61,877 nt of DNA from Bacteroidia bacterium (GTDB taxonomy: Bacteria > Bacteroidota > Bacteroidia > Chitinophagales > UBA2359). The stretch lies in the NCBI GenBank assembly GCA_030427245.1, contig JAUHXA010000042.1, positions 1 to 61,877 of the forward strand, in the 5' to 3' direction. The notes under the pieces are model-generated. The model saw only the letters and a program-made list of their open reading frames with translations. It did no database searches and was not told the origin of the DNA. Of this stretch, positions 1-61,877 are shown one piece after another. Both the position numbers and the translations under genes were made by a program. Each line of letters begins with the position of its first letter. The first letter of the stretch is position 1.

Positions 1-390
1 AATCATACATCCTAAATCCAAATAAAGTGCGGTTGCAGTTTCTTCATTGAAGGCTCGTAGTTGGTGGATTTGCGAATTAAGATAGACGAATTTTGATTTG
101 TGATTTTGCTCTGTTTTCAAATCAAACCTCAAAAATCATGTAATCATACATCCTAAATCCACATAAAGTGCGGTTGCAGTTTCTTCATTGAAGGCTCGTA
201 GTTGGTGGATTTGCGAATTAAGATAGACGAATTTTGATTTGTGATTTTACTCTGTTTTCAAATCAAACCTCAAAAATCATGTAATCATACATCCTAAATC
301 CACATAAAGTGCGGTTGCAGTTTCTTCATTGAAGGCTCATTACTGGTGGATTTGCGAATTAAGATAGACGAATTTTGATTTGTGATTTTG
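1..390. repeat. Three tandem copies of a 141-bp repeat
   Basis: Copies begin at 1, 142 and 283; the third stops near 390. Copies 1 and 2 differ at only a few bases, and copy 3 has small changes in the middle. Each unit holds an inverted pair: a 'taaatccac' arm and a 'gtggattt' arm around a central 'cattgaaggctc' segment. A diverged relative lies at 56826-56936. There is no convincing reading frame. The array probably continues left of the window, since base 1 is already inside a copy. Confidence 0.9.
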
Positions 391-419
391 TTTTCTTTAC
401 ACTAAAAAATTAAAAAAAT

Positions 420-1754
420 ATGCCTGATTTATCCATAAACTTTGCAGGAATAAAAGCTCCAAATCCATTTTGGTTGGCATCGGGACCACCGACGAATTCG
501 GGCTATCAGGTGATGAAAGCCTTTGATGCAGGTTGGGGTGGTGCGGTGTGGAAAACGCTTGGCGTGCCAGTTATCAATGTGTCGAGCCGCTACGGTTCTA
601 TCAATTACCGAAATACCCGAATGGCGGGATTCACCAACATTGAATTGATAACCGACCGTCCATTGTCGGATAATTTGAAGGAAATCGAAGAAGTCAAAAA
701 GTATTTCCCCAATCATGCGGTGATTGCATCCCTGATGGTCGAAACCAAGGCAGAATGGCATCAAATCATCAAAGATTCGGAAAACGCTGGTGTAGATGGA
801 ATTGAGTTGAATTTTGGTTGTCCGCATGGGATGTGTGAACGGGGAATGGGTTCGGCAGTTGGGCAGGAACCGAGTGTCTTGAAGACGATTGTGGAATGGG
901 TGATGGAAGTGGCGCAAGTGCCTGTGATTACCAAATTGACACCCAATATTTCGCACATTGTAGAGCCAGGATTGGCGGCTGCAAAAGGTGGAACGGATGC
1001 CATCTCGCTTATCAACACCATCAAAAGCATTGTCGGGATTGACCTTGATACTTTTGTGCCTTATCCAGTCGTGGGTGATAAAGGGACTAATGGCGGTTAT
1101 TGCGGTCCTGCGGTCAAGCCGATTGCGCTCGAAATGTTGAAAGAATTGGCGAAACATCCTGAAATCAAACACCTTCCACTCTCGGGAATTGGTGGCATTG
1201 AAACTTGGCGGGATGCAGTAGAATTCATTCTTTTGGGTGCGGGTTCACTGCAAGTTTGTACGGCGGCAATGCACTATGGCTTTGGGATTGTGCGGGAAAT
1301 GATTGCAGGATTGGAGCAGTTTATGGTGGAAAAGAACTTTGAAACCATTGAAGATTTCAAAGGGAAAGCTTTGCCAAATGTGACGGAATGGAAACACCTC
1401 GACATGAATCACAAAGTTATTGCCCAGATTGACTCTTCCAAATGTATTGGCTGCGAACTCTGCTATGTTGCTTGTGATGATGGCGCACATCAGGCGATTC
1501 AATTGAGTGAAACAATCGGTGTTCGGGTTCCAGAAGTCATTGAAGAAAACTGTGTGGGCTGCAATTTGTGTGCGCTCGTTTGTCCTGTGGAACAGTGCAT
1601 TACAATGGTGGATGTCACGACCAACCCAACTGAAGTGACTTGGGAAGAAAAGACGGAAGCAGGTAAAGTGCCGACTACTTTTGACGATGATTTGGCAGGG
1701 GGAAAACATCATTATGTGCCTACTGTGGAGGATGCTTTGAAGTTTAGGAAGTAG
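420..1754 (+). CDS. preA: NAD-dependent dihydropyrimidine dehydrogenase, subunit PreA
   Basis: 444 aa. PreA is the flavin (FMN) and iron-sulfur subunit that reduces uracil and thymine to their 5,6-dihydro forms, using electrons passed from the NADH/FAD subunit PreT. The N-terminal TIM barrel (about residues 1-310) carries the active-site loop NFGCPHGMCERGMG, whose first cysteine corresponds to the catalytic base of mammalian DPD. Two [4Fe-4S] ferredoxin motifs follow near the C-terminus: CIGCELCYVAC, and CVGCNLCALVCPVEQC. The length is a little above E. coli PreA. No preT lies in the window; it would have to sit left of the tandem repeats, which end only 30 bp before this start. Family assignment is very secure. 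Confidence 0.95.
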   Translation: MPDLSINFAGIKAPNPFWLASGPPTNSGYQVMKAFDAGWGGAVWKTLGVPVINVSSRYGSINYRNTRMAGFTNIELITDRPLSDNLKEIEEVKKYFPNHAVIASLMVETKAEWHQIIKDSENAGVDGIELNFGCPHGMCERGMGSAVGQEPSVLKTIVEWVMEVAQVPVITKLTPNISHIVEPGLAAAKGGTDAISLINTIKSIVGIDLDTFVPYPVVGDKGTNGGYCGPAVKPIALEMLKELAKHPEIKHLPLSGIGGIETWRDAVEFILLGAGSLQVCTAAMHYGFGIVREMIAGLEQFMVEKNFETIEDFKGKALPNVTEWKHLDMNHKVIAQIDSSKCIGCELCYVACDDGAHQAIQLSETIGVRVPEVIEENCVGCNLCALVCPVEQCITMVDVTTNPTEVTWEEKTEAGKVPTTFDDDLAGGKHHYVPTVEDALKFRK

Positions 1755-1866
1755 AAAACCCTGAAATTTTGGAGCAAAAATCTTACTTTGGAATCTCTCC
1801 TAAAAAATACAGAATGGCGGTTTCTATGTAGCTGAACTTAACTTTTGTTCAAAACAAACCTGACAA

Positions 1867-2943
1867 ATGACTAAAATACTCATTGCTTTTTTGATGCTTT
1901 TGGCTACCACTCTAAGCACATTCGCTCAAATCAATTATTCTTTAGATAATCCGCTTGAAGGCAAGCTGATTGCAGAAATGGATAGCCTGATTACCGCCGA
2001 AAAATATGGTAATATAACCAGTATTTTGGTGGCGAAAGATTCAAAACTTATCGTGGAAAAATACTACTTCGATAATGATTCTACTTCCCTTCACAACACC
2101 CGCTCGGCTACCAAATCCTTGGCGACTTTACTCACAGGAATTGCGATTGATAAAGGGCATATAGATTCCGAAAAGGACAAGATATTTAAGTATTTGAAGC
2201 CAAAATCGCCTATCCAAAACCCCGATAATAGAAAAGACGATATTACCATAGAGGACTTATTGACAATGAGTTCTGTACTGGAATGTGATGATTGGAACAC
2301 CCATTCGAGAGGTCACGAAGAGCGCATGTACTACATCGAAGATTGGACGAAATTCCTGATTGACCTACCCGTTCGTTCTTACCCTTTTGGTCCCAAACCC
2401 GAAGACCGTCCTTATGGTCGAGCCTTTGCGTATGCCTCTGCCAAAGCCGCAGCCGTTGGTGACATTGTAGAACACGCTATCGGAATGAAGCTGGATAAAT
2501 TTGCGAAAGAAAATCTCTTTGAACCTTTGGGCATAGAGAACTATAAGTTGCACTACAATCCGCTCGGTGTCATGAATACCGCAGGAGGAAGTGAGTACAG
2601 AAGTCGAGATTTTTTGAAGCTCATACAGATGTGTTTGAACAAAGGAAAGTGGAACAATGAGCAGTTGATTTCGGAGGAATGGCTGACAAAAGCGACTACA
2701 CCGAAGGCTCATGCCTATGACGAATTTGATTATGGCTACTTTTTTTGGTTGTGTGAATTTGGAGGAGAGAAAAAATACGATGCTTTTTATATGGCAGGAA
2801 ATGGGGGCAATAAAGTGATGGCAATTCCAGAACTGAACCTAAGTATTGTCATTACCACTACCAACTTCAATCGCCGCAATGCACACGATTTTACGGATGA
2901 ATTGGTGAACAAATACATTGTTCCTTCAATAGTTGGAGAATAA
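1867..2943 (+). CDS. Secreted serine hydrolase, beta-lactamase/penicillin-binding-protein fold
   Basis: 358 aa. An N-terminal signal peptide ends near TLSTFAQ. The class C beta-lactamase-like fold is indicated by the SxxK motif in TRSATKS (nucleophile Ser and general-base Lys), a YAS motif at the position of the usual YxN, and a GNGG segment near the C-terminus in place of the KTG/HxG box. Such Bacteroidota proteins act on unknown esters or peptides in the periplasm or outside the cell, and most are not true beta-lactamases. It follows preA by 112 bp on the same strand but has no obvious link to pyrimidine metabolism. The substrate cannot be read from sequence. Confidence 0.8.
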   Translation: MTKILIAFLMLLATTLSTFAQINYSLDNPLEGKLIAEMDSLITAEKYGNITSILVAKDSKLIVEKYYFDNDSTSLHNTRSATKSLATLLTGIAIDKGHIDSEKDKIFKYLKPKSPIQNPDNRKDDITIEDLLTMSSVLECDDWNTHSRGHEERMYYIEDWTKFLIDLPVRSYPFGPKPEDRPYGRAFAYASAKAAAVGDIVEHAIGMKLDKFAKENLFEPLGIENYKLHYNPLGVMNTAGGSEYRSRDFLKLIQMCLNKGKWNNEQLISEEWLTKATTPKAHAYDEFDYGYFFWLCEFGGEKKYDAFYMAGNGGNKVMAIPELNLSIVITTTNFNRRNAHDFTDELVNKYIVPSIVGE

Positions 2944-2983
2944 GAATGCTAATTTTCTTTCCGTTACTTATCTCAAAATAGCC

Positions 2984-3766
2984 CTACTGCTTAGTGAGGA
3001 AAAGCTTATTTCCATTTGGATGGGTAATCAATAATTTACCTCTTTCAATGTAGTATCGTCCAAGATGTGCTGTTTCGGTTTTTCCGTTTTGGGTAACCTG
3101 TAAGTACAATTGATTGTCTAAATTATACCATGATGTGCCAGGCAATGCTTGTCCTTGTCCGCCACTTTGACTGCTTCCCGAATAATTGCTTCCACTGATA
3201 CTTGTACTCGAACCTCCATCTGAGACCGAGCCATCCGCATAAAACACCAAACTTTGTGAAAATGAACCTCCCATAAAGTTGTCCCCATATCCAGAATTAT
3301 ACAATTCTTCTTTCGTCCAAACTCCCACCAAATTAGGGTCGTTTTGAGCATTAGGGGGCAGGCCTATTTTTTCATGTGGAATAGGAGTTGTTGTAGTTGA
3401 AGTGCTTATTGTTTCGGACTTTGTGAAATCTACCTTTATCACTTGTGGAACGCCAAACACATCAACAGTCATTGTTATAGGCAGTTGATTGTTGGTAAGC
3501 GTACCATCCAATAAAAAGGTGATGCCATAGAGGTTCTCCACTGCTTTTCCTGTGAGTTTATCTCCAGAAGTAGTCGCAGTTACGGTGTAGCTTTGTTGGC
3601 TATCCTTCATCGTCCCTTCCAAAATATTTGTGCCTTCAGATGTAAGCACAAGTTCTACATTGTCCCCATTTATCTGACCGTGGTAGGTGCCAACAAATGT
3701 TTGTTGTGCAAAGGTAGGGGCATTAACTATCAAAAGTAGCACACTGATAAATAGACGATTAGACAT
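2984..3766 (-). CDS. Secreted protein of unknown function
   Basis: 260 aa. It begins with a clear signal peptide (cut near APTFAQQ). Residues 20-110 are beta-rich and resemble small lipocalin-like domains that begin GTYHGQING. A Ser/Gly-rich stretch with GSSTSISGSNYSGSS lies around 185-200. The C-terminal part reads like a repeat of short beta strands ending GNKLFLTKQ. I do not recognise a named family. It is convergent with the serine hydrolase at 1867 (stop codons 40 bp apart). Confidence 0.7.
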   Translation of the reverse strand: MSNRLFISVLLLIVNAPTFAQQTFVGTYHGQINGDNVELVLTSEGTNILEGTMKDSQQSYTVTATTSGDKLTGKAVENLYGITFLLDGTLTNNQLPITMTVDVFGVPQVIKVDFTKSETISTSTTTTPIPHEKIGLPPNAQNDPNLVGVWTKEELYNSGYGDNFMGGSFSQSLVFYADGSVSDGGSSTSISGSNYSGSSQSGGQGQALPGTSWYNLDNQLYLQVTQNGKTETAHLGRYYIERGKLLITHPNGNKLFLTKQ

Positions 3767-3975
3767 AAGGGTTAGATTGAAAACCGTTTACAAATATACA
3801 TCAAAATCGAAAGTAGCTTGGCTTGTAAATATAGCGAAGCCCACTTTGTTTTATTGTATAGCCTATCAGCTTTATTTTAGAGGAATAGCATCTGCATCAG
3901 TTTTGGCAAAAAATACCTTATACACCAAGATCAAGAGGTTAATGAATATTTATAAATGAGTGGATACTGTAAAAG

Positions 3976-5037
3976 TTACAACTTCACCCCGTTCATATAC
4001 TTACGCCATTTCTCTATCGCTTTTTCCATATCTTCAGGCAATTCTGATTCAAAATACAATTCCTTACCAGTCGTAGGATGCACAAAACCGAGAATCTTGG
4101 CATGAAGTGAATGTCTTTGAATCAACTTGAAGCAATTATCTACAAATTGTCGGTATTTGGTATAGACTGTGCCTTTGATGATTTTATCACCACCATAATC
4201 CACATCATTGAAGAGAGGGTGTCGAATGGATTTGAAGTGCACCCGAATTTGGTGTGTGCGCCCTGTTTCCAAACGACATTCTACCAAAGTGACATACCCA
4301 AAACGCTCTAAAACTTTGTAATGCGTTACCGCATGTTTCCCTCTATCCCCTTCTGGAAAAACGTCCATCACTTGTCGGTATCTCAAATTTCGCCCGACAT
4401 GCCCCGTAATAGTTCCTTCATCTTCCTTCAAATCGCCCCAAACTAAGGCATGGTAACGACGTACAACGGTGTGGTCAAAAAACTGTTTGGCAAGGTGCGT
4501 CATCGCAAAATCGGTTTTGGCAATCACCATCAAACCCGTTGTATTTTTGTCAATTCGATGCACTAAGCCAGGTCTTCTTGTTCCTTCAATACCTCTTTCA
4601 TTGACAGGTAGATGCTCAAAATGGTGCATCAGTCCATGTACCAAAGTACCTGTATAATTACCACTACCAGGATGTACCACTAAGCCCGCAGGTTTGTTGA
4701 TTACCATCAAATCTGCATCTTCATATACGATGTCCAAAGGCATTTCCTCAGGAATTATTTCGTACCGCCCCATAGGTTTGGGCATGACGATTTTTATTTC
4801 GTCGTTTGGGCTGATTTTGTAGTTGGACTTTACTGCTTTTCCATTCACCAATACACAACCTGCTTTTGCCGCATTTTGAATTTTATTGCGGCTATTGATG
4901 CTTGTTCTTTGAAACACATACTTATCTATTCGCTCTGGAGATTGTCCTGGATCTACCTTCAAAGAATAATGTTCATAGAGATGTTCTTCTTCTTGGTTAT
5001 CTTCGTCCATCTGTTTATTTTGCAAATTGTCACTCAT
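3976..5037 (-). CDS. RluA-family 23S rRNA pseudouridine synthase (RluD-like)
   Basis: 353 aa. An S4 RNA-binding domain covers about residues 30-90 (PERIDKYVFQR). The PseudoU_synth_2 domain covers about 100-310, with the catalytic aspartate in GLVHRIDKNTTGLMVIAKT. The family converts uridines of large-subunit rRNA to pseudouridine; RluD modifies helix 69. A hydrophilic acidic N-terminal tail of about 25 residues precedes the S4 domain. It is divergent from the phosphatase-family gene at 5079 with only 41 bp between starts, so the two promoters must overlap. Which uridine is modified cannot be told from the sequence. Confidence 0.9.
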   Translation of the reverse strand: MSDNLQNKQMDEDNQEEEHLYEHYSLKVDPGQSPERIDKYVFQRTSINSRNKIQNAAKAGCVLVNGKAVKSNYKISPNDEIKIVMPKPMGRYEIIPEEMPLDIVYEDADLMVINKPAGLVVHPGSGNYTGTLVHGLMHHFEHLPVNERGIEGTRRPGLVHRIDKNTTGLMVIAKTDFAMTHLAKQFFDHTVVRRYHALVWGDLKEDEGTITGHVGRNLRYRQVMDVFPEGDRGKHAVTHYKVLERFGYVTLVECRLETGRTHQIRVHFKSIRHPLFNDVDYGGDKIIKGTVYTKYRQFVDNCFKLIQRHSLHAKILGFVHPTTGKELYFESELPEDMEKAIEKWRKYMNGVKL

Positions 5038-5078
5038 TGAAGGTTTTGTTTACTGTTTAATTTACAAAAATAGTCATA

Positions 5079-6167
5079 ATGCAGCGTTTATACTATTCTT
5101 TCATTGCAATCCTTTGTATTCCGTTCCAGCCAGTTTTTTCGCAGGTCAATGAGGATTTTACACAAAATCAAGAAAAAAACTCACTTCAATACGAAAAAAG
5201 AGTGGAGGTTGAAGAAACTTTTCGAATCATGTTTTACAATGTCGAAAACCTGTTTGACACTCGTGATGACAGCCTCAAAAGAGATGATGACTTTACGCCA
5301 AGAGGCATCAAAGGTTGGAGCAGTCGAAAGTACAAAACCAAATTGGACAATATTTATCGAACCATCATTGGAGTAGGTGGATGGGAACCACCTGCTGTGG
5401 TAGGTTTGTGTGAAGTCGAGAATCGATTTGTCCTGCAAGAGTTGATAGTACGAACTCCTTTGCGCAAAATGGGCTATGAGGTTATTCACGAAGAATCGCC
5501 CGACAGAAGGGGAATTGACGTAGCCATGCTCTATCGCCCTGATAAGTTCCAACCGATTCGATACATACCGATTACCATCCAATTTCCGTTTGATTTGGAT
5601 TCCAAAACGAGGGATATTTTATATGTCAAAGGTAAGGTTTTGGGCAAAGATACAGTTCACCTTTTTGTGAATCATTGGCCCTCTCGATTTGGTGGACATA
5701 TCGAAACTGATCCTAAGAGAAACTTTGTCGCTTCGGTTTTGCGTCAGGCTGTGGACTCGATTTATAGCACGGATAGAAATGCCAATATTGTCATCATGGG
5801 TGATCTCAACGATTCTCTTCACGATGAAAGTGTAGCAGAAATACTGAATGCCAAAAAGGAAACTTCTACTTTGGCTGCTAATGATTTGTTCAATATGATG
5901 GCAGCATTGGAACAGGAAGGGAAAGGAACTCACAAACACGAAAATCATTGGGGAATATTAGACCAAATTATCGTTTCTGTGCCTTTGCTTCAAAGAAAGA
6001 TTGGACTGCAAATTTATCGCCAAGAAGCGGTTATTTATGAGGGAGCATTTTTGATTCAAGCCGAAGACAAACGTTTAGGAACTCGCCCTTTTCGGACTTA
6101 TTATGGAGCGCAATATTTAGGTGGATACAGCGACCATTTGCCGATTTATCTGGATTTGGTTTACTAG
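5079..6167 (+). CDS. Secreted endonuclease/exonuclease/phosphatase family protein
   Basis: 362 aa. It begins with a signal peptide (residues 1-22, ends VFSQ). The EEP fold starts with the FRIMFYNVENLFDT motif, in which Asn and Glu bind metal. It continues with GLCEVEN, NHWPSR, the metal-binding MGDLNDS and the terminal SDHLP histidine/aspartate pair, so the catalytic set appears complete. This subfamily is common in Bacteroidota and is usually annotated only as 'endonuclease'; the substrate could be DNA, a nucleotide or a phosphoinositide-like ester. Confidence 0.85.
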   Translation: MQRLYYSFIAILCIPFQPVFSQVNEDFTQNQEKNSLQYEKRVEVEETFRIMFYNVENLFDTRDDSLKRDDDFTPRGIKGWSSRKYKTKLDNIYRTIIGVGGWEPPAVVGLCEVENRFVLQELIVRTPLRKMGYEVIHEESPDRRGIDVAMLYRPDKFQPIRYIPITIQFPFDLDSKTRDILYVKGKVLGKDTVHLFVNHWPSRFGGHIETDPKRNFVASVLRQAVDSIYSTDRNANIVIMGDLNDSLHDESVAEILNAKKETSTLAANDLFNMMAALEQEGKGTHKHENHWGILDQIIVSVPLLQRKIGLQIYRQEAVIYEGAFLIQAEDKRLGTRPFRTYYGAQYLGGYSDHLPIYLDLVY

Positions 6168-6220
6168 AAGAAGGGCGAGTTGTCACTTGAATCAGTGGAG
6201 AGATAAGACAAACTAAAATA

Positions 6221-7831
6221 TTAAATCAGTTCATAAGCAGGGATGGTCAGGAATTCTTCGTACTTCGGATTTTTTACCAATTGGGTAAATAGCTGAATAG
6301 CCTCGTCAAATCTGCCATTCTCAAAATAGCTGCTTCCTACATACTCCTTGATTTTCTCCAACTCTTCTTCCATCAAGTCTTCAATCAATGACCATGTTAC
6401 AGTCCGTCCATCTTCCAATTTCACCTGATTGTGTAACCACTGCCAAACTTGTGTTCTCGAAATTTCAGCCGTTGCAGCATCTTCCATCAAGTTGTAAATT
6501 GCAGCTGCACCGTTTCCTCTCAGCCAACTTTCGATATAGAGTATGCCCACATTGATATTTTTTCGAACTCCTTTTTCAGTGATTTCTCCTTTTGGTACTT
6601 GCAGTAAATCAGTAGCAGCGACTTGAACATCTTCTCGTTTATTTTTTATTTGATTTTTTTCGGGCATGTATTCATCAAAAACCTCCATAGCTACGGATAC
6701 CAACCCTGGATGTGCTACCCAAGTACCATCATGCCCATCTTTTGCTTCTCTGATTTTATCTGTTCTTACCTTGTAGATGGCGGCGGCATGAGCAGAAGAA
6801 TCGTGTTTAATGGGGATTTGTGCCGCCATTCCGCCCATTGCATGAACGCCTCTTTTGTGACAGGTTTGAATAACCAATTGACTATAAGAACGCATACAGT
6901 GTGAAGTCATTCCTACTTGGCTTCGATCAGGAAAAACATACCCTTGGAGGTTGCGAAATTTTTTGATAAAGGAAAATATGTAATCCCATCGTCCGCAGTT
7001 CAACCCTGCAGAATGGTTTTTCAACTCAAACAGGATTTCATGCAGTTCAAAACTTGCCAAGATTGTTTCTACCAAGACGGTTGCTTTGATGGTCTCTTGT
7101 GGAATGTCCATGTGGTCTTGGGCAAACACAAAAATGTCGTTCCACAACCTTGCTTCCAAATGGCTTTCCAATTTTGGGAGGTAAAAATAAGGGCCAGATC
7201 CTTTGGCTATTAACTTTTTAGCATTGTGAAAGAAATACAGTCCAAAATCGACAATTCCTGCGCTCGTGGGTTCTCCATCACAAAGAATATGTTTCTCATT
7301 CAAATGCCATCCCCGTGGACGTACCATGAGAGTAGCGGTTTTTTCCTTCAATTGATAAAACTTGCCATTGCGAGGATTCTCAAAGCTGATTGTTCCTCGA
7401 ATTGCGTCCCGCAAGTTGATGTGTCCTTCTATATTGTTTGACCAACTAGGTGTATTGCTATCTTCAAAATCTGCCATGAAAACCTTTGCCCCTGAATTGA
7501 GCGCATTGATAATCATTTTTCTATCTACAGGGCCTGTTATTTCCACACGCCTATCCAACAAATCGGTGGGAAGTGGAGCTACTTTCCAATCACTTTCTCG
7601 TATGTGTTTGGTTTCTGGTAGAAAGTTCGGCAATTCTCCTGCTTCAATTCTTTCTTGTTTTTTGATTCGTAGATTTAATAATTGAAGCCTTCTGCCATTG
7701 AATTTTCGGTGCAATTCAGCTAAAAACTGCAATGCATCTTTAGTAAGAATCTCAGAATAGGATTTTTCAAAAAGTCCTGTAATGTGAATTCCTTCAACGA
7801 TTGGATAGGTTGTCTCTAAGGTTGCAATCAT
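6221..7831 (-). CDS. aceB: Malate synthase A
   Basis: 536 aa from the ATG at 7831. A longer frame starts at TTG 7870, but the ATG gives an N-terminus in register with E. coli AceB. The enzyme condenses glyoxylate with acetyl-CoA to give malate, the second step of the glyoxylate bypass. Recognisable blocks are DRRVEITGPVDRKM, VFMADFEDSNTPSW, GSGPYFYLPK, LNCGRWDYIFSFIK, HAMGGMAAQIP, GHDGTWVAHPG and LMEDAATAEISR, collinear with AceB over the whole length. Isocitrate lyase (aceA) is not in the window. The gene is divergent from a RamB-like regulator at 7997, and an inverted repeat lies between them, so control by that regulator in response to acetate or fatty acids is likely (inference). Confidence 0.97.
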   Translation of the reverse strand: MIATLETTYPIVEGIHITGLFEKSYSEILTKDALQFLAELHRKFNGRRLQLLNLRIKKQERIEAGELPNFLPETKHIRESDWKVAPLPTDLLDRRVEITGPVDRKMIINALNSGAKVFMADFEDSNTPSWSNNIEGHINLRDAIRGTISFENPRNGKFYQLKEKTATLMVRPRGWHLNEKHILCDGEPTSAGIVDFGLYFFHNAKKLIAKGSGPYFYLPKLESHLEARLWNDIFVFAQDHMDIPQETIKATVLVETILASFELHEILFELKNHSAGLNCGRWDYIFSFIKKFRNLQGYVFPDRSQVGMTSHCMRSYSQLVIQTCHKRGVHAMGGMAAQIPIKHDSSAHAAAIYKVRTDKIREAKDGHDGTWVAHPGLVSVAMEVFDEYMPEKNQIKNKREDVQVAATDLLQVPKGEITEKGVRKNINVGILYIESWLRGNGAAAIYNLMEDAATAEISRTQVWQWLHNQVKLEDGRTVTWSLIEDLMEEELEKIKEYVGSSYFENGRFDEAIQLFTQLVKNPKYEEFLTIPAYELI

Positions 7832-7889
7832 GGTATTGAAATTTTTATTGCTTAATGGATACACCTGCAATTTAGTATATTTTTTTAAT

Positions 7890-7908
7890 TTAGCGAAATT
7901 TTCGCTAA
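7890..7908. promoter_or_regulatory. Perfect 19-bp inverted repeat, candidate operator
   Basis: The sequence is TTAGCGAAATTTTCGCTAA: two 9-bp arms around a single central T. It is the only strong palindrome in the 165-bp space between the divergent aceB and RamB-like genes, about 60-80 bp from either start. Its AT-rich core with flanking GC resembles sites of XRE-family dimers. The binding protein is inferred, not shown. Confidence 0.55.
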
Positions 7909-7996
7909 TTAAATTTAATTCTCTTTTATAGGAATCCTTTCTAAATCGAATAAAAAACCTTATTTTGTTTCTCTAAAACAAACACTTTCTTACCTT

Positions 7997-9478
7997 ATGC
8001 TTGGCAACAAAGAAATAGCAAATTTAATTTTTGGATTGAAAGTCAAATACTTGCGGACAGCTAATAAATTATCTTTTCAGCAATTGCATGAAAAAACAGG
8101 AATCGCACTCTCTTATATTCACGATATCGAAAAAGGAAAAAAATCTCCTCGACCCGATAAAATCTTTGCATTGGCAGAAGCTTTGGGAGTAGGATATGAT
8201 GATTTAGTATCGTTAAAAGCCTATAATAAGCGCCTACGTCCAATGATTACCCTACTGCAATCGGATTTTTTAAAGATATTTCCCTTTGACGTTTTTGGTT
8301 TGGATGTGGCACAGCTGATGACTTTATTTTTTAAGACACCCGATAAGGTGAATGCTTTTGTGAGTACGATCATCAAAATGGTGAGAAGTCATCAAATGGG
8401 ATTGGAGTATTTTTATAAAGCTGCCCTGCGTTCCTATCAAGATTTGCACGACAACTATTTTGAAGACATTGAAGCAGCAGTAAAAAAATTTAAAGAAACT
8501 TATTCTATTACTTCTACCCATGGTTTTTATCCCGATTTTTTGGCCTCCTTGTTACGAGATCATTATGGGGTTGAAGTCAATAAGGAAGAATTGTCTAAAC
8601 ATACGAAGCTAAATAGTATTCGCTCTTTTTTTAAAAAAGAGATGAAGATACTTTATATCAATAGTGACTTAAACGAAGCTCAGCAAAATTTTTTGTTAGG
8701 ACGAGAGTTGGCTTTTCAATATCTTCAAATATCAGAGCGCCCTTATGAAACTCGGATATTGAAGGCTTTAAAGTATGAATTATTATTCAACAATTTTAGA
8801 GCATCTTATTTTTCGGCAGCTTTGTTGATGGATGAAATGGAACTAACAAAGGATTTGAAGGATTTTCTTCAATTGACTACTTGGCAACCTGAAAAGCTTA
8901 CAGATTTACTAGAAAAATATCATGTGACTCCAGAAATGTTGTTTCAACGTTTTACTAATATACTGCCCAAACATCTAAAAATCAATGATCTCTTTTTTTT
9001 GCGTTTGAAAAGCGAATCCAATTTAAGATTGTTTCACATTACGAAGGAATTGCATCTTTCGCAACTTCATGAGCCTTATGCGAATCAAAAGGAAGAAAAA
9101 TATTGTCGTAGGTGGGTGTCCATCAACATACTTAAAAAACATAGATTGTTGTCGAAACAACAAGGAAATCCACCTGTTGCTGATGCTCAAATATCTGATT
9201 ATTGGCAAACACCTAATGCTTATTTATGCCTCTCAGTAGCTCAAAAAGAATATAGGGATTCAAAAGAGCGAAACAGCGTAACCGTAGGATTGATGATTAA
9301 TGAGGAGTTGAGAAAATTGGTAGGTTTTTTGAATGATCCTAAGCTAATCACTCGAACTGTAAATACTACTTGCGAGCGTTGTTCAGTACCAGATTGTAGT
9401 GAACGGGCAGCTTCACCAGTAGTTATTGAAGAGTTGGAACATATAGAGGATTTATTAAAAACTTTAGAAGGTCTCTAA
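7997..9478 (+). CDS. XRE-family regulator of the RamB/ScfR (short-chain fatty-acid) type
   Basis: 493 aa. An N-terminal HTH_3 domain (residues 10-70) contains the recognition segment TGIALSYIHDIEKGKKSPRP. The middle (about 150-260) fits the degenerate IrrE/ImmA-like domain, lacking an obvious HExxH. The C-terminal third ends with a cysteine cluster, CERCSVPDC, typical of the DUF2083 region. This architecture matches RamB of corynebacteria and mycobacteria and ScfR/MccR-type regulators, which control acetate, glyoxylate and propionate genes and sense acyl-CoA or related ligands. Its divergent position beside aceB strongly supports control of the glyoxylate bypass. Ligand and activator/repressor mode cannot be told. 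Confidence 0.85.
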   Translation: MLGNKEIANLIFGLKVKYLRTANKLSFQQLHEKTGIALSYIHDIEKGKKSPRPDKIFALAEALGVGYDDLVSLKAYNKRLRPMITLLQSDFLKIFPFDVFGLDVAQLMTLFFKTPDKVNAFVSTIIKMVRSHQMGLEYFYKAALRSYQDLHDNYFEDIEAAVKKFKETYSITSTHGFYPDFLASLLRDHYGVEVNKEELSKHTKLNSIRSFFKKEMKILYINSDLNEAQQNFLLGRELAFQYLQISERPYETRILKALKYELLFNNFRASYFSAALLMDEMELTKDLKDFLQLTTWQPEKLTDLLEKYHVTPEMLFQRFTNILPKHLKINDLFFLRLKSESNLRLFHITKELHLSQLHEPYANQKEEKYCRRWVSINILKKHRLLSKQQGNPPVADAQISDYWQTPNAYLCLSVAQKEYRDSKERNSVTVGLMINEELRKLVGFLNDPKLITRTVNTTCERCSVPDCSERAASPVVIEELEHIEDLLKTLEGL

Positions 9479-9500
9479 GATCTGATGTTATTGGTACAAA

Positions 9501-9534
9501 AAAAGCCTGCCATTCAGAGAATGACAGGCTTTTG
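9501..9534. terminator. Bidirectional hairpin terminator
   Basis: A 15-bp stem, AAAAGCCTGCCATTC with GAATGACAGGCTTTT (one G-T pair), around a 3-nt loop, with A and T tracts on both sides. It lies between the convergent regulator gene (ends 9478) and the repeat protein (ends 9552). Confidence 0.85.
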
Positions 9535-9551
9535 TATCTATAGTCGCATAT

Positions 9552-10511
9552 TTATTTCAATCCTAAAGCTCTCATAGTTTCCATATTAACTTGGCCAATA
9601 GGAAGACCATTGTCTTTTTGGAACTGTGTAAGTGCTTGTTTTGTTTTAGCACCCATTACATTGTCAATTGGACCTGGATCGTATCCTCTTGAACGCAATG
9701 CTTGTTGGATTGCAGAAACGGTAGCAGCATTCATGTCTGTTTCACAAACAACTTCCACCCACTCAGTAAATCCACCTTCTTTTACCAATTTACGAGTAGT
9801 AACGGTACTGTATTCAGCAGGAATTTCTACTTCGTTGGTAGTTGCAGGAGAAGCCAATACTTGTTTAGTTACATTTCTGTATTCAGCAGGAACTTCTCTT
9901 TCTTGGGTAGCAGCAGGAGTTTGAACAACTGCTTTGGTGATAGTCTTATACTCAGCAGGAATTGGATTTTCACTTGTTGTTGCAGGTGACTTCAAAACTT
10001 GTCGAGTTACAGTTTTGTATTGAGCAGGAATTTCCGTCAAACACCAAACTTTACAGTCTTCTGGATTTTGAGACAAGCAGTTAGCGTCTGCTCTACCTTT
10101 TGTCCATTTTGTAGTAGCTGGTTGAACCAAAATTTGTTCAGTTACAGTTTCATAAGTTGGAGGAACATAATCCAAACGAGAAGATGCTTCCTTTACCAAT
10201 AATTCTTCGGTAACGGTTGTGAATTGAGCAGGAACAATTTCCAATACTCTATAAGCTTCTTTTACTAAGATTTGTTCTTCAGCAGTCTGGTAAACAGCAG
10301 GAACAATTTCAATTCTTGAAGATGCTTCTTTCAAAAGAACTTGTTCTGTAACAGTTTCGTACTGATCTGCAATCAGACATTTTGCATAGCATTTACCAGG
10401 TTGAGCATTGGCAGGAAGATCACCAGCAGTTTGTGCAGATGCATTGTTTCCTACGCCCATACATAGCAATGTGATGGTTAAGATAGAAATTAATTGTGTA
10501 ATTTTAAACAT
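9552..10511 (-). CDS. Secreted YxTVT-repeat protein with C-terminal peptidoglycan-binding domain (copy 1)
   Basis: 319 aa from the ATG at 10511; a GTG three codons upstream is the alternative. A signal peptide of about 27 residues ends NASAQ. Residues 45-250 consist of about eight units of 20-30 residues, each opening with Y-x-T-V-T and containing a VLxxPATT-like or LLVKEASS-like strand. One longer unit has the four cysteines of a CLSQNPEDCKVWC region. The last 60 residues are a PG_binding_1 domain (QQALRSRGYDPGPIDNVMG). It is probably periplasmic or envelope-bound. No catalytic domain is visible. Its paralog lies immediately upstream on the same strand (10661-11623). I know no function for the repeats. 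Confidence 0.85.
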   Translation of the reverse strand: MFKITQLISILTITLLCMGVGNNASAQTAGDLPANAQPGKCYAKCLIADQYETVTEQVLLKEASSRIEIVPAVYQTAEEQILVKEAYRVLEIVPAQFTTVTEELLVKEASSRLDYVPPTYETVTEQILVQPATTKWTKGRADANCLSQNPEDCKVWCLTEIPAQYKTVTRQVLKSPATTSENPIPAEYKTITKAVVQTPAATQEREVPAEYRNVTKQVLASPATTNEVEIPAEYSTVTTRKLVKEGGFTEWVEVVCETDMNAATVSAIQQALRSRGYDPGPIDNVMGAKTKQALTQFQKDNGLPIGQVNMETMRALGLK

Positions 10512-10591
10512 AGTTTTCACTATTTTACTGTTAAATAATCAATAAAGCTTTTCGGCCCTTAAAGGTAGAACTTTTTGTTGAAAAAAAAGCA

Positions 10592-10626
10592 AAAGCCCCT
10601 GCAAAAATTAATTGCAGGGGCTTTGT
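10592..10626. terminator. Hairpin terminator of repeat-protein copy 2
   Basis: Stem AAAGCCCCTGCAA with TTGCAGGGGCTTT around a 6-nt loop, lying just past the minus-strand stop at 10661. It separates the two paralogs, so each probably has its own transcript. Confidence 0.8.
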
Positions 10627-10660
10627 TAGTTGTGAGTAGTATCACAATCTCAAATATATC

Positions 10661-11623
10661 TTATTGGCTTACACCTAAAGCTCTCAAAGTTTCAATGTTT
10701 AAGTTACCAACTGGTAAACCATTGTCTTTTTGGAACTGTACCAATGCTTGCTTAGTACGTGGGCCTAATACATTGTCAATTGGACCTGGATCGTATCCTC
10801 TTGAACGAAGTGCTTGTTGTACTTCTACGATTTTAGCTTGTGTAACTTTCGCTTCACAAAGAACTTCTACCCAATCAGTAAATCCACCTGGTTTAACTAA
10901 TTTACGAGTAGTAACAGTGCTGTATTCAGCAGGAATTTCTACTTCATTAGTTGTTGCAGGAGAAGCCAATACTTGCTTAGTTACATTTCTGTATTCAGCA
11001 GGAACTTCTCTTTCACGAGTAGCAGCAGGAGTTTGAACAACTGCTTTAGTGATAGTTTTGTACTCAGCAGGAATTGGAGTTTCACTTGTAGTTGCAGGTG
11101 ATTTCAATACTTGACGAGTTACAGTTTTGTATTGAGCAGGAATTTCGGTCAAACACCATACTTTACAATCTTCTGGATTTTGAGACAAGCAGTTAGCATC
11201 TGCTCTACCTTTTGTCCATTTTGTAGTAGCTGGTTGAACCAAAATTTGTTCAGTTACAGTTTCATAAGTTGGAGGAACATAATCCAAACGAGAAGATGCT
11301 TCTTTAACCAACAATTCTTCGGTAACAGTTGTGAATTGAGCAGGAACAATTTCCAATACTCTGTAAGCTTCTTTTACTAAGATTTGTTCTTCGGCAGTCT
11401 GGTAAACAGCAGGAACAATTTCAATTCTGGAAGATGATTCTTTCAAAAGAACTTGTTCTGTAACGGTTTCATACTGGTCTGGAATCAAACACTTAGCATA
11501 ACATTTGCCAGGCTGAGCATTAGAAGGCAAATCGCCTGCTACTTGTGCAGTCGCAAAATTTGTAAGCAGCAAACAGACTGCCATACAAGAAAATACTGAG
11601 AGTAACTGTTTGAGATTTCTCAT
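10661..11623 (-). CDS. Secreted YxTVT-repeat protein with C-terminal peptidoglycan-binding domain (copy 2)
   Basis: 320 aa from the ATG at 11623, which puts two positive residues (MRNLK) in front of the hydrophobic core; another ATG at 11653 would add ten residues. Same layout as copy 1: signal peptide ending TAQ, about eight YxTVT units with one Cys-rich long unit, then PG_binding_1 (QQALRSRGYDPGPIDNVLG). The mature repeat region is nearly identical to copy 1 at protein and DNA level, while signal peptides, the final domain and flanks differ more. That pattern suggests gene conversion or selection for identical repeats. Function unknown. Confidence 0.85.
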   Translation of the reverse strand: MRNLKQLLSVFSCMAVCLLLTNFATAQVAGDLPSNAQPGKCYAKCLIPDQYETVTEQVLLKESSSRIEIVPAVYQTAEEQILVKEAYRVLEIVPAQFTTVTEELLVKEASSRLDYVPPTYETVTEQILVQPATTKWTKGRADANCLSQNPEDCKVWCLTEIPAQYKTVTRQVLKSPATTSETPIPAEYKTITKAVVQTPAATREREVPAEYRNVTKQVLASPATTNEVEIPAEYSTVTTRKLVKPGGFTDWVEVLCEAKVTQAKIVEVQQALRSRGYDPGPIDNVLGPRTKQALVQFQKDNGLPVGNLNIETLRALGVSQ

Positions 11624-11653
11624 AATCTGAAAAAAATTTAAGTTGTTAAACAT

Positions 11654-12102
11654 ATAATAGCTAAAAGAATTAAACCTAATTATGTCAAATGTTCGTGGAT
11701 AATATTAACACTTTTTATGTGCTATTGTTTATTTGAAATATTAAGTGCAAAAATAAATAAATGAAATATAAAAAAAGAATTATTTGCCTTTATACTTTAG
11801 ACCTTGCTTAAATAGAAGAAGGTCTCTATAACCATTAGCATAAAATATCATGCCATTGTCAGTTTTAGTAAAAGCTTACCAAAACTATTAGACTGTGATT
11901 GTAATAGTTTTGTCACACTTTTGAGTGTGTTTTTTTTAATTTATTATCTCTGCAGTAATTTTATGGGTGGGTAAATTAACAAATAACAGATGCTTTATTA
12001 TTTGTATTGCAGTGTTTTACTTTTATTTAATGAAGGTTTTGTAATAAAAAAGCTACTTTGCTTATTACAAAGTAGCTTTTTACATTATTATCGGATTTTC
12101 AA
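11654..12102. other. Intergenic region with three hairpins and a U-tract, no gene seen
   Basis: Read on the plus strand the region holds: AGACCTT/AAGGTCT (11799-11805 with 11819-11825); CAAAACTATTA/TAATAGTTTTG (11880-11890 with 11902-11912, perfect 11 bp); and CACAC/GTGTG (11914-11929) followed by eight T. A competing stem, 11861-11871 with 11876-11886, shares bases with the second hairpin. It could be a small RNA or a leader, or the second palindrome could be two opposing -7 promoter boxes (TAGTTTTG on each strand). No open frame of note is present. Confidence 0.4.
12047..12081. terminator. Hairpin terminator after the thioredoxin-like gene
   Basis: Stem AAAAGCTACTTTG with CAAAGTAGCTTTT around a 7-nt loop, T-rich on both sides, 22 bp past the minus-strand stop at 12103. 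Confidence 0.85.
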
Positions 12103-12801
12103 TTAATATTTTTTTTCTTTTGTCCTGTTTTGTCCTTTTTTATCCTTCCATGCTTTTTGAAGTGGGGAAATGTATAATTGATTAAACATTCCCCAATCGT
12201 GTCTTAAATAATAATCTTCTCCAAAAAAGTGAAGTAATTTATCCATTACAACAGGATTTTGAAATCCTTTTATTGGTTGGGGATTACTTGCTTGTTCATC
12301 TAAAAACACAACAGAAGGATAACTCAACTGCCCTCTCGTCAAATAGAGACTAAACATATTGTAACCTCTTTCTACCTGAGCTTGATAATTGAATTTGCGC
12401 CCTTTGAAATCAATCGTTTCGCGTGATTCTGCATCAAATTTTACTGGGTAAAAGTTTTCATTGACATATTGAGCAATTTGAGGGTGCATGAAGGTTGCTT
12501 TTTCCATTCGTTCGCACCAGATACACCATTCTGTATAAAGGTCAACCATGATTTTTTTGGGTTTAACCTTTTGAAGCTCCATAGCTTCTTGCCAAGACAG
12601 CCAGTTGATGACTTCTGGTTTTTCCGTAATTTTATTCACATAATGCTTATAAATGGCATTTTGATTGATGTCGGGAACAGAATTTTCAGCAACAACTGTA
12701 TTTTTTACTTCAACATTACTCTTTGTAATTCCATCATTATCAACAAAAGTAAAGGAATTACATAATAAAAAAACCATTAGGAGTAGAAACATTCTTTTCA
12801 T
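12103..12801 (-). CDS. Exported thioredoxin-fold protein (paralog 1)
   Basis: 232 aa from the ATG at 12801. The frame extends to a TTG at 12852, but the ATG begins a proper signal peptide (MKRMFLLLMVFLLC). The C-terminal 140 residues form a thioredoxin-like domain that opens NWLSWQEAMEL. It has the redox motif EWCIWCERM (CxxC), then YPSVVFLD with the cis-proline position, and ends in FFGEDYY. This DUF255/Thioredoxin_7-like family is common in Bacteroidota and is thought to reduce or fold envelope proteins. A second copy lies at 13706-14902, on the far side of ubiX and the SRP RNA gene, with about half its residues identical. Confidence 0.8.
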   Translation of the reverse strand: MKRMFLLLMVFLLCNSFTFVDNDGITKSNVEVKNTVVAENSVPDINQNAIYKHYVNKITEKPEVINWLSWQEAMELQKVKPKKIMVDLYTEWCIWCERMEKATFMHPQIAQYVNENFYPVKFDAESRETIDFKGRKFNYQAQVERGYNMFSLYLTRGQLSYPSVVFLDEQASNPQPIKGFQNPVVMDKLLHFFGEDYYLRHDWGMFNQLYISPLQKAWKDKKGQNRTKEKKY

Positions 12802-12955
12802 ACAACAACAACGTTCTACGACTTGTAGTAAAACAAATCGATATGGAGGCAAATAACAATAATAAAATAGAAAGTAAACTTAACGGTTGCAAGATAGTTA
12901 TTTTTTAATGTTTTCTTAAATAGAATTTCAGATAATTTTTTAAAAAAAATACAGT

Positions 12956-13537
12956 ATGAAAAAAAAAATTGTAGTTGCCATCACAGGGGCTAGCGGTTCT
13001 ATATATGCAAAAGTATTGTTGGATAAACTTTTGATGTATGGAAATCAAATAGAAAGGGTAGGGATGGTGATGTCTTCAAATGCAAAAAGCGTTTGGCAGT
13101 ATGAATTAAATAATTCAAAGTTTGATCAATACCCTTTTGACCAGTATGACAAAAATAATTTTTATGTACCCTTCGCTTCTGGCTCTGCAAAATATGAAGT
13201 GATGATTATATGCCCTTGTTCGATGGGAACAATGAGTAGAATTGCTCATGGCATTTCGAATGATCTTATAACTAGGGCCGCAGATGTGATATTGAAGGAA
13301 AGACGAAAATTAATTTTAGTAGTCAGGGACACACCCTATAGTTTGATTCACATCAATAATATGAAAACTATTACGGAGGCAGGAGGAATTATTTGTCCCG
13401 CTAGTCCTTCGTTTTACAGCAAACCTGCTTCATTTGAAGATTTAGCAGCGACGGTAGTTGATAGAGTATTGGATTTAGCTGGATTCCAAAATTTGGATGC
13501 CTATAGATGGAAAGAAAATGAGGAAGATATAAAATAA
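12956..13537 (+). CDS. ubiX: Flavin prenyltransferase UbiX
   Basis: 193 aa. UbiX joins dimethylallyl phosphate to FMN to make prenylated FMN, the cofactor of UbiD-type decarboxylases (ubiquinone/menaquinone or aromatic acid pathways). The flavodoxin-like N-terminus KIVVAITGASGSIYAK carries the phosphate-binding loop. CPCSMGTMSRIAHGISNDLITRAADV and the VRDTPYSLIHINNM segment are family hallmarks. Full length. The stop is 5 bp from the 3' end of the convergent SRP RNA gene, whose U-tract overlaps this space. Confidence 0.95.
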   Translation: MKKKIVVAITGASGSIYAKVLLDKLLMYGNQIERVGMVMSSNAKSVWQYELNNSKFDQYPFDQYDKNNFYVPFASGSAKYEVMIICPCSMGTMSRIAHGISNDLITRAADVILKERRKLILVVRDTPYSLIHINNMKTITEAGGIICPASPSFYSKPASFEDLAATVVDRVLDLAGFQNLDAYRWKENEEDIK

Positions 13538-13541
13538 AAAA

Positions 13542-13637
13542 GGCGAGTATCCCACAACGCACCGCTCAACTAAACCCTCCTTGCTGCGATCAAGCCCTGG
13601 GGAATTAAGTAAAGGAGCTGGTCTCGTGAGACTCGCC
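13542..13637 (-). ncRNA. ffs: Signal recognition particle RNA (4.5S, small bacterial type)
   Basis: About 96 nt on the minus strand. The ends pair perfectly (GGCGAGT with ACTCGCC) and are followed by a run of T, giving factor-independent termination. The apical part reads CCCCAGGGCTTGATCGCAGC then AAGG, which has the CAGG / AGCA symmetric-loop signature of SRP helix 8; the tetraloop region UUGAUC departs from the usual GGAA. A canonical Bacteroidota promoter sits immediately upstream. The RNA forms SRP with Ffh (not in the window) and delivers membrane proteins to SecYEG. A covariance search would settle the exact ends. Confidence 0.85.
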
Positions 13638-13642
13638 GGCTG

Positions 13643-13672
13643 CAAAGATAATACTATTTTATTACTCCGCAA
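13643..13672 (-). promoter_or_regulatory. Bacteroidota sigma-ABfr-type promoter of the SRP RNA gene
   Basis: On the minus strand, TTG then 19 nt then TATCTTTG, an exact match to the TAnnTTTG -7 box. It is followed 5 nt later by the 5' end of the SRP RNA stem. This is the clearest promoter in the window. Confidence 0.8.
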
Positions 13673-13705
13673 TATTTTTTCGTCTAAATGATTTTTTTTT
13701 CTGAT

Positions 13706-14902
13706 TTATTTGGATGCTGTATCAAAAGACTGGTTAAACAAACTCCAGTCCATTTTTTTGTAATAGTTTTCACCAAAGTATTGGAGCAGTCTTTCCATCA
13801 CTGTTATGCTTTGAAATCCTTTGATGGGTTGTGGGTTGTTGACTGTTTCATCTAAGAATACTATAGAAGGGAAGGTCAGTTTACCTCTGGTCAAATAAAT
13901 GCTAAATAGATTGTAGCCTCTATTTCCATCCTGAATATAACCAAATTTTTGTCCTTTGAAAGATACTATTTCACGAGTTTCAGCATTGAATTTCACTGCA
14001 TAGAAGTTGTCATTGATGTATTGTACAATTGCAGGATCCTGAAAAGTAGATTTGTCCATTTTTACACACCATGTACACCAATCAGTGTATAATTCTACCA
14101 TGATTTTTCGTGGAGACACAGCATTTTTCTTCATTGCTTCATCCCATGTTAGCCAATTGATTGAGGCATCATTTTTGGGTGTTGAAGAAATGGTATCGTT
14201 GTGATTTGAGAAAGACTCTAAAATGCGTCTTTTAGATTTATTATCTTTTTCATTAATCATATCGAATATCGAAGCAGATTTTGTTTTGGTGTTGTCCATT
14301 TTTGCATGCCTTTGTTTATTCATGTAATTATTACTAACCAACTGAAATGAAGGCTGTTTCTTTACTACTTCTTTTTGATTGACCAATGCTATTTCAGCTT
14401 CCTCTTCCATAACATCCACCTCTCCTATTACATTATTCTGAATACCACCAATAGTAGGAGAGATTGTAGAGGGCTGTATTTCGATAGAAGATGGACTTAT
14501 CGAAGGCTGAATAGAATTTGTAATGACTTGCTCAGGTTTCGTCTCTTTTTGTTGAGTATCAGGCACTATACTTGTTGGATTAAATTCGTAATTAATAGGC
14601 TTTATGGAGGAAATATTGTTTTCTGAAGGCTTCTCTATTTCCTCTTCAATCACTGGACTAATAACATTATCCTCACTTGGGGCAATTGTACTTATTTCAG
14701 ATGGTCCAATACTTGAAGAAGGTGCGATGACATTGCTTTTATCTTTTTGTTTTGTGTTTCCATCATTTTTATTGATAGTAAATGACATACACATAAAACA
14801 GCATAGAATAGCTAGTATAAAAACCAAAATACTTTTTGAAACAGGACGAGCTTCTTTGGGGCCTAATATATTAATTTGCATGGGCTTGTTTTTTTTGGGC
14901 AT
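13706..14902 (-). CDS. Membrane-anchored thioredoxin-fold protein (paralog 2)
   Basis: 398 aa. A short cytoplasmic N-terminus is followed by one membrane segment (about residues 24-45, LVFILAILCCFMCMSF). A long low-complexity linker rich in Ile, Pro, Ser and Glu runs over about 45-250. The last 140 residues are a thioredoxin-like domain very close to that at 12103: NWLTWDEAM, then DWCTWCVKM (CxxC), FPSIVFLD and YFGENYY. The linker would let the redox domain reach across the periplasm. It shares its strand with the SRP RNA gene downstream but has no visible operon partner. Confidence 0.8.
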   Translation of the reverse strand: MPKKNKPMQINILGPKEARPVSKSILVFILAILCCFMCMSFTINKNDGNTKQKDKSNVIAPSSSIGPSEISTIAPSEDNVISPVIEEEIEKPSENNISSIKPINYEFNPTSIVPDTQQKETKPEQVITNSIQPSISPSSIEIQPSTISPTIGGIQNNVIGEVDVMEEEAEIALVNQKEVVKKQPSFQLVSNNYMNKQRHAKMDNTKTKSASIFDMINEKDNKSKRRILESFSNHNDTISSTPKNDASINWLTWDEAMKKNAVSPRKIMVELYTDWCTWCVKMDKSTFQDPAIVQYINDNFYAVKFNAETREIVSFKGQKFGYIQDGNRGYNLFSIYLTRGKLTFPSIVFLDETVNNPQPIKGFQSITVMERLLQYFGENYYKKMDWSLFNQSFDTASK

Positions 14903-15106
14903 TAATAAAAAATGTTAGAAAACCTCTAAACCTCAAGGGTATTTCTGCTTGATAGATGCTATTTAACAAGCAATTGTGAAAAAATCCTCTTGTAAAATTT
15001 ATAGACTCTTTCCAGTTAGGTTTCCTAAGATGTGGGAAAGTGAAACCTATTAGGTAAAGCCAATAATTATTTTGTTGTAATTTTACCCTCGAACAAACAA
15101 AAATTT

Positions 15107-16741
15107 ATGCAGCAGAATATGGAACTTCAAAAAAATGAAGATGCTTTGAAATTAGCTACATCTAATGTTCGAAGACATTTAGTGAATATTTACAAAGGAG
15201 GAGGTTACAATAGAATAGACAAACTTCATGCCAAAGGGAAGCTCACTGCAAGAGAAAGAATAAATCTTCTTTTGGATCAGGATACACCTTTTTTTGAAGT
15301 AGGTGCATTTGCAGGTTTTGGAATGTATGAGGAACATGGAGGGTGCCCCGCAGGTGGTGTGATTGTAATAATTGGTTATGTAAGTGGTCGGCAATGTGTT
15401 ATAGTTGCAAATGATTCTACGGTTAAATCGGGTGCTTGGTTTCCAATTACTGCAAAAAAAAATCTGAGAGCGCAAGAAATTTCTATAGAAAACCGACTGC
15501 CAATCATTTATCTAGTCGATAGTGCAGGCGTATTTTTACCCATGCAAGATGAAATATTCCCTGATAAAGAACACTTTGGACGGATGTTTCGCAACAATTC
15601 TATCATGTCGGCCATGGGAATTCCTCAAATTGCAGCAATCATGGGAAGCTGTGTGGCAGGAGGAGCTTACCTACCTATTTTGTCCGACGAAGCCTATATT
15701 GTAGAAGGAACAGGATCCGTGTTTTTGGCAGGTCCTTATTTGGTCAAAGCTGCAATTGGTGAAGATGTAGATTCTGAAACTTTGGGAGGTGCTACGACTC
15801 ACAGCGAAATTTCGGGTGTTACCGACTACAAAATGCCCGATGAAAAATCTTGCATTGAAGCCATTCGCAAAAGTATGGGGCGTTTGGGAGAATTTGAAAA
15901 AGCAGGCTTCAATCGAATAGAAGCAAAAGCTCCCAAATTTGACGTAAAGAAAATTTACAGTGTGTACCCCGAAGGAGGTAAAAAGCCCTATGATATGCTG
16001 CATCTTATAGAGCACATTATAGATGAAGATTCTATACAAGAATACAAGCCAGGATATGGCAAAACCATCATCTGCGCTTATGCTCGTATTGATGGATGGG
16101 CTGTCGGAATTGTAGCGAATCAGCGAAAGGTAGTAAAATCCAAAAAAGGCGAAATGCAGTTTGGAGGAGTCATTTACTCCGATTCTGCCGATAAGTCTGC
16201 TCGATTCATTATGAACTGCAATCAAAAACGCATTCCCCTCGTTTTCCTTCAAGACGTATCGGGTTTCATGGTAGGAAGTCGCTCCGAGCAAGGAGGAATC
16301 ATCAAAGATGGGGCAAAAATGGTCAGTGCGATGAGTAACTCTGTTGTCCCAAAATTCACCGTCATTGTAGGAAACTCTTATGGAGCAGGAAACTATGCCA
16401 TGTGCGGCAAGGCTTACGACCCTCGTTTGATAGTCAGTTGGCCTTCTGCAAAATTGGCGGTCATGGGAGGAGCTCAAGCTGCTAAAACCTTGGTACAAAT
16501 ACAAGTAGCAAGCCGCAAAAAGAGAGGAGAAGCAGTGGACAAAGAAGCCGAAGATGCCCTATTGAAGAAAATCACCGAACGCTACGAACACCAAACAACA
16601 CCTTATTATGCCGCCGCTCGACTCTGGGTGGATTCCATCATTGATCCTGTGAACACTCGAAATGTTATTTCGATGGGGATTGAAGCAGCGAATCATGCTC
16701 CAATTACGAAAGAATACAATGTAGGAGTCATTCAAACATAA
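15107..16741 (+). CDS. Acyl-CoA carboxylase, carboxyltransferase (beta) subunit, methylcrotonyl-CoA carboxylase-like
   Basis: 544 aa. The subunit moves a carboxyl group from biotin to an acyl-CoA. N- and C-terminal crotonase-fold halves are both present: VDSAGVFLPMQDEIFPDKEHFGR with GSCVAGGAYLP in the first; QDVSGFMVGSRSEQGGIIKDGAKM and GNSYGAGNYAMCGKAYDPRL in the second. The DEIFPDKEHFGRMF and IVEGTGSVFLAGP segments are closer to 3-methylcrotonyl-CoA carboxylase (leucine breakdown) than to PccB. The biotin-carrying alpha subunit is not in the window. Substrate choice among methylcrotonyl-, propionyl- and geranyl-CoA is inference. Confidence 0.9.
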   Translation: MQQNMELQKNEDALKLATSNVRRHLVNIYKGGGYNRIDKLHAKGKLTARERINLLLDQDTPFFEVGAFAGFGMYEEHGGCPAGGVIVIIGYVSGRQCVIVANDSTVKSGAWFPITAKKNLRAQEISIENRLPIIYLVDSAGVFLPMQDEIFPDKEHFGRMFRNNSIMSAMGIPQIAAIMGSCVAGGAYLPILSDEAYIVEGTGSVFLAGPYLVKAAIGEDVDSETLGGATTHSEISGVTDYKMPDEKSCIEAIRKSMGRLGEFEKAGFNRIEAKAPKFDVKKIYSVYPEGGKKPYDMLHLIEHIIDEDSIQEYKPGYGKTIICAYARIDGWAVGIVANQRKVVKSKKGEMQFGGVIYSDSADKSARFIMNCNQKRIPLVFLQDVSGFMVGSRSEQGGIIKDGAKMVSAMSNSVVPKFTVIVGNSYGAGNYAMCGKAYDPRLIVSWPSAKLAVMGGAQAAKTLVQIQVASRKKRGEAVDKEAEDALLKKITERYEHQTTPYYAAARLWVDSIIDPVNTRNVISMGIEAANHAPITKEYNVGVIQT

Positions 16742-16775
16742 TTTGACCTTCCTGCGTTATATCTTTTTACATTTG
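16742..16775 (+). promoter_or_regulatory. Candidate promoter for the secreted repeat protein
   Basis: TTTG (16742-16745), 22 nt, TACATTTG (16768-16775), matching the Bacteroidota -33/-7 form. The predicted start lies about 20 nt before the ATG at 16802. Confidence 0.5.
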
Positions 16776-16801
16776 ATACGAAAAAAAAAATACTTTTCAC
16801 C

Positions 16802-17791
16802 ATGTTCAAACAAGCCCATAACTGCAATGCCTTATTGGCATTTGCGCTGTTCATTGTATTTGGTCTGACAATTCAAGCACAAGACCACACCTACACCATT
16901 ACCTCCAATGCCTTCGACACCAAAGTATTAATCGCTCAACAGGAAGATGGCAAATGGATGTTGAGCCAAGACAAAGCCATCCTTCAAAAGGCCATTGAAG
17001 AAGAATATTACGATGGCACAAAACTCAACGAAATAGAACTCATCGAAAGGGATGGCACCTTTTACCTTTCGGCTGATGGAAAAGTAGAAAACGGCAATGC
17101 CAAAATCGTTCGTTTGAGTTTGAAAAAAAACGCTGATTCTGCCACCGAATTGTACCTAACTACCCAATCCAAATTGGAATCCTGCTATGCAGTCAGATGC
17201 GATGTGCAAGACTTTGCCAACCGAACCTGTATCTGCAATGAACCCACCGAATTTGGAATGTCGAGCTATCAGGCTCAAGACGGTTTTTTCTTGACCAAAA
17301 AAGGCATAGGCGGTTTGATCACTGCCAAGCGACTGGGAGAATCACCTCAAAAACTGCCGCCTTCAGGTACTTTGATTCCTATTCAAACGATAATAGGGAA
17401 AATGGACGGTTTGGTTTTGACATTCGACCAAAAGCGTTTGCACAAAGCGATTGAAGAAGAATTGGTCACTCCAACTCAAATCACCGAGAGTTTCATTGTG
17501 AAAGCAAATGAAGGCAAACATTTTTTGTTGGCAAAAGGAACAGAAGGAAACTATGTCAATTATGTTCGAATGAATCTCCGTCTCAACGGCGAAGGGGAAT
17601 TCTACATCACCCCTTCTTCTACGCTCGAAATCTGTCGAACCAATTGTGGGGATGTGGGTAGCTTTACGATGGGAGGAGAATGTGAATGTCTAACTACCAA
17701 TGACGAAGCCAAAGATTTTCGTGTTACTTCCAAATCCAATTTTGTGAATACTTCGGCGGGAATAGGCTCTTTGTTTGCCGAACAAAAATAA
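16802..17791 (+). CDS. Secreted protein with an internally duplicated Cys-containing domain, function unknown
   Basis: 329 aa with a signal peptide (residues 1-27, ends TIQAQ). Two homologous halves follow. Half 1 (about 30-180) and half 2 (about 200-325) each have a run like AIEEE followed by an IxxSF/IELIE strand, then FYLS or HFLLAKG, then a strand-rich part. Each closes with paired cysteines: SCYAVRCDVQDF...CICN in half 1 and EICRTNCGDVGSF...CECL in half 2. The cysteine spacing suggests two disulfides per half. I do not recognise the family. Confidence 0.75.
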   Translation: MFKQAHNCNALLAFALFIVFGLTIQAQDHTYTITSNAFDTKVLIAQQEDGKWMLSQDKAILQKAIEEEYYDGTKLNEIELIERDGTFYLSADGKVENGNAKIVRLSLKKNADSATELYLTTQSKLESCYAVRCDVQDFANRTCICNEPTEFGMSSYQAQDGFFLTKKGIGGLITAKRLGESPQKLPPSGTLIPIQTIIGKMDGLVLTFDQKRLHKAIEEELVTPTQITESFIVKANEGKHFLLAKGTEGNYVNYVRMNLRLNGEGEFYITPSSTLEICRTNCGDVGSFTMGGECECLTTNDEAKDFRVTSKSNFVNTSAGIGSLFAEQK

Positions 17792-17809
17792 TTTACTTTA
17801 TAGAGAAAA

Positions 17810-17854
17810 GAGGTAAGAAGCAAGAAGAGGGTTTTATTTCTTGCTTCTCACCTC
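17810..17854. repeat. Inverted repeat of the AAGAAG/CTTCTT type
   Basis: GAGGTAAGAAGCAAGAA pairs with TTCTTGCTTCTCACCTC (one mismatch in 17) around an 11-nt loop, just after the 17791 stop. The arms share their sequence with the ends of larger palindromic elements at 50585-50705 and 56958-57107. It may also act as a terminator. Confidence 0.7.
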
Positions 17855-17883
17855 CTAACTCTTGCTTCAATAAAATAAAACCA

Positions 17884-18171
17884 ATGCTCATTCGTATTGT
17901 CAAAATGGAATTTCAGGAAGCCTTGATTCCCCACTTCAAAGAATTATTTGCAGAAGTCAGCCCCAAAATTCGACAATTTGAAGGCTGCAATCACTTAGAA
18001 TTGTGGCAAGACCAAAACAATCCTGCTATTGTTTTTACCCACAGTCATTGGCAATCTCCCGAAGATTTGGAAAACTACCGTCAATCCGATTTTTTTGCGG
18101 ATACTTGGTCTAAGACCAAAAAACTGTTTGGTGGAAAGCCAAAAGCATGGTCGGTGGAAAAGATTGGGTAA
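17884..18171 (+). CDS. Antibiotic biosynthesis monooxygenase (ABM)-like domain protein
   Basis: 95 aa, a single dimeric alpha-beta barrel domain. It opens with MLIRIVKMEF. The middle has FEGCNHLELWQD and VFTHSHWQSPEDLENYRQSD, with the W-x-S-x-E-D-L-x-x-Y pattern typical of ABM/YgiN proteins, which include quinol monooxygenases and haem-degrading enzymes. No haem-ligand pattern of the IsdG type is evident. Probably a small cytoplasmic oxygenase or stress protein; the substrate is unknown. Confidence 0.8.
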   Translation: MLIRIVKMEFQEALIPHFKELFAEVSPKIRQFEGCNHLELWQDQNNPAIVFTHSHWQSPEDLENYRQSDFFADTWSKTKKLFGGKPKAWSVEKIG

Positions 18172-18233
18172 GAAAGAAGAAGTTTTTTAATCCCGAGGTT
18201 TCAAGACAGGTTCTGAATTTGCAGGAGTTGCTG

Positions 18234-19955
18234 TTATTCTTTTAAATACATCACCTTCTCTGTCACCAACTCATTTCCTATCTGCAATTGACAAAAATAG
18301 GTGCCGAAAGGAACCGCTATACCTTGTGCATCTTTTCCGTTCCACTTCAATTGGTGCAAACCTGCCACTTGTTCTTCTTGCTGCAATAAATCAGCAACCA
18401 AAACTCCTATACCATTGTAAATTTTTGCCGAAACTTTGGAGGTTTGAGGCAGTTGGTATTGAAGGGTGAGAGACTGTGAAAAAGGGTTGGGAAAAGTGGT
18501 TATATGCATATTTTTCCTCAAAGTTGTTGGAATATCTACCGTATTTGTCAAAGATTCTACTTCATCAATAACAAGCTCCAAGTGACCCGTGCTTGGGCAA
18601 GGATAGGCATTTTGGGGGCGTGTCCAATAAATAGCAAAATTGATTTCTTGTGTTTCCCCTACATTCCAATCTACAGGCCCCGAACTCATCACAAATCTTC
18701 TATCAGAAGGAACACTGTTGACCAAACATTCAGACCATTCTGAAGGATTCGAGGGGTCACCATCATATACAAATCTCGTCACCTCACTTCCGCCATAGCC
18801 ATTTCCTCCTTTGGTCAAAGGAGTGCCATCATTCCAAAGCCCTTGCAGGTATCGGTAAAAGCCTATAGTTTCGGTGGGATAACCTGTCACCCCCTCATTC
18901 AATTCCATGTAAAGCAGAGAGGTCATACCCAAATCTTCTCCTGCATTGTTCACCAAACCATTCAACAAACGAACACCAACAAGCGGTGGGGTATCTCCAT
19001 AGTCATTATCAAAAGAATCTGCATTGTAGAAAAATCCTGTGTTCAATTCGGGCATACTTCCGAGATAATCGTCGTCAAATTGTCCCAAATCTGAATCTAC
19101 ATACAAACCAACATACGCATCTCGAAGCGAGTTTTGGGCAGCACGAATCTTGTATTTGTAGAAGGTAGTATTGTCCAAGGCCTCTGTTGTACTCGCATAA
19201 GAGTAAGCCAAACAACTTACTTCTACTCCCAAGGCTTCTCCGCCAGAGACTTCGTGTTCGTTGCCGATATCGTTCATGATCCACCAAGTCATTTCTGTAG
19301 GATAAACATCTGAAAGATTGCTATCCAATACAGGGTAGTCTCCTTTAGTTGGGTCGTAAACCTTGTCTCCATCTGCATCCCAAAAGGGAGCCAAATCTTT
19401 GTCGGAAGGTAAATCAAATAAATCAAAATGAGGATTGTTTCGGGCAGGCCATTCTAAAAGAGAAGTTGGAATAGAGGAAGTGGGCAAAGTGCCACCAGCA
19501 TCCGCTAAATCCGTCCTAAATTTGTCAATGTCAATGGATTTAACGTTGAATAATCGGTCATATTCATTGCAGACATCTACATTCAGCCCTCCCACTTCCT
19601 GCGTTTCATCAATAGGCCCTGCCCAAAAATCACTCCCTTCAATACTGTATGTGCCAGCCGCCAATTTCAAATTTCCACCCAAATCTTTCGCCCCTATCCA
19701 CAAGCTTATTGTGTACATAGAGTGTTTTCCTGAACCTTTGGGGATTTCATAGCCTAAATCAAAAGAAACGGGGTCAAAGTACAATGCCCCTGAATTGAAA
19801 ATCCTTGCATTGACATTGTTAGAACGCATTTCAGTATTGGATGAAGGGGAATCGCAGTCAGAAGTTTGGGCTACCAATGCGAAGGTAAAACTGCCTAAAA
19901 GAAGGCTTGCACAAGTCCATAGAATTGTTGGAACAAAAAGTTTGAAAGTATTCAT
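18234..19955 (-). CDS. T9SS-secreted surface protein, type A sorting domain
   Basis: 573 aa. A signal peptide (about residues 1-30) precedes a long Asp/Asn/Thr-rich beta-type region with no catalytic motif I can name. It includes a calcium-like WDADGDKVYDPTKGDYP segment. The last 85 residues are a classic Por secretion-system C-terminal sorting domain: FPNPFSQSLTLQYQLP, then KIYNGIGVLVADL, then WNGKDAQGIAVPFGTYFCQL, ending VTEKVMYLKE. It is exported by T9SS and usually anchored or released after the tail is cut. A remnant of a similar tail lies just upstream (19998-20123). Confidence 0.85.
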   Translation of the reverse strand: MNTFKLFVPTILWTCASLLLGSFTFALVAQTSDCDSPSSNTEMRSNNVNARIFNSGALYFDPVSFDLGYEIPKGSGKHSMYTISLWIGAKDLGGNLKLAAGTYSIEGSDFWAGPIDETQEVGGLNVDVCNEYDRLFNVKSIDIDKFRTDLADAGGTLPTSSIPTSLLEWPARNNPHFDLFDLPSDKDLAPFWDADGDKVYDPTKGDYPVLDSNLSDVYPTEMTWWIMNDIGNEHEVSGGEALGVEVSCLAYSYASTTEALDNTTFYKYKIRAAQNSLRDAYVGLYVDSDLGQFDDDYLGSMPELNTGFFYNADSFDNDYGDTPPLVGVRLLNGLVNNAGEDLGMTSLLYMELNEGVTGYPTETIGFYRYLQGLWNDGTPLTKGGNGYGGSEVTRFVYDGDPSNPSEWSECLVNSVPSDRRFVMSSGPVDWNVGETQEINFAIYWTRPQNAYPCPSTGHLELVIDEVESLTNTVDIPTTLRKNMHITTFPNPFSQSLTLQYQLPQTSKVSAKIYNGIGVLVADLLQQEEQVAGLHQLKWNGKDAQGIAVPFGTYFCQLQIGNELVTEKVMYLKE

Positions 19956-19997
19956 TGAGGTCTATACAGTTTTGTATGATGTTGTTATTTATGTATT

Positions 19998-20123
19998 TCA
20001 ATCACGAATATACACAATTTTATGAACAAACAACTCATTTCCTATCTGCAATTGACAAAAGTACGTTCCAAATGGAACAGCTAAACCTTGTGTATTTTTT
20101 CCGTTCCACTTCAGATTGAAGTG
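19998..20123 (-). pseudogene. Remnant of a second T9SS gene: C-terminal sorting-domain tail only
   Basis: On the minus strand the DNA reads in one open frame LKWNGKNTQGLAVPFGTYF, then CQLQIGNELFVHKIVYIRD and a TGA at 19998. It aligns with the last about 40 residues of the T9SS protein at 18234 (WNGKDAQGIAVPFGTYF, then CQLQIGNELVTEKVMYLKE). There is no start codon and nothing homologous upstream, so the body of the gene has been lost. The frame up to and including the stop is intact, which suggests recent loss or duplication. Confidence 0.8.
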
Positions 20124-20174
20124 GTTCAAAAAAACAGGACATATTTTTAAGATAGTAAGAAATTTTAGGACAAA

Positions 20175-21179
20175 ATGAAATCAAAAGCTACTTTTTGGAT
20201 GTACTTTTTATCAGGGATTTCCCTTATACTTCTTGTTGGTTCTCCCAATGTTTATATTGGTAGTGCATTTTATTTTTTAAAATACCCAATAATTATTGTT
20301 GGCAGTATTCTTCTTTGGAAAAAATGGAATGATATAAATGTTCCCAATAAGTTAAAACATAGCTTATTACTTTGCGTATTGCTTTTGGGGGTTTATTCTG
20401 TTTCGTTTTATATGTCTAAACAAAGACCTACCTTTTCTACAAAAAGAAGTCAAACAGAAGAAATTGAAGTCCTCACCTACAATTTACTTTTCACCAATTC
20501 GACTCCTCAATCTTCGCTGCAATTGCTTCAAAAACACCCTGTTGACATTCTCGCCCTTCAAGAGATTACTCCAAAATGGGAACATCTCTTGAAGGCTAAT
20601 ACCTTTCTGCAAAAGACCTATCCTTACCAAAAAATGTATCCCGACAAGCGAACACATGGCTATGGCATTTTCTCTAAATATCCCATCAAAAATGTGGAAT
20701 ACCTCAACAACGATGCAAACAGACCGATTGCTCAATGCTTTGAAATCGTGCATCCAACAAAAGGCAGTCTATACACCTGCAATGCCCATACTGCTTCCCC
20801 TGCCATTGCCTTTCACTCACCAGAATCTTTTCCGATTGCGTACTACAAAGTCGAAAGGATGCGAGCAAAACAGTGGCGGCAAATCACCGACCACATTGAC
20901 CAAAAAGCAGCAAACATTCCAAACCGCATGATTTTGGGTGACCTCAATACTCCCGATTTTGAGCCATTGTGTTATCTGCAAATGCAGCAAGAGTATGTGG
21001 ATGTTTTTGCAGAAGTAGGCAGTGGTTTTGGCTTCACTTTTCCAAGGGGACGACTCCCCTACCCTGCTTTTCGATTGGATTATATTTTGACACAGGGTTT
21101 ATTGCAGCCCATTGAAGCAGAGGTGTTGGAGAAAACGGGTTCTGACCATTTTGGGGTGAAGGCGGTATTGAGGTTTTAG
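20175..21179 (+). CDS. Membrane-anchored endonuclease/exonuclease/phosphatase family protein
   Basis: 334 aa. Two or three N-terminal membrane segments lie in residues 8-85, followed by an EEP domain (about 100-334): VLTYNLLF, DILALQEITPKW, GYGIFSKYPI, the metal-binding RMILGDLNTPDF, RLDYILTQG and the terminal GSDHFGVKA. The catalytic residues appear complete. Such proteins are annotated as phosphodiesterase or phosphatase, and related ones (VanJ-like) act on lipid pyrophosphates, so an envelope lipid substrate is possible but unproven. Confidence 0.85.
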   Translation: MKSKATFWMYFLSGISLILLVGSPNVYIGSAFYFLKYPIIIVGSILLWKKWNDINVPNKLKHSLLLCVLLLGVYSVSFYMSKQRPTFSTKRSQTEEIEVLTYNLLFTNSTPQSSLQLLQKHPVDILALQEITPKWEHLLKANTFLQKTYPYQKMYPDKRTHGYGIFSKYPIKNVEYLNNDANRPIAQCFEIVHPTKGSLYTCNAHTASPAIAFHSPESFPIAYYKVERMRAKQWRQITDHIDQKAANIPNRMILGDLNTPDFEPLCYLQMQQEYVDVFAEVGSGFGFTFPRGRLPYPAFRLDYILTQGLLQPIEAEVLEKTGSDHFGVKAVLRF

Positions 21180-21189
21180 GTGCGAGGAG

Positions 21190-22323
21190 TCAGGGTTTAA
21201 CAGGTGGATTTATAGAGATTAATATTCGGTACTTTACCTTCAAAACCAGTCCAATACTCCCATTTGTTTCTTGCTTGTATTCTGAAATATCCAAAGTCAA
21301 ATCAGCTTTTTCTCCAACGTCAATCATCAATCTTTCAGAATCTAAATCATAGTTTTCTCCTTCAATATTCACGCTGAATACATCACTTCCAATAATAACC
21401 GTTCTATCACTTTGATTTTCAAAAAACACCTTCACTAAATCTTCAGATTCCTTTTCAAGTCTCACCTCAATTCCCTCTACTTCAATATTTTCTCCAAAAT
21501 CCAACCAAATAATTTCTTCATCTATTTGCAGCAAGCGTTTCACCAAAATATCCATATTGGTGTATGGATTCAGTTCATAAATTGGCTTTTCACTCTTTAT
21601 TTGATACCTCAGCCAAGCTGCATTTTCAAAAGCTTTTTTGGTATTTTTTGCAATGAGTGGATAAATATTCATTGTAGCCCCTTTGGTATATTCGGGCAAA
21701 TAATTGAGGGTTCGCAAATAACCAATCACACACTTTCTACTATAACAATCATTTGGATGTAAGCCCGTTCCACACTTCAAGGTTTTTTTGTTTTCTTTAC
21801 ACTCTGATTTTAAGAACTCTGTTTTGTTCGCTTCAAAGTGCAGCAAAATCCAGTTCTCAAACGAAATACTGGACAAAGCAATATTCACCTTTTTTCCTTC
21901 AATAATTGCCTTTGCCAAGTCAAAGGCTTCTTTGTGTTTGGGGTGTCCATCTTGGTCAAAAACCGCCCATACTTCATCATAAATTCCATCCTCCAAACCC
22001 TTTTGTGCTTCTCGAACATACCTTACAGGAACAGCTTTGTACTTTGCTTCAATTTTGGGAACGTCAATTAAAGTATTCGTTTTGGTGGTTCGTAATTTCC
22101 GTTTCTTGCGTTTGCTCTTGTGTTCCGAAACAGGTTTTTCCGAAGTGTTTGTATCTTCTTTGTCCAAAGGTGGTTTAGGACTGATTTCGATGTAAAAGTC
22201 AATTGGTTTTGAAGTGTCCGACTGAATTGCTTCTCGAATTCCTCGAAAATAATTGGGCTCTGTATTCGTTCCTTCACAGACAATCAGAATATTGTATTTC
22301 GTAGCTTTACTTTTCCGTGCCAT
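21190..22323 (-). CDS. RloB-like TOPRIM protein (AbiLii-like), with C-terminal extension
   Basis: 377 aa from the ATG at 22323; the frame runs on to a TTG at 22455, deep inside the upstream gene. The N-terminal motif NILIVCEGTNTEPNYF (Glu17 in CEG) and the acidic FDQDGHPKH motif (residues 122-130) fit a TOPRIM nuclease core, with SFENWILLHFE following. An insertion of about 45 residues (50-95) is very Lys/Thr/Ser rich. Typical RloB proteins have roughly 200-230 residues; here about 120 more follow, as a beta-rich unit (about 255-377) of unknown role. It overlaps the RloA-like ATPase gene by 17 bp, so the two are translationally coupled. Confidence 0.8.
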   Translation of the reverse strand: MARKSKATKYNILIVCEGTNTEPNYFRGIREAIQSDTSKPIDFYIEISPKPPLDKEDTNTSEKPVSEHKSKRKKRKLRTTKTNTLIDVPKIEAKYKAVPVRYVREAQKGLEDGIYDEVWAVFDQDGHPKHKEAFDLAKAIIEGKKVNIALSSISFENWILLHFEANKTEFLKSECKENKKTLKCGTGLHPNDCYSRKCVIGYLRTLNYLPEYTKGATMNIYPLIAKNTKKAFENAAWLRYQIKSEKPIYELNPYTNMDILVKRLLQIDEEIIWLDFGENIEVEGIEVRLEKESEDLVKVFFENQSDRTVIIGSDVFSVNIEGENYDLDSERLMIDVGEKADLTLDISEYKQETNGSIGLVLKVKYRILISINPPVKP

Positions 22324-23614
22324 CCTGAAAAATAAATTCAAGTTCTTTAATCTGTGGAATCCCTCCAAATTTCCCTGCCATATACCACTTGTCAAAAGGA
22401 GTATCTTCTCTCGCATCTTCAAAGTCCTGTGCAGAAAACAAATCTGTCTCTCCAAAATCGTTCTTTTCTGTAAACCATATTTGGTCTTTGCGGAACAGGT
22501 CTTTGTCCAAAAAAGTAGTTTCGTGTGTGGTGAATATCAATTGAGCGTTCTTGGGATTGGAAACAGGGTGTTGAAACAGCAAAACCAAAAATTTGGCGAG
22601 TTTGGGATGTAAACTTGTATCTATTTCATCTACAAACAAAATACTTCCCTTTTCTAAGGTCTGTAGTATTTTTCCGCCTAAAGCAAAGAGGACGTTTGTA
22701 CCTTTTGATTCTTCTTCAAAAGGTAAAAAAGTTGTTTTTTTATTATTTTTAGAAGTAGATTTATTATGAACTACATGCTTACCATAGATTAAATATCCGC
22801 TATCCTTCATAATTTTTATTGGTCTTCCAAGCTTCTCGACTAAACGTACAAATGCTTTGGGTATTTCTTTTTCCTTTAAACTAATATTTTCAATTTTTGT
22901 ATCTGCTACCTTAATTAACTTACTCATTCTCATTTGTTGCTCAATGTTTTTGTTTACCCAATTTGCTACATCATTTTTTAAGATTTCTGTATATGAATCT
23001 TCCAAAATAAATATACCATCACTAAAATACAAATACACCTCACTCAACAATTCATCAGGTTCATCCACTCCAAACTTCGACAGAACCAATTGATTGCGAA
23101 ACAAAGACAATTCTTTATTCTTCAAATCTTGACCCAATTTTGCAATATGAATTCGCCCTTCCGATTTCACTTCAATAGGGCGTTTGAATAAATTCCGTTT
23201 TTGCCCTTTGGGATAAAAATTCAATTCTTCGTGCAGAACTTCCTCTCCATTAAATTGCACCTCGTAGCGAAATTTGTGGTTTTTGGGCCCAATAAAAGTC
23301 AAGGCAAAAGAGGTGGGTGCATTACTTGTCGTTTCATCAAATAAAAAGGGAGCGTAGAAAGGAATCTTTTTGTCGACCGATAATTTGGTCAATACAAAAG
23401 AACGCAATACGTCAAACGCTTTAATTAGATTCGATTTACCCGAAGCATTTGCACCATAAACTACCGCAGCCTTCAACAAGCGCACCGAATCCCCATTAAA
23501 GAAAGTTTGTTCAAAAACATTGTCGGGTTTGCTTTTGGAAGATTCTGCTACCAACGAAAAAATTTGTTTTTCTTTGATAGAACGAAAATTTTCTATTTCA
23601 AATTCAAGTAGCAT
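22307..23614 (-). CDS. RloA-like AAA/ABC-type ATPase (AbiLi-like)
   Basis: 435 aa. It starts MLLEFEIENFRSIKEKQ, the usual opening of OLD/RecF-like AAA_15/AAA_21 ATPases. Walker A is GANASGKS (residues 54-61), Walker B is ILFVDEID (325-332) followed by TSLHP, and an H-loop-like FTTHET lies near 361-366. A Lys/Ser/Asn-rich stretch precedes the signature region. It is paired with the RloB-like gene in the same order as lactococcal AbiLi-AbiLii and RloA-RloB. The family acts in abortive phage defence; by analogy with related ATPase-TOPRIM pairs, the ATPase would sense infection and license the TOPRIM partner (inference). Confidence 0.85.
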   Translation of the reverse strand: MLLEFEIENFRSIKEKQIFSLVAESSKSKPDNVFEQTFFNGDSVRLLKAAVVYGANASGKSNLIKAFDVLRSFVLTKLSVDKKIPFYAPFLFDETTSNAPTSFALTFIGPKNHKFRYEVQFNGEEVLHEELNFYPKGQKRNLFKRPIEVKSEGRIHIAKLGQDLKNKELSLFRNQLVLSKFGVDEPDELLSEVYLYFSDGIFILEDSYTEILKNDVANWVNKNIEQQMRMSKLIKVADTKIENISLKEKEIPKAFVRLVEKLGRPIKIMKDSGYLIYGKHVVHNKSTSKNNKKTTFLPFEEESKGTNVLFALGGKILQTLEKGSILFVDEIDTSLHPKLAKFLVLLFQHPVSNPKNAQLIFTTHETTFLDKDLFRKDQIWFTEKNDFGETDLFSAQDFEDAREDTPFDKWYMAGKFGGIPQIKELEFIFQDGTEK

Positions 23615-23741
23615 TGGAGTAAATTATTTTGTTTTTTGTAGAAAGTCTACAAAATAGCCGCATATTTTCTCAAAAATAACTAAAATCCATTTAAAAACCA
23701 AGCCGCTTCACTCCTGACATCCCTTCCACAAAATAAAATCC

Positions 23742-23749
23742 TAAATTTG
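23742..23749 (+). promoter_or_regulatory. Candidate -7 promoter box
   Basis: TAAATTTG, an exact TAnnTTTG match, about 57 bp before the ATG at 23806. No good -33 TTTG is seen at the expected distance, so support is moderate. Confidence 0.35.
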
Positions 23750-23805
23750 CATTTTATTTATTGAAGTAATCATAACTTTTTAATATACCAATAATCGTCT
23801 AATAC

Positions 23806-25443
23806 ATGAATCAGCGATTTATTTTCATTTTTTTCCTATTCCTTCTCTTTTTTACAAGCAAAGTGAACGCCCAAAACTTGGTCATCAACCCCAGTTTTGA
23901 GAACATTGCGGCTTGTCCAAATACCTCAGGTCAAATAGAAAACGCTCTTTCTTGGACGGGCGCAACAACTGTAAGAGGTGATTATTTTCATGAATGTGAC
24001 TTGACCAATACCGTCGGGATTCCCGCCAATAGTGTTGGGTTTCAGTCTGCCCGAACAGGTTCGGCGTATGCAGGAATACAGGTATATTCGACAACTAATA
24101 TTGTGGACTACCGAGAATATCTTCAGACAGAATTGATTACTCCTTTGATTGCAGACTCTGTTTATCAAGTGAGTATGCATGTAAGTCCTGCCGACAATTT
24201 GGACGACTGTTTTACGGATGCAATTGGCTTTTATTTTTCGGATATGCTGCTCAACGAAAACCAACAAACGGTTTTGAATGTGACTCCTACTGTTCAAAAT
24301 ATGGCAGGAAATTTCTTGACAGACAAGGGCAATTGGTTGTTGGTCACAGGTACTTTCACTGCAATGGGTGGTGAAAGTCATTTGATTATCGGTAATTTTT
24401 TGTCGGATGCTCAGACAGATGAGTTTGCCCCTTGCGGCAATGATGCTGCGGCATACTATTATATTGAAGATGTGTCGGTACAGTTAATACCCGAATTGAG
24501 TATTATAGGCGATGACTTTATTTGCAGTGGAGAAACCACAGTTTTGCAGGCGGTTAATGGAGATAGTTTTGAATGGACCATTGAAGGAGAACCCAGTACG
24601 GTTCTTTCTACAGATGCTTTTTTGAGTGTTAGCCCCAATCAAACAACGATTTACCAAGTATCAGATGGTACAAATACTGCTACTTTCACCCTCACTGTTC
24701 AGCAAAAACCCACTGTCAACTTAACAGACGAAACCTTTGTTTGTGATGGTGAAACCGTGATTTTGGATGCTACACCTACCAATACCAATGAACCTGTGAC
24801 GTTTTCTTGGGTAGATGGTTCTACTAATGCTACTTTTGAAGCTCAAGGTGAAGGGATTTATTGGGTGGACTTGATGGTGAATGGCTGTACTTTTAGAGAT
24901 AGTATAGAATTGTTTCAAGTTTTTGATTTTGAGATTGATTTTGGTGAGGATAAAGTTCTTTGTGAAGACGGAAGTACCATTTTACGACCTTTTATGACAG
25001 AACCCTTCATTCCCAACTTGACCTACCTTTGGCAAGATGGAAGCACCAATTCAGAATTAACGGTTTTGGAAGCAGGAAATTATAGTGTAACTGTTTCCAA
25101 TGAATGTTTCACGAAGACGGATGAAGTGACGGTGACAAGCGAGCTTTGTGGCTGTACCGTGTCTTTTCCGAGTGCTTTTTCTCCAAATGGAGATGGGATG
25201 AATGACACTTTTCGACCTGCAAGCAATTGCCAGTTGAGCAACTATAATCTATCTATTTATACCCGTTATGGAAATGAAGTCTTTAGTAGCACAGACCAAA
25301 CTATTGGGTGGGATGGAGTGATAGATTTTGAAGTGGCAGACATGAAGGTCTATGTGTGGGTAGCGACTTACCAAACTCCCTTTAGACCAAGTGAAGCGCC
25401 GCAAAAAGTTGTTCAGAAAGGGAATGTGTTTTTATTAAGGTAA
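23806..25443 (+). CDS. T9SS-secreted protein with gliding-motility-type (type B) C-terminal domain
   Basis: 545 aa. A signal peptide (ends VNAQ) is followed by a lectin/carbohydrate-binding-like N-terminal part (about 25-235, LVINPSFENIAACP onward). Two or three Ig/PKD-like beta domains (about 235-445) each start near a CxGE(T)V motif. The CHU_C/type B sorting domain spans about 450-545 and includes CTVSFPSAFSPNGDGMNDTF, YNLSIYTRYGNEVF and GWDG. Such proteins are exported by T9SS and attached to the surface or used as adhesins. Confidence 0.85.
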   Translation: MNQRFIFIFFLFLLFFTSKVNAQNLVINPSFENIAACPNTSGQIENALSWTGATTVRGDYFHECDLTNTVGIPANSVGFQSARTGSAYAGIQVYSTTNIVDYREYLQTELITPLIADSVYQVSMHVSPADNLDDCFTDAIGFYFSDMLLNENQQTVLNVTPTVQNMAGNFLTDKGNWLLVTGTFTAMGGESHLIIGNFLSDAQTDEFAPCGNDAAAYYYIEDVSVQLIPELSIIGDDFICSGETTVLQAVNGDSFEWTIEGEPSTVLSTDAFLSVSPNQTTIYQVSDGTNTATFTLTVQQKPTVNLTDETFVCDGETVILDATPTNTNEPVTFSWVDGSTNATFEAQGEGIYWVDLMVNGCTFRDSIELFQVFDFEIDFGEDKVLCEDGSTILRPFMTEPFIPNLTYLWQDGSTNSELTVLEAGNYSVTVSNECFTKTDEVTVTSELCGCTVSFPSAFSPNGDGMNDTFRPASNCQLSNYNLSIYTRYGNEVFSSTDQTIGWDGVIDFEVADMKVYVWVATYQTPFRPSEAPQKVVQKGNVFLLR

Positions 25444-25476
25444 CTCGATTCTGTACATTTGGTCAAATCGTTTACC

Positions 25477-27720
25477 TCACTTAATCACCTTCTGTTCATC
25501 CGAATGAACAAACAAAATACTTCCCAATTCGCCATATCCTTCAAACATATCTACCCCTTCTCTATCGAGTGTTTCGCTATGAAAACCGATAATGGTCAGC
25601 GCAGCATCCGCCGAATGTTCGTTGATGATTTCTTTGATGGCTCGGTAGCCTTTTTGGGCAATGATTTCGATGTTAGAAGCCGCAATAGGCAGTCGCCCCT
25701 CTTCAATGACTCTTTTCAAATTCGCTTTTTCTATTTCTATTTGTTCAGGGGGATAAACTGCAAAAATATTGATGACTGAATTTTTCCATTGAGGGTGATT
25801 TGAGATAATGTAGCCCAAGAGAATCATCAAGTTGCTATTTTCGTAGTCATTGGGCTTTATCCAAATATGGATGGAATTGTGGTGTCCAAAGCCCCGTTCA
25901 GAACTGCCCAAAACGCATATATCAAAATTACCAGACTTGACCAGTTTATAATTGTCTATGATACCTTCCAAGTTTTCGGGATGCCGCTTCGCAAACTCAA
26001 ACATAATCATGTTGTTGTCTTTGCCCGATACGCCTGGTAATTGTATGACTTGCGCAATAGCAGACGTATAAGAAGGGCTGATAAGGGTTTCGAGATAGAC
26101 ATTGCTTTTGGCTGCAATCGCCAGTAATCTCTCCATGGTTTTTTGAGCTTCCTCCACCGTTTCTTCTTTATAAAATCCATCTATGAGGTGAATATAAGTA
26201 CCAAATCCATAACGGTGTGACATCCATCGAAGCATGTCAAAAGCATGAAACCGATTGAAGGAATCGCTAGATACACACACAACCGAAGGTCGCCACTCCA
26301 CTTCCCCTTTTTTAGCCTTCTGCAAAAAGACCTGTATTTGACGACTAATTTGAAACACCACACCCTGAAAAATAGCCGCCATTCCCCTTTGTTTCTTCCC
26401 TTGCTCCGAATTAGAAATAAACAAGTACAAGCCTATCATAATTCCAACAGAAAGAAAAGCATAGGTTGGATTCATATTGAACATCAACCAGACACACATC
26501 AAAAAACCCAAGAGGGAAATATACCATCTCGACCTAAAAGTAGGGCGATAGGAAGGGTCTGCCGAAAAATGTTGGAGAAAAGAAATAAGACACAGCGAAC
26601 CATATGTGACCATAAAAAACATCGAAATGATTTCTGCTACAAAGTTTACATCTCCAATCGCTATGATGCCAAAAGCAATCACAATCGTAATCAATGCAGC
26701 ATTGAAAGGCTCGTTGTTTTTACCTTTTCCTTTAGCAATAAAAAAGTTGAATTTTCTAAAAGGCATCACTTTATCCGCCCCAATAGCCTGCAAAGTTCTT
26801 GGAGCTACCATGATAGAACCCAAAGCGGAAGACACTGTTGCACATGCCAAACCGATGGGAATGATAGGATACCAAATCGCAATTTCACCCATGATGAGTT
26901 GATTGTTTACCAAGTCGGCAGCGCTTGCAGAAGAAGCCAATTTGTACGCAATGAACACATACACAATCATGCCTGTAATTGTTGCCGCCAAAGTCCCCAT
27001 CGGAATGGATTTACTCGGATCTCTCAGGTCTCCCGACAAGCCTACACCTGCGGTCATACCTGTAAAAGCAGGGAAAACAATGGCAAATACTGCAAAAAAA
27101 CTCACATCATTGTCGAAGCTTTTGGTCAAAATATTGCCCTCATACGTGGCTGCAAAACCAGTATCCCCCAAGAAAAACATAATGAGTGAGGCAAACAAAA
27201 TCGCCACTACAATATACAAGGCTTTCACACCCAAATCTGCCCCTTTGGTGAGAATGAGAATGGACAATAAAATCATGGCAGGAATACTGACCACTTGTTT
27301 TTTAAGCAATCCACTACTATCCAGTAAGTAAGGGTAGTCTTGCAACCACACATACCTTTGATCTACCCACTGCAATACAGGCTCGAAGGCTTCAGCAAAT
27401 GCTATAACATAAAATGCGACACTGATGGCTTGCGATAAGAATAAAGCAATGCCGATTGCTGACCCGATATTTAAGCCAAAAGAGCGAGAAATGATGTAGT
27501 ATTCGCCTCCACCTTCTACTTTTTGGTTAGTTGCTATTTCTGCTATTGCCATTGCAGTAGGTATCGTCACCATATGTCCGACTATAACAATCAAAACGGT
27601 GCCTACGAATCCCACACTACCCACCGCATAGCCAAATCTCAAAAAGAGAATTGCGCCGAGGATAGTAGAAATAGCGGTAAAAAACACTGGAGCTGTACCA
27701 AATCCAACTTTATTCTGCAT
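25477..27720 (-). CDS. SLC12-like (APC superfamily) cation-chloride or amino-acid transporter
   Basis: 747 aa. About twelve membrane helices fill residues 10-455. The first has the unwound-helix motif TAISTILGAILFLRFGYAVG, and TM6 has FPAFTGMTAGVGLSGDLRDP, typical of Na-K-Cl cotransporter-like permeases. A cytoplasmic C-terminal domain of about 270 residues resembles that of SLC12 proteins and contains a Rossmann-like core (PSVVCVSSDS, ITLIGFHSE-like strands). The ions or amino acids moved are not readable from sequence. Its start is 5 bp from the stop of the NUDIX gene upstream, so the two are probably co-transcribed. Confidence 0.85.
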   Translation of the reverse strand: MQNKVGFGTAPVFFTAISTILGAILFLRFGYAVGSVGFVGTVLIVIVGHMVTIPTAMAIAEIATNQKVEGGGEYYIISRSFGLNIGSAIGIALFLSQAISVAFYVIAFAEAFEPVLQWVDQRYVWLQDYPYLLDSSGLLKKQVVSIPAMILLSILILTKGADLGVKALYIVVAILFASLIMFFLGDTGFAATYEGNILTKSFDNDVSFFAVFAIVFPAFTGMTAGVGLSGDLRDPSKSIPMGTLAATITGMIVYVFIAYKLASSASAADLVNNQLIMGEIAIWYPIIPIGLACATVSSALGSIMVAPRTLQAIGADKVMPFRKFNFFIAKGKGKNNEPFNAALITIVIAFGIIAIGDVNFVAEIISMFFMVTYGSLCLISFLQHFSADPSYRPTFRSRWYISLLGFLMCVWLMFNMNPTYAFLSVGIMIGLYLFISNSEQGKKQRGMAAIFQGVVFQISRQIQVFLQKAKKGEVEWRPSVVCVSSDSFNRFHAFDMLRWMSHRYGFGTYIHLIDGFYKEETVEEAQKTMERLLAIAAKSNVYLETLISPSYTSAIAQVIQLPGVSGKDNNMIMFEFAKRHPENLEGIIDNYKLVKSGNFDICVLGSSERGFGHHNSIHIWIKPNDYENSNLMILLGYIISNHPQWKNSVINIFAVYPPEQIEIEKANLKRVIEEGRLPIAASNIEIIAQKGYRAIKEIINEHSADAALTIIGFHSETLDREGVDMFEGYGELGSILFVHSDEQKVIK

Positions 27721-27725
27721 TCCTT

Positions 27726-28199
27726 TTATTTTTCTTTTGTTGTTTTGACTATCGCTTTCTTGGGAACAGAATTGTTATTTGATTTCCAATTAAACTCAGA
27801 ATACATAACACCTGCTTGATACAAAGTCAGTGCATTTTTCATATAATCCGTCATAGTTCTGGGAATCTCCTTCAATGAAACCCACTCAAAACCTTTATGC
27901 AGTTTAGGTTCTAAATTTTTAATTTTTCCTTCCCACCAATCGGTCTCAAAAAAAAGAGTAATAACGGGCTGACCTTTTTTGAGACGGTGAACCACATGTA
28001 CCAATTTGACTTTATCTCTATTAATACGAATATCTGCTTCTTCTTTCGTTTCTCTTATCAACGCTTTAATGGTGGACTCTGTTGGCTTAACTCGCCCACC
28101 GATAAGGCTGAAGCCGCCACCTTCAATTTTCGATTTTTCGAGAATCAATATTTTGGATTTCTTCCTCAATATCAATCGCACCTTAATAATTTGCTCCAT
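27726..28199 (-). CDS. NUDIX hydrolase
   Basis: 157 aa from the ATG at 28199; the frame extends to 28247 through a low-quality N-terminus. The Nudix box is complete: G-RVKPT-E-STIKALI-RETKEEADI, fitting Gx5Ex7REUxEExGU except at the last glycine. It hydrolyses a nucleoside diphosphate linked to another group; the substrate is unknown. The C-terminus is short and Lys/Asn rich. It sits directly upstream of the SLC12-like transporter, which may be incidental. Confidence 0.85.
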   Translation of the reverse strand: MEQIIKVRLILRKKSKILILEKSKIEGGGFSLIGGRVKPTESTIKALIRETKEEADIRINRDKVKLVHVVHRLKKGQPVITLFFETDWWEGKIKNLEPKLHKGFEWVSLKEIPRTMTDYMKNALTLYQAGVMYSEFNWKSNNNSVPKKAIVKTTKEK

Positions 28200-28493
28200 A
28201 TTTGTTTTAACAAGTTTATTTAAATCAAATTTTATAAAAAAAAGCAATTTAGGGTATATTTTTGAAAAACGACTATTTTTTTACAGTGACTTTCTTTTTG
28301 CCTTTCGTCCAAACATCAGAAAATGGATATACGACATTTTTATTGAAATTTGCAACTAATTTTTCATGAATGTTTGTATCTTGTCTATTAGCGATAAAGA
28401 AGGCTTCGTTTTTTAAACTTTTTGGTTTGAGTAGCCGTTTTTATCATTGTTCAATCAAACTTTTTTAACAACCCAAAAAAAAACAATACAACT

Positions 28494-29021
28494 ATGGGCT
28501 TAATTTCATTTGTAAAAAACGCTGGAGCTAAACTATTTGGCCGCAAAAAAAATGTAGAAGAACCTAAGGAAGCTGCTCCCCAAAAAACAGCGGAAGAACT
28601 TCAGGCAGAACAAAATGCTCAAAAAGCAGTAGAGTTGGAAAACTTTGTACGAGGTTTGGGTCTGGAAGTAAGCGACCTCTACATTGAAGTAGATGAAGAT
28701 ACAGCTACGGTTCACGGCAGCACTGGCACTCAGGCAGAAAGAGAAAAAATAATTTTGGCAATCGGAAACGTTACAGGAATCGCAAGCGTGGACGACCGAA
28801 TGACAGTAGATGTAGGAGAAGAAGCAGAAACTACTAGCAAAGAAATTCCTGCTCAGTATCACACTGTTGTAAAAGGAGATACACTTAGCAAAATCGCTAA
28901 ACACTATTACGGAAATGCTATGAAATACCCTCAAATTTTTGAGGCGAATAAACCAATGTTGACAGATCCGAACTTGATTTATCCAGGTCAAGTGCTTCGT
29001 ATTCCAACTTTGGATGCTTAA
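28494..29021 (+). CDS. kbp: BON-LysM protein, potassium-binding Kbp (YgaU)-like
   Basis: 175 aa. The N-terminus MGLISFVKNAGAKLFG matches that of E. coli Kbp. A BON domain (about residues 45-110) has VHGSTGTQAEREKIILAIGN and VTGIASVDDRM. An Ala/Glu-rich segment precedes it. A LysM domain (about 120-172) has YHTVVKGDTLSKIAKHYYGN and IYPGQVLRIP. E. coli Kbp is a cytoplasmic K+-binding protein that senses high potassium. There is no signal peptide here, so a cytoplasmic place is likely. A strong terminator follows. Confidence 0.85.
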   Translation: MGLISFVKNAGAKLFGRKKNVEEPKEAAPQKTAEELQAEQNAQKAVELENFVRGLGLEVSDLYIEVDEDTATVHGSTGTQAEREKIILAIGNVTGIASVDDRMTVDVGEEAETTSKEIPAQYHTVVKGDTLSKIAKHYYGNAMKYPQIFEANKPMLTDPNLIYPGQVLRIPTLDA

Positions 29022-29041
29022 TAAAAACTCAAAGCACAAAC

Positions 29042-29080
29042 AAAAAAGCCCATCGTCTTGAATGACAATGGGCTTTTTTG
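29042..29080 (+). terminator. Hairpin terminator
   Basis: Stem AAAAAGCCCATCGTC with GACAATGGGCTTTTT (one G-T pair) around a 6-nt loop, then a T-rich tail. It lies 21 bp after the Kbp-like stop and before the convergent esterase gene, so it may serve both. Confidence 0.85.
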
Positions 29081-29100
29081 TTTTAGTTGAAGTTACAAAC

Positions 29101-31083
29101 TCAATACCTAATCTCCTCCACTCCTATCCCACTTGCGTTTTTTTGATACAAATTAAAATCTCCAATCAGCACATGTCCGTCAAAGTTGAAGTCTGAAGAA
29201 AGGTATTCGTTCAATTGTGAAATTTGCGCTCCAAAAGCATTGAAGTCCGACAAAGTCATCACTCCATCCCCATTCACATCTCCCAAAAGCATTGCAAAAC
29301 CCAACCCTCCCACATTTATCAACTGATTTGTTCCTTCCACTTGATTCTCCGCCTCCGTAAAATCATAAGGAACGATATTGGGCAATACTACAGAATTACT
29401 GCTCATAATATCAAGGTGATTTCGATGGCGGACTACTAAATAATAGCTTTCACCTTGCTGCAAATTGCAGAGTGCCAAATCCTCTGCAGGATTGTTGGGA
29501 GAGACGACCTTTCCATTGGAAAGTAATATCCCCGCCGCCCTATCTATCACTTCAAATTTGTTGGTTGTATTTCGGGCTTCTACCAGCACCCAATCTACGG
29601 TATTTGCAGGCAATAGACTCGTATTAACACTTTCACTACCATTGTAATTCCAAGGAATCGCATTGTAGGGCTGCTGCTCAGGCAAGAGGTTTTTGTTGAA
29701 CAAGTTTGTAGCAATACTATTCTCGGCAAACATAGCCTCCAAAAAGACTTTTACTTTCACCCGAATAGGAGTAATGTTTACCAGTAATTCGTTGGCATCG
29801 CTTGATACACCATTTTCATTGGTCATTCTCAATGAAACGTTTCCTATTCCCTCTGTTTCCCAAAGTACTTCAATGCTTGAACCATCCTCGCTGCTGATAG
29901 TACCGCCAACTACCTCCCAGCAGTAGGTCGAATTAGGCAACTCTGTTGTCGAATAGACATTGCTTGTATTCGGACAAGCGACGGTCACTCCAACAATATC
30001 AGGAATAGAAGGTTGAGGAAGGAAATCATACAAAAAAGCACCTATCTTGTCTATCACCTCCTGCCACAAAGTCGCATTATCAGGTTGGTTGTCTGCTCCA
30101 AAATCGCCATTGGATGCCCCCCAAAACTCGTGTCCTTCTCCTTCATATAAGTGGGTTTCGTGAGCTACTCCAATAGTAGTGAGTTTGGTATTTATCTCCT
30201 CCGAACCACATAAGATAGGCATTGTTCCAAAATTCTGGAAAGGCTGTTGGCAGTCGGGAAACACCACATCATCGTCCAAACCATGCAGCAAAATGGCGGA
30301 AGGAGTGCTGCCTGCCGCATTTATCCAACTCAAATCACCAATGCCTCCCCAACAAGCAATCACCACATTCGGGATGCCCGATTGAAGGCTGCTGATGCTT
30401 GTAGAAATAGGACTGTTGAGGTTGTTATTGGTAATTTGTTCGATTTGGAGGCTGTGAACATTGCCCAAATCTAAGGCATTTGTTCCAGCTTGCGCAAAGG
30501 TAGAAGCTGGCCGTTCACTGTCTTCTACATAAGCTAAATGCAAGGCTGCAACTGCTCCTGCGCTGCTCCCTGCAATAAAAATTAAATCGGGGTCAACTCC
30601 CAATAAGGCTGCATTTTCTCTAAAGAATCGGACGGCTGCACTTGCGTCTTGTGTGCCTCTGTAAACGGCTCTTTCTGCACTCACATCATCAAAAATATTC
30701 ATACCCAAACGGTAGTGTATGCTGGCAGTCACATAACCTCGCCTTGCAAAAGTATCAATCAAGGCTTGCATATCATCATTGGCTTTACTACCCAATATAA
30801 AACCACCTGAATGTGCCCAGATTATGGCAGGTCGTTTGGTAGCGGTATCTGTATTGGGTGGCATACGAATGTCCATACTCAAATCGGTGTTGGCTATGGT
30901 TTCATTCCCGAAAATAGAAAATTGCAATTCAGGTACATCTTTGGCATAAACGACATTGGAAAAGATTTGTGAACTATTGAAGGTGGCAGACAAATAGCGA
31001 TCTGTATTGCAGTTCTGAGAATACAAATTGCAGTATATCATGTAACTAAAAACGAGAATCAGTATTTTTTGAAGCAAAGGCAT
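29101..31083 (-). CDS. Secreted multidomain esterase with dockerin-like C-terminus
   Basis: 660 aa. A signal peptide covers about 1-22. The alpha/beta-hydrolase domain (about 40-360) has the HSGGFILG oxyanion-hole motif (residues 91-98), the nucleophile elbow AGSSAGAVAA (Ser174), an acid in GLDDDVVFPD and a histidine in EGEGHEFWG. One or two PKD/Ig-like beta domains follow (about 370-600, TYCWEVVGG). The last 60 residues carry two EF-hand-like calcium loops, DVNGDGVMTLSDFN and DFNFDGHVLIGDFN, as in type I dockerins. It is a carboxylesterase of unknown substrate, probably a polysaccharide deacetylase or feruloyl esterase type. No canonical T9SS tail is obvious. Confidence 0.85.
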   Translation of the reverse strand: MPLLQKILILVFSYMIYCNLYSQNCNTDRYLSATFNSSQIFSNVVYAKDVPELQFSIFGNETIANTDLSMDIRMPPNTDTATKRPAIIWAHSGGFILGSKANDDMQALIDTFARRGYVTASIHYRLGMNIFDDVSAERAVYRGTQDASAAVRFFRENAALLGVDPDLIFIAGSSAGAVAALHLAYVEDSERPASTFAQAGTNALDLGNVHSLQIEQITNNNLNSPISTSISSLQSGIPNVVIACWGGIGDLSWINAAGSTPSAILLHGLDDDVVFPDCQQPFQNFGTMPILCGSEEINTKLTTIGVAHETHLYEGEGHEFWGASNGDFGADNQPDNATLWQEVIDKIGAFLYDFLPQPSIPDIVGVTVACPNTSNVYSTTELPNSTYCWEVVGGTISSEDGSSIEVLWETEGIGNVSLRMTNENGVSSDANELLVNITPIRVKVKVFLEAMFAENSIATNLFNKNLLPEQQPYNAIPWNYNGSESVNTSLLPANTVDWVLVEARNTTNKFEVIDRAAGILLSNGKVVSPNNPAEDLALCNLQQGESYYLVVRHRNHLDIMSSNSVVLPNIVPYDFTEAENQVEGTNQLINVGGLGFAMLLGDVNGDGVMTLSDFNAFGAQISQLNEYLSSDFNFDGHVLIGDFNLYQKNASGIGVEEIRY

Positions 31084-31220
31084 CTTGAAGTATTATTGGA
31101 TAAATAAAAATTCAGAATTAAAATTAAAAAATAACAGCAAGATTATTACGTAAGCAACGGTACTCATAAAAAGAACGTTTTTATTGTTGTGTATCCGACA
31201 TTTTGTTAATACCCGACTAT

Positions 31221-31880
31221 ATGAAAAAAAATGCACTCTTGCTATGCCTCTTGTTCGCTGTAAATCTCCTCTATGCTCAGGAAAAGGTATTTTTTCCGAC
31301 GGAGGAACGAACAACAGAGATTGGCTTAAATGCTACTTCGGTCATTTCGAGTTTTGTGGACTCCAATAACGGAAGCATCAATCCTGGCGATTATCCTTTG
31401 GTGGTAAAAATAGCCAAAAATAATAAGGCTTGGCGTTTTGGTTTGGGCTTAGACTTCAAGAGTCAAAGAGACGATAATTCAATAACTTTTGGAGCAACGA
31501 CAACTTCTGAAAGTTCTGTTTTTATGAAGATAGGGCGAGAATGGCGACATCTTGTGGCAAAGCGAGTCGTGGCGTATTATGGTATTGATGTGTTGGGCAA
31601 TTGGATTTCGGAACACAATGAGGTATTCACCTCTACGGATTTGGCATCACTGAATCTCAACAATATTGGATTTGGTGGTGGCCCAGTATATGGATTGCAG
31701 ATAGCCTTAAGTGAGCGAATGTTGGTGAGTTTTGAAGGGTCACTATATGGAGTTGTTACACGTTCACATATAAAAGAAACTTTTGAGCAAAATCCGATTT
31801 TCAACAAAAATGAAACCGTTTGGTTGTCGGATGTGAAGATGAACATGCCACAATGGCTGTATTTGATTGTTCGATTTTAG
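31221..31880 (+). CDS. Predicted outer-membrane beta-barrel protein, unknown function
   Basis: 219 aa from the ATG at 31221; a TTG six codons upstream is less likely. A signal peptide ends LLYAQEK. The rest alternates polar and aromatic/hydrophobic residues in strands such as KAWRFGLGLDFKS, GREWRHLVAKRVVAYYGI and NIGFGGGPVYGLQIAL. It ends with an aromatic residue (WLYLIVRF), the usual barrel signature. A similar-sized protein follows 21 bp downstream, so the two are likely one transcript. Confidence 0.65.
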   Translation: MKKNALLLCLLFAVNLLYAQEKVFFPTEERTTEIGLNATSVISSFVDSNNGSINPGDYPLVVKIAKNNKAWRFGLGLDFKSQRDDNSITFGATTTSESSVFMKIGREWRHLVAKRVVAYYGIDVLGNWISEHNEVFTSTDLASLNLNNIGFGGGPVYGLQIALSERMLVSFEGSLYGVVTRSHIKETFEQNPIFNKNETVWLSDVKMNMPQWLYLIVRF

Positions 31881-31901
31881 TACCTTAGAAGCAATATCAC
31901 C

Positions 31902-32603
31902 ATGAAAAAAGGAATTTTATTTTTAATGATGGGCTTCTTCTGGTATTCGCTAAGTTGGGCACAATCAAGCAACAAGGAGACAGAACCTATTTTTGACATA
32001 CATAAGACTGACTCAACGATGGCTGTCAATCAATTTGGGATGAATATCAGTCCTCTTTTGATACAAGTATTACCTTTTAATCGAAGTTCAGGTAGAACAG
32101 GCCCTTATGGATTCAGTTACAGTCGTATTAATGCCAAAAACAAGTTTTTTAGATTGGGCATAGGTGTGTTTATCAATGACAATGACCTCGACAATTCGCA
32201 CCTCAATCTGCGAATTGGAGGAGGAAAAATCAGGCAAATTAGCGAGAAATTGCATTTTACAACAGGTTGGGACTTTATCGCTTTTGGAGGTAGCTTCAAT
32301 GTACCAAATAGCTCTTTAGATGATGATGATGGTGGGGTTGGTTTTGGTCCTTTTATGGGAATCCAGTATTATTTAACCTCGCATCTAAGCTTTTCGACAG
32401 AGAGTTTTTTGTATATTGGTACAAGTTCTAATGCAGGTTTTACTCTAAGGGTGATTCCTCCTATTGCAGTGTTTGTACAAATTGATTTTGTCGCTCCTCC
32501 CAAAAAGAAGAGGTTCAGAAGGGATAAAAGAAACCGAAAAACCAGAAATAAATTAAAGAAAAAAGAAATCAATCCTTCTAAACCTTTTATTGAAAAAAAA
32601 TAA
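31902..32603 (+). CDS. Predicted outer-membrane or periplasmic beta protein, unknown function
   Basis: 233 aa. It has a signal peptide (ends LSWAQ) and strand-rich segments GPYGFSYSRIN, LHFTTGWDFIAFGG and GFGPFMGIQYYL, then a long basic tail (KKKRFRRDKRNRKTRNKLKK) that is unusual for a barrel. The protein following it starts 31 bp later. It may be a diverged paralog of the preceding gene. No named family recognised. Confidence 0.6.
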   Translation: MKKGILFLMMGFFWYSLSWAQSSNKETEPIFDIHKTDSTMAVNQFGMNISPLLIQVLPFNRSSGRTGPYGFSYSRINAKNKFFRLGIGVFINDNDLDNSHLNLRIGGGKIRQISEKLHFTTGWDFIAFGGSFNVPNSSLDDDDGGVGFGPFMGIQYYLTSHLSFSTESFLYIGTSSNAGFTLRVIPPIAVFVQIDFVAPPKKKRFRRDKRNRKTRNKLKKKEINPSKPFIEKK

Positions 32604-32634
32604 CTTTATTCATTACTTTATAAATCAGCCTCCT

Positions 32635-33858
32635 ATGAAAAATTTACAAAAATTGACCCTTTGCAGCATGACTGTATTGTTGCTGTCCGTTTTGGTATGG
32701 AGTTGTCAAAAAGATGTGGTAATTTCTTCTCATCAAACAACGCCTTACTTACCTACTTCGGTGTTGAACTATTCACCTACCGACATCCCTGAGCATTTCA
32801 ATGGAGCTTTGCCTTTTCCCTTTGACGTAGATGGCAATTCCATACACGATGATTCAGCTTTGGAAATCAACAGCGACATGGCGACTTTGGGTCGGGTGCT
32901 GTTTTACGACAACCGACTCTCACTAAACAATACAATTTCTTGTGCTTCGTGTCACAAACAAGCAAATGGTTTTGCAGATCCTGTTGCTTCGAGTGTAGGC
33001 TTCAAAGGCAAAGTCACGCCCAGAAATTCTATGACGATTGTGAATCCGATTATGAACAACAACCTTTTTTGGGATTCACGAGCATCGAGTATTCGAGGTT
33101 TGGTCTTAGAACCTGTACAAAATCATATCGAAATGGGTATGGAATCTATTGACAAGTTGTCGGTCAAACTTTCTGAAACTTCTTTTTATCCGGAACTTTT
33201 CCAAAAAGCTTATGGCAGCGAACAAGTGACCGAAAATCGAATTGCAGATGCACTGATGCAGTTTTTGATGAGTATGATGTCTTACAAATCTAAATGGGAC
33301 GCAGGTGTGGAGCAAAATTTTGCGAACTTCAATGCATTGGAAACGATGGGTAAAGAATTATTTTTTAGTCAGCGTACGCAGTGTTCAGGCTGTCACAGCG
33401 GAGTTAACTTTAGTGCGCCTGATGGATTCGGCAATTTTGACATGAGGTTTTTGGGTAACAGCACGGGTGATTTGATTTTTACGGATGACTTTGGTGGATT
33501 TGGCGGAGGCGAATACTTTGAGTCGCAAGGTACGGCAAATATCGGCTTGGATATGGTCTATAAGGATAAAGGGCGAGGAAATGGAAACTTCAAAATTCCA
33601 AGTTTGCGAAATATTGGGCTGACCGCTCCTTATATGCACGATGGACGCTTCAATACTTTGGAGGAAGTTATCAATCACTATGACCAAAACATTCAACCTC
33701 ATTCGGATTTGGACTCAAAATTCAGGGCTTCTAATGATACTCCGAAACGAATGAATCTAAGTAATTTAGAGAAACGAGCGTTGGAGGCTTTCTTACACAC
33801 CTTGACGGATGATTCTTTTGTGAAGGATGTACGATTTTCCGATCCGTTTTTGAAATAG
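32635..33858 (+). CDS. Di-haem cytochrome c peroxidase family lipoprotein
   Basis: 407 aa from the ATG at 32635; the frame starts upstream at TTG 32590. A lipoprotein signal ends LVWSC (Cys24). Two haem-binding CxxCH motifs are present: CASCHK (103-107) and CSGCHS (250-254). The last part has the peroxidase signature NIGLTAPYMHDGRFNTLEEVINHY. Such proteins reduce hydrogen peroxide with electrons from cytochromes, or belong to the related MauG-like group. The length fits. A strong hairpin terminator follows. Confidence 0.9.
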   Translation: MKNLQKLTLCSMTVLLLSVLVWSCQKDVVISSHQTTPYLPTSVLNYSPTDIPEHFNGALPFPFDVDGNSIHDDSALEINSDMATLGRVLFYDNRLSLNNTISCASCHKQANGFADPVASSVGFKGKVTPRNSMTIVNPIMNNNLFWDSRASSIRGLVLEPVQNHIEMGMESIDKLSVKLSETSFYPELFQKAYGSEQVTENRIADALMQFLMSMMSYKSKWDAGVEQNFANFNALETMGKELFFSQRTQCSGCHSGVNFSAPDGFGNFDMRFLGNSTGDLIFTDDFGGFGGGEYFESQGTANIGLDMVYKDKGRGNGNFKIPSLRNIGLTAPYMHDGRFNTLEEVINHYDQNIQPHSDLDSKFRASNDTPKRMNLSNLEKRALEAFLHTLTDDSFVKDVRFSDPFLK

Positions 33859-33892
33859 GACTGCTTTAAATAGTAAATTCTGTGATTGCAAG

Positions 33893-33946
33893 ATGGTGCA
33901 ATTGTGTGATGGAGGTTGTTCCATCATACAATTGCACCATTTTTTA
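33893..33946. terminator. Long-stem hairpin terminator overlapping a stop codon
   Basis: Two 21-bp arms (33893-33913 and 33920-33940) around a 6-nt loop, with one G-T pair near the middle, then T-rich DNA. It lies between two convergent genes. The arm on the right contains the last codons and TGA stop of the minus-strand gene at 33924. Confidence 0.75.
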
Positions 33947-34544
33947 TTTTATTCTTCAATAAATACCGAATCTTCAAAACCAACACCCCCAACAATATCA
34001 AGACCAAAGGAATATGTTCATATCCGGTCAAGGAACGCTTAGCATAACTACTCATAAAAATTCCCCAAATCCAATATCCTCCAACCGTATGTAGTATTTT
34101 CCATTGACGAGCAGAAAGGTAGCGAGCAAAGGTTTGAAAAGAGGTCAAAAGCATGGCAACGACAAAAAAATAGGCAATCCCTCCTGCTAAAAGCGAGGTA
34201 GTAGCTGCTAAATCAAAAACAGGATGAAAAAAATGCTGAAGTGTCCATAAAAACTTTAAGTGAAGTAGATGCACAATCCCAAAGGAAATCCCGATGTATT
34301 TTCGGTTTGACAACAACCAAATCGTGAACCTATTTTTTCGCCAATCGTGTAGGCTCGATGCCACAAATGCAGCACAAAACAAAGTAAAACTGATTCGTGC
34401 TGACCATCTGATGGCTTCTCTTGTAGCTGTTTCATTAAAGCCTAATAAGATGAAAATCATAACGAATAACAGTACAGATAAGCCCACCGCCAATTTTACA
34501 AATGTCCATTTTTTCATTTCACACTCTATTATTTTTGTCCTCAT
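33924..34544 (-). CDS. Ferric-reductase-like transmembrane protein (MsrQ-type haem b)
   Basis: 206 aa from the ATG at 34544; an ATG nine codons inside (34517) is equally plausible. Six or so membrane helices are seen. Histidines at HDWRKN, HLLHLKF and HTVGGYW are spaced as the haem-binding residues of the ferric_reduct domain. MsrQ is the membrane haem b subunit that passes electrons to periplasmic methionine sulfoxide reductase MsrP, which is absent here. It could also be an unrelated small YedZ-like haem protein. Confidence 0.75.
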   Translation of the reverse strand: MRTKIIECEMKKWTFVKLAVGLSVLLFVMIFILLGFNETATREAIRWSARISFTLFCAAFVASSLHDWRKNRFTIWLLSNRKYIGISFGIVHLLHLKFLWTLQHFFHPVFDLAATTSLLAGGIAYFFVVAMLLTSFQTFARYLSARQWKILHTVGGYWIWGIFMSSYAKRSLTGYEHIPLVLILLGVLVLKIRYLLKNKIKNGAIV

Positions 34545-34638
34545 CAGATGAAGTTCTGCTGTAAATACCTAAGGTTAATTCACTAGTTATGTTTAATTTC
34601 GCATTCTTGATGAATGTAAATCCAAAACAATATTAATC

Positions 34639-35754
34639 ATGCTCTCTAAAGAATCCAAAAACGATGCCCTTTCCAGACTGCAAGCCATCATTGACACTGC
34701 AACGGATGGCATTATTACCATTGATGAGCATGGCATTATGGAAAGCATCAATCCAGCAGGAGCAGCTTTGTTTGGCTATGAACCTCAAGAATTGAAAGGA
34801 AAAAATATCCGTATCTTGATGCCCAACCCCCATCGTTCACATCACGACCAATACATACAAAACTATAAAGAAACTGGCGTAAAAAAAATCATAGGAATTG
34901 GTCGAGAAGTACATGGATTGCGAAAAGATGGTTCTACCTTCCCATTCAGATTGAGTGTAGCAGAAGTACAGTTGGACGGAAAGCGCATTTTTACGGGTAT
35001 GGTTCACGACCTCAGTGATAGGGTTTTGGCTGCCGAAACCCAAAGAGCATTGGAGGAAGAGAAAGAACTGAATGAATTAAAATCCAGGTTTGTTTCGATG
35101 GCTTCCCACGAATTTCGTACACCACTCACTTCTATTCTCACCTCTGCCACTCTGATTGGAAAGTACAAAGACGAAACCACACAAGACAAGCGGATGAAGC
35201 ATGTTCACCGCATACAATCTTCGGTACGAAACCTCACCAATATTCTAAATGATTTTCTGTCATTGAGCAGGTTGGAAGAAGGAAAAATATCACACAATCC
35301 GATTTACTTCAATTTGCAGCCCTCTATTGAAGAAGTCATTGAAGAAGTTGAAGCAATGATGAAACCTCAACAAAAAATTGTATATAAACACATAGGAAAA
35401 ACGGATTCTGTGCTTTTAGACGAAAAATTACTGCACAATATTTTGTCCAATTTACTCTCCAATGCGCTCAAATATTCTAACGAGGGACAGACTATAGATT
35501 TGAGTAGTACGGTTTTAGAGCAGAGTATTACAATTAAAGTCCAAGATTATGGTATCGGAATTCCATCCAAAGACCAAATACGTTTGTTCAGACGGTTTTT
35601 CAGAGCAGAAAACGTGGCAAATATTCAAGGAACGGGATTGGGACTAAATATTGTGAAACGTTACTTGAAGTTGATGGGCGGAACGATTACTTTTGAGAGC
35701 GAATTGAATAAAGGAACTACCTTTACCGTTGTTTTTCCTCGTACAGAATTTTAG
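34639..35754 (+). CDS. Soluble FixL-like PAS sensor histidine kinase
   Basis: 371 aa with no membrane segment or signal. The PAS domain (about 10-125) has the FixL-type block ILMPNPHRSHHDQYI and IIGIGREVHGLRKDGSTFP. His69 aligns with the haem-ligand His of rhizobial FixL, and Arg89 with its regulatory Arg in the GIGR segment. HisKA follows with the phosphoacceptor His157 in SHEFRTPLTS. The ATPase domain has NILSNLLSNALKYSNEG (N box), DYGIGIP (G1) and GTGLGLNIVKRYL (G2). The gene is 152 bp upstream of a response regulator on the same strand, so they are a likely cognate pair. Haem binding and oxygen sensing are inferred from motif similarity. Confidence 0.85.
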   Translation: MLSKESKNDALSRLQAIIDTATDGIITIDEHGIMESINPAGAALFGYEPQELKGKNIRILMPNPHRSHHDQYIQNYKETGVKKIIGIGREVHGLRKDGSTFPFRLSVAEVQLDGKRIFTGMVHDLSDRVLAAETQRALEEEKELNELKSRFVSMASHEFRTPLTSILTSATLIGKYKDETTQDKRMKHVHRIQSSVRNLTNILNDFLSLSRLEEGKISHNPIYFNLQPSIEEVIEEVEAMMKPQQKIVYKHIGKTDSVLLDEKLLHNILSNLLSNALKYSNEGQTIDLSSTVLEQSITIKVQDYGIGIPSKDQIRLFRRFFRAENVANIQGTGLGLNIVKRYLKLMGGTITFESELNKGTTFTVVFPRTEF

Positions 35755-35906
35755 TTTGTAAGCACTCAACAAATCAAATTTGAACTATCGTGTTTTATAA
35801 ATCCACTCATTAATTGCAGGCAAAAAAAACCTACAAAATCAATAGTTTTGGATTTGTGATGTTCTGATTTGAAGAATTTATTTTAACTCATAAAACCCTT
35901 TTTTCA

Positions 35907-36986
35907 ATGTCTCAACAAAAAACCATTTTACTCATTGAAGACAACCTTGATGTTCGTGAAAATACGGCAGAAATATTGGAGTTGGCCAACTATCACGTTT
36001 GGACGGCTGCTAATGGAAAAGAAGGAGTTGCACTTGCCAAACAGCACCTACCAGATCTTATTATTTGCGACATTATGATGCCCGAATTAGACGGTTATGG
36101 TGTGTTGCACATACTTAGTCACGATCAAAAAACGGCGGTAATTCCTTTTATTTTTCTGACTGCCAAAACCGAAAAATCAGACTTTCGGAAAGGGATGAAC
36201 ATGGGGGCGGATGATTACATTACCAAACCTTTTGAAGAGTTAGACTTATTGGATACGATTCGCCGAAGGTTGGCAAAGTCGAGTTTGTTGGGACAACAAA
36301 ATATTGATTTAGAGGAATCTACTAAACATTTATTTCGTCCTAAACAAGCGGTGAAGGCGTTACAGGAATTGAAGGATGAACAAAAAAGATTGTCTGTTGA
36401 TTCAAAGTATATGCTTTTTCACGAAGACAGCTATCCTTGCTATTTGTATTTTCTCCGCAAGGGCAAGGTCAAAATTTACAAAACCAATGAAGATGGCAAA
36501 GAACTCATTACGGAATTGTATAAAGCGGGAGAATACTTTGGCTATCGTTCACTATTTGGAAATGGTAAATATGGTGGTTCTGCTATGACATTGGAGGAGA
36601 GTGAAATTGTACTAATTCACAAAGAACCTTTTTTGAAACTGATACAAGATAATACTCAAGTTAGTAGATTTTTTATCAAACTGCTGGCCAACCGTGTCCA
36701 AACGCAGGGACAAAGATTGCTGCATTTGGCTTATGATTCGGTGCGGACTCGTGTGGCGGATGCACTGCTTTTTTTCTGTGAAAAGTACGAAAGTGGGCAT
36801 AATGTGGCACAAGAACGCATCAGCATGGAAATTTCGAGAGAGGATTTGGCAAATTGGGTGGGAACGAGTAAGGAAACCTTGATTCGTACTTTGTCGGATT
36901 TTAAGCACGAGGGTTTGATCATTGCTAAGGGGCGTTTTATTACGGTGATTGACAAGAAGGGTTTACAGAAAATAGTGACTAAATAA
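35907..36986 (+). CDS. Response regulator with receiver domain fused to a CRP/FNR-type output
   Basis: 359 aa. The receiver (1-125) has the phospho-acceptor Asp55 in LIICDIMMPELDG, the signalling LTAKTE and DDYITKPFE motifs. A CRP-like cyclic-nucleotide-type beta barrel covers about 145-260 (GEYFGYRSLFG). The C-terminal HTH reads SREDLANWVGTSKETLIRTL, with Glu and Arg at the FNR/CRP positions that read the TTGA core. No FNR [4Fe-4S] cysteine set is seen. One protein thus combines the roles of FixJ and FixK. It is probably phosphorylated by the kinase at 34639. Targets are unknown; a TTGA-N6-TCAA site is at 39189. Confidence 0.85.
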   Translation: MSQQKTILLIEDNLDVRENTAEILELANYHVWTAANGKEGVALAKQHLPDLIICDIMMPELDGYGVLHILSHDQKTAVIPFIFLTAKTEKSDFRKGMNMGADDYITKPFEELDLLDTIRRRLAKSSLLGQQNIDLEESTKHLFRPKQAVKALQELKDEQKRLSVDSKYMLFHEDSYPCYLYFLRKGKVKIYKTNEDGKELITELYKAGEYFGYRSLFGNGKYGGSAMTLEESEIVLIHKEPFLKLIQDNTQVSRFFIKLLANRVQTQGQRLLHLAYDSVRTRVADALLFFCEKYESGHNVAQERISMEISREDLANWVGTSKETLIRTLSDFKHEGLIIAKGRFITVIDKKGLQKIVTK

Positions 36987-37108
36987 GCCCTTAGAAAGAT
37001 AAGAAAAGAGAGGCAAGAAGTCGGGCTTCGATAAGATGACTGTGAGACTGTGAATATGTTGAAGACTTCCTCTATGATTTTTTTTGTTTAGCTACTTTAA
37101 TCACCCAA

Positions 37109-37810
37109 CTAATGACAAATCACTACCCCTATTCCTTCGGTCTGCAAAAAGGGACTCAAAAAAGGGATACCCAAATTTAGGCCTCTCAGCACAAACAAAC
37201 AGGCAAAGAATAACATAAAAACAGGTATCATTTTCTGGATTTTGCGTCGAAGTGAGAGGCTGACAAAACTACTCGCCAAGGAAGCCATGACCATCATCGG
37301 CACCGTACCCAAACCAAATAAGGTCATATACAAAGCTCCTTCTACAACACTCGACGAAACCAACGATCCTGCCAAACCTACATACACAAAACCACAGGGC
37401 AAAAACCCATTGAGAATACCAATGGTAAAAAGGGATTGTGGGCGAGAACTTTGCAATAGTCTGCTTAACCTTACTTTCAAATTCATCGTTGTTTTCTGTA
37501 TCCAATTTATCTTCAAAACTTGACTTTCAATATTCAACGAAAACAGACCAACTAAAAATAAAGCCATTCCAAGTCCAATGGACAGCCACTGTTGATATCC
37601 TGAAAAAGCAAAGCCTCGTCCTACCATCCCAAAAAATAAGCCCAAAGTAGTGTAAGTTAGAATACGGCCAAAATTATATAACAGCACGTTAACCATCGAA
37701 TGAAGTCGACTGTAGGAGCGATAGGGCAATGCCATAGCAATCGGTCCACACATGCCAATGCAGTGAAAACTTCCTACCAAACCCACGAAGAATGCTGTCC
37801 AAAGTTGCAT
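37109..37810 (-). CDS. Sulfite exporter TauE/SafE-family membrane protein, cytochrome-oxidase-cluster type
   Basis: 233 aa with about six membrane segments. The start motif FHCIGMCGPIAMALPY is characteristic of the CcoS/CcoH-associated branch of the family (COG2836) often found beside fixGHIS. The second half repeats the pattern (GILNGFLPCGFVYVGLAGSL). The role is proposed to be copper or sulfur handling during cbb3 oxidase assembly. It lies 12 bp downstream of fixH. No ccoN/O/P, ccoG or ccoI lies in the window. Confidence 0.85.
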   Translation of the reverse strand: MQLWTAFFVGLVGSFHCIGMCGPIAMALPYRSYSRLHSMVNVLLYNFGRILTYTTLGLFFGMVGRGFAFSGYQQWLSIGLGMALFLVGLFSLNIESQVLKINWIQKTTMNLKVRLSRLLQSSRPQSLFTIGILNGFLPCGFVYVGLAGSLVSSSVVEGALYMTLFGLGTVPMMVMASLASSFVSLSLRRKIQKMIPVFMLFFACLFVLRGLNLGIPFLSPFLQTEGIGVVICH

Positions 37811-37822
37811 AGTGAGTGAGAA

Positions 37823-38260
37823 TCAATTAACAATCACCTGTTTTTCATCAAAAAAAGTCTTTCCATCTGCCGACCAATTCACCTTGACCTTCCACAAACC
37901 AGTCATTAATTCCTCCAAATTAATCTGCTGCAAATAACTACTATCTACTTCAATGTCCAACTGAAAATCTTTGTCGGCATTGGAAGGGCGATAGAATTGT
38001 ATCATGCCTTCAATCGCTGCAAAATCTTTTGGGAACTGCAATTGAAGCATTTTATCTTTGGCTTGATAATCCATTTGTAGAGGGACTTCTAAGGTTGCGC
38101 TGTTCAAACTGCTTTGCACCTGAACGATGTAATCCTGTTCCTTTTCATAGTAATTTTCAGTCACCAAGTCAATGTCTTGCCGAATACTCATGACTACCAT
38201 AGTCAGAATCATCACTACAAAACCAAGGTAAAGAAAGGTTATTTTGTATCCCCAACTCAT
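37823..38260 (-). CDS. fixH: FixH-family cbb3 oxidase maturation protein
   Basis: 145 aa. One N-terminal membrane helix (about 5-25) is followed by the FixH hallmark VTENYYEKEQDY and a periplasmic beta domain with QFYRPSNADKDF and GLWKVKVNWSADG. FixH/CcoH is needed to assemble cytochrome cbb3 oxidase under low oxygen. It starts 3 bp from the universal stress protein stop and is followed by the TauE/SafE gene, so the three form one likely operon. Confidence 0.85.
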   Translation of the reverse strand: MSWGYKITFLYLGFVVMILTMVVMSIRQDIDLVTENYYEKEQDYIVQVQSSLNSATLEVPLQMDYQAKDKMLQLQFPKDFAAIEGMIQFYRPSNADKDFQLDIEVDSSYLQQINLEELMTGLWKVKVNWSADGKTFFDEKQVIVN

Positions 38261-38263
38261 AAC

Positions 38264-39175
38264 TTATGCTTTTATTCTTTGAATCTCCTTCTTGATAAAT
38301 GGAGGTGTTTGATATTCAGGATGCTCAAGTATAGATTGCAGATTGATGGTCAAAACAGGAACTTCCAAATGATTGACCACCATTTCTGCCATACTTCCCA
38401 TAATTGCCCTTGCTAAGTACTTTCTTCCATGTGTCGCCATTGCAACCATTTCAATATCATTTTGCGCTACAAAATTTGCCAACCCCTTCAATTCACTATT
38501 CCCCGACTCTTCATGCAAAGTACATTTTACCTTGTCTCTACACATTGCTTTGAAAGACTCCATGCTTTTCCTCACCGCATACTGTGGCTCTCTATAAAAA
38601 CTTGGAGTATCAATAGTCAGTAGGTGAATATGTGCATCGAAATGGCGCACAAAATCCAATAGTTTTCTAAAAGCAGGCTTCAAATTCTCATCAAAATTAG
38701 AGGCAAAAACGATGTGTTTGAAGTCAATATTTCCCACCGCTTTTTTGATGGTCAACACAGGGCAGTGCGCCAATCGGACTATTTTTTGAGTATTTGAACC
38801 AATCAGCCATTCACTCAATCCACTTGCACCATGCGATCCCATCACAATCAAGTCAATCTCATAAGCCTCCGCATAGGAAACAATATTATTCAACAGATGT
38901 CCATAAGAGAAACTACTCACTATTTTCACCTCTTCATATTTTTCTGCAATCTGCTCTTCCAAAATATTCAGGCGGGTTTGAATATTCGCTATATCCATTT
39001 TTATTTTTGGGTAGCATTGCTTCTCTTTTTCATTCAGTTCGCTCCAATTGGAAGGCACATCAGTTCGATGATATAAGTGGATTTCGCCATGTAATTTTAC
39101 AGCAATTTGGAGCGCCGCATCCATCGCATAGGTTGCACAGGGTGAAAAATCGGTTGGAACAAGTATTTTAAACAT
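38264..39175 (-). CDS. Universal stress protein, two-domain
   Basis: 303 aa from the ATG at 39175; the frame continues to TTG 39202 upstream. Two tandem Usp domains. Domain 1 opens MFKILVPTDFSPCATYAMDAA and ends IVMGSHGASGLSEWLIGSNTQKI, matching the ATP-binding GxxG-(S/T) motif; domain 2 (about 150-300) ends MATHGRKYLARAIMGSMAEMVV with a similar loop. It is likely an ATP-binding stress protein of hypoxia or starvation. It is first in a probable operon with fixH and the TauE/SafE gene. Confidence 0.85.
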   Translation of the reverse strand: MFKILVPTDFSPCATYAMDAALQIAVKLHGEIHLYHRTDVPSNWSELNEKEKQCYPKIKMDIANIQTRLNILEEQIAEKYEEVKIVSSFSYGHLLNNIVSYAEAYEIDLIVMGSHGASGLSEWLIGSNTQKIVRLAHCPVLTIKKAVGNIDFKHIVFASNFDENLKPAFRKLLDFVRHFDAHIHLLTIDTPSFYREPQYAVRKSMESFKAMCRDKVKCTLHEESGNSELKGLANFVAQNDIEMVAMATHGRKYLARAIMGSMAEMVVNHLEVPVLTINLQSILEHPEYQTPPFIKKEIQRIKA

Positions 39176-39506
39176 CCGCCTGTAAATTTTGAAATGACTC
39201 AATGACTTCTTAGAATGAAAATAAAAGCGAAAAATCTCACTTGATCCTCATTGCCTTATCATTCTGCAATTTCGCTCCTTTTACCAAAGACTTCAATGAC
39301 ATAGCTTATCAAAAAGAGTGACTATCATCATCGCAGCAGAAAGATAGAAAGAGATTGAAGCAAACTAAAATACCAAATTAGGCATTTCTGCAATTTACTT
39401 TGCTCGCTTACAAAGTATTGTTTGAATTTGCCTAAAGTACTATTCAAAATTTATTTTAGGAATTTTGTAGGAAATGAAAATAATGACTTGAAAAAGAGGA
39501 AAAACC
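39176..39506. other. Intergenic region, 331 bp
   Basis: It lies between the stress-protein start and the stop of the acetyltransferase gene at 39507. Apart from the FNR-like palindrome it holds a weak half-site TTGATCCTCATTG near 39241. There is no open frame or hairpin I would trust. Confidence 0.3.
39189..39202. promoter_or_regulatory. FNR/CRP-type palindrome TTGA-N6-TCAA
   Basis: The plus strand reads TTGAAATGACTCAA, with half-sites on both strands. It lies 13 bp upstream of the stress-protein start (39175, minus strand). It matches the core recognised by FNR-type HTH domains and so is a candidate target of the neighbouring fused regulator. One such site is expected by chance in about this much AT-rich DNA, so support is modest. 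Confidence 0.35.
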
Positions 39507-40751
39507 TCAAAATCGAGTCTTACAAATCGGTTTTTTTCCAAAATCAAATAGGCGATGAATACTTTCTAAATAATCTATATCAGAGATAGCGGTCATTCCA
39601 TATTGATACAATTTGCGAAAGCCAATTCCCCCCATTGCCAAAGCCGAAAATTCTCCAACCTTCATACTTACTTCTACTTCAAAAGGTGCATCCTCTGATT
39701 GAACTTTTGTCAAACCTTTTTCAAAATACACCACCGTTTTACCGTTGTTTCCTTCCAACAAATCATCTTCTATATCGAAACATACCTTGATCGTTTCGTT
39801 TCCAAAGTGATGGTCTTTTAGAATTTGGAAGTAGCGTTTTACGTTCACGATTCGATACATTATACCCACTTCGCTCACATTACTTGGGTGGTGTAGGACT
39901 ACCTGATTGTCCTGTCCATTGTGTGGATTGCTCAACAAAAAGTGGAAATCCTCATCTTGTGTATCGAGTTTGATACGAGGCGATTGATCTGCCTGCGTTT
40001 GCAGAAAACTCACCAAAGTTCTCCATCCTTCTCGATTGTGATAGACAAATTCTACGAGCTGCAAATCGTATTTCATCTCGCCTTTGAGGCTAAATTTGAA
40101 GATAAGATAGCCTTTGATGTTGTTTTCCTCAGGCGCAAAAACAACGATGCGAAGTCCTTTTTGCTTCAACAGAACATTCCACTCGTATTCAGAACGTTCC
40201 ATCATTCCGTGATGATGAAGGGCATACCTTTGGTAGCATTTTTCGAGTTGTGGGCGGTCACTTGAGTTGTAGAATCGAAGGTGTTTTTTGGAGTAAAAAG
40301 GTAAGCTGGCCGTTTTCAAAAAATAATGGTCGGTTTTGCTGCCAAAGCAAAAACCCATACGTCGATAAAATGCCAAATTGAAGGCATAAAGGGCGGTAAG
40401 ACAAGCTCCTTTATCGTAGTAGTCCTGCAAAAAGAACTGAATCATTTCCTTGCAGGCTTTCTCTTTTTTGTGTATCAAATCTACTGCTACTCCACCGACT
40501 CCTCCCACGAGGGTTTGATGACCAAATAGGTTCATCGAAAAGTCATAGGCCTTCATAGCTCCAACCATTTTTTCTTGTCGGTACAAACCATAAAACGCTC
40601 TACCGAATCCTTCTTGTAGCGATTGTTGATACTTTTGAGCAGTTTCTTGTTTTTGCTCATCAGTCAGCACATTGAAGGGATAAGCATTGTATTTGATTTC
40701 AACGAGTTGAAGATATTCTTCTTTGGGGATAATGCGTATAGATGATGGCAT
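39507..40751 (-). CDS. Eis-like GNAT N-acetyltransferase
   Basis: 414 aa, the same length class as Mycobacterium Eis. The N-terminal GNAT fold has the acetyl-CoA loop VGGVGGVAVDLIHKKEKACK, with LYAFNLAFYRRMGF. A second GNAT-like domain follows in the middle and a sterol-carrier (SCP2-like) domain at the end (about 310-410). The chain ends ...KTRF, as Eis enzymes end in a Phe whose carboxylate acts as catalytic base. Eis acetylates amines, including aminoglycosides and lysines. Whether this one confers resistance is unknown. Confidence 0.8.
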   Translation of the reverse strand: MPSSIRIIPKEEYLQLVEIKYNAYPFNVLTDEQKQETAQKYQQSLQEGFGRAFYGLYRQEKMVGAMKAYDFSMNLFGHQTLVGGVGGVAVDLIHKKEKACKEMIQFFLQDYYDKGACLTALYAFNLAFYRRMGFCFGSKTDHYFLKTASLPFYSKKHLRFYNSSDRPQLEKCYQRYALHHHGMMERSEYEWNVLLKQKGLRIVVFAPEENNIKGYLIFKFSLKGEMKYDLQLVEFVYHNREGWRTLVSFLQTQADQSPRIKLDTQDEDFHFLLSNPHNGQDNQVVLHHPSNVSEVGIMYRIVNVKRYFQILKDHHFGNETIKVCFDIEDDLLEGNNGKTVVYFEKGLTKVQSEDAPFEVEVSMKVGEFSALAMGGIGFRKLYQYGMTAISDIDYLESIHRLFDFGKKPICKTRF

Positions 40752-40840
40752 AGAATGTTTACTTTTGTTAAGTTAAATCACAAATCAAATATCGTTATTC
40801 TGCCAATACAATCTCCTTGTTTTTTGTGGAAAATGCAAGA

Positions 40841-41812
40841 TTATTTCTTCTCCATCACCACAGCACAGGTATCCACCGCCCCACTTGAATAAGTCACTAA
40901 TAGCAGCAAATTGATAGTTTTGTTGCTACTATTATAAGATCCTTCAAGAGTAGAAACAATAGTCATTTGGTCGGTAGTATCTTGTATACTAATGGAGTTG
41001 TTGGTAAGAGTTTTTCCGACAATAGCACCAAAATCATTGAAGCTGTTGAAAATAATTTGTTCGATATTGTCGTCTTTTTCGACGGTAACGGGGTAAGGAG
41101 GAAGTGACGCAGGCACTCGAATGGTACTGCAACTGTCCAAAGTTACCGTATAATCCCCCAAAAACTTTTGACGGGTCTGAACAATACAAGGAAAGTCGTA
41201 GCCTGTATCACACACACATTCTGCTTCGCCTGTTTCTTCGTTTACCTGACAATGACTATTGTTTAGGCAGGTAATCAAGGCACATTTGTCTTCTGTTTCG
41301 CACAAATCTCCCGTGAAGCCCAAAGGACAATCACACTGACATGTAGATTCGTCCAGTTCTATGGCCTCTCCTCCATTCAAGCAGTCTACACCATCACAAG
41401 GGGCAGGAATTGTACAGGCGACTCCATCCCATCCCCTAAAACAGTCACAAGTAGTATAGGTAAGCAAGTTGATAATCGCATCAGCATTGCCGATGTTGGT
41501 GGTTCGAGAGATTTCTACATTAGAAGCTACAACTACGCTTGTTGCCAAAACCAAAGTATCGTTTTGATGAATGACGGTCCCGTTAGACTCCAAAATGCGA
41601 AAGGATTGTGTAAGGGTATCGCTTCTGAGGAATGTGGTCCCAGTTGCAGTAGCCACTGAATCTACTGCCAATATACATTCACCATTGTTACATTCCTGCA
41701 AATCACAGGGATTTTCTACGGTTGTACAAGCATTGAAGTGAAAAATCAATATCCCAAGTAATAGAGAAAAACTAAGGTGCTTTAGGGCTTTATTTTGAAA
41801 GAAATTAAACAT
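40841..41812 (-). CDS. EGF-like-domain lipoprotein (copy 1)
   Basis: 323 aa. A lipoprotein signal ends HFNAC. Three or more EGF-like or calcium-binding-like Cys modules follow: NPCDLQECNNGEC, CDCFRGWDGVACTIP with CDGVDCLNGGEA, CDCPLGFTGDLC and CNNSHCQVNEETGEAECVC. The C-terminal 115 residues form a beta domain with no cysteine network (LGDYTVTLDSCST). EGF repeats are rare in bacteria and suggest protein binding at the cell surface. A related gene lies at 41873. Confidence 0.8.
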   Translation of the reverse strand: MFNFFQNKALKHLSFSLLLGILIFHFNACTTVENPCDLQECNNGECILAVDSVATATGTTFLRSDTLTQSFRILESNGTVIHQNDTLVLATSVVVASNVEISRTTNIGNADAIINLLTYTTCDCFRGWDGVACTIPAPCDGVDCLNGGEAIELDESTCQCDCPLGFTGDLCETEDKCALITCLNNSHCQVNEETGEAECVCDTGYDFPCIVQTRQKFLGDYTVTLDSCSTIRVPASLPPYPVTVEKDDNIEQIIFNSFNDFGAIVGKTLTNNSISIQDTTDQMTIVSTLEGSYNSSNKTINLLLLVTYSSGAVDTCAVVMEKK

Positions 41813-41872
41813 TTTTCTTTTTTAATTTGGTGATTGGTCAAGTGGACTAAGACAAACTAAAATATCACTATT

Positions 41873-42523
41873 CTAATCCAATTCAAGACTCAACTCACAG
41901 GTTTCAGAAGTGCCATCCGCAAAGGTAACTTTGTAATTGAGGTTCATGGTATGCGACACAGGACCAATCACTCCATCTTCAATGCTTTCAAAAAACCTGC
42001 CTGTCCCATCATCTTGTCGGGGGATTTCAAATCGGTTTTTGGCTTTTAGGTTTGCCGTTACGCTTGTGAGCAAGCCGCCGAAATTCTCAAACCGTACTTT
42101 CATCAATTCTCCTTCGACAGGAACAACGGTTACATTGTAGGAGTAATTGCCTCCAATCGAGCATAAATCATCTGCCACAAAGTCACCAATATATTTTGTG
42201 CGAATCTCATCGGTACAGTCTCCTTCAAAACCCTCTGGACAATTACAGACAAATCCTCCTTTGCCATCCTCAACACAAGTACCTCCTCCTTCCTCACAAT
42301 CAAGGGATAAGCACAAATCAAAGGTTTCACACTTGTCCCCCAGATAACCAAATGCACATTCACAATAATTTCCACCAATGGAGTCAATGACACATACCCC
42401 TCCATTTTCGCAGGTCAATCCACAAAGATCATCATCGTTGTTTTTGCAGGATGTGATAGACATAATTACCAAGGAGAGAAAACCGAAAAGTATCAAAAAA
42501 CCTGTTATTCTTGCTTGTTTCAT
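41873..42523 (-). CDS. EGF-like-domain lipoprotein (copy 2)
   Basis: 216 aa. A lipoprotein signal ends SITSC. Two EGF-like modules (CGLTCENGGVCVIDSIGGN with CECAFGYLGDKC, then CLSLDCEEGGGTCVEDGKGG with CNCPEGFEGDC) are followed by a beta domain (TKYIGDFVADD onward), which matches the end domain of copy 1 in plan. The genes are 60 bp apart on the same strand. They are related by duplication, probably with domain number change. Confidence 0.8.
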   Translation of the reverse strand: MKQARITGFLILFGFLSLVIMSITSCKNNDDDLCGLTCENGGVCVIDSIGGNYCECAFGYLGDKCETFDLCLSLDCEEGGGTCVEDGKGGFVCNCPEGFEGDCTDEIRTKYIGDFVADDLCSIGGNYSYNVTVVPVEGELMKVRFENFGGLLTSVTANLKAKNRFEIPRQDDGTGRFFESIEDGVIGPVSHTMNLNYKVTFADGTSETCELSLELD

Positions 42524-42728
42524 GTATGTTGGTTATTTTTTTTCAAATGGAAGTGCAAAGATTGGGATTTTTTTTGAGAAAACGATTGGTTAAAAGCAAC
42601 GTGCCACTACAAAAAAGAGTTGCTTATCAAACAATACTCTGCAAAAACCATCATTTTATCAGGGAAAACCGCAAAATATCTGATTTTTGTAATTCTTGAA
42701 GTGGGCTGCAAAAAAATAAATGGATAAT

Positions 42729-42761
42729 TTTGTTGGTTTTCACAAAAAAATCTTATTTTTG
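42729..42761 (+). promoter_or_regulatory. Promoter for a candidate non-coding transcript
   Basis: TTTG (42729-42732), 21 nt, TATTTTTG (42754-42761): an exact TAnnTTTG box with an acceptable spacer. No plus-strand gene starts downstream of it within the gap, which ends in a hairpin terminator. Confidence 0.55.
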
Positions 42762-42767
42762 CATCTA

Positions 42768-42985
42768 TTGGTAAGAATACGAGTATTATTGCTTGGCATT
42801 ATTTTTGCCAATTCAGTTGTGTTGCTTAATCCATAATAAGCAATAGAACTAAGTTCTAATCCAAGAAATTGATTTACAATATAGTTGGAATCAATTCCAA
42901 AATTAGGCGCTTTTTCTTATTTTCATAATTAGTTTTGACCTCCTCAGACTAATCACTTCACGTGATTTCTGTGGGGGTTTTTTAT
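42768..42985 (+). ncRNA. Candidate structured non-coding RNA, about 218 nt
   Basis: It lies in a 475-bp gap with no reading frame. From the promoter box above it contains TTGGCA/TGCCAA, TTGCTTA/TAAGCAA and TAGAAC/GTTCTA hairpins, and a TTGGAA-TCAA-TTCCAA stem that competes with an AATTGATT/AATCAATT stem. It ends in a GC-rich stem (42939-42948 with 42968-42977) and six T. The size and position suit a 6S-like or regulatory RNA, but I see no 6S-type closing stem, so the class is open. The 5' end is inferred from the promoter. Confidence 0.4.
42939..42983. terminator. Hairpin terminator of the candidate RNA
   Basis: CCTCCTCAGA with TCTGTGGGGG (nine of ten pairs, one G-T), an inner ATCAC/GTGAT stem, then T6. 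It can also end the minus-strand gene whose stop is at 42999. Confidence 0.7.
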
Positions 42986-42998
42986 TTTTAAAAGATTC

Positions 42999-43340
42999 TT
43001 ACCAACCCTCCACATCCTCTGCTACATCGCTATGGGGATGATTCTCTTGCCATTCTTTGTATTGCTGTCGAGTTTTTATTTTTTGAAGTTCACGTTCTAT
43101 GACCAAATCTGCCAATGCAAAATCAGGCATTTCGGACAAGGAGAGCGCTGTAATCGCTTTTTCCTCTGAAACATCCAAACGGTACAATATCCACAACAAA
43201 CGCTCCATATCCGTCTGAATCAAACGAGCAATCGCATGAGCAAGTCGTTCACGAAGTTGTTCTGGAGAATGATTTTCTTTGCTAAAAGGGGATCTATCTA
43301 TCTCAAACTTATTGTAAATCAATGCGAAATCGGTGTTCAT
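42999..43340 (-). CDS. Small cytoplasmic protein of unknown function
   Basis: 113 aa, strongly helical and charged: HSPEQLRERLAHAIARLIQT, then ERLLWILYRLDVSEEKAITAL, LADLVIERELQKIKTR and an acidic C-terminus (DVAEDVEGW). There is no signal peptide or known motif. Similar short proteins beginning MNTDFA are familiar in Bacteroidota as hypothetical proteins. It starts 20 bp past the stop of the surface-antigen gene on the same strand, so they may be co-transcribed. Confidence 0.75.
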   Translation of the reverse strand: MNTDFALIYNKFEIDRSPFSKENHSPEQLRERLAHAIARLIQTDMERLLWILYRLDVSEEKAITALSLSEMPDFALADLVIERELQKIKTRQQYKEWQENHPHSDVAEDVEGW

Positions 43341-43360
43341 TCTTCAATGTTTATGGATTT

Positions 43361-45751
43361 CTAAAATGGATATCCTATCGCCAGATTCAAACGAAGGTTT
43401 TCTTTTCGCCATTGCCCTGATAGTGGTCGAATGTCTTTAAATCTCCAGCGCTCCCCTTGGGGAAGGAACGGACTCTTGATTGGAGTGGCAAAGTCAAATC
43501 GAATCAAAAAGAAGTCAAAATCGGCTCTCAATCCAAAGCCTGCACCAATCGCAATTTCATCCAGTATTTTCCCAAACTTCAATTGTCCTTCTGAAGGATT
43601 GTCTGGATTTGATTCTTTTATCCATCCTCCAGGGCGATTCGGATCATAGTCCAACAACCATATATTTCCTGCATCTACAAAAAATGCCCCTTCAAAAAAC
43701 GAATACAAATCGAAGCGGTATTCCAAATTCATTTCTAACTTGATATCTCCTGCTTGATCAAAAAACCCCACTTGATTGACAGAACTCTCGTCCGTATTAA
43801 CATAACTCCCAGGCCCCAAAGTCCGAAATCGGTAAGCCCTGATACTATTCGTGCCACCTATAAAAAACTGTTTGATATAGGGAAGCACTTCCGAGTTGCT
43901 ATAAGGAATCCCAATGCCTCCAATGAAACGTGTAGCTAATACACTGCCTGACGAGAAGTTTTTGAAAAAGCGAAAATCCCCATCTAACCGAGCATATTGA
44001 GTCACAGGTACATTCAGCAGCTCATAAGGTTTGGTGCCGTTTGAATTCAACCATCCTGCCAAAAGCCGAAACAAATTACCCGATATATCACCTGTAATTC
44101 GGTGGTACATGAGATTTCCAGAATTTTTGTAATTAGAATTGGAGTAAGTATGCGTATAGTTGAGTCCCATAATTACGATGTCTTCAAAGCTCGTTCTTAG
44201 TCTGGGATTGGCAAGCAAAAGGGAATCAAATGCAGGCTGGGTATTAGACAAATCAACCAATGACAGGACAATGGGGTTGATTTCGTGCCAAGTATTTGGG
44301 CTATCTTGCCATTTGTAGCCAAAGCTGATATTTGCAGAATTGTAATCGTAAAAATTGACCCTTTTCTGCAGATTGTAGTTCACATTCAAGCGAGTATATG
44401 GGATGTAATACTGTGAAGGGCGTTTTATATTGAAGGGAGTAATGAACCAAGGAAAAGTCAGATCCAAAGCAGGATTGAGGTCAATAATGCTTATTAAGTC
44501 GCCACTACCTTGAAGCTGAGTCTCCAAACCACCTGTCAAACTCAACTCCAACCTTTCTGCTCCACCAAAATTATTTTTATTGGTATAGGAAAATTTACCC
44601 GAAATACCCAAAAAGTCCCCCACCCCATTTTTATGACTCAATTCAAAGTCCATTCCCAATGTCCGCCAAATGCTGGGTGTTAGGTAAAGGTAGCTGTCTA
44701 AATAATGCTGTCCCGTGAGACTATCCACAAAAGGCTCATACTTAATGTTTATGAACTTAAAAATCCCCAAAGACATGAGACGATTAATGGTGAAATCGTG
44801 TGATTTTTGGGAAAAGAGCACTCCTTTCTTCAAAAGTGTATTTTTGTCAATTGGCTTAGGCTGTATGTTTCCTACCGGATTGATAAAGGTAAAGTAGCGA
44901 TACAGCATGGTATCATTCTCACTTGGAGGAATGATTTTGTCAAGTGAATAATTGGGAAATACAAAAATGTCGTTGTAGAGGTAATCGTGATGCTGCGTCG
45001 AATCTGAAGGTTCAGCAATGTTAACTCGTATTTTTGAATTCAAATCCCCCAAAGTGCTATCTACTTCAAAAAAAATGTAATTCTTGTTAAAATCATAATA
45101 GCCTCTATTGCGAATATCATAGGTCAAACGGCTACGCTCTTCTACGATATTAGAAAGTTGATAGGGCTCTCCTACCTTCAATGCACTTTTGGATTTCACC
45201 CCGTAGGTTATTGTGTCAATTTCTTTTTGAGAAGATAAATATTCCACCTCTCTCACGGTATATTGCCCATTACTTTGGATGTGATAGGTGACATCTGCCA
45301 AAGTGCTGTCTCTCTTCAATTGACTTTCATAAGAAACCTTAGACCCAAAATAACCGTGGTCTTTCAGGTATTTTTCCATCTTAATGGTCGAAATATTCAA
45401 TTTAGTAGTGTCATAGAGTGCAGGCGGTTCTCCAAAACGTTTTTTTAACCATGCCCGAAACCCTTTTTCTTTTTTCGACTTATTGGCAAAATGGTAAAAG
45501 GCCAAGTTTGGGCGCATAAAAAACAAAATCTTTCTATTTGGAGTTGGACGAGAAAGGTAATACAAATCAGTAGTCAACTTACCCTTTTTGTTCATAACCT
45601 CCGCACTGTCCAATACAATCGTTGTCGAATTGTGAAGAATATCTCCTTCCTTCAATGTTTTCAAGCCCGTACAACTGCTAAAAAAAAACATTGCAAAAAA
45701 TAAATAGCCAACCAATACTAAAAAATGGGCACAGAGATTTCGCATAATCAT
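43361..45751 (-). CDS. BamA/TamA-family outer membrane lipoprotein (TamL-like)
   Basis: 796 aa; an ATG two codons inside (45745) is equally likely. A lipoprotein signal ends FFFSSC. POTRA-like domains (about 30-300) are followed by a 16-strand Omp85 barrel ending in QERWRF...NLRLNLAIGYPF, an aromatic C-terminus. The barrel has the Omp85 signature FFIGGTNSIRAYRFRTLGPGS. TamL, the lipidated TamA of Bacteroidota, works with TamB in outer-membrane protein or lipid transport; tamB is not adjacent here. The assignment to TamL rather than another Omp85 lipoprotein is inference. Confidence 0.85.
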   Translation of the reverse strand: MIMRNLCAHFLVLVGYLFFAMFFFSSCTGLKTLKEGDILHNSTTIVLDSAEVMNKKGKLTTDLYYLSRPTPNRKILFFMRPNLAFYHFANKSKKEKGFRAWLKKRFGEPPALYDTTKLNISTIKMEKYLKDHGYFGSKVSYESQLKRDSTLADVTYHIQSNGQYTVREVEYLSSQKEIDTITYGVKSKSALKVGEPYQLSNIVEERSRLTYDIRNRGYYDFNKNYIFFEVDSTLGDLNSKIRVNIAEPSDSTQHHDYLYNDIFVFPNYSLDKIIPPSENDTMLYRYFTFINPVGNIQPKPIDKNTLLKKGVLFSQKSHDFTINRLMSLGIFKFINIKYEPFVDSLTGQHYLDSYLYLTPSIWRTLGMDFELSHKNGVGDFLGISGKFSYTNKNNFGGAERLELSLTGGLETQLQGSGDLISIIDLNPALDLTFPWFITPFNIKRPSQYYIPYTRLNVNYNLQKRVNFYDYNSANISFGYKWQDSPNTWHEINPIVLSLVDLSNTQPAFDSLLLANPRLRTSFEDIVIMGLNYTHTYSNSNYKNSGNLMYHRITGDISGNLFRLLAGWLNSNGTKPYELLNVPVTQYARLDGDFRFFKNFSSGSVLATRFIGGIGIPYSNSEVLPYIKQFFIGGTNSIRAYRFRTLGPGSYVNTDESSVNQVGFFDQAGDIKLEMNLEYRFDLYSFFEGAFFVDAGNIWLLDYDPNRPGGWIKESNPDNPSEGQLKFGKILDEIAIGAGFGLRADFDFFLIRFDFATPIKSPFLPQGERWRFKDIRPLSGQWRKENLRLNLAIGYPF

Positions 45752-45983
45752 TAAGAAAAATTCAAATTAAATAACTAAAAAACGGGTTCCACAAAATTCA
45801 ACTAAAGGGCAACTTTCTTATTGTCGAATCTATTCAGTGATGCCGATGAAAGGCTGATTTTGTTATCATCACACAATAAACGTTTTCAAGGCTCTTAGGT
45901 TAACTTCTTCAATTACTTATTAACTTTACGTTTATTTTTTCTGTAAACCAATCACAGATCATCAATCAACTAATTACCGTACT

Positions 45984-46718
45984 ATGCGTACTTTTGGCTT
46001 AATAGGATATCCCTTGACTCACACATTTTCACCCAGTTATTTCAGTGAAAAATTTTTTCGAGAAGGCATTGAAGACAGCAGTTATCATGCCTTTCCACTT
46101 CAAAATATAGAAGAATTCTGCGATTTACTACAAAACACCCCTCACCTAAAAGGACTAAACGTAACTATTCCCTACAAAGAAGCCATTCTTCCTTTTTTGG
46201 ATGAAATAAGTGAAGAAGCACAGGCAGTAGGAGCAGTAAACACCATTCACATCGGCAAAGATGGTAAAAAAAAGGGGTTCAATACAGATGTTTATGGCTT
46301 TGAAACATCGCTAAAACCTCTATTGAAGCCTCATCACCAAAAAGCACTTGTTTTGGGAACAGGAGGAGCAGCCAAAGCCATCGTCTATGTGCTTCAAAAA
46401 CTTGGCATTAGCAGTCGACTTGTATCCAGAAAACCTTCTAAAAATCAGTTGGGTTATGAAGATATAGATGCGGCTACTATGAATACTCACCACCTAATAG
46501 TCAATACAACTCCGCTTGGTATGGCTCCCAAAATTCACGATTTTCCAGAGATCCCCTATCAGTTTGTAAGCGAAAAACATTTATTTTTTGATTTGATTTA
46601 CAACCCTGAAAAAACCATTTTCCTAATCAAAGGAAAGCTAAAGGGGGCCGACTTCAAAAACGGTTTGGAAATGCTCTACCTTCAAGCAGAAAGATCCTGG
46701 GAAATATGGAATGAGTAG
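45984..46718 (+). CDS. aroE: Shikimate dehydrogenase
   Basis: 244 aa. It reduces 3-dehydroshikimate to shikimate with NADPH, step four of the chorismate pathway. The N-terminal substrate domain has GYPLTHTFSPSYF, NVTIPYKEAILPFLDEI (catalytic Lys in PYKE) and VGAVNTI. The Rossmann part has VLGTGGAAKAIVYVL and NTTPLGM. The length is slightly short, as usual in Bacteroidota. It appears to be a single-gene transcript. Confidence 0.95.
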   Translation: MRTFGLIGYPLTHTFSPSYFSEKFFREGIEDSSYHAFPLQNIEEFCDLLQNTPHLKGLNVTIPYKEAILPFLDEISEEAQAVGAVNTIHIGKDGKKKGFNTDVYGFETSLKPLLKPHHQKALVLGTGGAAKAIVYVLQKLGISSRLVSRKPSKNQLGYEDIDAATMNTHHLIVNTTPLGMAPKIHDFPEIPYQFVSEKHLFFDLIYNPEKTIFLIKGKLKGADFKNGLEMLYLQAERSWEIWNE

Positions 46719-47023
46719 TCAAGTTTTTTACTCCAATTTTTAATATAAACAAAAGATTGCATAACTTTGCGCTCCCAAAAAAATAATGTGTCATTAAAAT
46801 GTCACCATTAAAACATTGTTACATTCAACTATTAACACTATATGGACATAAAAATCACTCAATCAACAAGAAAAAAATAAAAATTTTTATATATTTTATG
46901 TCTCTACGTTTAGTTCTTTGAGGATTAATTGGCTGTAAAACTCACGTCCACTCCAGTAATCACCCATAAAAGTCCGCCCTTAAACTTTGTAGTTTTTTTT
47001 TGAAATAAACTTAGATGTGACTT
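46719..47023. other. Intergenic region with a candidate -7 box
   Basis: 305 bp before the GH73 gene. It holds TAACTTTG at 46762-46769, an exact -7 box, but no -33 match, and a long A/T-rich leader of about 250 nt before the ATG. No hairpin or frame stands out. Confidence 0.3.
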
Positions 47024-48325
47024 ATGAGCAGGTTTACCAAATTTTTGATTTTGGTTGTATTGTTATTTACAATAGATGCAACCTTTACCACGCTTTCTGC
47101 CAGCAAGCGTAGTCCAAAGAAATTTTCAGTAATAAATTATATTAATGTTTACAAAAACATTGCAATCAAGGAAATGCAACGAACTCGAATTCCAGCGAGT
47201 ATTACATTAGCCCAAGGGATTTTAGAATCCACCTATGGAAACAGTTATTTAGCCCGAAATGCAAACAATCACTTTGGCATCAAATGCCACAATGGGTGGT
47301 CGGGCAAAAAAGTATATGCCACCGATGATGAAGAAAATGAGTGTTTTAGGAAGTACGGAACAGGCGGAACTTCTTACCGAGATCACTCCAATTTTTTGAA
47401 GAACAACAGCCGATATTCCTTTCTATTTAGATACAAAAAAAGTGATTACCGTTCGTGGGCAACAGGATTGGGCAAGGCAGGGTATGCAACCAATTCTAAA
47501 TATGGCAGCCACCTTATCCGCATCATCGAAAGATACCATTTACACACTTTTGACCGAACACCAGAAGAAATCCAACAGGATAAAATGGATCGAATCATGC
47601 GTGATTATCAGCTCCGATTGAAGGGAATGATGAATCAAGAATACTTGTACCCTACTTGGTTTATCAACGATCGCCCCTCTCAACCAAGTCTATTGAGTTC
47701 CATCAAAAGACGTACACCTACCATGATGACAACGAGTTATGGCTGGAGTGAGGGAAAATCCAACACTACCACGGTAGCCAAAAAAGCCTCTGCTCCAAAA
47801 GCAATTGCTAAGTCTAAACCCAAACCCGTAGTCAAGCCCGTTGCTACCAAAAAGGCCGTTAAACCAGTGGTTGCCGCTGCTCCAAAAACAGTTTCTAAAC
47901 CGACTGTTAAAAAAGAAGTTAAAAAGAGCAAAACAACTACAGTTGCAGCAGCTACTCCTGCAAAAAAGAATCCTGTTGCCAAACCTAAAGCTAAAAAGGA
48001 GGTTGCAGTAGTTTCCACTAAAAAAGCAAGTCCTAAACCAGCAACAGCATCAACTACGACAAAAGCAGAAAAGAAGCTTTCTGGTGAGTTGTTCAGTGCT
48101 TTGAAGGATTGGAAGAAGAAGACAAATTCAAAGAGCGAAACCAGCGCAGCAGCTACAAAAACGACTTCAAAAGCAGCAGAAAAAGTTACGCATACCGTCA
48201 AAAAAGGAGACACGCTCTACAGTTTATCACGAAAGTACAATACCAAAGTCGAGCATATCAAAAAAGCCAATGGACTTTCAGACAATGCTTTGAAGTTGGG
48301 TACTCGTTTGGTGATTGAGCCGTAA
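47024..48325 (+). CDS. Glucosaminidase (GH73) with LysM domain
   Basis: 433 aa. A signal peptide covers about 1-27. The GH73 domain (35-185) has the catalytic Glu68 in AQGILESTYGNS, then NNHFGIKCH and TSYRDHSNFLKN, as in FlgJ and AcmA-type enzymes that cut N-acetylglucosamine bonds of peptidoglycan. A 150-residue linker (about 240-380) is almost pure Lys, Ala, Pro, Thr and Val. A single LysM domain (about 388-433) has VKKGDTLYSLSRKYNTKV. It probably binds and hydrolyses the cell wall. Confidence 0.9.
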   Translation: MSRFTKFLILVVLLFTIDATFTTLSASKRSPKKFSVINYINVYKNIAIKEMQRTRIPASITLAQGILESTYGNSYLARNANNHFGIKCHNGWSGKKVYATDDEENECFRKYGTGGTSYRDHSNFLKNNSRYSFLFRYKKSDYRSWATGLGKAGYATNSKYGSHLIRIIERYHLHTFDRTPEEIQQDKMDRIMRDYQLRLKGMMNQEYLYPTWFINDRPSQPSLLSSIKRRTPTMMTTSYGWSEGKSNTTTVAKKASAPKAIAKSKPKPVVKPVATKKAVKPVVAAAPKTVSKPTVKKEVKKSKTTTVAAATPAKKNPVAKPKAKKEVAVVSTKKASPKPATASTTTKAEKKLSGELFSALKDWKKKTNSKSETSAAATKTTSKAAEKVTHTVKKGDTLYSLSRKYNTKVEHIKKANGLSDNALKLGTRLVIEP

Positions 48326-48332
48326 GTGAAAA

Positions 48333-48917
48333 TCAGGTGTTTTTGTTCCGATTCTGCTCTTGAATATCCTTTACAGTTTCGGAACCAAATCCCTGTTTTT
48401 GAAGGATATTCAAGATAAAAGTGGTTTTCCCTTCAATGTAGGAATCAATGTCATAGGGATATTTTGCAGCCAGTTGTTTTTTCAATGCACCGTATTCGAT
48501 TACCGCTTTGGGATGTGAACGTAGATAGTCTCGAAGTAGAAGATGATTGTTGAGACTTGGAATGTCTTTTTTACAAACATAGAGGTGATGATTTTGCCAC
48601 GTTTGATTGAAATTGCAGAATGGTACGCTGTCCGAAAGTCGCTTGAAAGCATGCCTTCCTTCAATCCCTAAATCTCCTCTATGAGCATACCCCATTTTTG
48701 CCAACTTCAATACCACCTGCCGCAAGGTTTCTCCTTCATCCTCAATGATAATATCCATGTCTATAATCGGCTTTGCAGCCAAACCTTCAACAGAAGTGCT
48801 GCCAATGTGTTCGATAGAGAGATACAAGCCTTGTAGTGGCCTTTCGATGCAGGCTTTGAGGGCTTCAAATTGTAGTTTCCAGTTGGGATGATAGTCTTCG
48901 ATGATTATTTTTTTCAC
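48333..48917 (-). CDS. GrpB-family nucleotidyltransferase-like protein
   Basis: 194 aa using a GTG start at 48917, which overlaps the TGA stop of the TfoX-like gene as GTGA; the frame continues upstream to 48968 but that part lies within the other gene. GrpB/DUF4269 family motifs: HIGSTSVEGLAAKPIIDMDIII, where GS and D-x-D resemble a nucleotidyltransferase active site, and HAFKRLSDSVPFCNFN. The function in bacteria is unclear. Tight overlap suggests translational coupling with the TfoX-like protein. Confidence 0.75.
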   Translation of the reverse strand: MKKIIIEDYHPNWKLQFEALKACIERPLQGLYLSIEHIGSTSVEGLAAKPIIDMDIIIEDEGETLRQVVLKLAKMGYAHRGDLGIEGRHAFKRLSDSVPFCNFNQTWQNHHLYVCKKDIPSLNNHLLLRDYLRSHPKAVIEYGALKKQLAAKYPYDIDSYIEGKTTFILNILQKQGFGSETVKDIQEQNRNKNT

Positions 48918-49264
48918 TTTTTGGCTTTTCGTTTTGAGGATTTTGCCAAAGGATTGAAGTCTAAACACAACCGCAACCAGTATTCCAAGTCTTCATCCAT
49001 ATCCGTTGCATCCGCTTCCAAGAACACATAACCTTTCATACTTCTACCCGTGAAATTCATTTCTTTGCAGCCTTCTTTGGTGAGAGCTTCTTCATAGGCA
49101 TCAGAACCAATTCTTGCCATGAGTTCGTTTCTAACAATACCGCACAACATTTTGTCGTCCACCATAAAACATAAGCCTCCCATCATTTTTTTGGTGATAT
49201 AGGCAATGTCTTTGTCGTCTAAAATTTGTTTGATTCGGTCTGCAAAAAGTTCGCTGTATGCCAT
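48914..49264 (-). CDS. TfoX/Sxy N-terminal-domain protein
   Basis: 116 aa. TfoX_N fold: SELFADRIKQILDD, then YITKKMMGGLCFMVDDKMLCGIV and ARIGSDAYEEAL. In E. coli and Vibrio the family activates competence genes, but short single-domain members in Bacteroidota have no known role. The lysine-rich tail ends at the overlap with the GrpB gene. Confidence 0.8.
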   Translation of the reverse strand: MAYSELFADRIKQILDDKDIAYITKKMMGGLCFMVDDKMLCGIVRNELMARIGSDAYEEALTKEGCKEMNFTGRSMKGYVFLEADATDMDEDLEYWLRLCLDFNPLAKSSKRKAKK

Positions 49265-49614
49265 TTTTGTGTATTTGCTATTAAAACTACTCCTTCGATT
49301 AAAAAGTTTTCCCTATTTCCGTTCCACCCAATTGTACAACTCCATCAATGCCGAAATCATCTTTCATTAACAACTTATATTCAATGTTTTATAAGCAAAT
49401 TTTCTTTTTCGGAAAAAAAATAATATATTAGTATTAAGGGTTCTTCAACAAATCATACTAAATTTTTTATTCACTTTTGTTTTACCCAAATCATACTGGA
49501 GTTTGTTATGAAACGTCCATGATAAATAATTATTTAAACACAAAGGAAAATGATTATTTAGTTCGTAGTAAGTTCCATCTGACCTTCAAAAAATAAACAG
49601 ATGAAAAATTTATT
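49265..49614. other. Intergenic region, nothing recognised
   Basis: 350 bp, very AT-rich, between two minus-strand genes. I see no coding frame, promoter match or strong hairpin. Confidence 0.3.
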
Positions 49615-50496
49615 TTATTCTTTAGCCATCTGCCCAGCCTTCAATTCTATATTGTTGTAGTTCTTCAATTCGACAATATCTCCAGGCAGATAGAAACCTC
49701 CATCATTTAAGGCAGTCAATGAATTATTAATAGCATTGGTGCGTATATCAAGAGCAGAAAACTTACTGTCAAAAGTATCTCTCCAATACTGCACAGTTAT
49801 GTCCAATGTGCTTGTATTCAAATCTTTGATAAATACATTTGGCTTTTTCTCTTCCTGCAATACACCTTCGACTTCTTGAATCGTACTTTTCAAAATTTGG
49901 ATGGCTTTGTGCATATCCGAACCATAGTCCAATCCGATGGTGAACTCGTCTCGAATGAAGCCATCAATGGTATAATTGACCACAGGATTTTTGATGACAT
50001 TTGCATTCGGGATATAGATGTCCTTTCCGTCAAAAGATTTGATTTGGGTATTCCGCATATTGAGCGATACAACCACGCCTTTTATATTGTTCAATTCCAC
50101 CGTATCACCTACCCGAAAAGGACGATTGAACGCCAATATGATTCCTGCCAAAAAGTTTTCACCAATGTCTTTGAAGGCAAAACCAATGATAATCGCACTC
50201 ACACTTGCGCCCGTAAAAAATCCTGCTGCAATACCTCCCAAACCAATGATGTTTAATACCACCATAATAGCAAACAACATCAACGAAATCTTGACAACTC
50301 GGGCCAAAAATTGCGCTAACAAAGGGTCGTCCATTCGGCGGGTCAAATTGGTTCTGACCAGTCCTGAACCTCGATTGGCAAGCATAAAAAGAAACGAAAA
50401 AGCAATAGCAGCCATGACCAATTTTGGAAACAATGCCACAAAACTATCATAGTACTCTTGAAGTTGTATCCATAAATCGTTGATAAACTGATCCAT
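49615..50496 (-). CDS. Small-conductance mechanosensitive channel (MscS family)
   Basis: 293 aa. Three N-terminal membrane helices lie in about 20-130, the third with the pore-lining pattern GGIAAGFFTGASVSAIIIGFAFKD. The beta domain follows with FRVGDTVELNNIKGVV, RNTQIKSFDGKDIYIPNAN and NPVVNYT, and a mixed C-terminal domain (about 190-280). It opens on membrane tension to release solutes in hypo-osmotic shock. Length and motifs match family norms. Confidence 0.9.
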   Translation of the reverse strand: MDQFINDLWIQLQEYYDSFVALFPKLVMAAIAFSFLFMLANRGSGLVRTNLTRRMDDPLLAQFLARVVKISLMLFAIMVVLNIIGLGGIAAGFFTGASVSAIIIGFAFKDIGENFLAGIILAFNRPFRVGDTVELNNIKGVVVSLNMRNTQIKSFDGKDIYIPNANVIKNPVVNYTIDGFIRDEFTIGLDYGSDMHKAIQILKSTIQEVEGVLQEEKKPNVFIKDLNTSTLDITVQYWRDTFDSKFSALDIRTNAINNSLTALNDGGFYLPGDIVELKNYNNIELKAGQMAKE

Positions 50497-50584
50497 AAAT
50501 TATAAAGAATTTAAGTTTTTATTTAAGTGAATAGTATTTTTTCTCTTGGGCAAACTAAAAAATTAACTTATCCATGTAAATGAT

Positions 50585-50705
50585 ATTGGACTTTGGACGA
50601 AAGATGTGGGAAGTGAGAAAATATTTGTCTTTTAAGAATAAGCAATTGATTATTAAAAGACTAAATTCCTCTTCTCGCCTCTCTGCTCCCTTGTCCAAAG
50701 TCCAA
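50585..50705. repeat. 121-bp palindromic element with 13-bp perfect inverted ends
   Basis: TTGGACTTTGGAC at 50585-50597 is the exact inverse of GTCCAAAGTCCAA at 50693-50705. Inside are a GTCTTTTAA/TTAAAAGAC-type stem and CTTCTC/GAAGTGAG-like arms. It resembles the element at 56958-57107 (arms GGACGAAAGA). MITE-like, with no encoded protein. Confidence 0.6.
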
Positions 50706-50764
50706 AAGTGATAAAACTACTTAACCAATATCCAGTTATTTGAGTTTTGAATTTGAAGTTCCTC

Positions 50765-52090
50765 CTATCCTTTCATTAAATACAAATAAACAATGCCCGA
50801 AAAATAACCAATCAATGCCAACCAACTGATATTCTTCAAGTACCACATAAAATCAATCCTCAACAAACCCATAATCGCCACACCTGCGGCCGAGCCAATG
50901 ATTAAGGCACTCCCACCTGTTCCTGCACAATATGCCAGCAATTCCCAAAAAAGATTGTCAGGAGGATAGGTTTCCAAAGAATACATGCCCATTGCACCTG
51001 CTACCAAAGGAACATTGTCCACGATAGCCGACAGCAAACCTATAAAAGTATTGACCACATACACACTGGAAAAATTTTCGTTGAGAATAGTGGCTAAATC
51101 TCGCAAATGCCCCGTAGTTTGGAGGCTTGCGACTGCCAATAATATACCCAAGAAAAACAAAATACTCGGCGTATCAATCCTCCGAATGACTCCTGTAACG
51201 GATAACCCTCTTTTGGAATCGTATTCTTTATGGCGGTGAATGATTTCGGTCAATACCCACAATACGCCCAAACTCAACAACATCCCCATAAATGGAGGAA
51301 GATGCGTCACGCTCTTGAAAATAGGTACAAATAACAGTCCACCAACTCCAAACCAAAATATAAACTTCTGTTCAAAATCGGATACCTCATGGTCTGGATG
51401 CGCCAATGATTCTTTCGAAAATAGGGGACGTTCTATTTCTCCTTTCATTCTGGTTGTGACGACTAGCAATGGAATAAGCAAACAGATCACACTTGGAATA
51501 AAAAGAGTCAAAATTATATTCATTGCAGTGACTTGCCCCCCAATCCACAGCATAATCGTCGTCACATCTCCAATAGGCGACCATGCGCCTCCTGCATTGG
51601 CTGCAATGACGACCATTCCTCCAAAAAACCACAAATCCTCTTTTTTGTCAATCAGTTTTTTGAGCAATGCCGCCATAACGATGGAAGTGGTCAAATTGTC
51701 CAAAGCAGCAGAAAAGAAAAAGGTAAGGACACAGATAATCCAAAGCAATTTGATGCGGCTTGTAGTCGTGATTTTGTCGGTCACTACCTGAAAACCTTTG
51801 TGGGCATCAATCAACTCTACAATGGTCATAGCAGCCAAGAGAAAGAAGAGAATTTCGGCTATTTCGCCAATATGTTCTAACAATGCACTGTCTATAAAGT
51901 GCCTGGTTTCTTCCAAATGCCCCAACAATTCGGGATGTGCCACCAATAGACTATCGCTGCCAAAAATAAGAATGGTCCAACACAATACACCTGTCAGAAT
52001 AGCGGAGGCAGCTTTGTCAATGTGAACAGAATGTTCGAGGGCAATGAATAAATACCCCAATACAAAAACTAATATCAAGAACCAATACAT
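50765..52090 (-). CDS. nhaD: Sodium:proton antiporter NhaD
   Basis: 441 aa from the ATG at 52090 (the frame continues to TTG 52138), exactly the usual NhaD length. About twelve membrane segments. Signature parts are LDNLTTSIVMAALLKKLI, GGMVVIAANAGGAWSPIGDVTT and IVDNVPLVAGAMGMYSLET, which match the ArsB/NhaD superfamily. It exports Na+ or Li+ in exchange for H+, which fits a marine or alkaline habitat. Confidence 0.9.
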   Translation of the reverse strand: MYWFLILVFVLGYLFIALEHSVHIDKAASAILTGVLCWTILIFGSDSLLVAHPELLGHLEETRHFIDSALLEHIGEIAEILFFLLAAMTIVELIDAHKGFQVVTDKITTTSRIKLLWIICVLTFFFSAALDNLTTSIVMAALLKKLIDKKEDLWFFGGMVVIAANAGGAWSPIGDVTTIMLWIGGQVTAMNIILTLFIPSVICLLIPLLVVTTRMKGEIERPLFSKESLAHPDHEVSDFEQKFIFWFGVGGLLFVPIFKSVTHLPPFMGMLLSLGVLWVLTEIIHRHKEYDSKRGLSVTGVIRRIDTPSILFFLGILLAVASLQTTGHLRDLATILNENFSSVYVVNTFIGLLSAIVDNVPLVAGAMGMYSLETYPPDNLFWELLAYCAGTGGSALIIGSAAGVAIMGLLRIDFMWYLKNISWLALIGYFSGIVYLYLMKG

Positions 52091-52522
52091 AGAAGAATGA
52101 TTTTGAAGAATGAAGTGGAAATTGATTGCGCTTGCCAATTGCAGAAAACGTGGTTCTTTGAAGCGAAGGTTGATTTAGCCTTTTGAATTTTTTCTTTTAG
52201 AAACGAAGATAATTACTTTACAAATACTTAATCCTTTAACTATAAGCCCCGTGGTCTCAGGACAGGCTTTTAAAAGTCTTTTCCTATGACCAGTTAAAAT
52301 TTCAAATAACCAAAAAGTTTGATTACTGCAATTGAAAACAGAGGGGCAATTTACTTCTTTTGGTTGAAAAAAAAGAAATGATTTTTATCACTGCAAAACA
52401 GTATTTTATTCCAAACATACATTAAACGGTGATTCAAGCGTAGGATGAAACATGCATAACTAAGCCATCCTACAAAATACAAAAATAAATGATTATCAGC
52501 CATTTAATTCAAGAAAAAATCA
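52091..52522. other. Intergenic region with a small inverted repeat
   Basis: 432 bp between two minus-strand genes. GTAGGATG (52440-52447) pairs with CATCCTAC (52466-52473) around an 18-nt loop. No T-tract follows, so it is not an obvious terminator. No frame or promoter is convincing. Confidence 0.35.
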
Positions 52523-54958
52523 TTATTTCATATTTTTACGTATATTTTCAATTGCTTCATTGTGGTAATGCATTTGTTCTTTTAAAAACAAAATAACATT
52601 AGTAATTTTCCCCATGCCTGTTTTAACAAAAGCTACGGGATAAGCAAGTTTCATCGTTTTGAGATGTTGAATAATTAGATCTGCTGCTACTTTACCAAAC
52701 TCATCTTTCTTTGACAAACCCGGTGCATCTGCGGGTTCAATCTCATGTAGAGCCATTTTGTGAAGGACTTTTGTATCCATCATATTCCACATAGCTAACC
52801 AAAAATCTTTTAGGCTTGTGGGGATAGGCCCATATAATTTGGCATTCCAGTCAGATTTTTTGATATTGCCATTTAAGTATAAAATGCGTGCTCTGCTTTG
52901 TGCTTCTCCACTTCCATCGGCTACTCCAGCATTGGTCTGACTCAATGGTATAGAATTTCTGTATGACAGATAAGCAGCGATTAATTCTTGCAGCACTGGT
53001 AAAGCCTGTAGTTCTATATTTTTCATTTTTTTAGTATTGAGAACGGCTTTTTCCATGCGGCTTTCCGAGGCTTCATAAAATGGTTTTGCCTTTTCATCTA
53101 AGTTTTTGATACGAGAAACACCTGGCAATTTTTTGGCTTCTATATAGAGTCGAAGAATCGCTTTAATAGCGTCAATAACGGATTTATTCCCTATTGCTGT
53201 ACGTACCACATCACAAAATACAATCCATGCAGTAAGATGACTACCTTCTTTTGAACCTAACAGCCCATGAGGGCGCGCACCAAAGTAAACATTTTTAACT
53301 TTTACCGTTTTGCCTCCATCCTGATTTATATCCACTTTTACACCAAAATTATTGCCTCCGTCTGTCTGAGTATCGTGCAAAATGGGGTGGTTATCTTTGG
53401 CAACAGGATCCTCTCCGTATTTATAGAAAAAATTTATTTTATTATAGACGGCTTTAGAAGCTTCTTCATCGTATCCCATCGTATTCTTTAGGAAGTTTAG
53501 AATAGATTTTTCGCCTTCCATGTTTGAAGCTTCAAAAGCTTGTTTATAAGCAGTATTGAGCGTCCATAGATGTTGGACAATGGCCGCCCCTACCAGTGTG
53601 CTAGATTTTTCATAATCTACTGAAAGTCCGGGTGCCTGCTTTTTTGTAAAAAGCCCTGCGCCCATTTTTTTTATGACCGCATAATCCAGTAAAGACCACA
53701 TACTCTTTCTCACAAGTTCACAATAACTGTCATCTAATTTATCATGTTTTTTCAATACGTCATTTGCATAACGTACATCTGCTAAATGCTTAGGTTCTCC
53801 ATGACCAGTTGCCCGCCCATCATCTATTTGGGTAAGGGGAATAGCATTTCTAAGACTTAAATAGGCTTCCATAGCACTTTGAACCAAAGCCACAATTTGA
53901 TAAGTGGGTATTTTGTTTTTCTGCGCTTTTTCATAATAATTGAATACTTTCATCATAGACTTATTTGCCTCTTTGTGAAGGATAGCAGCATCTCCTTCTA
54001 ATGAGTCAAGTAATTCATAACCTGGCAATTGTTTTAAGTCTTCGTAAAGTAAATAGATGGATTTAAGTGCATCTTGAATACTCAATCCAAGTGTGCTTTT
54101 TCGTATAATGTCCGTAAACACTGCCCAAGCAGTAGTATGACTCCCTTCTTTTCCCTTCAATAAACCATCAGGTCTTCCTCCAATGTTGACCCTACTTATT
54201 GCAAGCGTGTCTGTATCTAAAACAACTTGAACCGCAAATTGAGCTTGAATCACTTCGGTTTGTGAATAGGTATTCCTTTGTAAGACTCTATTTCCATTTT
54301 GTTGTTTTTCGTTTAAATCAGTAGGAAAATCAGTTTTTTTCATTTGCATCATTCTCGCCTTTTGTCCCATTACATCTGCCTCATTTTCTAAACCTTTGTT
54401 GTTATTAATACCCATTCCATTCATTTGCACAGTTGATTTCACACGCCCTTGTTTTTGCTGAACCACGTGCCAAGCTTCATGAGGTAAATGTTTTTCCTGT
54501 CCAGTTCCGAGGTGAATCTCTGTTCCTTGGGCATACGCCAATGCCTTCAGTTGAGAGGGTTTGGAGGAATTGTAGTGAACTTTTACATCGTCCATTGAGA
54601 TGCCCGATAAGTTTTCAACTCCTTCTTTCAAGTTGTCGGGCAATCCTGTTTTGTTTTCCTTTTTTTGAATTGGCAGATGTTTATAAGCGGGTAAACTACT
54701 TCGAGGGTCTTTGTCGAGATAGGATTTGGTGGACAGACCAAATGCCTGAACAGGATCAAAATGAGTAGGAATTTCTTTTTTTTCTTTGTCTTTCCCCAAT
54801 TCCTTCATTTGAATAGGAGCAGCATGATCACTATATTGAGGAGGGATATAAGCAGGTGCTTGTTGTTTTGGCTGAACAGGAGATTGTTGATTTTTAGTAG
54901 TTTGCGACACATCTGTCTGTTGCTGCTGCGCATCTTTTTTCTTGTCGTATTCCAGCAT
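52523..54958 (-). CDS. DUF4157 (eCIS-core-like) protein with two tandem copies of an unknown domain
   Basis: 811 aa from the ATG at 54958. A Gln/Pro-rich N-terminus (1-100) precedes a DUF4157 domain (about 105-175): SGISMDDVKVHYNSSKP, ALAYAQGTEIHLG and the zinc-type HEAWH (residues 160-164) in PHEAWHVVQQKQGRV. Residues about 235-530 and 545-811 are homologous to each other: GRPDGLLKGKEGSHTTAW against ARPHGLLGSKEGSHLTAW, then IPLTQIDDG/IPLSQTNAG, MWSLLDYAVIKKM/MWNMMDTKVLHKM and APGLS segments. There is no signal peptide. DUF4157 proteins are often cargo or accessory proteins of contractile injection systems or large surface toxins; none of those genes is nearby. Confidence 0.8.
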   Translation of the reverse strand: MLEYDKKKDAQQQQTDVSQTTKNQQSPVQPKQQAPAYIPPQYSDHAAPIQMKELGKDKEKKEIPTHFDPVQAFGLSTKSYLDKDPRSSLPAYKHLPIQKKENKTGLPDNLKEGVENLSGISMDDVKVHYNSSKPSQLKALAYAQGTEIHLGTGQEKHLPHEAWHVVQQKQGRVKSTVQMNGMGINNNKGLENEADVMGQKARMMQMKKTDFPTDLNEKQQNGNRVLQRNTYSQTEVIQAQFAVQVVLDTDTLAISRVNIGGRPDGLLKGKEGSHTTAWAVFTDIIRKSTLGLSIQDALKSIYLLYEDLKQLPGYELLDSLEGDAAILHKEANKSMMKVFNYYEKAQKNKIPTYQIVALVQSAMEAYLSLRNAIPLTQIDDGRATGHGEPKHLADVRYANDVLKKHDKLDDSYCELVRKSMWSLLDYAVIKKMGAGLFTKKQAPGLSVDYEKSSTLVGAAIVQHLWTLNTAYKQAFEASNMEGEKSILNFLKNTMGYDEEASKAVYNKINFFYKYGEDPVAKDNHPILHDTQTDGGNNFGVKVDINQDGGKTVKVKNVYFGARPHGLLGSKEGSHLTAWIVFCDVVRTAIGNKSVIDAIKAILRLYIEAKKLPGVSRIKNLDEKAKPFYEASESRMEKAVLNTKKMKNIELQALPVLQELIAAYLSYRNSIPLSQTNAGVADGSGEAQSRARILYLNGNIKKSDWNAKLYGPIPTSLKDFWLAMWNMMDTKVLHKMALHEIEPADAPGLSKKDEFGKVAADLIIQHLKTMKLAYPVAFVKTGMGKITNVILFLKEQMHYHNEAIENIRKNMK

Positions 54959-55271
54959 CAATGTAGTGATTTATTTAGAAAACTATAGATTTGACTATTG
55001 TTTGTTGAGTGTTATCCAAATTGAAGGTGTTCAAAATGGGAGTGCTTGTCAAATATAAGAAAAAAAAATCATTTCCGATTGGTAAAAACAAAGAACCTTC
55101 ACAGGCTGTTAATCCAATGATTTTTACTGCAAGTACTCTCCTCGATAGTCAATCATTCTCTATCAAATTGTTAGTTGCTGACAATCAACTGCTTTTTTTG
55201 ATTTTGATTTGCATTTTAGTTTTGATTTATTATTAATTTTGTAGCTTCAATTCTGAATAAAACACCATACA
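54959..55271. other. Intergenic region between the DUF4157 and TlpA genes
   Basis: 313 bp, divergent starts on either side. A candidate promoter for the TlpA gene lies at 55208-55241. A 75-codon plus-strand frame at 55009-55236 has no family likeness and is not called. Confidence 0.4.
55208..55241 (+). promoter_or_regulatory. Candidate promoter of the TlpA-family gene
   Basis: TTTG (55208-55211), 22 nt, TAATTTTG (55234-55241), about 30 bp before the ATG at 55272. Same arrangement as at 16742-16775. Confidence 0.5.
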
Positions 55272-56780
55272 ATGAATAAATTAGTATTTTTTTGCTTGAT
55301 ACTTCAAGTAGGTTTTGTGTCCATTTTTGCACAAGAAAAAGCAGTAATTTTGGGAAACATCAGCGATGCCGATGTAGAAACCATTCAATTGGAGTTAAAT
55401 CCACAATATGTTGATGGATATGAAAAAACTTTGAAATCCGATGTGAACGATGGCGCATTTCGTTTTGAAGTAGAGGCAGATTTTCCGCAGGTCGTTTACC
55501 TTCAATACAATGAGCAGAAATTGCCGCTTTTTGTAGAATCGGGAGATGAATTGAAGGTAAATTTCGAAAAAGGGAATTTGACTACAACGGCTGCTTTTGA
55601 AGGAAAAGGAGCTGCACACAATGTGTTTTTGAAGGAATTCAACGAAAAGTTTGCAGCCGATTTGGACATTCCTTCTATGGAGAAAAACGTGTTGACCGCC
55701 CAAATTGATGCAATGGAAATGGACCTTTTCGACAAGCGATTGGCACAGCAAAAAATGACCAAAGAGGCGAACAAAAGTGAATGGTCTGATGATTTTGAAA
55801 AATATTTAGACCATACGATTACCTACAACTACTACAATACTTTGTTTGCGTATCCTATCGTGAGAGGCAATAATTCTAAAAATACATCGGTTGAAAACTT
55901 ACCGACTGTGATGTTGGACAATGTGACTCCCAAAATGGCAAACAATCACAAAGCTTTGGTGAGTGAACACTATCGTCGTTTTTTGGTCTATTACCTCACC
56001 TACTATGCGTCCAAAGCCAACGATTTCAAGAAGTTCGCAGGGGTTACACCTTCTTTGACCGCCAAATACAACTGGGGGAAAGAAAGTATTCGGGGTGAAT
56101 CATGGGCGTATGTGATGACGGCTTTTGTGAACGACAATGGCAAAGATGCAGAGGGTGAGCTTATTAGAAAAATATACGATTCGGTACGAAGCGAGGAAGA
56201 CGGAAAGCCTTATGCCGCAATGATTAAGGGCAAGTATGGGGAGAAAATGAGTGACAAGGCTTTGGCGGCTGCAACGAAAGAAAAAGCAGCAAAGGCAAAA
56301 AGCATGAAAAAGGCACACGATAACAAAGGGGGTGCCGTGAGTATTGACAAAAAAGCTCCTTTTACGCTGACAAATATGGAAGGTCAGGAGATTACACTCG
56401 ACAAATTCAAAGGTAAAGTGGTTTATATTGACTTTTGGGCGAGTTGGTGTGGTCCTTGCCGAAAGCAGTTTCCTTTTGCCAAAGAATTGAAGAAAAAATT
56501 GAGTAAAAAACAAAAGAAGAAAGTCGAGTTCCTATACATTTCTATTGACAATGGCGAAAAGGTTTGGAAAAATGCAATTGACAAAATGGGCATTGAAGGC
56601 TATCACGTTTTATCTCCTGGCGGTTGGCAGTCAAAGGTTTGTCAGTACTTCAATATCCGTAGTATTCCCCGATACATGCTACTCGACAAAAAAGGGCGCA
56701 TTGCAGAGGCGAATGCCAAACGACCTGGACAGGATGGTATTTTGGAGGATATTGCAAGGTTGATTGGTGAGAAGAAGTAG
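55272..56780 (+). CDS. Secreted TlpA/AhpC-type thiol-disulfide oxidoreductase
   Basis: 502 aa. A signal peptide covers about 1-21. The N-terminal half (about 25-340) is a DUF4369-like beta domain then a helical region rich in Lys and Glu. The C-terminal thioredoxin domain (about 355-500) has KAPFTLTNMEGQEITLDKF and the redox centre FWASWCGPCRKQ, followed by a cis-proline segment IRSIPRYMLLDKKG. Bacteroidota use many such proteins in the envelope to reduce apo-cytochromes or other thiols. The exact substrate is unknown. Confidence 0.9.
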   Translation: MNKLVFFCLILQVGFVSIFAQEKAVILGNISDADVETIQLELNPQYVDGYEKTLKSDVNDGAFRFEVEADFPQVVYLQYNEQKLPLFVESGDELKVNFEKGNLTTTAAFEGKGAAHNVFLKEFNEKFAADLDIPSMEKNVLTAQIDAMEMDLFDKRLAQQKMTKEANKSEWSDDFEKYLDHTITYNYYNTLFAYPIVRGNNSKNTSVENLPTVMLDNVTPKMANNHKALVSEHYRRFLVYYLTYYASKANDFKKFAGVTPSLTAKYNWGKESIRGESWAYVMTAFVNDNGKDAEGELIRKIYDSVRSEEDGKPYAAMIKGKYGEKMSDKALAAATKEKAAKAKSMKKAHDNKGGAVSIDKKAPFTLTNMEGQEITLDKFKGKVVYIDFWASWCGPCRKQFPFAKELKKKLSKKQKKKVEFLYISIDNGEKVWKNAIDKMGIEGYHVLSPGGWQSKVCQYFNIRSIPRYMLLDKKGRIAEANAKRPGQDGILEDIARLIGEKK

Positions 56781-56825
56781 GGTTGACTCAGAAAGGTCAT
56801 TTTCTTCTTGTTGTGTTTTCTAAAT

Positions 56826-56936
56826 CGAACCTCATAAATCATGTAATCTTAAATCCACCTAGTGATGCGTGTGTAACCGTTCTCTTATCGGGTGGATTTA
56901 AGATGTAGGATGTACGATATTTGAGGTATGACTTGA
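56826..56936. repeat. Palindromic element related to the 141-bp tandem repeats
   Basis: Left arm CCTCATAAATCATGTAATC then TTAAATCCACC; right arm GGTGGATTTAAGATGT onward to GAGG, imperfect inverses around a short GC-rich middle. The left arm and the CATGTAATC and AAATCCAC words match the array at 1-390. Located just after the TlpA gene. Confidence 0.65.
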
Positions 56937-56957
56937 GCCAAAAGGCCAAACCTCTTT

Positions 56958-57107
56958 AAATTTTGGACGAAAGAAGTAGGACGTAAGAAGCAAGATATAA
57001 ATTACTGTAAATCAAACACTTAATCAAACCAAGGCTTTGACCGCAAATTGTTCATTATCAAATATTTCAATCCTGCTTCTTGCCTCTTTGCTCCTTCTTC
57101 CAAATTT
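56958..57107. repeat. Palindromic element of the GGACGAAAGA/CTTCTTCC type
   Basis: About 38 bp at each end are imperfect inverses of each other: AAATTTTGGACGAAAGAAGT onward at the left and CCTCTTTGCTCCTTCTTCC then AAATTT at the right. The left word TTGGACGAAAGA also starts the element at 50585. It lies directly before the stop of the haem-binding gene at 57132, to its right on the minus strand. Confidence 0.6.
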
Positions 57108-57131
57108 ATTTTTTTGTAGTAGCAACTTTCA

Positions 57132-57581
57132 CTATTCGCCACCAACAACTGCTTTCGTCCAGTTACAAATCAACTCTACTTGTTCGCTAGTGAGTCTCGT
57201 TCCTTCGTGTAGCCAAGTGTAGGATTTCAAAGGCATGTGTCCTTCTTCGATTTCTTCACAAACCTCTTCGAGTTTATGGGCTTGTTTTTCTGCGTCATAG
57301 CTCGACCAATTCGAAAAATTGAGGTGTTTTTTGCCTTCTTTGATGTGTCCGTTTATCCAAAAACCAAGCGGCTGAATGTTGGTGTACCAAGGGTAAACCG
57401 TTTGATTGGAATGGCAATCATAACACGCTTTTTTGAGAATTTCACCCACTTCAGAAGGGACGTTCATGCTGCTCATAATGTCCTTATCGTTCACCTCCTC
57501 ATAGATTTTTTGCATGGGAATGAATTGAATGATAAGTAACAAAGCGACAACGGCTAAAAGTATTTTTTGATTTCTTGACAT
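57132..57581 (-). CDS. Haem-binding domain protein
   Basis: 149 aa with one N-terminal membrane anchor (residues 6-24, ILLAVVALLLIIQFIP). The Haem_bd motif is KACYDCHSNQTVYPWYTNIQP, with CxxCH for c-type haem, followed by GHIKEGKKHLNFSNW and GHMPLKSY, where a Met may be the axial ligand. It is probably a periplasmic monohaem cytochrome. It is divergent from the lactonase gene. Confidence 0.85.
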   Translation of the reverse strand: MSRNQKILLAVVALLLIIQFIPMQKIYEEVNDKDIMSSMNVPSEVGEILKKACYDCHSNQTVYPWYTNIQPLGFWINGHIKEGKKHLNFSNWSSYDAEKQAHKLEEVCEEIEEGHMPLKSYTWLHEGTRLTSEQVELICNWTKAVVGGE

Positions 57582-57592
57582 GGTATATTGTC

Positions 57593-57600
57593 TAAATTTG
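57593..57600 (+). promoter_or_regulatory. Candidate -7 box for the lactonase gene
   Basis: TAAATTTG, exact TAnnTTTG, about 116 bp before the ATG at 57716. No good -33 box at 19-22 nt. Confidence 0.35.
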
Positions 57601-57715
57601 ATTGGAATGTACGGCTAAAAATACAAAACATTTTGTGGACAATCCTTACATTTACATTGCTAAGCCCTATTTCCTTCTTCAATCGTTTTTCTTCATACTT
57701 CAAAATCAATTTCTT

Positions 57716-58933
57716 ATGCCGTTTTTTTACTTCAAAACCAGCTTGTTCTCTTTCACCTTCTTGCTTTTCTTCCTTCAATGCCAAACTCCACAAAAAACTT
57801 CTAATGATAATACGGCTTCAAGAGAGGCAGAAACGGTGATAGGTGCATCGAAAGAGAGCGAGACTTTGATTCCTTTATACATCGGTACTTACACCCGAAA
57901 AGAAGGGCATGTGGACGGTAAAGCAAAAGGCATTTATGTGTATCAAATGAATACAAAAACGGGGGAACTTTCTTACCATAGCGAAATCGGTGGCATCAAC
58001 AATCCTTCTTACCTCACCCTTCATCCCAAACGCAAATACCTCTATGCGGTCAGCGAAACAGGCGATGGTGAAAGTGCTTCGGTTCACGCTTATTCGATTG
58101 ATGAAAACACGAAAAAGCTCACCGAAATCAACCATGTTGCAGCCGAGGGTTATGCGCCCTGCTATATCAGCGTGGAACAAACGGGTAAATATGCTTTGGT
58201 TGCCAACTATACCACGGGAAATGTAGCAATGTTGCCGATTGCAGCGAATGGAGCTTTGGAGAAAGCAACTTCTATCGAATATCACAAAGACAAGGGCTCA
58301 AAGAATATTCGCCCTCGTTCGGCTCACGCCCATTTTATTGCGCCCGACTTGAACAATCGTTATGCTTTGGCAGCAGATTTGGGTTTGAACCTTTTGTATG
58401 TTTATGAAATGGATTTAGAGCAGGGCAAGTTGATATCGAAAGGCGCAGCAGGAGCAGAAACAGGCGCAGGGCCTCGACATATTGAGTTTCACCCTCGGGT
58501 TCCCTACATTTATAGCCTCAATGAATTGAACGGAACAATTGACAAGTGGAACTACGATGCAGAAACGGGACAATTGACCTTGGCAAATACCTACGATACT
58601 TATCCCATGAAATACAGTGGAGCTATTTCGAGCGCAGACATTCACATTCACCCATCGGGTAATTTTTTGTATGCTTCCAATCGGGGCGAACTCAACGATA
58701 TTGTAGTCTTTGGAATTGACGAACAAACGGGTGAATTGACTTTCTTGGAACGAACTTCTACTCAAGGAAAAACACCCCGCAATTTTGTCATTTCTCCTGA
58801 TGGTCGTTTTTTGTTAGTCGCCAATCAAGATTCGAGTACGGTTGTTGTGTTTGCGATTGATGAACGAACAGGCAAACTGACAGCTACGGGAGAGGTTGAG
58901 GAAGTGCCGAGTGCGGTTTGTTTGAAGTTTTGA
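57716..58933 (+). CDS. Lactonase-family beta-propeller lipoprotein (6-phosphogluconolactonase-like)
   Basis: 405 aa from the ATG at 57716 (the frame begins at 57602). The signal ends LLFFLQC, a lipoprotein cleavage site. The seven-bladed propeller has TYTRKEGHVDGKAKGIYVYQ, PSYLTLHPKRKYLYAVSE, GPRHIEFHP, and IHPSGNFLYASNRG, followed by TPRNFVISPDGRFLLVANQDS, the usual Pgl/YbhE series. The family hydrolyses 6-phosphogluconolactone or related lactones, but an exported lipoprotein would act on external lactones, so the substrate is uncertain. Confidence 0.85.
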   Translation: MPFFYFKTSLFSFTFLLFFLQCQTPQKTSNDNTASREAETVIGASKESETLIPLYIGTYTRKEGHVDGKAKGIYVYQMNTKTGELSYHSEIGGINNPSYLTLHPKRKYLYAVSETGDGESASVHAYSIDENTKKLTEINHVAAEGYAPCYISVEQTGKYALVANYTTGNVAMLPIAANGALEKATSIEYHKDKGSKNIRPRSAHAHFIAPDLNNRYALAADLGLNLLYVYEMDLEQGKLISKGAAGAETGAGPRHIEFHPRVPYIYSLNELNGTIDKWNYDAETGQLTLANTYDTYPMKYSGAISSADIHIHPSGNFLYASNRGELNDIVVFGIDEQTGELTFLERTSTQGKTPRNFVISPDGRFLLVANQDSSTVVVFAIDERTGKLTATGEVEEVPSAVCLKF

Positions 58934-59406
58934 TTTACTAAAATTTCCCTACCTTTATCCTACCACTAAACCCCTCCCAAAAACTTTGGTATCAAAATTG
59001 AACACTCAGCCTTGAATGCTTGAACAGTGCAATCTGAAAAATGCCCAAAAAATTCCCATTCTATAAACGCCCCCTTTGTCTTCAAAAAACATATCCAACA
59101 TTTTTCCTATCCAACTCTTCAATTAAACCACTAAATAATTTAATAACAATACTATTTAGTGTTACAACATTGACTGATGAATTGTTACTATAATTTTAGT
59201 CTTTTGTTGATTTTAGGTGCATACGCTTAATTATTTGTCATTAAATCGGCATTTTCCATAACAAATCTTAGTTTATTCTACAAAAACGGTTTACCTCTTT
59301 TGATTTCTTCGTTACTTTAGATAATGATTGTGTAATTGTGTAATTGTGTAATTGTGTAATTGTTACCAATATTTTATTTATTTTTCAACCACTAAATTTT
59401 TTATTC
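58934..59406. other. Intergenic region with an 8-bp microsatellite
   Basis: 473 bp, AT-rich, no reading frame of note. It contains four copies of ATTGTGTA (59327-59358) plus a partial, ending about 48 bp before the HTH gene. See the repeat entry. Confidence 0.5.
59327..59362. repeat. Tandem ATTGTGTA repeat, four units
   Basis: Perfect 8-bp unit repeated four times, then ATTGTT. Such a repeat can change copy number by slippage. It lies in the promoter space of the small HTH gene at 59407. Confidence 0.85.
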
Positions 59407-59589
59407 ATGCAACAAGACAAAGCTCAGAAATCAAAAACAAGACAACAAATAGCTTATGAATTAGATATGTCTTACAGCACCTTCAAACGTTGGCTTCAAA
59501 GACAGGGCATTTCTTTGCCTAAAGGTATGGTTATCCCTGCTTATCAAAAATTGATTTATGATAAATTTTACAATCGCATTAGTGGGTGA
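59407..59589 (+). CDS. Small helix-turn-helix DNA-binding protein
   Basis: 60 aa from the ATG at 59407; the frame could open further upstream at 59344 but that part overlaps the repeat. The sequence TRQQIAYELDMSYSTFKRWLQRQG is a helix-turn-helix of the type seen in transposon-excision and small phage regulators, with TFKRWL as recognition helix. The chain is too short for anything else. It lies 170 bp before an SdpC-like gene and may regulate it; two direct repeats in between could be its sites (inference). Confidence 0.65.
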   Translation: MQQDKAQKSKTRQQIAYELDMSYSTFKRWLQRQGISLPKGMVIPAYQKLIYDKFYNRISG

Positions 59590-59596
59590 ACGTATA

Positions 59597-59643
59597 TGAA
59601 CAGTTTTGAACGAAAATGATTGAAAATGAACAATTTTGAACGA
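59597..59643 (+). promoter_or_regulatory. Two direct repeats TGAACxxTTTTGAACGA upstream of the SdpC-like gene
   Basis: TGAACAGTTTTGAACGA (59597-59613) and TGAACAATTTTGAACGA (59627-59643), one mismatch, 30 bp apart (about three helix turns). They lie 22 bp before a -7 box TAGATTTG (59665-59672). They look like a regulator-binding pair. Confidence 0.5.
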
Positions 59644-59664
59644 GGTAGTTTGGAGAAGATGGTT

Positions 59665-59672
59665 TAGATTTG
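59665..59672 (+). promoter_or_regulatory. -7 box of the SdpC-like gene
   Basis: TAGATTTG, exact TAnnTTTG, 90 bp before the ATG at 59762. No TTTG lies at the normal -33 spacing, so an activator may be needed. Confidence 0.4.
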
Positions 59673-59761
59673 CAGCAAGTTCAATAGAATGATTGTCGAC
59701 AAGATTTTTTGAAGGACTTGGTTTTTTAGTTTTTAATTTAAAAATTAATCAAAATATTAAA

Positions 59762-60682
59762 ATGAAAAAATACATATTTCTTTTTCTGTTAGTTGCAACT
59801 TTTGCTAGTTGTGAGAAAGACCAATTATCCTCTAATGATAAATTCAGTGAACCTTTTCGAAGTTCCCACAAAAAACAAAGTAAAGATATTGAGGTTGAGC
59901 TTTCTGGAGAAGAGTATTTTAAAGCTATCTTTTTCTTAGATTCTGATTTGATAGATAAAGTAACACCTATGAAAGAATACAAAGAAAATTACATTGCTGA
60001 ATTGCGTAAATCACCTAATTTTGATGAAGAATTCAAACAATTAAGAGAAATACAAGATAGTTTTCTAATTAAAATTCACGAATTAGATAATACCTTTTTT
60101 ACTTATTATAAGGACGCAATGGAATCAGGCAACCCTTTAACAGTTAGGACTGCCTTAATAAGAGCAGGAGATATTTTTCGTAAAGCATTGTATTCAGATG
60201 AAGAACTATTAGAATACTTTATTTATTCAGAAGAAATTATCAAAAATATCGACATAGAAAAATTTACTAATAAGGAAGGCGAAGTAGATATAGAAAGATT
60301 AAATAAGGAAATTGAATCTTACATAAATAAAGATAATAAATATCGCAATAGCGAAAATACAATGAAAAGCTTTGGAGCATCTGGTTCAGGAAATCATGCT
60401 TTATGTGCAGCAATAGTTTTCTTTTATGGAGTTACTGTTATTGCAACAATATCTTATGTTGCAGCTCTTAATATAGCAGCTGTAGTAAATGCTGGTCTTG
60501 TAATTAACGCTGCTGCTGTTGCAGTCCTTACATATGCAGTTAAAATTGATGTAACCTATGAAAGAGACGGTGGCAGCGGAGGCGGAGGCGGAGGAACTTG
60601 TACCCCCTCACCAAATAATAAAGGTAATTACTTAGGTACTAATAATGTTGAAAATCAAACACATGCATTTTTTATTAATTAA
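59762..60682 (+). CDS. SdpC-like antimicrobial peptide precursor lipoprotein
   Basis: 306 aa from the ATG at 59762; the frame continues to TTG 59693. A lipoprotein signal ends TFASC (Cys17). Residues 45-70 read LSGEEYFKAIFFLDSDLID, matching the GEExFKxIFF motif at the start of SdpC-family precursors. A helical hydrophilic region follows (70-200). A long hydrophobic, Ala/Val/Ile-rich stretch (about 213-262, LCAAIVFFYGVTVIATISY onward) looks like a mature SDP-type membrane-active peptide, with Cys215 before it and Cys280 after it. A Gly-rich tail follows. In Bacillus SdpC is cut to a toxin that kills siblings. No immunity gene is adjacent on the right strand before SdpA. Confidence 0.7.
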   Translation: MKKYIFLFLLVATFASCEKDQLSSNDKFSEPFRSSHKKQSKDIEVELSGEEYFKAIFFLDSDLIDKVTPMKEYKENYIAELRKSPNFDEEFKQLREIQDSFLIKIHELDNTFFTYYKDAMESGNPLTVRTALIRAGDIFRKALYSDEELLEYFIYSEEIIKNIDIEKFTNKEGEVDIERLNKEIESYINKDNKYRNSENTMKSFGASGSGNHALCAAIVFFYGVTVIATISYVAALNIAAVVNAGLVINAAAVAVLTYAVKIDVTYERDGGSGGGGGGTCTPSPNNKGNYLGTNNVENQTHAFFIN

Positions 60683-61064
60683 CCGTAAATTTTATAAACA
60701 TTTGATAAACAGCGAATTAATTACATTTGCATAATTTTTATTTAATATTTGCATGATTGTTTATTATTGACAATCATTTTCTTAAAGTACCTAGGTAGTT
60801 ACTAATAAAGAAATAAATGCATGCCCTGATGGAAAAATGAATACAACACATGATTTATTGATTTTGTCAATAACGGAAGCATTTAAGAAAATATAAAGCT
60901 ATTTCTTTAAAACCAAATATTCAATAATAGGTTCTCTGATAATTTTTGTAAGATGTTTCATGATTCCATATATCTTTTTTTAAATTTTGATAATCAGAAT
61001 AAATCATGTTACCAAAATAAAAAAACACCAGAGAACTTATAAATCTCATATAAAGAATATTTTT
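60683..61064. other. Intergenic region within the Sdp-like locus, 382 bp
   Basis: Candidate promoter TTTG (60701-60704), 17 nt, TACATTTG (60722-60729), and a direct repeat of TTTGCATAAT/TTTGCATGAT nearby. No open frame over 40 codons starts with ATG. An immunity gene, if one exists, is not visible here; the gap is unusually long for a single operon, so SdpA may have its own transcript. Confidence 0.4.
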
Positions 61065-61577
61065 ATGCTAAAACATAAAATACTTGCTATTCTTCTTTCA
61101 TTTTCATTAAGCAGTATTGTATTATTTGTTATGGTAAGTAACACTTTTTATACTCCTTTATTCCATAATCCAAATTTGTCTATTAGTGAAATAATTCCAC
61201 AAGGATGGGGTTTCTTCACTAAAAACCCTAGAGATGTTGTTGTTCAAGTTTATGATTATTCTACAGGAGAAAGTTTAATTCATCCCCATTCAAGCCCCTT
61301 TTATTTATTTGGATTATCAAGACTCCCTTCAAGATTGATAATGGAAATAGGTGCTGTAGCTCCAAATATTGAGGATAGTTTATGGGTAAAAGATTATCAA
61401 AATACTAACGAATATAAAGAAGGTTCATTTGTTTCAAAAAAACCTCTATTTAAATATCCTATGCTTAATGATAGTATTGTAATTACAAACCAAGAACGCA
61501 CAGCATGGGCATGGCATAAATATAAAGCTAAATTATCTTATCCAAAAAATTATGTAAAAATAGTAAGACATGATTAA
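61065..61577 (+). CDS. SdpA-family protein
   Basis: 170 aa from the ATG at 61065; the frame extends to TTG 60987. One N-terminal membrane segment (about 6-26, ILAILLSFSLSSIVLFVMV). The family hallmark is SEIIPQGWGFFTKNPRD (residues about 40-56). In B. subtilis SdpA is a cytosolic or membrane-associated protein needed with SdpB to mature the SDP toxin. The rest has no catalytic motif I can name. It overlaps the SdpB-like gene by 8 bp (61570-61577), so they are translationally coupled. Confidence 0.8.
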   Translation: MLKHKILAILLSFSLSSIVLFVMVSNTFYTPLFHNPNLSISEIIPQGWGFFTKNPRDVVVQVYDYSTGESLIHPHSSPFYLFGLSRLPSRLIMEIGAVAPNIEDSLWVKDYQNTNEYKEGSFVSKKPLFKYPMLNDSIVITNQERTAWAWHKYKAKLSYPKNYVKIVRHD

Positions 61578-61812
61578 AAAAATAACATACATTGTGGATT
61601 TATTTTATATTAATAAAATATCTTATTATTCTTATTCATTGTTTAGAGGTTTACTTGCATTGAGTTTGTTACTGACATTCATGGTCAATGATTTAGAAAC
61701 ATTATTTCCAATTTTTACAGATAATTACACTCATTATGAATCAATTAAAACCTCAGTACAGGACAAAACTAAAAAAGGGATAGAAAAAGAAGTTGTATTT
61801 TGTGATTCCTAA
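61570..61812 (+). CDS. SdpB-like membrane protein, very short (probably truncated)
   Basis: 80 aa. Helix 1, SYYSYSLFRGLLALSLLLTF, then NDLETLFP fits the start of SdpB-family multi-pass membrane proteins, normally about 300 residues. Here the frame stops after VVFCDS at 61810, and the other plus-strand frames also stop soon after, so no full-length frame can be restored inside the window. Either it is a pseudogene, or it is a real short variant, or a frameshift or assembly error lies near 61800. The window ends 65 bp later. Confidence 0.5.
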   Translation: MIKKITYIVDLFYINKISYYSYSLFRGLLALSLLLTFMVNDLETLFPIFTDNYTHYESIKTSVQDKTKKGIEKEVVFCDS

Positions 61813-61877
61813 TTCATAAAACAACTTCAAATTAATATCCCGTGACCAAAGATAATCAAAAAGAATTACTGAATTTA

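Follow-up and report, generated by a model that had tools for sequence, protein, structure and literature searches.

The window (the whole stretch of DNA that was analysed, 61,877 nucleotides from a Bacteroidia bacterium of the Chitinophagales) carries a sensor histidine kinase (HK) gene followed after 153 bp by the gene for a response regulator in which a receiver is joined to a CRP-type output (REC-CRP), with three genes lying opposite (Table 1). The HK translation was inspected by eye and no transmembrane segment was seen. The motifs HRSHHDQYI and GIGR, on which the sequence-only reading had relied, were both found in the kinase, and the second His of the former (HK residue 69) aligned without gaps to BjFixL H200. 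Pfam assignments (Response_reg, cNMP_binding, HTH_Crp) agreed with its description of the partner as a receiver (Asp55) with a CRP/FNR-type output and, together with the coordinates, with its placing of fixH, a TauE/SafE gene and a stress protein on the opposite strand; the true start of the last is likely the ATG at 39175. The proposed adjacency to a cbb3 operon held in part: fixH and the SafE-like gene are the only cbb3 genes of the window, and many relatives have a SafE/DsbD_2-type gene beside FixH and further cbb3 genes, but the structural operon ccoS-ccoNO-ccoQ-ccoP-ccoG lies on a different contig of the same genome (G000:C89; names, except for the COX1 domain, assigned from translations).

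Table 1. Features of the locus, with positions in the window.
Feature	Coordinates	Strand	Basis
PAS-HisKA-HATPase_c sensor kinase (HK), 371 aa	34639..35754	+	Pfam, ORF
FixL-type haem PAS (predicted), HK residues 13-125	34675..35013	+	Pfam, PDB sequence matches, model
HK His69 codon, aligned with BjFixL haem ligand His200	34843..34845	+	ungapped alignment
HK Arg89 codon, aligned with BjFixL Arg220	34903..34905	+	alignment
REC-CRP response regulator (Response_reg, cNMP_binding, HTH_Crp), 359 aa	35907..36986	+	Pfam
Receiver Asp55 codon of REC-CRP	36069..36071	+	column 55 of alignment
Crp-type HTH, recognition-helix Glu323 and Arg327	36750..36974	+	Pfam, alignment
SafE-like membrane protein (Pfam DsbD_2)	37109..37810	-	Pfam
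FixH/CcoH	37823..38260	-	Pfam
Tandem universal stress protein (double Usp)	38264..39202	-	Pfam
Predicted tandem operator, upstream of Usp-fixH-SafE	39297..39330	-	weak on its own

The kinase PAS was 42-50% identical to FixL haem domains. In a PDB sequence search its seven best matches were all FixL (best E 1e-31), followed by EcDosP, and the likeness is therefore beyond chance. A structure model of the PAS (pLDDT 84) was searched with Foldseek, in which rows 1-20 were all FixL, and with VIA, in which FixL entries gave Z scores of 17.3-19.4 and the best non-FixL row, also a haem PAS, gave 16.4. The curated NCBIfam cut-off for rhizobial FixL was not reached by the kinase (177 versus 850 bits). 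In a PAS tree built from 120 columns by a quick method, with two class-2 rows below 30 bits and L025 left out, the smallest well-supported set containing the window PAS (SH-aLRT 96) comprised all 37 FixL-type (class-1) rows, BjFixL, RmFixL, 14 outside rows and one class-2 row. The other PAS, class 2, is a mixed group defined as every PAS match below 95 bits; it occurs in two thirds of the kinases, mostly with a conserved His/Met pair 16 residues apart that resembles the haem-ligating pair of FG214. Changes of PAS class numbered nine on the kinase-core tree and four on the regulator tree, at least two being forced in each. The aligned His200 was considered as the sole mark of a FixL-type PAS and set aside, because class 2 retains it in 72 of 75 and it is thus weak evidence of that type by itself. 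On plasmid pHsw1 of Hymenobacter swuensis DY53, truncated globins adjoin a class-2 pair.

In the regulator, the receiver residues E11, D12, D55, T85 and K107 were present, with Asp at column 55 in all but one of the 91 relatives in the alignment, and Glu323 and Arg327 were invariant in all 131 REC-CRP proteins. The output has the architecture of the CRP/FNR superfamily, a cNMP-type domain with a Crp HTH by Pfam; the LuxR/GerE output that is the hallmark of FixJ was not found on this receiver. An FNR-type four-cysteine Fe-S cluster was likewise not found, the sole Cys conserved in the 91-sequence alignment being Cys54, in the receiver. Glu72 and Arg82 are taken here to be the cAMP-binding residues of CRP; the equivalent of Glu72 was not kept, the column aligned by eye being Tyr in 75 of 91. 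Single-sequence structure prediction of REC-CRP gave a pLDDT of 38.8 and was unusable. A search of the genome returned no second match spanning both halves of the protein. Among 25 listed NCBIfam rows of 106, the receiver matched PhoB/PleD/RpaB-type models best and the CRP part scored 85 bits with CRP, 70 with Fnr and 67 with Caulobacter FixK, both halves far under the curated cut-offs. The earlier suggestion that the FixJ-to-FixK step is collapsed into one protein is apt as a description of the wiring; a FixJ-FixK fusion by descent was considered and is unsupported by these scores from 25 of the 106 rows, FixJ possibly being among the others. Since the paired box described below also occurs with a stand-alone CRP/FNR relative in related genomes, a simpler reading of its origin is that an FNR-type regulator was placed under a receiver.

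The co-occurrence of kinase and REC-CRP, one of the points on which the sequence-only reading had staked its case, was borne out by survey. A kinase lay directly upstream in 112 of 131 REC-CRP loci, and REC-CRP was found in 25/25 genomes of the order with a FixL-type PAS versus 58/124 others (Fisher p 7e-8, uncorrected for kinship). In a survey of 394 genomes of the phylum, which shares genomes with the order survey, all 21 same-class genomes with a FixL-type PAS had REC-CRP, adjacent in 19 (hand count). Absence of REC-CRP was scored on 13 or fewer candidates per genome in one survey and on 5 in the phylum survey; a search of genome contigs yielded 7 loci only. Two or more kinds of cbb3 gene were present in 39/131 REC-CRP stretches, and ccoN was found in 15 of the 25 FixL-type genomes and in none of the other 10, many assemblies being incomplete.

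Among perfect palindromes, TGAT-N4-ATCA ranked first in three promoter sets, with 168 sites at a half-site gap of 4 versus 3-15 at each other gap. The anaerobox core TGAY-N4-RTCA had a partner exactly 22 bp away in 88 of 135 sites, no other spacing accounting for more than 8, and the paired boxes of relatives precede cbb3, Usp and kinase genes. Against 386/2005 genes overall, boxes were over-represented before Usp, HSP20, D-2-hydroxyacid dehydrogenase and ccoS; the rates for P-type ATPase (10/31, p 0.06) and HemN-like genes (6/15, p 0.05) were not clearly above that figure. No clear dependence of flanking operator bases on residue 322 emerged, with p values of 0.085 at base -1 and 0.009 at base -2 from half-sites that are not independent of one another, nor, by inspection, on residue 326. 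Single-box counts over 149 genomes were uninformative, their reversed-pattern control being probably biased, and the 230 single boxes of the window genome are about the expectation from an assumed base composition.

Operator sites in the window genome are imperfect. In the window, TGATGATAGTCA (39319-39330, 8/8) is accompanied by a 6/8 site 22 bp off (39297-39308); the pair scores 14/16, a score for which shuffling predicts 0.30 pairs per window. The 22-bp spacing does not stand out within the window: of the 16 spacings from 15 to 30, six have one 14/16-scoring pair each. Elsewhere in the genome a tandem site lies ~250 bp upstream of ccoS, closer to a divergent ORF. No exact box was found upstream of the window kinase. 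REC-CRP may read an anaerobox-type operator: the box shows strong enrichment ahead of candidate targets in relatives, but is weak in the window genome and occurs also without REC-CRP.

That the pair is real but a separate FNR-like protein reads the anaerobox, with REC-CRP serving different targets, is decidedly unlikely, although the tandem box is not exclusive to REC-CRP genomes: in 20 of the 24 tandem-box genomes with no detected REC-CRP there is a stand-alone CRP/FNR relative (103-133 bits), within ~10 kb of ccoN in 10 (hand count). Against this, boxes lie ahead of the kinases in 57/121 upstream regions of REC-CRP stretches, the best stand-alone CRP match of the window genome reaches just 65 bits, and tandem boxes are commoner with REC-CRP (57/83 genomes versus 24/66; mean 2.0 versus 0.7). 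The contrast is small among ccoN-bearing genomes (40/58 with REC-CRP versus 16/28 without) and stands at 17/25 versus 8/38 among genomes without ccoN. A frame of 357-366 aa in each of the genomes G125 and G095, with a match of 45-50% over the receiver part, may be a diverged receiver-CRP.

The remaining alternatives concern the pocket, for which residues are given in what we take to be BjFixL numbering. An ordinary PAS kinase without haem, FixL-like by ancestry alone, would accord with the alterations at positions 206 (Arg to Asn) and 214 (His to Lys) of the window PAS, where 238 is Val, and with the class-1 relative L246, whose loss of the His indicates that the fold can persist without it. 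It is nevertheless very unlikely, as H200 (His69), I215, I218, R220 and L236 are all retained in the window, His69 is invariant in a four-sequence alignment, and the 37 class-1 kinases keep H200 in 36, I/V215 in 37, R220 in 36, L236 in 37 and I218 in 30. Sensing of NO, CO or redox state instead of O2 by a haem-bound PAS, with the same outputs, is unlikely. In its favour stand the truncated globins on pHsw1 and, by their titles, PDB entries of FixL haem domains with NO, CO and CN bound; against it, Arg220, presumably the O2-stabilising residue of FixL, is nearly always kept, and the box-enriched genes fit oxygen limitation by general knowledge. In the excerpts consulted of PMC10468136, haem binding in the FixL cluster is put down chiefly to the F-alpha His, a further point against the haem-free reading; those of PMC4263535 describe an Arg that stabilises O2 in FixL.

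The oxygen-sensing circuit proposed earlier is thus the best reading, given the PAS tree, the fold match, the co-occurrence, the cbb3/Usp neighbourhood and the anaerobox-type operator of relatives: kinase and REC-CRP probably form a low-oxygen two-component switch from a haem PAS to an anaerobox regulon. In such a switch, haem b would be held by the kinase PAS through His69, and bound O2 would keep the kinase off. As O2 falls the haem would empty, the kinase would autophosphorylate and the phosphate would pass to Asp55 of the regulator, whose CRP-type half would then bind TGAY-N4-RTCA, as a rule with two dimers at a distance of 22 bp, or two helical turns. Activation is predicted for the cbb3 oxidase, the genes of its maturation and the universal stress proteins; the operon of the pair itself would be a further target in roughly half of the relatives. 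This way of sensing a fall in O2, through a haem kinase and a receiver-fused FNR-like regulator that apparently binds paired DNA sites exactly 22 bases apart, appears to be shared by many Bacteroidota-type bacteria. Rather more doubtful, if conceivable, is a class-wide tandem-anaerobox regulator in interchangeable forms, either self-contained and FNR-like or with the same output under a receiver and a haem-PAS kinase, in which the PAS would have changed two or more times between a FixL-type pocket for O2 and a hitherto unrecognised haem pocket of the His/Met (+16) kind, and the strict 22-bp spacing would arise from receiver contacts between neighbouring dimers.

If the switch is real, a hypoxia regulon marked by a scannable 34-bp signature would be common to many environmental Bacteroidota-type genomes. 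Different sensors acting on a single kind of output domain and operator would then form a natural series, and haem-PAS evolution would become clearly testable by comparing FixL-type with His/Met-type pockets within one kinase-regulator pair. Control of cbb3 oxidase by O2 is textbook knowledge in proteobacteria; in the open-access literature searched (subscription papers were outside the scope) no two-component O2 control of cbb3 was found for the Bacteroidota-type group. With FNR/FnrN, whose recognition pair is Glu-Arg, REC-CRP shares that pair, the CRP-type fold and the box core, but it has no conserved cysteine cluster and carries an N-terminal receiver. The rhizobial FixL-FixJ-FixK system has the same FixL-type PAS, histidine kinase, cbb3 output and anaerobox core (TTGAT-N4-ATCAA in the part of PMC7888657 seen), whereas here one receiver-CRP replaces FixJ and FixK and the boxes of relatives are in tandem at 22 bp. 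In the hybrid FixL-FxkR-FixK pathway, as excerpted from the same paper, a FixL-type sensor also reaches cbb3 by a rewired path, but FixK is separate there and receiver and CRP are one chain here. The Myxococcus xanthus NmpRSTU pathway, which controls cbb3 oxidase and hemN, is likewise headed by a haem-binding kinase, although its sensor is a protoglobin and its regulator NtrC-like (PMC11841059, in excerpt). FG214 (10jx) is a one-component HTH-PAS, unlike the FixL-type PAS of the window; in the passages available of PMC13060918 its ferric haem is bound chiefly by His156/His175, Met172 being an alternative, and in a reduced crystal the haem ligands are His156 and Met172, 16 residues apart like the His and Met that class-2 kinases conserve.

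The kinase, the receiver-fused CRP/FNR-type regulator (REC-CRP) and the three opposite-strand genes described in the sequence-only reading were all recovered by ORF and domain searches. Structurally solved FixL haem domains match the PAS domain of the kinase (E 1e-31), ungapped around the ligand. H200, Y203, I215, I218, R220 and L236 are retained, and positions 238, 206 and 214 are Val, Asn and Lys, respectively (BjFixL numbering). A structure model built from the window PAS and three distant relatives (pLDDT 84) gave FixL in Foldseek rows 1-20 and, with Z 17.3-19.4, at the top of the VIA rows; the highest non-FixL row, 10jx (Z 16.4), is likewise a haem PAS. The locus is probably a real oxygen circuit, as had been proposed. 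The cbb3 structural operon, in which ccoN and ccoO form a single fused frame (706 aa), lies on a separate contig of the same genome (gene names there were read from translations; COX1 is a domain match).

Positions of features in the window and in surveyed REC-CRP stretches
Feature	Record	Position	Strand
CCP_MauG-type di-haem peroxidase, two genes upstream of the kinase	window	32590-33858	
Membrane-protein-like frame with several His, divergent from the kinase; unmatched in Pfam and NCBIfam at E 0.001	window	33924-34544	
PAS-HisKA-HATPase kinase	window	34639-35754	+
REC-CRP	window	35907-36986	+
SafE-like	window	37109-37810	-
fixH	window	37823-38260	-
Usp	window	38264-39202	-
Predicted paired site	window	39297-39330	-
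GNAT acetyltransferase with SCP2-type domain	window	39507-40751	
REC-CRP downstream of the class 1 kinase with altered haem His	L246	2103-3152	
Single kinase with two tandem FixL-type PAS domains (190 and 89 bits)	L091	4393-5880	
Class-2-type kinase and REC-CRP with accompanying genes, plasmid pHsw1	L272	5410-15041	

Co-occurrence of FixL-like kinase and REC-CRP, set beforehand as a check on the pairing, was borne out in 149 genomes of the order. Best PAS matches there split in two (no less than 119 bits in 25 genomes, no more than 79 bits in the remainder), and REC-CRP, detected at E 1e-40 or better in 83 genomes, was present in 25/25 with the FixL-type PAS versus 58/124 others (Fisher p 7e-8, kinship ignored). 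Across the phylum 394 genomes were surveyed, some common to the order survey; REC-CRP was found in all 21 same-class genomes with a FixL-type PAS (hand count), adjacent to it in 19 and 15-18 kb away in two, with the cbb3 operon in between; none of 51 PAS-bearing genomes outside the class gave REC-CRP at E 1e-45 among the five candidates scored per genome. In stretches selected around REC-CRP (3 to 20 kb, and 30 kb in the window), the gene immediately upstream, in the same orientation, encodes a kinase at 112 of 131 loci, and two or more kinds of cbb3 gene are present in 39/131.

Perfect palindromes (half-sites 4-6, gaps 2-10) were searched for in promoters of cbb3, Usp and kinase genes, and TGAT-N4-ATCA ranked top in all three sets. 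The box TGAY-N4-RTCA was counted 168 times at gap 4 versus 3-15 times at every other gap from 0 to 10, with densities per 10 kb of 69, 57 and 39 upstream of cbb3, Usp and kinase genes, respectively, 18.6 upstream of the other genes of these stretches and 0.95 in coding DNA. A partner box (at least 6 of 8 bases matching) stood at exactly 22 bp for 88 of 135 sites upstream of cbb3, Usp, kinase and REC-CRP genes, every other spacing from 14 to 40 reaching at most 8. Against a baseline of 386/2005 genes in stretches holding sites, boxes were clearly enriched upstream of kinases (49/128), Usp (47/106 and 7/12), ccoS (14/22), HSP20 (11/20), CBS proteins (9/20), D-2-hydroxyacid dehydrogenase (7/9) and a PPDK_N protein (6/7), and not clearly so upstream of the P-type ATPase (10/31) or a radical-SAM protein read as HemN (6/15). 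The anaerobox, TTGAT-N4-ATCAA (PMC7888657), has this same core, and tandem anaeroboxes are probably the operator of the receiver-fused regulator. In the window genome, tandem sites are predicted upstream of Usp-fixH-SafE, ccoS and a second Usp; these are weak, because the ccoS site is distant, the Usp sites are imperfect and, inside the window alone, the 22-bp spacing does not stand out.

Exact tandem boxes occurred in 57/83 genomes with REC-CRP versus 24/66 without a detected one (reversed-pattern control: three genomes, one each); the counts were 40/58 versus 16/28 among ccoN-bearing genomes and 17/25 versus 8/38 among those without ccoN. In 20 of the 24 the best CRP-half match was a stand-alone protein (234-259 aa, 103-133 bits), within about 10 kb of ccoN in 10 (hand count); the remaining four (G014, G054, G078, G131) had no stand-alone CRP relative above 100 bits. 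Two of the 24 (G125, G095) hold an additional 357-366-aa frame, its receiver 45-50% identical, that may be a diverged receiver-CRP. The best stand-alone relative in the window genome scored 65 bits. We read this as a single kind of output domain, with its operator, that may or may not be coupled to a receiver.

Two sensor classes were distinguished among the 112 upstream kinases. Class 1, with the FixL-type PAS, comprises 37 (H200 and R220 each in 36/37, L236 in 37/37); class 2, the mixed remainder, comprises 75 (H200 in 72/75, Met at 216 in 69/75). The PAS tree joins class 1 to BjFixL, RmFixL and outside FixL-like rows and separates it from class 2, a single row excepted. Parsimony on the REC-CRP tree gives four changes of class label, and well-supported branches force two of these. 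The class 1 kinase of L246 carries Tyr for the haem His and Lys for Arg220, and is likely a natural non-haem derivative. Four relatives of one genus group (L240, L241, L243, L245) have His at position 218, aligned with the Met95 ligand of EcDosP, and bis-His haem is possible there. Six plasmid records bear REC-CRP (Hymenobacter three, Spirosoma two, Runella one), and these named carriers, together with gene content, suggest that the window genome is Bacteroidota-type; on Hymenobacter swuensis pHsw1 the pair is accompanied by two truncated haemoglobins, a P-type ATPase, ccoS and ccoN, and the paired boxes are spaced 23 bp.

The system is predicted to be a FixL-type or His/Met-type haem kinase driving a receiver-fused CRP/FNR regulator, a pairing of which no description was found in the open-access literature searched. 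In a class 2 profile of 20 PAS domains (every third of 60 scoring at least 45 bits) His and Met are both invariant, and its 14 best PDB sequences were all haem PAS (FixL, DosP, FG214; E 1.1e-17 or better), followed by a LOV domain at 7e-7; because of this pair and these matches, class 2 may also bind haem. PMC13060918 gives His156 and Met172 (+16) as haem ligands in a reduced FG214 crystal and His156/His175 as the main ferric pair, and the class 2 His/Met pair has the same +16 spacing as His156/Met172.
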